Shown here: positions 1 through 26,429 of the stretch, in pieces
How the letters are laid out: each line of letters begins with the position of its first letter
Position numbering within the stretch: the stretch's first letter is position 1
DNA from: a virus
Length of the DNA stretch: 26,429 bases
Virus record (IMG/VR): IMGVR_UViG_3300025310_000212
Span: 1 to 26,429 of that record
Strand: one strand, 5' to 3'
Notes under the pieces: model-generated
Seen by the model: the letters and a program-made list of their open reading frames with translations, nothing else
The model's database searches: none
Told to the model about the DNA's origin: nothing
Made by a program: the position numbers and the translations under genes

Positions 1-279
1 TCATTCGTCCACTCCGATGCCCAGGATCGCCAGGGCCGCGTTCCGCACGTTGATCAGCATCTCGATCGCCTCCTCGTCGGTGACGACCCGACGCAGGTAT
101 CGCGACCACACGCGGCGGGTTTCCGCGACCAGCTCGTCGGTGATCCAATCCGCCGACAGCGGCCGCCGGCGTGAACCCGCCGGGTGTCCACTTTCCTCGT
201 GGGCGCGAAGATGTCCAGTCCCTTTTTGACGGGATTTCGCGTGACGCGCCTGCGCCATGCTTTCACCGGGATCGATCAT
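1..279 (-). CDS. Small hypothetical protein downstream of the sigma-like gene
   Basis: I do not recognise this 92-residue protein. The first ~45 residues are rich in Arg, Lys, His and Gly and look disordered. The last ~45 are predicted helical, with acidic and aliphatic residues (TDEEAIEMLINVRNAALAIL), a compact fold of the kind seen in small phage accessory proteins. Its start overlaps the stop of the upstream sigma-like gene in an ATGA arrangement (276-279), so the two are probably translated as a coupled pair. An alternative start at Met8 (258) has a slightly better purine stretch before it. The stop codon lies at the very first bases of the window. Function is unknown; the coupling suggests a role linked to the sigma-like protein. 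Confidence 0.6.
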   Translation of the reverse strand: MIDPGESMAQARHAKSRQKGTGHLRAHEESGHPAGSRRRPLSADWITDELVAETRRVWSRYLRRVVTDEEAIEMLINVRNAALAILGIGVDE

Positions 280-791
280 CGGCCGCGCACCCAGGCATTT
301 AGGCCGATTGCTTCAAAGCGCCGCCGAACGTGACCGACGATCCGCTGCACTGTCGGCCAGCTTTTCCCGAGCCGGGCGGCGATCTGCCGCACCGAGTCGC
401 CTCGCATCAGGTAGGCACAGACGATGCGTTCGAGCGCGGGAAGTTGGGCGACCGCGAGCCGGACGTCGAAACGAAGAGCGACGTTGTCTTCGTAGACGAG
501 ATGCCCGCCGTGCTCGGCTTCGGCATGGTGACGCGCCAAACGATCCCGCTCGCGATGCCATGAGCGGAGCATCGAAGTCAGGCGGTTGTTGATCAGCCTG
601 CACAATGCGGTCGATTCCTTCGCGCCGCGCTGCGGGTCGAACCGGAACCGCAGCATCGCGAGGACCAGGCGCTGCAGCGCGTCCGGCCACTCGTCGCGTG
701 GCACTCGGAACGCCCTAATTCGTGCCAGGGCGAGGTTAACTTTCCATTGTTCCAGGCATCCGTCGTACTGGTTGGTCTGTCGGGTTTTCAT
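276..791 (-). CDS. Sigma-70 region 4-like transcription regulator
   Basis: This protein of about 171 residues resembles a short phage-type RNA polymerase sigma factor. Its C-terminal ~50 residues read as a sigma-70 region 4 helix-turn-helix: LPALERIVCAYLMRGDSVRQ, then IAARLGKSWPTVQRIVGHVR. That motif recognises the -35 element in the family. The N-terminal half is helical (a stretch with RFDPQRGAKESTALCRLINN) and could be a degenerate region 2, but I see no clear core-binding signature, so a sigma-like DNA-binding regulator is equally possible. I chose the ATG at 789-791; a GTG at 822-824 would add 11 residues. The gene faces away from the rightward phage operon, with a repeat-rich control region between them. 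Inference: it controls phage transcription, possibly at that shared region. Confidence 0.72.
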   Translation of the reverse strand: MKTRQTNQYDGCLEQWKVNLALARIRAFRVPRDEWPDALQRLVLAMLRFRFDPQRGAKESTALCRLINNRLTSMLRSWHRERDRLARHHAEAEHGGHLVYEDNVALRFDVRLAVAQLPALERIVCAYLMRGDSVRQIAARLGKSWPTVQRIVGHVRRRFEAIGLNAWVRGR

Positions 792-865
792 CGCGATCGA
801 TCCGCGTCTGAGTCTTTCCAGCACCGAGACGACCTGCGTTTCGATCGCGATGTTGCTCGGAGCGG

Positions 866-981
866 CGGGGACAAATCTCTAGCTTTGGACGTGTCGCACG
901 AAAGTCACGTGTCCGACACAGTGTCCGGCCTGGCGGGGACATGTCGCCGATGTGTCGGACACGTGTCCGACATATGACTTT
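866..981. promoter_or_regulatory. Divergent control region with clustered TGTCGGACAC inverted repeats
   Basis: This lies between the leftward sigma-like gene and the rightward exonuclease gene. It contains a perfect 20-bp palindrome at 953-972 (TGTCGGACACGTGTCCGACA), a matching half-site GTGTCCGACA at 909-918, a partial GTGTCCGG at 921-928, and looser relatives around 892 and 941. An outer dyad pairs AAAGTCA (901-907) with TGACTTT (975-981); extended to 18 bp per arm it has only three mismatches. Such arrays between divergent genes usually bind a dimeric regulator. The rest of the gap (825-1062) shows no gene. A structural-RNA or replication role is also possible, because two other repeat clusters in this window have a similar style. 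Confidence 0.6.
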
Positions 982-1062
982 CGGAGAAGGGATCAAACGC
1001 GAAGGCTCTGCGGCGAATGATCTCGTGCAGGCGACACGCCGCATGCACGGGAGTCGAGACGC

Positions 1063-1868
1063 ATGGCATTCGAGCAGGTGCTTCGTTACCTGATCCGCGA
1101 ACCCGCGGAGGTCTACCACGCGAAGAGCAAAGACCACCTGACGGCGCACGCGCTGAACGAGTTCCGGCGCTGCCCGCTGCTGTACCGCAAGAAGGAGCTC
1201 GGGCTCGTGCCGGAGCGCGACACGACGGCATACCTGATCGGGCGCGCAGCGCACGCCCTGATCTGGAGGGCCGCCAGCGCTTCGAGCGAGAGTACGCGGT
1301 CGGCGGGCCGATCAATCCGAAGACCGGCCAGCCGTTCGGCTCGAACACGAAGGCCTTCGCGGAATGGGCTGAGCGGCAGAGCAAGCCGGTCCTCAGCGAT
1401 TCGCACGCCGCACTGGTCGAGCAGATGACAGCGGCTGTGAAGGAGCACACGGTCGCTGTCGAGCTGCTGGCCGACGGCATCGCGGAGGGCGTCGTCCGCG
1501 GCCGCTACGGCGCTTTTGACTGCCAGGCACGCATCGACTGGATCAACCCGGGCGCGGGCATCGTCGACCTGAAGACGACGGACGACCTGGACTCATTCGA
1601 CTTTGCGATCCGCGCGCTGGGCTACGTGCACCAGGTCGCCTTCTATCGCTCGCTCGTGGCGGTCGTCGGCGGGCACGTGCTGCCGGTCTACATCGTCGCG
1701 GTCGAGAAGCGCGAGCCGTTCCGCTGCGGCGTATGGCAGGTCGCGCCTGCGGTGCTGGAGGAGGCGCGTCGCCAGAACGAGGAGGCCATGCAGGAACTCA
1801 GCCGCTGCCGAGGCAGCGGCGACTGGTTTACGCGCTTCGAGGGTTTGCGGTTGATCGATCGGTTGTGA
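1063..1868 (+). pseudogene. RecB-like PD-(D/E)XK phage exonuclease, frameshifted
   Basis: Two overlapping frames together make one protein of about 268 residues resembling phage RecB-family (DUF3799/Exo VIII-like) nucleases, which resect dsDNA ends for single-strand annealing recombination. The first frame (1063 to ~1262) gives an N-terminus with LNEFRRCPLLYRKKELGL and GRAAHALI, including the family His. The second frame (from ~1263) continues LEGRQRFEREYAVGG and GPINPKTGQPFGS, then the catalytic core: Asp in FDCQARIDW, the D-x-K of IVDLKTT, and the YVHQVAFYRS helix. The frames join at CTGATCTGG, where one missing C would restore ALILEGRQRF. So it is either a broken gene or a one-base sequencing error. 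It heads the recombination operon with Sak4, DUF669 and RusA. The ATG at 1063 has GGAG about 12 bases upstream. Confidence 0.8.
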
Positions 1869-1961
1869 CTCCGGGCACGGGGCCGGATGGCGTGGCTGCG
1901 CACATCCCTTCCCCTTGCTCGACGCGGTCGGGACTCCCTGCACCGGCCCCGAGCCCGGACT
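1868..1961. repeat. Long imperfect inverted repeat after the exonuclease gene
   Basis: The arms at 1868-1886 and 1943-1961 pair over 19 bp with two mismatches and start right at the exonuclease stop codon. The enclosed bases can form smaller hairpins (GGATG with CATCC; CGAC-GCG-GTCG near 1919-1929). No T-run follows, so it is not a classical Rho-independent terminator. It may be an attenuator, an RNA-processing structure, or a palindromic DNA element. Nothing else is visible in the 111-bp gap before the intron. Confidence 0.55.
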
Positions 1962-1982
1962 CATAACGCGGCCGAACGAGTC

Positions 1983-2052
1983 GGAGTAGGAATCATGATT
2001 GCTCATGACCCCCTCCACGGATCCCAGCGAGCGGGACTACCGCACTGGGCTC
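1983..2052 (-). ncRNA. Group II intron domains V and VI
   Basis: Domain V (2020-2052) forms the characteristic hairpin: AGCCC and GTGCGG on one arm pair with the CCGC and CTGGG arm across a short loop. Domain VI (1983-2016) pairs GGAG/CTCC and TCATGA/TCATGA arms, with an unpaired TA on the 3' side that offers the branch-point adenosine. The encoded maturase stops only about 5 bases before domain V. Confidence 0.78.
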
Positions 2053-2057
2053 TTGCC

Positions 2058-3569
2058 TCAGGTGATCACGCCCATGCGACGCAGGGGATACGGATGGCAG
2101 ACGCGGGCCGGAGGCAGCCACGACTCGATGAGCCGGCGCATGCGGTCCCAGGACACCCGGCCGTTCTGGCTTCGGCGCCCGAGGGCGCGGTGCCAGAGCC
2201 AGGCCACCCGGAAGCGGAACGCGCTCAGCGCCCGGCCGTTCATGGGAACCCCGTAATAACGAAGATGTCCCTGAACCACCGAGCGCAGCCACTGCCCCAC
2301 GGCGGGAATCGGATCGTGCCAGCGTCGCCGAAGCTCGGCCTTGACCTCGCTCAGCTTGGCCTGCAACCTTTTTCGCATCGTCTGCCGAAGCACCGTGAAC
2401 CTCCCGTTCCTCTTCTTCCCACAGATGTGGCTAAAGCCGAGGAAGTTGAAGGTCTCCGGCTTGCCCCGACCTCTACGCCGCCGGTTCTCGGCCGCGAACG
2501 GCCCGAATTCCAGCAGGCAGGTCTTGTCGGGGTGCAGCTCCAGGTGGAACTTTTGGAATCGCTCCTTCAGTTCCGCCAGGAACCGCTCGGCCTCGGACTT
2601 GTGCTGGAATCCAACGATGAAGTCGTCCGCGTAACGCACGACGATCATGTCGCCCTGCGCGTGCTTCTGTCTCCACTGTTGGACCCACAGGTCGAACACG
2701 TAGTGCAGGTAGAGGTTCGCCAGGAGCGGCGATGCGCTGCCGCCCTGCGGCGTCCCGACCTCGCTGCGTGTCCGCGTCCCATCCTCCAGCACGCCGGCGT
2801 TCAGCCATTTCTGGATGAGCCGCACGACGCGCTGGTCCGCGACGCGGTGCTCGACGAACTTCACCAGCCAGCCGTGGTCGATGGTGTCGAAGAACCCACG
2901 GAGGTCGGCATCGAGCACCCAGTTCACCTTTCTCGTCAGCAGCCCCGTGTAGAGCGCATCCAGCGCATGATGTTGGCTGCGTCCCGGTCGGAACCCGTAC
3001 GAGAAGCCCAGGAAGTCGGTTTCGTAGATGGCGTTCAACACCTCGACCGTAGCCCGCTGGACGATCTTGTCTTCCAGCACGGGCACGCCGAGCGGCCGTT
3101 GCCGCCCGTCGGCCTTGGGGATGTACACCCTGCGAACCGGCCTGGCCCGGTACGCTCCACGCCTGAGCCGTTCGGAGAGGTCGCGGAGGTTCTCCGCCAA
3201 CGCCTCGCCGTAGGCTCGCCACGTCTGCCCGTCCACGCCCGGTGCGGCGTCTCGCTTCAAGGCGAAGTACGCCTCCCGGAGCCTGTCCAGGTTGTAGACG
3301 TGGTGCAGGAGCGCGGTGAACCGCATCTTCCTGTCCCTTCTTGCCGCTTGACGTATCCGCTCCAACGCACTGGGCATGCCGGGGGCGGCGCTGTGTCCGA
3401 TGGGCATGTTTTGTTGGGGCGGATTCCCTTTGGCCAGACCCCTTCCCTCCGTCCCCTCCGCCGCCGGTCCGCCCTTGGCAGCGCGAAGCGCTGTTGTGGG
3501 TCCGCCGCCGTTGTTCGGGGACTTCGCAGGTACTACGGGCCTGTCCGACTTCCCGGGTCCGTGCATCAT
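2058..3569 (-). CDS. ltrA: Group II intron-encoded reverse transcriptase/maturase
   Basis: A 503-residue reverse transcriptase. It aids splicing as a maturase and copies the intron RNA into target DNA during mobility. Visible motifs are APGVDGQTW, VYIPKADGRQRPLGVPVLED, the GFSYGFRPGRSQHHALDAL block, DADLRGFFDTIDH, GTPQGGSASPLLANLYLHY, the catalytic VVRYADDFIVGF, and NFLGFSHICGKK. The maturase/X region follows (SVVQGHLRYYGVPMN, VAWLWHRAL, WLPPARVCHPYP). No HNH endonuclease domain is present. The core family begins near MRFTALLHHVYNL, so the first ~80 residues are a Gly/Ala/Pro-rich extension and an internal Met may be the true start. The end is odd: related proteins as I remember them finish with a Gly/Arg-rich tail, while this one stops at LRRMGVIT. 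The YADD active site is intact. Confidence 0.93.
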   Translation of the reverse strand: MMHGPGKSDRPVVPAKSPNNGGGPTTALRAAKGGPAAEGTEGRGLAKGNPPQQNMPIGHSAAPGMPSALERIRQAARRDRKMRFTALLHHVYNLDRLREAYFALKRDAAPGVDGQTWRAYGEALAENLRDLSERLRRGAYRARPVRRVYIPKADGRQRPLGVPVLEDKIVQRATVEVLNAIYETDFLGFSYGFRPGRSQHHALDALYTGLLTRKVNWVLDADLRGFFDTIDHGWLVKFVEHRVADQRVVRLIQKWLNAGVLEDGTRTRSEVGTPQGGSASPLLANLYLHYVFDLWVQQWRQKHAQGDMIVVRYADDFIVGFQHKSEAERFLAELKERFQKFHLELHPDKTCLLEFGPFAAENRRRRGRGKPETFNFLGFSHICGKKRNGRFTVLRQTMRKRLQAKLSEVKAELRRRWHDPIPAVGQWLRSVVQGHLRYYGVPMNGRALSAFRFRVAWLWHRALGRRSQNGRVSWDRMRRLIESWLPPARVCHPYPLRRMGVIT

Positions 3570-3940
3570 CGGCGTGTGTCCTTGGACTTCCCGATGCGTC
3601 CCGCGGCCCCATCAACCGCGGGTGGACGCGGGATCTCCCGGTTCTCGCGCGAGGTGTTTCCGTACATGCACGGGGTCTCTGACCGCGCGGGGCTCCGTCG
3701 CAGCTCGCGCTCGCGCTGCGCCGGATGTGGCCTTCCGCCTTCTCCTACGGCGTCGGCGCCCCGGAGGGAATTCCTTTCGCGGCTGAATACCCGGCCTGCA
3801 CGTACCCCTGTCAACGCTTCGGCGACGCCCTCGCGGGCGTCTCCGCATGACTCGGGGCCGCTGTGGGCCGCTAACCCTTCAACGTATGACTCTTTCATTC
3901 ACGACACCTCGCCGGTTTAGCCCGGCGCACAGGAGAACGA

Positions 3941-4723
3941 ATGAAACTGCTGAATCAAATCCAACGCGGCCGAAGGGTCGCACCCCGCCGGACGCTGCTC
4001 TACGGCGTGCATGGAGTGGGCAAGAGCACGTTCGGCTCGATGGCCGAGCAGCCCGTCTTCATCCAGACCGAGGACGGCCTGAGCAACATCGAGTGCGAGC
4101 GCTTCCCGCTCGCGACCCAGTACGCCAACGTGATCGCCGCCCTGTCGGAGCTCTACACCGAGCAGCACGATTACCGCACGGTGGTCGTCGATTCGGTTGA
4201 CTGGCTCGAGCGGCTGATCTGGGCGGACGTGTGCCAGAAGCGCAGCATCGAATCGATCGAGGACATTGGTTACGGCAAGGGCTACGTCTTCGCGCTCACG
4301 CACTGGCGCGAGGTGCTGGCCGGCCTCGACGCGCTCCGCAACGAGCGCGGCATGCAGGTCATCCTGATCGCCCACGCGCAGATCGAGCGCTTCGCCAACC
4401 CGGAGACGGACACGTACGACCGCTACAGCCCGCGGCTCCAGAAGCAGGCCTCGGCGCTGGTGCAGGAGTGGTGCGACGAGGTGCTGTTCACGGCCTACCG
4501 CATCCACACGAAGACCACGAACGAGGGCTTCGACCGCAAGCGCGTGCAGGGCATCGGCACCGGCGAACGGATCATCCGCACCTCCGAGCGGCCGGCACAC
4601 GTCGCGAAGAACCGCCTGAATCTCCCGGATGAAATCCCGCTGGACTATCGCGTGTATGCCGCGTTCGTACGCGGCGAGAACCCGCTGGCAACCGCTGAGC
4701 AACCCGCTGAGCAAGGAGGCTGA
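3941..4723 (+). CDS. Sak4-like AAA_24 phage recombination ATPase
   Basis: A 260-residue P-loop ATPase of the AAA_24 (phage nucleotide-binding) family, which includes Sak4, a RecA-core relative that promotes strand annealing in phage recombination. Walker A is GVHGVGKST (residues 22-30) and Walker B is VVVDSVD (81-87). A further RecA-like strand ends in VILIAHAQIERF. The conserved middle (DIGYGKGYVFALTHWREVL) and RYSPRLQKQASALVQEWCDEVLF are typical of the family. The start follows AGGAGAACGA, part of which abuts the intron end, so translation signals survive the insertion. It lies in an operon with an exonuclease and a DUF669 protein, the usual partners. The next gene begins two bases after the stop, behind AAGGAGG. 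Confidence 0.88.
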   Translation: MKLLNQIQRGRRVAPRRTLLYGVHGVGKSTFGSMAEQPVFIQTEDGLSNIECERFPLATQYANVIAALSELYTEQHDYRTVVVDSVDWLERLIWADVCQKRSIESIEDIGYGKGYVFALTHWREVLAGLDALRNERGMQVILIAHAQIERFANPETDTYDRYSPRLQKQASALVQEWCDEVLFTAYRIHTKTTNEGFDRKRVQGIGTGERIIRTSERPAHVAKNRLNLPDEIPLDYRVYAAFVRGENPLATAEQPAEQGG

Positions 4724-4725
4724 TC

Positions 4726-5184
4726 GTGCCCAATCTGACTGGATTCAACGCCAACGAAGTCGACCCGAACTTCGCCTTCGACCCGATTCCGGCCGGCAAG
4801 TACCTGGCCGTGATCACGGAGAGCGAGACGAAGCCCACCAAGTCGGGTGTGGGACAGTACCTGCAGTTCACCTTCCAGATCATCGAGGGCGAGCACAAGG
4901 GTCGCCTGGTCTGGACGCGCCTCAATCTCGACAACCCCAATGCCACGACGGTCAAGATCGCGCGGGCGGAGCTGTCGGCCATCTGTCGGGCCGCGGGCGT
5001 ACTCGCGCCCAAGGACAGCGTCGAGCTGCACAACATCCCGCTGCTCATCACGGTCGGGCAGAAGAAGCGCGACGACACGGGCGAGATGACGAACGTCGTC
5101 AAGGGATACGGCAAGAAGGATGCGGCCGCTGCGCGCCCGTCCGCTCCCGCAGGCGGCAATGGCACGCCGCCGTGGAAGCGCTGA
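4726..5184 (+). CDS. DUF669-family ssDNA-binding-like phage protein
   Basis: A 152-residue protein of the DUF669 type, commonly found beside phage Sak4/Erf recombinases and thought to act as an ssDNA-binding protein. Typical features are FDPIPAGKYLAVITESE near the N-terminus, the QYLQFTFQIIEGEHKGRLVW strand-rich core, the TRLNLDNPNATTVKIARAEL segment, and a late strand with TVGQKKRDDTGEMTNVVKGY. The last ~25 residues are Ala/Pro/Gly-rich and end in PPWKR. That ending is basic, so it is not an SSB-type acidic tip. The GTG start at 4726 is supported by a strong AAGGAGG 6 bases upstream. It probably protects single strands made by the exonuclease and passes them to Sak4. Confidence 0.85.
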   Translation: MPNLTGFNANEVDPNFAFDPIPAGKYLAVITESETKPTKSGVGQYLQFTFQIIEGEHKGRLVWTRLNLDNPNATTVKIARAELSAICRAAGVLAPKDSVELHNIPLLITVGQKKRDDTGEMTNVVKGYGKKDAAAARPSAPAGGNGTPPWKR

Positions 5185-5260
5185 GGCGGCATCCCCGGCC
5201 CAGCGCAGAGGTCGGGCAGCGTGATGGCGCAAACGGAATGGAATCTTCGCGAGGTCACGG

Positions 5261-5653
5261 ATGACCACCATCACGCTGCCCTGGCCGCCGAGCGTCAACC
5301 ATTACTGGCGCACGTGGCGCGGCCGGATGCTCATCAGTCGCCAGGGGCCGGCCTACCGCGACCAGGTGTGCGCCATCCTCAAGGCCGCCGGCGTGACGCC
5401 TCAATCCGGGCGACTGGCTGTTCACGTCGAGCTGTACCCGCCGGACCGGCGCAAGCGCGACGTCGACAACGCGTTCAAGGCCATCGGTGACTCGCTCCAG
5501 CACGGCGGAGCATTCCTCGACGACAGCCAGATCGTGTGGCTCCTGCTCGAGAAAGCCCAGGTGGTCCCCGGCGGCAAGGTCATCGTGCGAATCGCGGAGA
5601 GGTCATGCCGAAATCCGGGGTTCCCGACAGCGAGCAACTGGAGCTTGAACTGA
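5261..5653 (+). CDS. rusA: RusA-family Holliday junction resolvase
   Basis: A 130-residue endonuclease of the RusA family, which cuts Holliday junctions symmetrically during phage recombination. The N-terminal LPWPPSVNHYW (residues 6-16) is the family signature. RRKRDVDNAFKAIGDSLQ carries the predicted metal-binding Asp67 and Asp69 with Asn70 and Lys73, and FLDDSQI supplies the third acidic position (Asp87/88). The length fits the family. The C-terminal ~20 residues (SCRNPGFPTASNWSLN) look unrelated and overlap the next gene's start, so this tail may be a by-product of overlap. The GAGGTCACGG before the ATG is a modest ribosome binding site. The 76-bp gap before it holds no credible gene. The protein completes the exonuclease/Sak4/SSB/resolvase set. 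Confidence 0.9.
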   Translation: MTTITLPWPPSVNHYWRTWRGRMLISRQGPAYRDQVCAILKAAGVTPQSGRLAVHVELYPPDRRKRDVDNAFKAIGDSLQHGGAFLDDSQIVWLLLEKAQVVPGGKVIVRIAERSCRNPGFPTASNWSLN

Positions 5654-5862
5654 TCGACTCGGCGGTGCGCTACGTCGTCATCGCCGATTGGTTCGAGTCC
5701 CGGCCGGCCTCACGCGGCGATCGCCATCGCGAGCGCCAGGCGATGGAGGCCTTCAACCGCGTGGAGGCGGAGCTTCGCGCGGCCGGCGGCCGACTGCTGC
5801 GCCGCCTGAAATGTCGCCAGCTCGCACTGGAGCGTGCGCTCGAGGAGTTGGTCGGCGAATGA
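5605..5862 (+). CDS. Small helical hypothetical protein
   Basis: An unrecognised 85-residue protein. It starts inside the 3' end of rusA (49-base overlap) behind GCGGAGAGG, and its stop overlaps the helicase start as ATGA, so it is embedded in tightly coupled translation. The sequence is predicted almost entirely helical, with an acidic N-terminal part (DSEQLELELIDSAVRYV) and a charged C-terminal part (EAELRAAGGRLLRRLKCRQ, then LALERALEELVGE). No enzymatic motif, signal peptide or membrane segment is visible. Its place between a resolvase and a helicase suggests an accessory role in phage DNA metabolism, but no function can be assigned. Confidence 0.72.
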   Translation: MPKSGVPDSEQLELELIDSAVRYVVIADWFESRPASRGDRHRERQAMEAFNRVEAELRAAGGRLLRRLKCRQLALERALEELVGE

Positions 5863-7535
5863 TTCTGCGCGCTTACCAGTGCCAGGCCGTCGAGGCGGTG
5901 TACGACCACCTGCGTACCCGCGACGACAACCCGTGCGTGGTTATCCCCACTGCGGGTGGAAAGACGCCGGTGATGGCCACGATCTGCCGCGATGCGGTGC
6001 AGCGCTGGAGTGGGCGGGTGCTGATCCTCGCCCATGTGAAGGAGTTGCTCGAGCAGGCAGCAGAGAAGCTGCGCGCGGTCGCGCCCGACGTCCCCGTCGG
6101 CGTTTACTCCGCGGGGCTGAAGCGCCGCGACTTGGGCTATGCGGTCACGATCGCGGGCATCCAGAGCGTCTATGAGAAGGCCGGCGACGTGGGCGCCGCC
6201 GACCTCGTCATCGTGGACGAGGCCCACCTGATCCCACCCGACGGCGAGGGCATGTACCGCACGTTCCTGGCGGACATGAAGCAGATCAACCCGCTGGTGC
6301 GCGTCGTCGGCCTGACGGCCACGCCGTTTCGCATGAAGACGGGCACGATCTGCGCGCCCGACAACATCCTGAACGAGATCTGCTACGAGATCAGCGTGCG
6401 CGAGTTGATTGTCCAGGGCTACCTCTGCCCGCTGCGCACGAAGGCGGGGACGGTCAAGCCTGACACGCAGCAGCTCCACGTCCGCGGCGGTGAGTACGTC
6501 GCCGGCGAGGTCGAGGAGTTGATGGACACGGACAACCTCGTCCTGTCCGCCTGCCGCGAGATCGTGCAGCACACCCAGGATCGCAGGAGCGTGCTGATCT
6601 TCGCGTCGGGCGTGAAGCACGGCCTCCACATCGCCGATGTGCTACGGACGCGCCACAAGGTCGAGTGCGGCTTCGTCTGCGGCGAGACGCTGCCATTCGA
6701 GCGCGACGAGACGCTGCGGCGCTTCCGCGCCGGCGAACTGAAGTACCTCTGCAACGTCAACATCCTGACCACCGGTTTCGACGCGCCCAACATCGACTGC
6801 GTGGCGCTTGTGCGCCCGACGCTCTCACCCGGCCTGTACTACCAGATGGTCGGGCGGGGCTTCCGCCTGCACCCGGGCAAGACCGACTGCCTCGTGCTCG
6901 ACTTCGGCGGCAACGTGATGCGCCACGGACCGGTCGATCAGCTCCGCGTGGCCGGTCTCGGCGCGGACGGCACCGGACCTGCGCCGGCGAAGGAATGTCC
7001 GCAGTGCCACGAGATCATCGCCGCCGGCTACGCACAGTGCCCGGCGTGCGGCCACATCTTCCCGCCGCCAGACCGACGCACGCACGAGGGCACCGCGACG
7101 AGCGAGGACATTCTCTCCGGCCAGGCCACGCGCACGGCGTACGAAGTCGAAGAGACGTTCTACGCCGTTCACATCAAGCGCGATGCTCCGCCGGACGCGC
7201 CCCGCACCATGCGCGTCGATTACCGCATCGGCTTCAACAACTACGTCTCGGAGTGGGTCTGCTTCGAGCACGAAGGCTACGCCCGACAGAAGGCGGTGCA
7301 GTGGTGGCGCACGCGATCGAACGAGCCCGTGCCGGACACGATCGAGCAGGCGGTCGATCTCGCCGACATGGGCGCGCTCGCTCCGACGCTGGCGATCACA
7401 GTCCTGCGCAAGCCCGGCGACAAGTATGACCGCGTCGTCGGTTACCGACTCGGCGAGAAGCCCCCGCGGCCGGATTCAGCGGAGGGTCTGCCGGAATACG
7501 TGCCGCCCATCGATGAAAGCGAGATTCCCTTCTGA
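5859..7535 (+). CDS. SF2 DEAH helicase with zinc finger and SSB-like C-terminal tip
   Basis: A 558-residue superfamily 2 helicase, an ATP-driven DNA unwinding or remodelling enzyme. Motif I is PTAGGKT (residues 30-36), motif II DEAH (120-123), motif III GLTATPFRM (151-159), and motif VI QMVGRGFR near 329-336, followed by LVLDFGGN. A zinc finger follows at about 380-401 (CPQCHEII...CPACGHIF). A C-terminal domain of about 130 residues ends in DESEIPF, which resembles the acidic-hydrophobic tip of bacterial SSB that recruits repair and replication proteins. The ATGA overlap at 5859-5862 fixes the start; a longer upstream frame from 5688 would conflict with two upstream genes. It lies between recombination genes and the primase, so a role in fork restart or origin opening is plausible. 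Confidence 0.9.
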   Translation: MILRAYQCQAVEAVYDHLRTRDDNPCVVIPTAGGKTPVMATICRDAVQRWSGRVLILAHVKELLEQAAEKLRAVAPDVPVGVYSAGLKRRDLGYAVTIAGIQSVYEKAGDVGAADLVIVDEAHLIPPDGEGMYRTFLADMKQINPLVRVVGLTATPFRMKTGTICAPDNILNEICYEISVRELIVQGYLCPLRTKAGTVKPDTQQLHVRGGEYVAGEVEELMDTDNLVLSACREIVQHTQDRRSVLIFASGVKHGLHIADVLRTRHKVECGFVCGETLPFERDETLRRFRAGELKYLCNVNILTTGFDAPNIDCVALVRPTLSPGLYYQMVGRGFRLHPGKTDCLVLDFGGNVMRHGPVDQLRVAGLGADGTGPAPAKECPQCHEIIAAGYAQCPACGHIFPPPDRRTHEGTATSEDILSGQATRTAYEVEETFYAVHIKRDAPPDAPRTMRVDYRIGFNNYVSEWVCFEHEGYARQKAVQWWRTRSNEPVPDTIEQAVDLADMGALAPTLAITVLRKPGDKYDRVVGYRLGEKPPRPDSAEGLPEYVPPIDESEIPF

Positions 7536-9406
7536 TGACCGAGGGCGGAACCAACGCGATGCTGCACGCGGCGCTGTGGTATGCCGAGCTCGGCTATGCC
7601 GTGTTCCCCTGCGCGGTCGGGCGCAAGGCGCCCCTCACCGATCACGGCCTGCTCGAGGCCACGACGGACGCCGAGCAGATCAACGCCTGGTGGATGCAAC
7701 AACCGGACGCGAACGTCGCCATCCGCACCGACGGCCTGATCGTGATCGACATCGATGGGGCTGAGAACACCTGGCTGGCGAACGAAGGTGAAAAGCTCGC
7801 AGACCTGGACGTCGCGCCGCTCTCGCTCACACCGCGAGGCGGGCGTCAATACTTCTTCCATCAACCTGGCGGACGAGCGTGGCGTAACACAGCGAGCCGG
7901 CTCGCACATCGCGTTGATACGCGCGGGAATGGCGGCTACGTGCTCGTGGTGCCTTCCGTCGCCGAAGGCAAACCCTATCGCTGGTCCGAGGAGCGCGAAC
8001 TGAGCGTCCCGCCGCAGCGGCTGCCCGAGCCGCCGGCGTGGCTGGTCGAGCTGCTCGACGCCCTGGCCGCATCGCACGGTATAGCCGGCGACGGAACGCC
8101 GACGAACGCGATACCCGAGGGACAACGCAACGGCACGCTCGCGCGCCTGGCGGGCGCGATGCGCCGTGTCGGCATGTCGCACGCGGAGATCTTGGCGGCG
8201 CTTCAGCAGGTCAACGCCGACCGCTGCACTCCGCCGCTGCCACTGCGTGAGGTCGAGCAGATCGCCGCGAGCATTGCCCGCTACGCGCCCGATGCGGTCT
8301 CCGTCGCCTTGGCCGAGAACCACTGGGCACAAGACCGTGGACCTCCCGCGCGCGCCAGCCCGCTGCCCGTCCGCGACTTGATGGCTGCGCACCCGACGCT
8401 GCGCGCGCCGTTGATCCACGGCGTGCTGCGCCGCGGCGAGACGATGAACGTCATCGCGCCGCCCAAGACAGGCAAGAGCTGGCTCGTCCTCGCCTTGGCG
8501 ATGGCGGTCGCCACGGGCCGCAAGTGGCTCGACACGTTCGAGACCGTCGCCGGCAACGTGCTGATCATCGACAACGAGCTGCACGCTGAGACGCTGGCAC
8601 ACCGCATCCCGCAAGTCGCCGAGTGCCTGCGCATCGGCATGAACGAGATCGCCGAGACGATCTGCGTGCAGAGCCTGCGCGGTCAGCTCCGCGACATCTT
8701 TTCGATGGGGCAGTACTTCGAGTCGATCGAGGCGGGGCGCTACGCGCTGGTCGTGCTGGACGCGTTCTACCGCTTCATGCCGCGGGACATGGACGAGAAC
8801 GACAACGGCACGATGGCGAACATCTACAACCACATCGACGCCCTGGCCGACCGGTTGGGCTGCTCGTTCGTGCTGATCCACCACGCGACCAAGGGCAACC
8901 AATCCGCGAAGGCGGTGACCGACGTCGGGGCCGGCGCGGGAAGCCAGAGCCGTGCCGCCGATGCACACGTTGTCCTGCGGCCGCACGAGGAACGTGGTGC
9001 GGTCGTGCTCGAAGCGGCGGTCCGCTCCTGGCCGCCGGTCGAGCCGATGGCGCTCCGCTGGCTGTTCCCGCTGTGGAAGCCGGCGCCGGACCTCGACCCG
9101 GCCGCGTTGCGGAGTGAGAAGCCGCGCAGCGCCCGCAAGGCGCAGGAGCCCGATCAGGACGAGAAGCGCAAACGGCAAAGCTGGGACGTGAAGCAGTTCG
9201 TCGAGGCGTTCGTGGACGACGAGCCTCAGCCGCGCGAGGTCATCCTTCAGGAGGCCAACGAGGCCGGCGTGTCCGACTGGAAGGCCGAACGGTTGCTCCG
9301 CCGCGCGGAGAGTCTCGGGCTGGTTCATCGCTGGGCGTCCGGGCGGAACCGCCCGTGCAGCTATGCGTGCGTTCCGCAGCCGTCCGGCGGGGAGGTCGAG
9401 GCATGA
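7535..9406 (+). CDS. Bifunctional primase-polymerase fused to RepA-like AAA ATPase
   Basis: A 623-residue phage replication protein. The N-terminal ~190 residues form a prim-pol (AEP-superfamily) domain: GYAVFPCAVGRKAPL, NVAIRTDGLIVIDIDG with the metal-binding D-x-D, and TPRGGRQYFFH. A PriCT-like helical region follows (RNGTLARLAGAMRRVGMSHA). A RecA-fold RepA/AAA_25 ATPase comes next: Walker A APPKTGKS near residue 308, Walker B YALVVLDAFYRF near 403, and FVLIHHATKG near 446. A winged-helix-like domain closes the protein (PREVILQEANEAG...ERLLRRAESLGLVHR). It probably primes DNA synthesis and loads or acts as the replicative helicase. The start shares one base with the helicase stop (TGATG). 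Immediately downstream lies a dense cluster of inverted repeats. Confidence 0.9.
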   Translation: MTEGGTNAMLHAALWYAELGYAVFPCAVGRKAPLTDHGLLEATTDAEQINAWWMQQPDANVAIRTDGLIVIDIDGAENTWLANEGEKLADLDVAPLSLTPRGGRQYFFHQPGGRAWRNTASRLAHRVDTRGNGGYVLVVPSVAEGKPYRWSEERELSVPPQRLPEPPAWLVELLDALAASHGIAGDGTPTNAIPEGQRNGTLARLAGAMRRVGMSHAEILAALQQVNADRCTPPLPLREVEQIAASIARYAPDAVSVALAENHWAQDRGPPARASPLPVRDLMAAHPTLRAPLIHGVLRRGETMNVIAPPKTGKSWLVLALAMAVATGRKWLDTFETVAGNVLIIDNELHAETLAHRIPQVAECLRIGMNEIAETICVQSLRGQLRDIFSMGQYFESIEAGRYALVVLDAFYRFMPRDMDENDNGTMANIYNHIDALADRLGCSFVLIHHATKGNQSAKAVTDVGAGAGSQSRAADAHVVLRPHEERGAVVLEAAVRSWPPVEPMALRWLFPLWKPAPDLDPAALRSEKPRSARKAQEPDQDEKRKRQSWDVKQFVEAFVDDEPQPREVILQEANEAGVSDWKAERLLRRAESLGLVHRWASGRNRPCSYACVPQPSGGEVEA

Positions 9407-9411
9407 TTCGG

Positions 9412-9609
9412 CTGTGTGGTGAGAGCATTCGAAATAGTCACACCACACAGCGGGCGTGGTTCCGCGCCTGTGTGGTGAGAGCATCTTCGACCTCTCACCA
9501 CACAGCGTTGGGCGGGTTTCTGTGTGGTGTGAGCCCCCCTAGTACCCCCCATGCGCGCACCCGCCACAGAGGCGGGTGCGCGTGTGTGGTGAGTAGTCTC
9601 ACCACACAG
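9412..9609. repeat. Seven alternating copies of a CTGTGTGGTGAG repeat
   Basis: Seven copies lie in 198 bases: plus orientation at 9412-9425, 9468-9481, 9520-9533 and 9582-9593; minus orientation at 9439-9450, 9492-9505 and 9598-9609. Neighbouring copies make hairpins. 9468-9481 and 9492-9505 pair perfectly over 14 bp around a 10-base loop. 9583-9593 and 9598-9608 pair perfectly over 11 bp around TAGT. 9412-9421 and 9441-9450 pair perfectly over 10 bp. The cluster starts 6 bases after the primase-polymerase stop. Candidate roles are an iteron-type replication origin bound by the primase/ATPase, or a structured transcript. Confidence 0.85.
9554..9582. repeat. Perfect 12-bp stem-loop inside the repeat cluster
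   Basis: CGCGCACCCGCC (9554-9565) pairs perfectly with GGCGGGTGCGCG (9571-9582) around the loop ACAGA. It lies between the fifth and sixth copies of the CTGTGTGGTG repeat, and those two copies are in direct orientation. No T-run follows, so it does not look like a standard terminator. Confidence 0.8.
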
Positions 9610-9968
9610 CGGACCCCTTCGGGGCCTCGTATCGACAATTTCTTGTGGATGCTCAGGCGGGTCCTCCCCCGCCCGGGCGGCCCTCGATGGCCGCGGGAAC
9701 GCCTCGCAATCCAGACAGACTTTCTTTCGGCTGTCCGGTTTTTTCCCCCACGGCCGCACCGTGGCGCGTTGGGGGCCAACGTGGGCGAACGGGGGCGCCC
9801 GGCTGGTACGTGGCAACACCCAGGCCGCCCGGTACGCCCCGGGGCCGTTTCTGGCCGCGTCGTGGCCAAACGGGCGCCGGACGTCGGCCGCCGGCGGCGC
9901 CTGCCGCGGCGGCAACGAAGGGTCGATGGGAAGGCAACGGATGCAACGAATGACACGGAGGTCGATCG

Positions 9969-11342
9969 ATGAACGTTGAACTGCGGCCGCTGGCCGAGAT
10001 CAAGCCGTACGAGAAGAACCCGCGCATCAACGACGCGGCGGTGGACGCCGTGGCCGAGTCGATCCGCCGGTTCGGGTTCCGCCAGCCGATCGTGGTTGAT
10101 GGCGACGACGTCATCGTCTGCGGGCACACGCGCTGGAAGGCGGCGCAGAAGCTGGGGCTGGACAAGGTGCCCGTGCATGTCGCGCGCGACCTGACGCCCG
10201 AGCAGATTCGCGCCTACCGCATCGCCGACAACAAGACCAACGAGCTGGCCGAATGGAATCTGGAACTTCTGCCGATCGAGATGGCCGAGCTGCGCGACGC
10301 CGGCATCGACTGGTCGCTGCTCGGTTTCGACGCCGACGATTTGGCGAAGCTGTTCGATGCCGCCGACGGCGTGAAGCAAGGGCTGACCGATCCGGACGAC
10401 ATTCCGGCGCCGCCGGATGAAGCGACAACGCAGCCCGGCGATTTGTGGCTGCTTGGCGACCACCGGCTGCTCTGTGGCGACGCCGGCACCGTGGCAGACG
10501 TCGACCGGCTGCTCGGCGGTCAGCCGGTTCACCTCGTGAACACAGATCCGCCCTACAACGTGCGCGTCGAGCCGCGCAGCAACAACGCGATCGCGGCTGG
10601 CCTCTCCTCCTTCGGCGAATCAGGGCTCATGCACCACCAGAGCTTTGACGTCGCCCGACAGGGCATCAAAAGCGCAACTACGGCGAAGCTTCGCCCCAAG
10701 GACCGCCCACTGGCCAATGACTTCGTCAGTGATGAGGCATTCAACGAAATGTTGCACGCGTGGTTCGGCCAACTGGCCCGCGTGCTGCTGCCCGGGCGCG
10801 GCTTCTACATCTGGGGCGGCTACGCGAACATCGGGAACTATCCACCCGTGCTGAAGGCCTGCGGGCTCTACTTCTCGCAGGCGATCATCTGGGTCAAGGA
10901 GCATCCCGTCCTCACGCGCAAGGACTTCATGGGTAACCACGAATGGTGCTTCTACGGCTGGCGCGAGGGCGCGGCGCACGTCTACCTGGGCCCGAACAAC
11001 GCGACTGATGTCTGGTCGGTCAAAAAGGTCAACCCGCAATCCATGATCCATCTCACCGAGAAACCCGTCGCGCTGGCGCTGCGGGCGATGCAGTATTCGT
11101 CGCGTCCGGGCGAGAACGTGCTCGACCTGTTTGGCGGCAGCGGCTCGACGCTGATCGCGGCGGAGCAGACCGGCCGGCGAGCGTTCCTGATGGAGCTCGA
11201 CGCGCTCTACGCAGATGTCATCGTTCAGAGGTGGGAGAAGTTCACGGGTCGGAAGGCGGAACGCGTTCGCGCTGATGGACGGGACTCTCCGGCCGAAGAC
11301 ACAGCGCCGGTTGTTGCCGACGCTGTGGAGGGGGGTGCGTGA
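9969..11342 (+). CDS. ParB-like domain fused to DNA methyltransferase
   Basis: A 457-residue phage DNA-modification protein. Residues 1-~95 form a ParB/sulfiredoxin-type domain (LAEIKPYEKNPRINDAAVDA, QPIVVDGDDVIVCGHTRWKA, RIADNKTNELAEW). After an acidic linker comes an N6-adenine/N4-cytosine methyltransferase: catalytic motif TDPPYNV near residue 190, and the SAM-binding DLFGGSGSTLIAAEQTGR near 386. The order (DPPY before FGGSG) is that of the beta class. HLTEKPVALALRAM lies just before the SAM motif, as in related enzymes. The start has GGAGG 8 bases upstream. No restriction nuclease is nearby, so an orphan, self-protecting or regulatory methylase is likely. The target site cannot be read from the sequence. 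It converges on the next gene with an 8-base gap. Confidence 0.9.
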   Translation: MNVELRPLAEIKPYEKNPRINDAAVDAVAESIRRFGFRQPIVVDGDDVIVCGHTRWKAAQKLGLDKVPVHVARDLTPEQIRAYRIADNKTNELAEWNLELLPIEMAELRDAGIDWSLLGFDADDLAKLFDAADGVKQGLTDPDDIPAPPDEATTQPGDLWLLGDHRLLCGDAGTVADVDRLLGGQPVHLVNTDPPYNVRVEPRSNNAIAAGLSSFGESGLMHHQSFDVARQGIKSATTAKLRPKDRPLANDFVSDEAFNEMLHAWFGQLARVLLPGRGFYIWGGYANIGNYPPVLKACGLYFSQAIIWVKEHPVLTRKDFMGNHEWCFYGWREGAAHVYLGPNNATDVWSVKKVNPQSMIHLTEKPVALALRAMQYSSRPGENVLDLFGGSGSTLIAAEQTGRRAFLMELDALYADVIVQRWEKFTGRKAERVRADGRDSPAEDTAPVVADAVEGGA

Positions 11343-11350
11343 TGTCTGCG

Positions 11351-12334
11351 CTACCCGGCGTACTCGAACAGCCCACGGTCGGCCTTGTGGAAGCGCGCCT
11401 CGCCGCCCTTCGTGCCGATCTCGCGCAGGATCGCGGCGTAGAGCGTGGCGTGCGGCGTCTTGCCCGCAGGACTGGACCACAGTCCTTGCTCGGCCATCGC
11501 GGCGATCATCTCCTGGCTGCGCATCGGCTTGCCGGTCTTGCGGAGGATCTCCGCCGCCGCGTCGAGGGCGCTGAGGCGCTTGGGCTTCGCGTCGCCGGCC
11601 GGCTTGCGCTCCGCCTTCGGCTTGGCAGCGAGAGGCTTCTTCGACTTCGGGGCCTTCGTCGCCTTCGAGGTCTTGGTCGTCGCCTTCTTGCTAGCATTCT
11701 TCTTCGACATGTCGGTCTCCTTCTCGGCGCTCTCGGCGCCTGCGTTCGTGGTCTCCTGGCTCGCCGCTTCCCAGCACGCCTGGCAGAGCGGCTTACCCAG
11801 GTACGTCATCGCGGGTTCACGTTTGCAGCGCGGCGTCGCGCAGCGGTCGGGGTCGAGATCAGCGGCCTGCCGCTTCACGTCGTTCGCCAGGCGCTCGCCA
11901 TCGATGCGGTCCAGCGGCGGCGGATACGCGCCGGTCTCGGCGATGGTTTCGGCCAAGTCGGCCGCATGCGCCGCCCGCCGGCCGCAGCCCGCGTCCGCGT
12001 CGGCGCCGGTCTCCTCGGCGTCCGGCGTCGGCTCGTCGCCGGAGACGCCGTCGTCCGCCTGCCCCGGTCCCTCGGCCTCGTCAACGATTGGGGCCGTCTG
12101 CCGGTCGTCGTCGGCCAGGGCCGCGTCGCGGGTCGCACGGGCCGATCGGGCCGGTCCATTGCACGCCGCGAATCGCAGGCGCTGCGCGCTCTTGATCCGC
12201 ACGCGCCGGCCGGTCTCGGCGTTGGTCGCCTCCCAGCCGCCGTGCGGGCTCTCGCGGTCGATGCGGACGCGGGCCAGCTTGCCGCTCACTTTGGCGACAT
12301 AAGTCGCGCCAATCTCGACGTCCTTCTTCTTCAT
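11351..12334 (-). CDS. HARE-HTH domain protein with internal in-frame start
   Basis: A 327-residue protein in three parts. The N-terminus (MKKKDVEIGATYVAKVSGKL...RIDRESPHGGWEATN) is a small beta-rich domain. The middle is acidic and disordered, then carries a possible zinc site (CATPRCKREPAM...PLCQACWE). The C-terminus has a Lys/Ala/Thr-rich linker and a HARE-HTH winged helix (SALDAAAEILRKTGKPMRSQ, EMIAAMAEQGLW, TPHATLYAAILREIG, FEYAG), a fold proposed to bind DNA and link modification to transcription. An in-frame ATG at 11708-11710 is preceded by AAGGAG with a 6-base gap, so a separate 119-residue HARE-HTH protein may also be made. The first ATG also has AAGGAG. It runs opposite to the flanking phage genes and is probably a regulator. 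Confidence 0.82.
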   Translation of the reverse strand: MKKKDVEIGATYVAKVSGKLARVRIDRESPHGGWEATNAETGRRVRIKSAQRLRFAACNGPARSARATRDAALADDDRQTAPIVDEAEGPGQADDGVSGDEPTPDAEETGADADAGCGRRAAHAADLAETIAETGAYPPPLDRIDGERLANDVKRQAADLDPDRCATPRCKREPAMTYLGKPLCQACWEAASQETTNAGAESAEKETDMSKKNASKKATTKTSKATKAPKSKKPLAAKPKAERKPAGDAKPKRLSALDAAAEILRKTGKPMRSQEMIAAMAEQGLWSSPAGKTPHATLYAAILREIGTKGGEARFHKADRGLFEYAG

Positions 12335-12362
12335 GCGGGTCTCCTTATGCTTGCCTCGTCAG

Positions 12363-12404
12363 GCCCGGGTCTCACGCGCCCGGGCGACGCGGGCGAGGCC
12401 CGCG
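12363..12404. terminator. Two adjacent perfect GC hairpins between leftward genes
   Basis: GCCCGGG (12363-12369) pairs with CCCGGGC (12379-12385), and CGCGGGC (12388-12394) pairs with GCCCGCG (12398-12404) around GAG. They lie just after the stop of the zinc ribbon gene and just before the HARE-HTH gene, both leftward. There is no T-run, so an attenuator or mRNA-stabilising structure is as likely as a terminator. Confidence 0.45.
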
Positions 12405-12415
12405 TTTCGGCGGCG

Positions 12416-12793
12416 CTACTGCGGCTGGCTGGCGGCTTCCTGCTGAGCGTCGGGGGCGTACCGGGTTCCGCAGTTCGTGCAGTGGATCGTCGCGTCGTCC
12501 TGCCAGACCAGGTTGTCCTGGCAGCGTTCGCTGCATCGCGGGCAGGCGTCGTCCTCGTCGACCAGGCCGCCGCTGTCGTCGACGCCCGCCGCGTCGAAGA
12601 GACCGTCGAGTTGGTTTCGCAGCGCGATCGCCGCGTCGAGCGTCAGGATCATGGTGGTCGTGCTCGCGGCGGTTCCGCGGGTGTACGTCAGGTCCAGGCG
12701 GACGACCCGCTCGCCGGCGCGGTTGCTCCCGATGTCGGCGTTCGCCTCGTCGTGTACGGCGCCGTCGAATCGGCTGCTCTCTTTCGTCGTCAT
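12416..12793 (-). CDS. Small zinc ribbon protein
   Basis: A 125-residue protein. The N-terminal ~75 residues form an unrecognised domain (VVRLDLTYTRGTAASTTTMI, LTLDAAIALRNQLDGLFDAA). The C-terminal part is a treble-cysteine zinc ribbon: CPRCSERC, then CTNCGTRY about 18 residues later. The ATG at 12791-12793 is chosen because AAGGAGA lies 8 bases upstream; a longer in-frame reading to 13009 would cross the divergent promoter region and lacks support. It precedes the HARE-HTH gene in the same leftward transcript, with paired hairpins between. No catalytic residues are evident, so a small nucleic-acid- or protein-binding role is likely. Confidence 0.72.
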   Translation of the reverse strand: MTTKESSRFDGAVHDEANADIGSNRAGERVVRLDLTYTRGTAASTTTMILTLDAAIALRNQLDGLFDAAGVDDSGGLVDEDDACPRCSERCQDNLVWQDDATIHCTNCGTRYAPDAQQEAASQPQ

Positions 12794-12957
12794 CGTCGTT
12801 TCTCCTTGGCGTACGCGCTGTGCGTACAGCCACATGAGTCCAGCCGGGAGGCCGGAAAGCAAGGCGATTCGGCGAGATTTCCGATAATTCCTTGCATCAC
12901 TTGCGAGACGCGGCTCGTTTCGCCCGGCACGGTCCGAGTTGGCGGGAGGACCGCAGC
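12794..12957. promoter_or_regulatory. Divergent promoter region before the packaging genes
   Basis: This 164-base region separates the leftward zinc ribbon/HARE genes from the rightward terminase genes, so promoters in both directions are expected. A small palindrome, GTACGC-GCTGT-GCGTAC (12811-12827), lies close upstream of the leftward start and could be an operator. The lowest-GC stretch is 12879-12902 (TTTCCGATAATTCCTTGCAT). I cannot assign -35/-10 boxes with confidence. GGGAGGA at 12943-12949 is the binding site for the next gene. Confidence 0.5.
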
Positions 12958-13194
12958 GTGATAGGCGCGCCTGACAACCGTTCAGCGGGCCAGCCGGGTC
13001 TGAACCCAACGGCGCTGTCGCTGGCGGAAGCCGGCCGGCTGCTCAGCGCGGCCGGCGGGCAGCGGATTGATGTCGAGATGCTGACTGCGGACGTCGCGGC
13101 CGGTGCGCCGACCAACGCGGACGGCACGCTCAATCTGGTCCACTACGCCGCGTGGCTGGTCCGCGAAGCGGCGGGAGGCGAGCGTGGCGATTGA
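12958..13194 (+). CDS. Small terminase-like protein (possible TerS)
   Basis: A 78-residue protein starting at a GTG that lies 8 bases after GGGAGGA and overlapping the large terminase gene by 11 bases. I do not recognise the family, but its layout (LNPTALSLAEAGRLLSAAGG ... DGTLNLVHYAAWLVREA) resembles the N-terminus of the next protein (LKPTELVRLLN ... DGRSVDLLRYVAWLALER). Such short helical DNA-binding proteins before a large terminase often serve as the small subunit that picks the packaging site. That role is inferred from position and from the apparent relationship to the large subunit's N-terminal domain. A longer reading from 12892 adds 22 unsupported residues. Confidence 0.68.
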   Translation: MIGAPDNRSAGQPGLNPTALSLAEAGRLLSAAGGQRIDVEMLTADVAAGAPTNADGTLNLVHYAAWLVREAAGGERGD

Positions 13195-15454
13195 CCCGCG
13201 CAAGCTGAAGCCGACCGAGCTGGTCCGCCTGCTGAACTCGACGCCGCTCGGCGAGGTGATCAGCGAGCGCCAGCTCCACCGCCATCGCTCGCGCGCGGGG
13301 TTTCGCATCGGCGACGGACGGTCGGTCGACCTGCTGCGCTACGTCGCATGGCTGGCGCTGGAGCGGCACCGCCCGCGCCCGGAGCCCGAAGGTTTGACCG
13401 GCTACGACGCCCACAAAGAGCGGGCGAGGCAGCGGAACATCGAGCTGTCGCTGTCGGGCCGCGACATCGGCGAGCTGCCTGCCGTCGCGAACCCGGATCG
13501 ACGGGCGCGGGCCGAAACTGACTTCCGCTTCTTCTGCGAGCAGTACCTCCCGCAGACGTTTCACTTGCCCTGGTCGCCGGACCACCTGAAGGTCGTCGCC
13601 AAGATCGAGCAGGCGGTCCTCGAAGGCGGACTGTTCGCGATGGCGATGCCGCGCGGCAGCGGGAAGACGTCGCTATGCGAGACGGCGTGCGTCTGGGCGC
13701 TGATCTATGGGCACCGCGAGTTCGTCGCGCTGATCGGCAGCGATGAAGAGCACGCCGCCAACATGCTCGATTCGATCAAGGTCGAGCTGGAAACCAACGA
13801 CGCGCTGCTGGATGACTTCCCCGAGGTAGTCTTCCCGATCCGCGCCCTCGAGGGAATTCACCAGCGCGCTGCCGGCCAGCTTTACCAGGGAAAGCAGACG
13901 CACATCGGCTGGACCGCGAAAGAGATCGTGCTGCCGACGATGCCCGGCAGCCGGGCGAGCGGCGCGATCATCTGCGTGGCTGGAATCACGGGCCGCATCC
14001 GCGGGATGAAGCACAAGCGCGTGGACGGGACGTCCGTACGTCCGTCGCTCGTGCTTATCGACGACCCGCAGACGGATGAATCCGCACGGTCGCCGTCGCA
14101 GTGCGCTGCACGCGAGCGCATCCTCGCCGGCGCGATCCTGGGCCTGGCCGGGCCGGGGCGGAAAATCGCGGGGCTGATGACGCTCACCGTGGTGCGGCCC
14201 GACGATTTGGCCGATCGCATTCTTGACCGCGACAAGCACCCACAGTGGCAAGGCGAACGCACGAAGATGGTCTACGCCTGGCCGACGAGCGAATCGCTGT
14301 GGGCACGGTACGCCGAGATCTGGCGTGAGGGTATGCGGGCCGACCGCGGCATGGCCGAGGCGACAGAGTTCTATCGCGCCAACCGCGAGGCGATGGACAC
14401 CGGCGCCGTCATCGCCTGGACGGAGCGGCACCATCCGGACGAGCTGTCGGCAATCCAGCATGCGATGAATCTGAAGCTCGATCGCGGCGAGGCCGCGTTC
14501 TGGGCCGAGTATCAGAACGAGCCGCTGCCCGAGGAGCACGCGGACGACGAGCTGCTCACCGCCGACCAGATCGCGGCGAAGGTCAACGGCTTACGACGCG
14601 GCGAAATCCCGATCGGCGCGACGCATGTCACGATGTTCATCGATGTGCAGGCCAAGGCGCTGTTCTGGCTCGTCGCGGCGTGGGAGGACGACTTCACGGG
14701 GTACGTGCTGGATTGCGGCACCGAGCCCGATCAGAAGGCGGAGTATTTCACCCTGCGCGATGTGCGCCGCACGTTGGCGATGGCAGCGCCACGCGCCGGC
14801 ATCGAAGGCGCCATCTACGCCGGCCTGGAGCGGCTGACCGAACGCACGCTGGGGCGCGAGTGGCCACGCGACGACGGCGCCAAGGTGCGCATCGACCGTT
14901 GCCTGATCGACGCGAACTGGGGCCAGTCGTCGGACGTTGTGTATCAGTTCTGCCGGCAGAGCCGGTTTGCAGGGGTGCTGCTGCCGAGCCACGGCCGGTA
15001 CGTCGGCGCGTCGTCGATCCCGTTCAGCGACTACAAGCGGAAGCGCGGCGACCGCGTCGGGCTCAACTGGCGCATCCCGGTGGTGACCGGACGGCGCACA
15101 GTCCGCCACGTCGTCTTCGACACGAACTACTGGAAGAGCTTCGTCCACGCGCGCCTGGCCGTGCCCATGGGCGATCCGGGAGGCCTGTCACTCTTCGGGC
15201 GCAAACCGGAAACCCATCGCTTGCTCGCGGAGCATCTCACGAGCGAGTACCGCGTGAAGACGGAGGGCCGTGGGCGGACGGTGGACGAGTGGAAGCTTCG
15301 CGTCGATGGGCTCGATAACCACTGGCTCGACTGCCTCGTCGGCTGCGCCGTAGCCGCGTCGATGGGCGGCGCTGCGCCCCCCGGGCTCGTAGGCGACGCA
15401 CCCAAGCTGCGACCCAGCGTGCGGCTGTCGGAACTGCAGAGGTCGAGACGGTGA
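13184..15454 (+). CDS. Phage terminase large subunit
   Basis: A 756-residue packaging motor/nuclease of GpA-like style, which cuts concatemeric phage DNA and pumps it into proheads. After an N-terminal helical domain (residues ~1-65) similar to the preceding small protein, the ATPase has Walker A PRGSGKTS near residue 156 and Walker B LVLIDDPQTD near 290. The C-terminal nuclease half contains MFIDVQAKALFWLVAAWEDD, FTGYVLDCGTEPDQ, CLIDANWGQSSDVVYQFCRQ, SSIPFSDYKRKRGDRVG, and DNHWLDCLVGCAVAASM with late acidic residues. The start is the GTG at 13184 behind GGGAGGCG; an ORF from 13103 would overlap more of the previous gene. It opens the packaging/head module followed by portal and capsid. Confidence 0.92.
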   Translation: MAIDPRKLKPTELVRLLNSTPLGEVISERQLHRHRSRAGFRIGDGRSVDLLRYVAWLALERHRPRPEPEGLTGYDAHKERARQRNIELSLSGRDIGELPAVANPDRRARAETDFRFFCEQYLPQTFHLPWSPDHLKVVAKIEQAVLEGGLFAMAMPRGSGKTSLCETACVWALIYGHREFVALIGSDEEHAANMLDSIKVELETNDALLDDFPEVVFPIRALEGIHQRAAGQLYQGKQTHIGWTAKEIVLPTMPGSRASGAIICVAGITGRIRGMKHKRVDGTSVRPSLVLIDDPQTDESARSPSQCAARERILAGAILGLAGPGRKIAGLMTLTVVRPDDLADRILDRDKHPQWQGERTKMVYAWPTSESLWARYAEIWREGMRADRGMAEATEFYRANREAMDTGAVIAWTERHHPDELSAIQHAMNLKLDRGEAAFWAEYQNEPLPEEHADDELLTADQIAAKVNGLRRGEIPIGATHVTMFIDVQAKALFWLVAAWEDDFTGYVLDCGTEPDQKAEYFTLRDVRRTLAMAAPRAGIEGAIYAGLERLTERTLGREWPRDDGAKVRIDRCLIDANWGQSSDVVYQFCRQSRFAGVLLPSHGRYVGASSIPFSDYKRKRGDRVGLNWRIPVVTGRRTVRHVVFDTNYWKSFVHARLAVPMGDPGGLSLFGRKPETHRLLAEHLTSEYRVKTEGRGRTVDEWKLRVDGLDNHWLDCLVGCAVAASMGGAAPPGLVGDAPKLRPSVRLSELQRSRR

Positions 15455-15633
15455 GCAGCACTCCGAAGCCAAGCGCCGAGCACCTGCAGCGCGGCCTTGA
15501 GTGCCCGCGCTGCGGCTGTCGACATTTCCGCGTGATCTATACCCGCGCCGCGTGGGGTGGGCGGATCGTGCGGCGCCGCGAGTGTCGGCACTGCGGGCGT
15601 CGGATAACCACGTACGAACGGGCGAGCGGGTAA
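15451..15633 (+). CDS. NrdR-like zinc ribbon mini-protein
   Basis: A 60-residue protein with two cysteine knuckles (CPRCGCRHFRV ... CRHCGRRITTYER). The pattern closely matches the zinc ribbon of NrdR, including the RRRECRHCGRR and TTYER ending, but the ATP-cone that defines NrdR is missing. It cannot be a nucleotide-sensing repressor by itself and is probably a small DNA- or protein-binding zinc ribbon. The GTG start overlaps the terminase stop as GTGA, suggesting coupled translation. Such ribbon-only proteins are common in phage head modules. Confidence 0.75.
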   Translation: MSSTPKPSAEHLQRGLECPRCGCRHFRVIYTRAAWGGRIVRRRECRHCGRRITTYERASG

Positions 15634-15727
15634 GCAATCCGGCTCGTGCATGTCTACCGGTGGAACGATTTGCGCGCCGGGCGAGATTCATACGGCAATC
15701 TGTGCTCTCCCATGTCGGTACGGGTGG

Positions 15728-15940
15728 ATGAACACGACGCTGCCGCCAGTGCGTAGCGCCGACCAGCTCGGCCTCGAGCTGCGCCTCGTGCCGCACACCG
15801 AGCGCGACGACGCAGTCCAGGAGGCGTGGCTCGCGTTCCTATCCGGACGCGACCCGGCCCGCGCCGTGAACACCTTCAGTCGCCGGGAACGGCGTTTGCG
15901 CCGCCGCAAGGCGGGCGCCGTCGTGCCGGAACTGAACTGA
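15728..15940 (+). CDS. Small basic hypothetical protein before the tRNA
   Basis: A 70-residue unrecognised protein (from MNTTLPPVRSADQLGLELRL). It is predicted helical, with TERDDAVQEAWLAFLSGRDP in the middle, faintly like a sigma region 2 helix, and a very basic end (FSRRERRLRRRK) that could contact nucleic acid. The ATG at 15728 follows GGTGG; an earlier ATG at 15650 would extend it by 26 less typical residues. The tRNA begins two bases after its stop codon. The 94 bases before it show no other feature. Real coding status is likely but not certain. Confidence 0.58.
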   Translation: MNTTLPPVRSADQLGLELRLVPHTERDDAVQEAWLAFLSGRDPARAVNTFSRRERRLRRRKAGAVVPELN

Positions 15941-15941
15941 C

Positions 15942-16012
15942 CGCGGGATGGTGTAACGGCAACATGCCGGCCTCATTCGCCGGAGCCGCGGGTTCGAATC
16001 CCGCTCCCGCAA
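15942..16012 (+). tRNA. tRNA with CAT anticodon (Met-like), atypical
   Basis: A 71-base cloverleaf. The acceptor arms are CGCGGGA (15942-15948) and TCCCGCA (16005-16011), the anticodon stem is CCGGC/GCCGG (15967-15971, 15979-15983), and the T arm is GCGGG-TTCGAAT-CCCGC. The loop CTCATTC places CAT at 15974-15976. The C1-A72 mismatch is the hallmark of bacterial initiator tRNA, but the anticodon stem lacks the full three-G run. Position 37 is a U, which is very rare. It may be a phage tRNA-Met/Ile2-like molecule, a degenerate tRNA, or a tRNA mimic. It lies between two head-region genes. Confidence 0.82.
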
Positions 16013-16015
16013 GTC

Positions 16016-16055
16016 GGCGTCGCGACGGTCGCGGCGCCGCTCGGTTCGCATTTTT
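16016..16055 (+). terminator. Possible weak terminator or processing hairpin after the tRNA
   Basis: GGCGTCGCG (16016-16024) pairs with CGCGGCGCC (16030-16038), using one G-U pair, around a 5-base loop. A TTTTT tract follows, but 12 bases downstream of the stem (16051-16055). This spacing is poor for a Rho-independent terminator. The hairpin may instead guide 3' processing of the tRNA. Confidence 0.35.
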
Positions 16056-16068
16056 CGAGGAGAAGACG

Positions 16069-16437
16069 ATGTCGTTTGGCCCGGTCACGATTGCGACGCT
16101 CGACACGATGGACATTCAGGCGCCCGGCGCCCCCGGCCTTTCGGCCCGGCAGATCTCCAACCACCAGGGCGAGTTCACGCTCACGCCGCCCACCACGGAT
16201 GCTGACGGCTCGCCGCTCAGCGGCCTGACGTTCGGCCAGGCGGTGGTGATCCAGGCCGATTTGCCGACCGCCGAGCTGTACCGCAACGATTTCGAGGCGG
16301 CGCTCCAGTTCAACGGCGCGCAGGTGTTCGAGCTGGACCTGGCCGACGGCGTTCCCGTGACGCGCGAGTTCGCGATCGCCGAGCCGGGCCGGCCGTACTC
16401 GATCCTGGCGCGCGTGGCGGACCATGTCCGTGAGTAG
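16069..16437 (+). CDS. Hypothetical head-region protein
   Basis: A 122-residue protein I do not recognise by family. It looks all-beta: SFGPVTIATLDTMDIQAPGA, then EFTLTPPTTDADGSPLSGLT, with an alternating pattern and an immunoglobulin-like feel (FGQAVVIQADLPTAEL...VFELDLADGVPVTREFAIAE). No signal peptide or membrane segment is visible. The ATG at 16069 has GAGGAG 5 bases upstream; the longer frame that begins at 15826 would run through the tRNA and is rejected. Its place between the terminase and the portal suggests a structural or decoration role, but nothing in the sequence proves it. Confidence 0.68.
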   Translation: MSFGPVTIATLDTMDIQAPGAPGLSARQISNHQGEFTLTPPTTDADGSPLSGLTFGQAVVIQADLPTAELYRNDFEAALQFNGAQVFELDLADGVPVTREFAIAEPGRPYSILARVADHVRE

Positions 16438-16561
16438 CGGCCCATCCAGCATCATCACGCTCACCACGCGCCGCCGGCCGTGGTGGGCGTGGTGGCTGAT
16501 CGCGTGGGCGCGCTGGCTACGAGAGCTGGCCGAGGGATTGGTGACCCGCATCGAAGGGTGA
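16424..16561 (+). CDS. Trp-rich 45-residue mini-protein
   Basis: A short frame overlapping the previous gene by 14 bases and ending 4 bases before the next start. Its product has a Thr/Arg stretch followed by RRPWWAWWLIAWARWLRELA, with six Trp in about 20 residues. That segment could be an amphipathic or membrane-inserted helix, as in small phage lysis or membrane proteins, but it is too short to judge. No strong ribosome binding site precedes it, so expression would depend on coupling to the upstream gene. It fills the gap exactly, which supports it being real. Confidence 0.5.
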   Translation: MSVSSGPSSIITLTTRRRPWWAWWLIAWARWLRELAEGLVTRIEG

Positions 16562-16565
16562 CGTG

Positions 16566-16760
16566 ATGGCCGAAGACCTGAGCACGACGATCAGCGAAAA
16601 CGCCAAGGGGCCCAAGCGGGCGCAGGGCGACTCGGGCAGCGTCGAGCAGCACGATCTGAAGGATCAGATCGAGGCCGACCGCTACCTCGCGTCGAAGGAG
16701 GCCGCGAAGAAGGGCCTCGGTGTTCGGATGACGAAGGTGGTCCCGCCTGGAGCGGTATGA
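16566..16760 (+). CDS. Small conserved-looking protein upstream of the portal
   Basis: A 64-residue charged helical protein (MAEDLSTTISENAKGPKRAQ ... DLKDQIEADRYLASKEAAKK, ending RMTKVVPPGAV). Similar short proteins with a Q-I-A/E-x-D-x-Y-L-A/S-x-K core and a KxVPPG end are familiar to me just before lambda-type portal genes, where a head-assembly or portal-accessory role is plausible; this is recognition, not a database result. The start could be the ATG at 16566 or a GTG three bases earlier. The preceding GAAGGGTG acts as binding site. The portal gene starts one base after its stop. Confidence 0.7.
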   Translation: MAEDLSTTISENAKGPKRAQGDSGSVEQHDLKDQIEADRYLASKEAAKKGLGVRMTKVVPPGAV

Positions 16761-16761
16761 C

Positions 16762-18249
16762 GTGCTGAAGTGGCTGCGACAAATCGTTTCACAGAAAGCG
16801 GCGGTCGCCACGGCGCCAGTACCTGCTCGCGTGCTCGTCGTGCGCGGCAAGTACGACGCCGCTCAGACCACGCACGAGAATCGCCGGCACTGGGCCAACG
16901 CCGATCATTTGTCCGCCAACGCCGCCGCCAGCGCCGACGTGCGGCGCATCCTCCGCAGCCGGGCACGCTACGAGGTCGCCAACAACAGCTACGCCAAGGG
17001 CATCGTACTGACGCTGGCGAACTATGTCGTCGGCACCGGCCCGCGCCTTCAGATGCTCACGGGTGATCCCGAGGCCAACCGGCTGATCGAAAAGGAGTTC
17101 GCGCGGTGGGCGAAGGCGGTTGGGCTGGCCCACAAACTTCGCACGATGCGCATCGCGCAGTGCGAGGCCGGCGAGGTCTTCGGCCTGCTGGCGACCAACC
17201 CGCGCGTCGCGGCGCCCGTGCAGCTCGACGTGCGACTGATCGAGGCCGACCAGGTCTGCACGCCGTGGCCGGCGCCGCGCAACGAGCCGAACGCCGTCGA
17301 CGGCATAGTGTTCGACGAGTTCGGGAATCCGGTCGCGTACACGATCCTTCGCCGGCATCCAGGGGACAACTCGGCATTCCGCTCGAGCGGCATCGACTAC
17401 GACGTGATGCCGATCGAATCCGTCATTCACCTGTTCCGCGCCGAACGCCCAGGCCAGAGCCGCGGTATCCCCGAGATCACCAGCTCACTGTCGCTGTTCG
17501 CCATGTTGCGGCGCTACACGCTGGCTGTGCTGGGTTCGGCCGAGCAGGCGGCGCTGCCGTCGGGCGTGATCTACACCGATGCGGCCGCGGACGCCGAAGC
17601 GTCTCAGGTCGAGCCGATGGACCAGGTCGAGATGGACCGTGGCACGTGGCTGACCATGCCGTTCGGCTGGAAGATCAATCAGGTCAAGGCCGAGCAGCCG
17701 ACGACCGTCTACGGGGACTTCAAGCACGAGGTGATCAACGAGATCGCCCGCTGCCTGAACATGCCGTTCAACATCGCCGCGGGCAACAGCTCGGGCTACA
17801 ACTACGCGTCCGGCCGACTCGACCACCAGGCCTTCTTCAAAGCCATACGCATCGACCAGGCGTATCTCGGCGACGTGGTCCTAGACCGCGTGCTCAGCGC
17901 GTGGCTGAACGAGGCCGTGCTGATCGAAGGCTACCTGCCGCAGTCAGCGCGCCTGCGCGACGCCGAGTTCCCGCACCAGTGGTTCTGGGACGGGCTGGAG
18001 CACGTCGATCCGCAGAAGGAAGCGACGGCGCACGCCACGCGCCTGACCAGCAACACCACCACGCTCGCCGCTGAGTTCGCCAAGAGCGGACTGGATTGGG
18101 AGAGCGAGCTAAGGCAGCGCGCTCGCGAGATGGCGCTCATGCGCGAACTGGGATTGGCGACGGAGCAGGCGGCGCCGGCCGCAACGAACAACGACACGGA
18201 GGACGAGGGCGATGTCACGGAAGACGCAGACGCCCGCCAGGCCGCGTGA
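16762..18249 (+). CDS. Lambda-family phage portal protein
   Basis: A 495-residue portal protein. It forms the dodecameric ring at one capsid vertex through which terminase drives DNA. Family features include the early ARYEVANNSYAKGIVLTLAN with YVVGTGPRLQ, QLDVRLIEADQVCTPW, VMPIESVIHLFRAERPGQSRGIPEITS, AEQAALPSGVIYTD, and FNIAAGNSSGYNYASGRLDH near the C-terminal third, then HQWFWDGLEHVDPQKEA. The length is normal and no frame breaks are seen. The last ~30 residues are acidic and overlap the next gene by 38 bases. The GTG start has GGAG upstream. It places this prophage among siphoviruses with lambda-like head architecture. Confidence 0.92.
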   Translation: MLKWLRQIVSQKAAVATAPVPARVLVVRGKYDAAQTTHENRRHWANADHLSANAAASADVRRILRSRARYEVANNSYAKGIVLTLANYVVGTGPRLQMLTGDPEANRLIEKEFARWAKAVGLAHKLRTMRIAQCEAGEVFGLLATNPRVAAPVQLDVRLIEADQVCTPWPAPRNEPNAVDGIVFDEFGNPVAYTILRRHPGDNSAFRSSGIDYDVMPIESVIHLFRAERPGQSRGIPEITSSLSLFAMLRRYTLAVLGSAEQAALPSGVIYTDAAADAEASQVEPMDQVEMDRGTWLTMPFGWKINQVKAEQPTTVYGDFKHEVINEIARCLNMPFNIAAGNSSGYNYASGRLDHQAFFKAIRIDQAYLGDVVLDRVLSAWLNEAVLIEGYLPQSARLRDAEFPHQWFWDGLEHVDPQKEATAHATRLTSNTTTLAAEFAKSGLDWESELRQRAREMALMRELGLATEQAAPAATNNDTEDEGDVTEDADARQAA

Positions 18250-19753
18250 GGCCGCGGAGCAGGCCCTTGACTCGCCGCCCGCGGCAAAGCCGCGCGGTCG
18301 CGTTGCGACCGGTCCGCCTTCGGCGGACGCGGCGAGTCAAGGGCAGGTTCCCGACCAGTTGTCGCTGGTATGCAGGGCCGATCGCATCACGCTCGAGGCG
18401 ATGGCGGCCGAGGGCGACGCGCCGGCGATCCCGCACTTCACGATGGTCGCCTATACGGGCGAGCCGATGCAGGTCGAGGGCTGGCGCTTCCCGGTGGTGG
18501 TCGACCTCGAAGGGCTTTCGATCCCGTCGCAGCGCCGGCCGGTGCGCTTCGGCCACAGCATGTACGCCGGCGTCGGACACACGGAACGGATCGTGGTCGA
18601 AGCCGGCCGGCTGATCGCCGAAGGAATCGTCAGCCGCGACACGGCCATCGCCCGGGAAGTCGTATCCAGCGGCAAGCGCGGCTTCCCCTGGCAGGCGTCG
18701 ATCGGCGCGCAGGTCGCCCAGGCCGAGTTCGTCCGGGCCGGGAAGTCCGTCACGGTCAACGCGAAGACCTTCGAAGGCCCCCTGTACGTCGCCCGCCGGA
18801 CGGTGTTGGGCGAGATCAGCTTCGTCGACCTCGGCGCCGACACGAACACCACCGCGACCATCGCGGCTCAGCAGCAGGAGAACGATCTCATGGACGAGAC
18901 CAACGAAACGCCGGTCACGGAGACCGAAGAGAAGAAGACGCCGGAGCCCACGCGCGCGGGCCAGACGGACGGGAATGGCAAGGAGGCCAACCCGTCCGTC
19001 AACCCGGTGACGGAGCTCCGGGCGCAGGCCGTGGCTGAGACCAAGCGCATCGCCGCCATCCGACGCATTTGCGCCGGCCGGTTCCCGGAAATCGAGGAAA
19101 AGGCGATCACCGAGGGCTGGACCGAGGAGAAAACCGAGCTGGAAAGGCTGCGCGCCTCGCGCCCGAAGGCGCCGGCCGTCCACATCTCCAATGACGCGAT
19201 GGGCGGCCAGGTCCTCGAGGCGGCGTGCCTGCTGACCGGCAAGCTCGCCAAAGTCGAGGAGCTGTACGACGAGAAGACCCTCGAAGCGGCCGCGCGGCGC
19301 TTCCGCGGCGGGATCACGCTCCAGGAACTCCTGCTCGAGGCCGCCTGGGCCAACGGCTACAACGGCCGCAACTTCCGCGACAACCGCGAGGTGGTGCGCG
19401 CCGCGTTTGGTCAGAACCTCCAAGCGGGTTTCTCGACCATCGACATCGGCGGCATCCTCAGCAACGTCGCCAACAAGTTCCTGCTGGAGGGCTTCTTCAG
19501 CGTCGAGCGCACGTGGCGGAACATCACCGCCGTCCGCAACGTCAGCGACTTCAAGACCGTCACGAGCTACCGGCTGGTGGGCAAGGATCAGTACGAGAAG
19601 GTCGCGCCCGGCGGCGAACTCAAGCATGGCACGCTGGGCGAGCCCAAGTTCACTCGTCTGGTAGATTCGGCCTCAAGAAGAGCCAGGGCGTCGGGCACCA
19701 TGAACATGGTGCCGCAGTATGCGTGCGGGTCGATCTCGATTCGGGCGATGTAG
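18212..19753 (+). pseudogene. Prohead protease/major capsid fusion, interrupted at its 3' end
   Basis: The first ~190 native residues after a low-complexity start form a U35-like prohead protease: RPVRFGHSMYAGVGHTE (candidate catalytic His), FPWQASIGAQ (candidate Ser), and VLGEISFVDLGADTNT. A charged linker follows, then the start of a gpT/HK97-style capsid domain (GFSTIDIGGILSNVANKFLL ... TVTSYRLVGKDQYEKVAPGG, then ELKHGTLGEPKFT). Capsid sequence stops near 19655, after about 481 residues. The last ~32 codons (RLVDSASRRARA...) are antisense to the serine recombinase. The missing C-terminal capsid half is expected on the far side of the inserted element. Residues ~18-44 are encoded by an 80-bp cloverleaf. 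The start lies 11 bases after GGAGG inside the portal gene. Confidence 0.85.
18264..18343. repeat. Perfect 80-bp cloverleaf (four-way palindrome) in coding sequence
   Basis: A 15-bp closing stem, CCCTTGACTCGCCGC (18264-18278) with GCGGCGAGTCAAGGG (18329-18343), has no mismatches. Inside are three directly adjacent hairpins: CGCGGC-AAA-GCCGCG (18280-18294; 6 bp), CGGTCGC-GTT-GCGACCG (18295-18311; 7 bp) and GTCCGCC-TTC-GGCGGAC (18312-18328; 7 bp). Only C18279 and the loops are unpaired. It encodes a Pro/Ala/Gly-rich linker, which fits an inserted palindromic element tolerated in frame. Confidence 0.9.
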
Positions 19754-21387
19754 GAGTGGACGAGTTGCCGCGTCTCCAGCGACGAGAGGTTGCCGTTCAG
19801 CGCGTCGCCCAGACGCTCCAGTTTCTGCGTCGCCCATTTCCGCAAGGCCGCCTGATCGAGGGTCGGACGCTCCGGTCTTGAGGCCTCTTCCTTCCGAGCT
19901 TCCAGCATCTCTCGCTGCCGTTTCAGGTCCACCAAGGTGGTTTTCAGTTCGCTCAGGTCCGCCAGGTCCGGGTCAGCCAGCATGACCACGGTGGTCTGGA
20001 TGCGCCGGTTGACCGCGGCCAGTTCCTTGTCAAACGTCGATCGATCCCCGCCGCCCTTCTGTTGGGAGAGAACGGCCCGGACGAAAGTGTCCACGGCGGC
20101 CCCCGTGCCCTCGGCGTCGTTGAGGATGACCTGCCTTACTTTGCCCAGCACCCAGCGGTCGAGTGCCTGGACCTGGATGCTCGTCGATTTACACACCCGC
20201 GGGCCGAACCGGCGGTATCCGGCGTCAACGTAATAACCACGCCGGATGCCCTTGGCATAGAGTTTCAACTCCGCGCCCCACAGGTTCAGGCCGCAATGCA
20301 TGCACTTGAGCAGTCCCGACAACAGGTATCGCCGCGTGGGCCGGGCCTTCCCCTTGGCGTCACGCCGGCGGGCCATCTCGGCCTGCGCTTTCTCGAAGAC
20401 CTCTTTGCTGACCAGCGGCTCATGCACGTCCTCGACGACGATCCAGCGGTCGCGGCTGTTCAACCCATACCCCTGGCCGCGCTTGGCGTAAGCCCGGCCG
20501 TCGGCCGCGATGCCGTGGATCTTCCCCTGCGTAGTCTTGTTCAGGCACAGCGCGCCGCGGTACACGGGATTCGTGAGGATCAGCTTGACCTCGCGGAAGT
20601 TCCATCGGCCGCCGGTTGGGCTGGGAACCCCCTCATCGTTGAAGGCGATGGCGATGTAGCGGAAGCCATAGCCCCGGGCGCACATGTCGAAGATGCGCCG
20701 GACGACCTTCACGTGCTGCGTATCGCCGGGCACATAGCGGACTAGGTCGGACTTCACCTTGCCGACGCCCTCGGCGCCGGGGATGAAGCGGACGTGCCGG
20801 CCATGTGGGTCGAACTCCTGTTTGCGGCCGTCGGGCAGATAGCGGATGGTCCGTAGGATCTGGCCGGCCGGCGTGAGGAACTGCTTGTCGTAGCCGTACG
20901 GCGCGCGGCCGCCGGGGGCGCTTCGCTTGACGCGGACGGCGGAGACCATTCCGCGGATGCAGTCGCGCGAGAGTTTCACCGAGTACTGCCTGGCCTGCCA
21001 GCTCTTGACGCCTTGAAGCAGCTCGCCCTCGTCGCCATCGGGTATGCCATCGGCGGCAAAGACCACTTCGACGCCAGCCAGGTGGAGCCGGTACACGTAG
21101 TAGCCCGTCTGGTTCGTGCCGCCGCGACTGAAGCGCGAGATGTCGTAGCAGAGGACGGCGTCGAAGTCGCGCCCGTTCTCGGCGTCGCGGATCAGCCGCT
21201 CGAAGGCCTCGCGGCCGCGGGTGGTCGTGCCGGACACGGCATCATCGGTGTACCACCGCACGATGCGGTAGCCGTGCTCGCCCGCCCAGCGCTCCACGAA
21301 CGCCTGCTGGTCGGGGATGCTCCGCTCCTGCATGTCAGTCGAGCGCCGGGCGTAACCGACCGCCTTCATCATGTCTTTCGTGGCCAC
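19588..21387 (-). CDS. Large serine recombinase (integrase)
   Basis: A 599-residue serine integrase that joins and excises an element at att sites. The catalytic domain starts with AVGYARRSTDMQERSIPDQQ, with the nucleophile Ser in YARRS, and has YDISRFSRGG with its Arg. The recombinase domain (GVKSWQARQYSVKLSRDCIR, FRYIAIAFNDEGVPSP, EVKLILTNPVYRGALCLN) and a zinc ribbon (LKCMHCGLNLWG ... RVCKSTS) follow, then a coiled-coil region (LVDLKRQREMLEARKEEA). A fourth zinc ligand is not obvious. The GTG at 21387 is chosen for CGGAG 8 bases upstream; the longer reading adds an atypical 58 residues. The last ~20 residues (NLGSPSVPCLSSPPGATFSY) are antisense to the capsid gene, so the stop codon is borrowed from the target. 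Confidence 0.92.
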   Translation of the reverse strand: MATKDMMKAVGYARRSTDMQERSIPDQQAFVERWAGEHGYRIVRWYTDDAVSGTTTRGREAFERLIRDAENGRDFDAVLCYDISRFSRGGTNQTGYYVYRLHLAGVEVVFAADGIPDGDEGELLQGVKSWQARQYSVKLSRDCIRGMVSAVRVKRSAPGGRAPYGYDKQFLTPAGQILRTIRYLPDGRKQEFDPHGRHVRFIPGAEGVGKVKSDLVRYVPGDTQHVKVVRRIFDMCARGYGFRYIAIAFNDEGVPSPTGGRWNFREVKLILTNPVYRGALCLNKTTQGKIHGIAADGRAYAKRGQGYGLNSRDRWIVVEDVHEPLVSKEVFEKAQAEMARRRDAKGKARPTRRYLLSGLLKCMHCGLNLWGAELKLYAKGIRRGYYVDAGYRRFGPRVCKSTSIQVQALDRWVLGKVRQVILNDAEGTGAAVDTFVRAVLSQQKGGGDRSTFDKELAAVNRRIQTTVVMLADPDLADLSELKTTLVDLKRQREMLEARKEEASRPERPTLDQAALRKWATQKLERLGDALNGNLSSLETRQLVHSYIARIEIDPHAYCGTMFMVPDALALLEAESTRRVNLGSPSVPCLSSPPGATFSY

Positions 21388-21436
21388 GTTCGTTGCTCCG
21401 TGTCGGTGGGCGACTCCGCGGCCGCCCAACGACCCT

Positions 21437-21907
21437 CTACCTCGCGGGCGCGGAGGAATCCAGTCCACTTTCCGGCATATTCGCGGTTTCTTTGGCCGCT
21501 CCGGCGCTGCCTTCGAGATGCCAGCCCACGCCCGCCATGAGCTTCGCCAGCGCGGCCTCATGCTCCTGCGCTACGTGTTCGGCTTCGGCCCGGCCGGCCG
21601 GTGTCAGCCGGACATGGGTCGCCCGGCGGCCGCCCCAGCGGCTGACGCGCACCAGCAGGCCCATCGCCTCCATGTTCCGCAGTGTCCGCGAGAACACGGC
21701 CGACTCGGCGGGCGTGGGCGCGTGGCCGAGCCAGCCGGCCAGGTCATGGCGGATGCCGCAGCGGTCGTACTCTGTGCGGTCACGCCGGAGGGCGGACCAC
21801 GGTCCGGGGTCCATTCCAGCGGGGCACTCGTCGGGTACCGCTTCCACGCGGCGTACCTCGGCCAGCAGGATCGTCAGGGTGGTCTTCATCTGCTCCGTCA
21901 GCGTCAT
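21437..21907 (-). CDS. MarR-like winged-helix regulator
   Basis: A 156-residue protein. The central region reads as a winged helix: TPAESAVFSRTLRNMEAMGL (recognition helix area), then LVRVSRWGGRRATHVRLTPA with the typical basic wing and the LTPAGRAEAE turn. The N-terminal part (TLTILLAEVRRVEAVPDECP) and a helical C-terminus could form a dimer interface. It sits between the recombinase (49 bases downstream) and a promoter region containing five near-identical 11-bp repeats, so it probably represses itself and perhaps the recombinase. GGAG lies about 9 bases before the ATG. The last ~20 residues look unstructured. A phage-type PadR/MarR regulator is the main alternative reading. Confidence 0.75.
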   Translation of the reverse strand: MTLTEQMKTTLTILLAEVRRVEAVPDECPAGMDPGPWSALRRDRTEYDRCGIRHDLAGWLGHAPTPAESAVFSRTLRNMEAMGLLVRVSRWGGRRATHVRLTPAGRAEAEHVAQEHEAALAKLMAGVGWHLEGSAGAAKETANMPESGLDSSAPAR

Positions 21908-21919
21908 GGCACGTGCTCC

Positions 21920-21994
21920 GCGCTAATATCCGCCCGCGCTAACATCTGCGCGCTGCCATCGCGCAGCGCTAACGTCCGGCGCCGCGCTAATATC
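21920..21994. promoter_or_regulatory. Five-copy GCGCTAAYRTC operator-like array
   Basis: Direct repeats of GCGCTAAYRTC start at 21920, 21936, 21966 and 21984, with a degenerate copy (GCGCTGCCATC) at 21950. Spacing is 14-18 bases. They lie 13-87 bases upstream of the MarR-like gene's start, on the promoter side. AT-rich CTGTTTATTT at 22001-22010 could belong to the leftward promoter. Autoregulation by the MarR-like protein is the simplest reading; replication iterons are the alternative. Confidence 0.75.
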
Positions 21995-22078
21995 GAAAGT
22001 CTGTTTATTTCGGGCGGGCGTTCGGCGGCAGCTCAGGAAAGACCCGTCCTGGTAGGACCCGTGGCGCCATCTGCCGGG

Positions 22079-22456
22079 TCAGTCGCGCCAAATCGTGTCC
22101 GCGGGCACGCCGTTCGGGCTCCCGCTACCAATCTCTCGCCGGATGAGTGACGAACCCTTGCGGAACGCCAGTTCGTACTCGAACGCGTGGCCCTCTTCGC
22201 ACAGGAAGGAGAGCGTGATCACCACGCCACGCCCCGTGGGCGCGATAGTGGGGTCGAGGCGTAGCCCGGCCGACGTGACGAGCAGCTCCCAGGGTGCTCG
22301 TCCGGCAGGCACGACGCGGACCGCGATGGGATGCACATTCTCATGATGGCAGACGGGACACAGGAGCATTGCCTTGTCGGCACAGATGGACGCTGCCACG
22401 GGGATGTAGCTGGCGGCGAGAGCGCGCAGCAACTGCTCAAGCTTCTCGTTGAACAT
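22079..22456 (-). CDS. Hypothetical protein with possible zinc-binding site
   Basis: A 125-residue protein without a recognised family. CPVCHHENVHPIAVRVVPAG and the later FLCEEGHAFEYELAF provide Cys/His ligands compatible with one zinc site holding two beta hairpins together; the rest is mostly beta (WELLVTSAGLRL, GRGVVITLSF). The ATG at 22454-22456 is chosen because AAGGAGG lies 5 bases upstream, inside the end of the primase gene (20-base overlap); an upstream ATG would add seven residues. It is translated together with the primase/helicase and may be an accessory replication or regulatory protein. No catalytic motif is visible. Confidence 0.72.
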   Translation of the reverse strand: MFNEKLEQLLRALAASYIPVAASICADKAMLLCPVCHHENVHPIAVRVVPAGRAPWELLVTSAGLRLDPTIAPTGRGVVITLSFLCEEGHAFEYELAFRKGSSLIRREIGSGSPNGVPADTIWRD

Positions 22457-25400
22457 CACAGCCTCCTTGTTTCTCATGAGTCATCTCGGCCGCGGCCATC
22501 CGTAGCTCAGCGGCTCGTTCGGGGTAGAGGTCCGCACAGCGATCCGCGAGTTGGAGCAGGCGGTCGCGCCAGGCGCCCGGCGTCCAGCCGTCGCGGTACT
22601 GGGCGAGCTCGCGAACGGTGGGCGGAAGGTGATCCCCGTTGCCGGCGTACCATCGCACCGTTGCGGAACCCGAGGGACTCGCAGGCGGCATGGTGAACGC
22701 CGACCTTTCCACGTCCTGTCCGAAGGTCGGCGGCAGGTCGGCACCAAGGTCGGCACGCGTAACCTGTGCTTCTACAATGGGTTGCGTCCCGACGCCGACC
22801 TTTGCCGACCTTTTTCCGTTACTACGCGATCCGGCGGGAAAAGAAATCGCGCGCGTTTCATGTGCATGCGTATTACTCGCGCACGTATATGGAAGAGGGT
22901 CCCCAGAAGGTCGGCAAAGGTCGGCATTCACTCCTAACTCGTTGCCTGCGTGCGAATTACTGTCGCCGACCTTTGTGCCGACCTCATGCCGACCTTCCGG
23001 CGGCCCTGGAAAGGTCGGCAGCAGACGATAGACGAGGCGGTCCCTGTGGTCCGTCTTATCCCCGATGACCACGCGCAGCCCGGCGATAATGCAGTCCCGC
23101 TTGCGCGCCAGCCGCATCCCCAATTGCGTCACGGCCCCGCGCTGCGTCTCGCTCCGAACAACGGAAAAGAGCAGGTCGCTTCGCTGCCCATCTTTCCACA
23201 GCAACTCCGACAAGTCGCTCACGCCGACGAGAGCGTCGTGCCAGCGATCCCACCACGCATGCACGAACGCACGCCATTCCGAGGTCTCTGTGTCCGCCTG
23301 GCGCCGCAGCTCATCCGCGTTGGCCAGGAAGCCCTCGATGCCGGCTACATTGAAAATGCCGCCGACGGTCTCCGCGTAGGACTCAAAGCTCCCCATGCAC
23401 TGTCGCCCCTTCGGGCGCCCTGCGGCCAGCCACGCGCGGCCGAGTGTCAGCGCCGCGGCGACGAGCGCACTGCGCTGCTGACGGACGTGTGCGACCAAGT
23501 TCGGATGCCTGAATCCCGTCCGCTGTTCGGGTGCTTCGACCTTCGCGTCGAGCCGAATCCATACGACGCGGCGGGCGAGCTCCTTCGAGAAACTCAGGTT
23601 GTTCCCCGTGCAGCACCACACCGCCAGGTTCGGCAGCGTCAGCTCGCGCGTCTGTCCGAGCTGGCGATCTTTCCAGACGACGTCCGTGAGCACGGCGGCC
23701 AGGTGCTCGCTATCCAAGCGCTGTGCGATGTTGCCCCACACGATGGCAGGGTTGCCCGCGACAAGGGCCGACGAGATCTTCTTCCGCCATTCATCCGGAT
23801 CTTTCGCGGCCGTCATGACGCCCACCGCGTACCCGAGCGCCGGGAGCAGCGTGGCTTTGACCAGCAGGTCCTTGCCGGTTCCGGCCGTGGGTGCATCGAC
23901 CGCATGCAGCGGCGTCGGGCCATCGATGAGCGGCCGAAGGAAGGGCAGCAACATGAGCGCGATCGCATTCGCACGACTCGAAGAGTCGACGAACGGAAAA
24001 TCTGCCAGTAGGTCGAGAAACGCATTGCGCGCGGCGGCGATCTCGCCCGAGGTGGGGGAATCAGGGATCGCGGGCAGGTCCGCTAGCGTCAGATGGTGCC
24101 ATAGCCTACTGGCGCCGTCGTACCCGTCGGCAGCGATCAGGCCGCCATCGCGAGCAAACGTTGGGCATGTGATGATCGCGATCAGCGGAGGAAGATCAAT
24201 CGACGGGAGCGCCAGGACGTCGCGCGCAACCATGAGCGGCGGCACGTCGGACACCTGGAAGTCGCCTTCCTTCGTGTGTTTGAGCGTGAACCAGTCGGCC
24301 GCGTTCGTCAGCTCGCCTCGCAGGGCATCAGCGTCGAGCTGCTGGATGCACGGCGTGATTTCCTGCTGTTCGTTGGGCATCAACACGATCCGGGCAATGC
24401 CGCCGGCGCGGCTGAAGAGGCGGAACGGACTGTTCGCCTTGATCAGCGCGGCCAGTGCATCGTTGCGAATGTCACGAAGTTGACGCTCATTTCCTTGAAT
24501 GCGCGGCCGACCACTGACACCAGAAACAACCGGCATCACCGCGCCAGCGGATGGCACAGAGTCCGATGCGACGACCGCGCGCTGGCGCGGGATTTCGGGA
24601 ACGTGCAACTCCAACAGACGGCGTTCAAGCTCGGCGGGATCGACAGTCGGTTCGAGCTCCGCAACCGTCGCCGCGAAGCGTGCCCGCGCCCTGGCGCTGT
24701 CGAGATCGAGTTTGTCGCTGTAGAAGGCGCCCGTGTCCGCTAGCTGCGACCATCGGAATGTCTTCACGCTGACCTTACCGCCACGCCGCGTGCGAGGTCC
24801 TGCCATCAGCAACACCGCTGGCGGCTGAACAGCCTCAAGGAAACGCGCTCGAATCGCTGCGAGGTCCTCGTCGTCGGGCATACGCCCTACCGTCGCGAAA
24901 TGCGCGACGGCCCACGCGCGCAGATCCTTCTGCGCGTCTGGCGGATATGCCACGGGCACGGGCCAGCCCCAGGCCTCTCTGAGCTTGCCCGCAATGGCGT
25001 CGGCGCCCTCCTGACCGGGCCAGCACCCATCTGGTTTGCGATCGTTCTCACCGAGAACGATGACGCATCGATTGCGACACACCTGGGCCAGCAGTGCGGC
25101 ACCGCCTGTGTTGTTCGGCCGGCCGACCACATTGAGCCCAAGCGCGCGCCCGGCAAGAACATCGGAAGGCCCTTCCACGATGAGAACCGGATCGCCGAGC
25201 TCGCGCCAGCCGTCAGGAAGGATCAGACCCCGGCGCCCTCCAGGCATCTGACCCTTACGTCCTGTCGGCCAGCGCAGCCCAAGGCCAATGATTCGATCGT
25301 GTGCGTCGTACTCGGGAAACGTCCAACATCCAGGCTCGCCCTCGTGTTGCTGCGTTTCCGGGTTCCACCAGCGTCGCTCGGACCACCAGCCGATCGCCAA

Positions 25401-25811
25401 CGCCGCCAACGCGGAGACCGGCAGACTGAGCGTTTCGGCAAGCGCAGCGCGGCGATTCTCAGTCATATTCCCCAAAAGCCGCGGATAGTTCGCCGTCAAC
25501 CATTTCGGGTCGACGCGATCGCCCGAGTTCGGTTCGCCCGCTTGCGATGAGTCATTAACGCGCGAGATTTCGTGGCGGTGCGATTCACCGGCGGGGTGCG
25601 CGGCGCGGGGCTGCACATACTCGCGGCCGGACTCGACGTACATGCCGGTCGTCCCGTCCTTGGCCATGCCCTTGAACGTGAAGCCGGGCACTTCGCGCGG
25701 GGTCGGCGGCCGCCGGCACAGCACGAGCCCGTCCTCGCGCCGGCCGCACCAATCGCGGTGCCCGCAGATCGGGCACTCTTCGCGCGTGCACTCGCGGATG
25801 TGCCCGGTCAT
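22437..25811 (-). CDS. TOPRIM primase/AAA+ helicase fusion of the integrated element
   Basis: A 1124-residue replication protein. The N-terminus carries a zinc ribbon (CTREECPICGHRDWCGRRED ... LVLCRRP) like those of DnaG-type primases. A TOPRIM-type domain follows: DPVLIVEGPSDVLAGRALGL, then VIVLGENDRKPDG with the acidic cluster. After a long linker comes a helicase-like ATPase with HAVDAPTAGTGKDLLVKATL (P-loop) and downstream NPAIVWGNIAQRLDSEHLAA, LPNLAVWCCTGNNLSF, and ARRVVWIRLDA (arginine-finger region). It probably primes and unwinds the element's DNA. The last ~150 residues are low-conservation-looking and are encoded by a stretch with 12 copies of AAGGTCGGC. The upstream gene's stop abuts its ATG with no gap. 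Confidence 0.87.
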   Translation of the reverse strand: MTGHIRECTREECPICGHRDWCGRREDGLVLCRRPPTPREVPGFTFKGMAKDGTTGMYVESGREYVQPRAAHPAGESHRHEISRVNDSSQAGEPNSGDRVDPKWLTANYPRLLGNMTENRRAALAETLSLPVSALAALAIGWWSERRWWNPETQQHEGEPGCWTFPEYDAHDRIIGLGLRWPTGRKGQMPGGRRGLILPDGWRELGDPVLIVEGPSDVLAGRALGLNVVGRPNNTGGAALLAQVCRNRCVIVLGENDRKPDGCWPGQEGADAIAGKLREAWGWPVPVAYPPDAQKDLRAWAVAHFATVGRMPDDEDLAAIRARFLEAVQPPAVLLMAGPRTRRGGKVSVKTFRWSQLADTGAFYSDKLDLDSARARARFAATVAELEPTVDPAELERRLLELHVPEIPRQRAVVASDSVPSAGAVMPVVSGVSGRPRIQGNERQLRDIRNDALAALIKANSPFRLFSRAGGIARIVLMPNEQQEITPCIQQLDADALRGELTNAADWFTLKHTKEGDFQVSDVPPLMVARDVLALPSIDLPPLIAIITCPTFARDGGLIAADGYDGASRLWHHLTLADLPAIPDSPTSGEIAAARNAFLDLLADFPFVDSSSRANAIALMLLPFLRPLIDGPTPLHAVDAPTAGTGKDLLVKATLLPALGYAVGVMTAAKDPDEWRKKISSALVAGNPAIVWGNIAQRLDSEHLAAVLTDVVWKDRQLGQTRELTLPNLAVWCCTGNNLSFSKELARRVVWIRLDAKVEAPEQRTGFRHPNLVAHVRQQRSALVAAALTLGRAWLAAGRPKGRQCMGSFESYAETVGGIFNVAGIEGFLANADELRRQADTETSEWRAFVHAWWDRWHDALVGVSDLSELLWKDGQRSDLLFSVVRSETQRGAVTQLGMRLARKRDCIIAGLRVVIGDKTDHRDRLVYRLLPTFPGPPEGRHEVGTKVGDSNSHAGNELGVNADLCRPSGDPLPYTCASNTHAHETRAISFPAGSRSNGKRSAKVGVGTQPIVEAQVTRADLGADLPPTFGQDVERSAFTMPPASPSGSATVRWYAGNGDHLPPTVRELAQYRDGWTPGAWRDRLLQLADRCADLYPERAAELRMAAAEMTHEKQGGCDVQREA
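22699..23019. repeat. Twelve AAGGTCGGC/GCCGACCTT repeats within the primase 3' region
   Basis: Plus-strand AAGGTCGGC (or AGGTCGGC) lies at 22723, 22735, 22746, 22907, 22917 and 23011. The reverse, GCCGACCTT (or GCCGACCT), starts at 22699, 22794, 22804, 22965, 22977 and 22988. Direct runs alternate with inverted runs, so long hairpins can form. Between them (22811-22900) lies a more AT-rich stretch. The coding frame tolerates the repeats as a linker of unrelated residues. Confidence 0.85.
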
Positions 25812-26429
25812 TCAGTCCACCATGGCAGCAAAAACCTCGCGCTGCCGGGTCGTGACGAGGCGCAAGTCGCCGGCCAGGTAGCGGTGGGCGGAGGCGGCAT
25901 CCTCGAAAGCGTTGTGCGCGGCAGCCAGCCGCTCCCTGGCCGTTCTCACGGACTCGTCACTGGCCACGAGGTCGGCGAAGTGGCTGCCAGCCGTGGCGGG
26001 AACGGCATTCATCAACCGGCGGCGCTGCTTGTCGAGCCGCCGCTCCGCGGCTGCCACAGTCTTGCTGCATTCGTCATCACAGGCGCAGTACTGTTCGCGC
26101 AAGCGCCCTTTCAGTTGCTCCAGAAGTGCTTCGCGCTCCTGGAGGACACGCCGAAGCTCCAGCGGCGCATCCCAGGCCTCGCCCCGCAGACGAGATCTCT
26201 CGGCCACGAGTTCGGCGCTGCCTTGCTCCTGCCCGGCGTTGAAGTCGGCCAAGCGCTGGCGGTCCTCAGCCAGTTGACGTACCGGGGCCGCGGCCTGGGC
26301 CATGCGGGCGTTGTGCTGTTCAATCCGCGTCACGAGATCGCCGTCGCCCGCGGCCGGGTCTGCGTTCAGCGGCGCGAAACCGCGGCGCTCGAGGAGTTGA
26401 AGATCCTTGCTGTTTGCCGTGTGCCAATC
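25812..26429 (-). CDS. Coiled-coil hypothetical protein, partial at window edge
   Basis: The visible 205 residues are mostly charged helix with heptad-like patterns (RQLAEDRQRLADFNAGQEQG, RRVLQEREALLEQLKGRLRE, AAAERRLDKQRRRLMNA), typical of a coiled coil. A GTG at 26331-26333 could be the start, but the frame remains open and protein-like up to the window edge (DWHTANSKDLQLLERRGFAP), so the gene probably begins outside. A short Cys cluster (QYCACDDECSK) interrupts the helix. Its stop is directly followed by the ATG of the primase/helicase gene, which suggests one transcript and possibly a partner in replication. No known family is recognised. Confidence 0.7.
   Translation of the reverse strand, partial: DWHTANSKDLQLLERRGFAPLNADPAAGDGDLVTRIEQHNARMAQAAAPVRQLAEDRQRLADFNAGQEQGSAELVAERSRLRGEAWDAPLELRRVLQEREALLEQLKGRLREQYCACDDECSKTVAAAERRLDKQRRRLMNAVPATAGSHFADLVASDESVRTARERLAAAHNAFEDAASAHRYLAGDLRLVTTRQREVFAAMVD

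Follow-up and report, generated by a model that had tools for sequence, protein, structure and literature searches.

A large serine recombinase element in the capsid gene of a Planctomycetota phage, likely a helper-embedded satellite

The window analysed here, a linear fragment of 26,429 bp that makes up a whole IMG/VR record, carries from left to right the early, terminase, portal and capsid genes of one phage, followed by a block of leftward genes that begins within the capsid gene. This arrangement raises the question of what interrupts the capsid gene and how it relates to the phage. The leftward block consists, in order, of genes for a serine recombinase, a winged-helix protein, a 132-aa protein and a 1124-aa primase/polymerase-like protein and of an open reading frame cut by the contig end (Table 1). 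A first-pass annotation had proposed that the capsid gene is split by an element with a serine recombinase on the opposite strand and that the recombinase takes its last ~20 codons from the capsid antisense strand. Both claims held, with the tail measuring 17 residues and the stop codon. The right-hand 6.8 kb of the window constitutes the integrase end of a mobile element that went into a Planctomycetota (pro)phage capsid gene through crossover by a serine recombinase at the GA of codon 477. We consider this element likely to be a helper-embedded satellite, where its satellite nature, its excision and its mobilisation by the helper are inferred and its far half is unseen.

Table 1. Features of the window, with coordinates in the 26,429-bp record
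Feature	Coordinates	Strand	Basis or remark
ParB/N6_N4 methylase, helper phage	9969..11342	+	comparison with the target of related elements
Terminase large subunit (TerL), helper phage	13103..15454	+	gene-family match
Portal gene, interrupted helper phage	16762..18249	+	Phage_portal_2, 9.8e-58
Helper protease-capsid fusion gene, 5' part	18212..19641	+	codons 1-476 plus bases 1 and 2 of codon 477
Large serine recombinase (integrase), 599 aa	19588..21387	-	domain matches
Predicted crossover dinucleotide GA	19640..19641	+	bases 1 and 2 of the E477 codon GAG; TC in the recombinase sense
Recombinase-side att arm CCAGACGAGTGAACTTGGGC, 20 nt	19642..19661	-	same register as the arms of relatives
Winged-helix protein, 156 aa	21437..21907	-	HTH_27 match
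132-aa protein, family unknown	22079..22477	-	element ORF
Primase/polymerase-like replication protein, 1124 aa	22437..25811	-	homology to L125, L014 and L015
Element protein, 205+ aa, cut by the contig end	25812..26429	-	54% relative, in the same order in L125

The interrupted capsid gene and its junction

The capsid reading frame (18212-19753, plus strand) matches PHROG head and protease families (phrog_4523, 2.3e-28), and its protein is 58-87% identical to those of twelve relatives on viral contigs. All of these relatives that cover the region read on as GTLGE.AYTNKADTYGL... for about 195 residues where the window diverges, so that the cut in the window is not a natural capsid end and about 195 C-terminal codons are absent. 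Among 156 further capsid loci, a near full-length match was observed in 153 and a serine recombinase in none, and phages that naturally end their capsid protein at this position, which would have refuted the proposed split, were therefore not borne out. A search of viral contigs for the pattern of the far junction gave a single match, which was an intact distant capsid gene and not the missing junction.

Two related metagenome contigs, L012 and L013, were considered as similar splits and rejected, as their capsid neighbourhoods lack a recombinase and represent deletions or rearrangements. In these contigs (L012 6373-8011, and L013) the 3' part of the portal gene and the 5' part of the capsid gene are replaced by about 1.6 kb holding a cellular-looking open reading frame, and the capsid gene is additionally cut near its end.

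The recombinase meets the domain criteria of a large serine recombinase, or serine integrase, with a catalytic domain (Resolvase PF00239, 1.6e-24), a Recombinase domain (PF07508, 9.3e-24) and a zinc ribbon (Zn_ribbon_recom PF13408, 2e-06). The junction could be derived by comparison because the closest recombinases adjoin split genes. In the SU10-type capsid genes that are split by relatives of the element, the two ends read ...GAGGA/TGCGCTCGTATCCCGTCTGAC and TCAGACGGGTAAGCAGTGTGGA/CACGCTGCTG... (a slash marks the junction) and the uninterrupted site reads ...CTCGAAGA/CACGCTTCTTCC..., which gives a structure with a GA core between two facing 20-nt arms. The register of a 20-nt arm followed by GA/TC is also kept at two TerL sites, a methylase site, a gene of the tail region and chromosomal copies.

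We scanned the window with an att-arm weight matrix built from the arms of thirteen relatives, with the window itself left out. The best among 52,814 positions was the arm at 19661-19642 on the minus strand (14.0 bits, against 10.5 for the next best), which is followed by TC at 19641-19640, and when the scan was restricted to the 7,246 positions that have a correctly spaced GA/TC the runner-up scored 10.4. A chance match is excluded because the predicted arm scores far above the next best site, and the core is therefore placed at GA 19640-19641, with the junction at 19641/19642 and the first base of the element at 19642. The boundary near 19655 given by the first-pass annotation thus failed, being 14 bases too far right. 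By coordinate arithmetic, recombinase codons 1-582 are element DNA and codons 583-599 with the stop are the capsid antisense strand. A GA is present at the position of codon 477 in 130 of 169 relatives. The criterion for an att site, namely a short site with a dinucleotide core and inverted arms, was met, where the window shows one arm and twelve relatives show both.

These results bear on the possibility that the contig is an assembly chimera of two unrelated DNAs. In its favour, the window is a single metagenomic contig and the junction lies within a gene. However, the join sits precisely at the base that the relatives' att geometry predicts and comparable joins are seen in many separate assemblies, which leaves this explanation all but excluded.

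The phage itself belongs to a large group of prophages that are found mostly in Planctomycetota, with 170 relatives found in genome contigs, often several to a genome. The window also holds a group II intron with a reverse transcriptase (2058-3893; RVT_1, 9.3e-39; group-II-D1D4-6 match at 3673-3893, minus strand), a type II hammerhead ribozyme (12345-12412, minus strand; Rfam RF02276) that lies upstream of the gene for the terminase, and a tRNA gene at 15942-16012 between the terminase and portal genes.

The recombinase clade and its target sites

Relatives of the recombinase at 44-61% identity came from whole-genome searches. Viral contigs scanned with the recombinase as a single protein gave no match, and tblastn against phage and plasmid records returned, among the rows listed, only relatives at ~23-30% identity. 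In a maximum-likelihood tree the recombinases form one clade (support 100/99; 28 rows) with subclades that track the target site, and that of the window branches separately, close to the SU10 and tail subclades. Cousins whose recombinases are ~36% identical are located at tRNA genes.

The clade enters phage genes as a habit and occupies six sites within them, of which the four non-capsid sites fall in the window's own prophage family. Eleven Phycisphaerales cases have both element junctions at one SU10-type capsid codon: ten genomes carry both capsid halves around the element, split at codons 57-60 (G020, G024, G028, G395, G709, G440, G503, G756, G643 and G528), and contig L118, binned as G006, has both junctions at its edges. 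In G555, G672, G594, G614 and G248 the N-terminal capsid half adjoins the recombinase. Terminase genes are also entered. G424 has both TerL halves around the element together with portal and capsid genes that belong to the phage family of the window, and G392 has a TerL insertion at a different codon. The methylase gene of G025 holds two element copies, with N-terminal halves on other contigs that stop at the same codon, and G004 carries two copies in a gene that lies 2.3 kb downstream of the capsid gene in the window's phage family, is 100% identical in L019 and was found in 95 loci. The sites homologous to those in TerL (GA of codon 320 at 14060-14061 and GA of codon 385 at 14255-14256) and in the methylase gene (GA of codon 319 at 10923-10924) are empty in the window. 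The evidence was weaker for G441, which apparently has another late gene as its site, and weak for G753, possibly at the end of a capsid-like gene.

The view that all clade members reside in phage genes was rejected. G023, G814 and G924 appear to be at chromosomal sites and therefore some insertions are off-target, while the targets of G213 and G657 are unresolved. The conserved att geometry, together with the relatives that have both junctions in phage genes, supports the earlier proposal that the capsid gene serves as attB.

The SU10-type insertions also show how the elements move. Recombinases that are 92-99% identical occupy SU10 capsid genes that are only 59-81% identical to one another. 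Long-term vertical inheritance of the insertion was rejected on this ground, and near-identical recombinases in divergent capsid genes indicate that the elements cross species and re-insert at the same codon, recently and repeatedly. We also considered whether the intact capsid gene and the element contig of G006 are excised and inserted forms in one sample. This was rejected; the two capsid sequences differ and contamination of the bin is therefore probable.

Such mobility bears on a dead-end insertion, in which the element entered the capsid gene, never leaves and only kills the prophage. This account is supported by the lack of observed excision, by the known off-target chromosomal copies and by the truncated helpers that were found in the published study of Enterobacterales satellites too (PMC10111431). 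Against it, the SU10-type capsid halves are both still readable, and the recombinase genes have open reading frames that hardly differ between distant hosts, which shows the elements to be active. The dead-end account is very unlikely.

A developmental switch serving the host or the phage, like the skin element or the comK prophage, would likewise explain a late gene that is interrupted without a replacement sequence, with capsid halves that remain open at the SU10-type site. However, patchy, recent and horizontally spread insertions at several phage-gene sites appear selfish and not host-adapted, and this explanation is also judged very unlikely.

Gene content and the satellite reading

The element genes in the window are antisense to the capsid gene. 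The winged-helix protein may possibly be a regulator or a directionality factor, an assignment that is only inferred. The replication protein is unlike the helicase that elements in capsid genes carry and is similar to phage primases: it is 68-69% identical over ~1080 aa to that of L125, a tRNA-targeting cousin in G004, and 61% and 54% identical to those of L014 and L015, which are phages of the window's family. No AlpA match was found among the visible proteins of the element.

The relatives show what a complete element contains. The twelve that were measured span 10.5-11.6 kb from core to core, with facing arms and a GA/TC core at both ends. Completed relatives encode a sigma-like factor, an AAA_25 helicase, a HARE-HTH protein, the recombinase and their own protease-capsid protein, which is ~35% identical to that of the helper and belongs to the same broad family. 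The scanned element genes of relatives include none for a terminase, a portal or a tail. At their variable end these elements carry restriction-modification, methylase or trypsin-like protease genes. Such genes at the ends far from the recombinase (L221 191-3483, L214 12929-15235 and L116 1712-3565) match anti-phage defence models.

A referee might argue that the block is a complete second prophage, a competitor inserted in the capsid gene of the first. The identities of 61% and 54% that its replication protein shares with the proteins of two phages in the window's family favour this, and terminase, portal and tail genes may lie past 26429. Against it stand the small size of the twelve measured relatives, the absence of terminase, portal and tail genes from the scanned element genes, and L125, the nearest relative of the replication module, which is cut by contig ends and has no such genes in 9 kb. 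A second prophage is therefore unlikely.

We thus prefer the satellite reading. Integration within a prophage gene is met, since the target is a capsid gene with portal and terminase upstream, though by a single junction in the window. Small size without a full virion gene set is seen in the relatives, while the window covers only part of its element. The reading is limited by the contig end, past which lie the far junction and whatever capsid or cargo genes this element has. The first-pass annotation had offered a satellite or a removable switch; this proposal is the best supported, but removal remains unobserved.

In the cycle that we propose, the capsid gene would not be needed while the helper prophage is silent and the element would sit quietly in a late gene. 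On induction of the helper the element would be copied together with it as a composite, and the recombinase with an unidentified directionality factor would then excise the element and restore the capsid gene. The freed satellite may be packaged through helper functions, perhaps with its own capsid protein too. Neither an excised circle nor a re-joined capsid gene was seen for the window's element, and no directionality factor was identified.

Known systems and the reach of the clade

The helper-embedded strategy is already known from the HE-PICIs, and the earlier view that capsid genes are unusual homes for integrated elements is not quite right, as such Enterobacterales satellites in capsid genes have been published (PMC10111431). 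As an example, E. coli 11capE is an 11-kb element with its own capsid gene that resides within the helper's capsid gene in prophage 50icd, and on induction composite excision is followed by replication and then by satellite excision (PMC10111431). Likenesses to the present elements are a size of ~11 kb within a prophage capsid, terminase, portal or tail gene, an own capsid gene (here in the relatives), the absence of a replacement sequence, and one integrase clade with site-specific subclades and off-target chromosomal copies. The two groups differ in recombinase chemistry and in phylum, and antisense insertions and additional targets occur here. HE-PICIs carry AlpA and a tyrosine integrase, the only integrase type reported by Tommasini et al. 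(PMC10111431), whereas a large serine recombinase is found here; they occur in Enterobacterales, and these elements in Planctomycetota, where the targets further include a methylase gene and a conserved head module of SU10 type. The HE-PICI criteria of a tyrosine integrase of the 11capE clade and of AlpA with co-orientation to the late gene were accordingly not met. Excision has been demonstrated there and not here.

Capsid-forming PICIs and other capsid-carrying satellites are small and have their own capsid, a replication gene and an integrase without tail genes, and the same gene set is present in relatives of the window's element. Those known so far are mostly found at host chromosomal sites, whereas the present elements use a serine recombinase and are embedded in a phage gene. 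The skin element and the comK prophage use serine recombinases as well. With them the element shares the splitting of a gene by recombinase-bearing DNA and its restoration by excision, which is inferred here; it differs in that a phage gene and not a host gene is targeted and that the element itself is the most likely beneficiary.

Since recombinases of the relatives are repeatedly found in capsid, terminase, methylase and tail genes, the clade looks like a second, independently evolved lineage of helper-embedded satellites. In the open-access literature searched we found no serine-recombinase case of helper-embedded satellites, and such a lineage in Planctomycetota appears to be undescribed there. 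Life within a late gene of the helper would then have at least two origins, which differ in recombinase chemistry and lie in distant phyla of bacteria, and would therefore be a general strategy and not an Enterobacterales oddity. The clade also offers a serine integrase lineage with a clear record of site switching, where six sites in phage genes are used while the GA core and the 20-nt arm stay constant, which makes it useful for studying how integrases acquire new targets.

A bolder reading holds jointly that Planctomycetota harbour a whole independent serine-recombinase satellite lineage in head, packaging, tail and methylase genes, and that one subclade has become a specialist of the capsid gene in a phage-head module that is conserved, mostly single-copy and a candidate gene transfer agent. 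We lean slightly against accepting it as it stands. If true, insertion and excision by this subclade would switch particle production by the head module.

A candidate gene transfer agent is indicated in one planctomycete order. The SU10-type capsid protein (PF17236) was observed in 205 of 400 Phycisphaerales species genomes, mostly full length and in single copy. It is accompanied by a portal gene, a scaffold-like gene and a head gene of ~215 aa, in chromosomal contexts that are otherwise unrelated (L351-L358, L180). This head module is conserved and is possibly a domesticated phage or a gene transfer agent. Offsets 45766-48000 of G248 (C41, region 25100-104700) hold another clade recombinase, which is truncated, lies 11 kb from the first and directly adjoins the first 303 residues of an SU10-type portal, possibly as another insertion site or an inversion.
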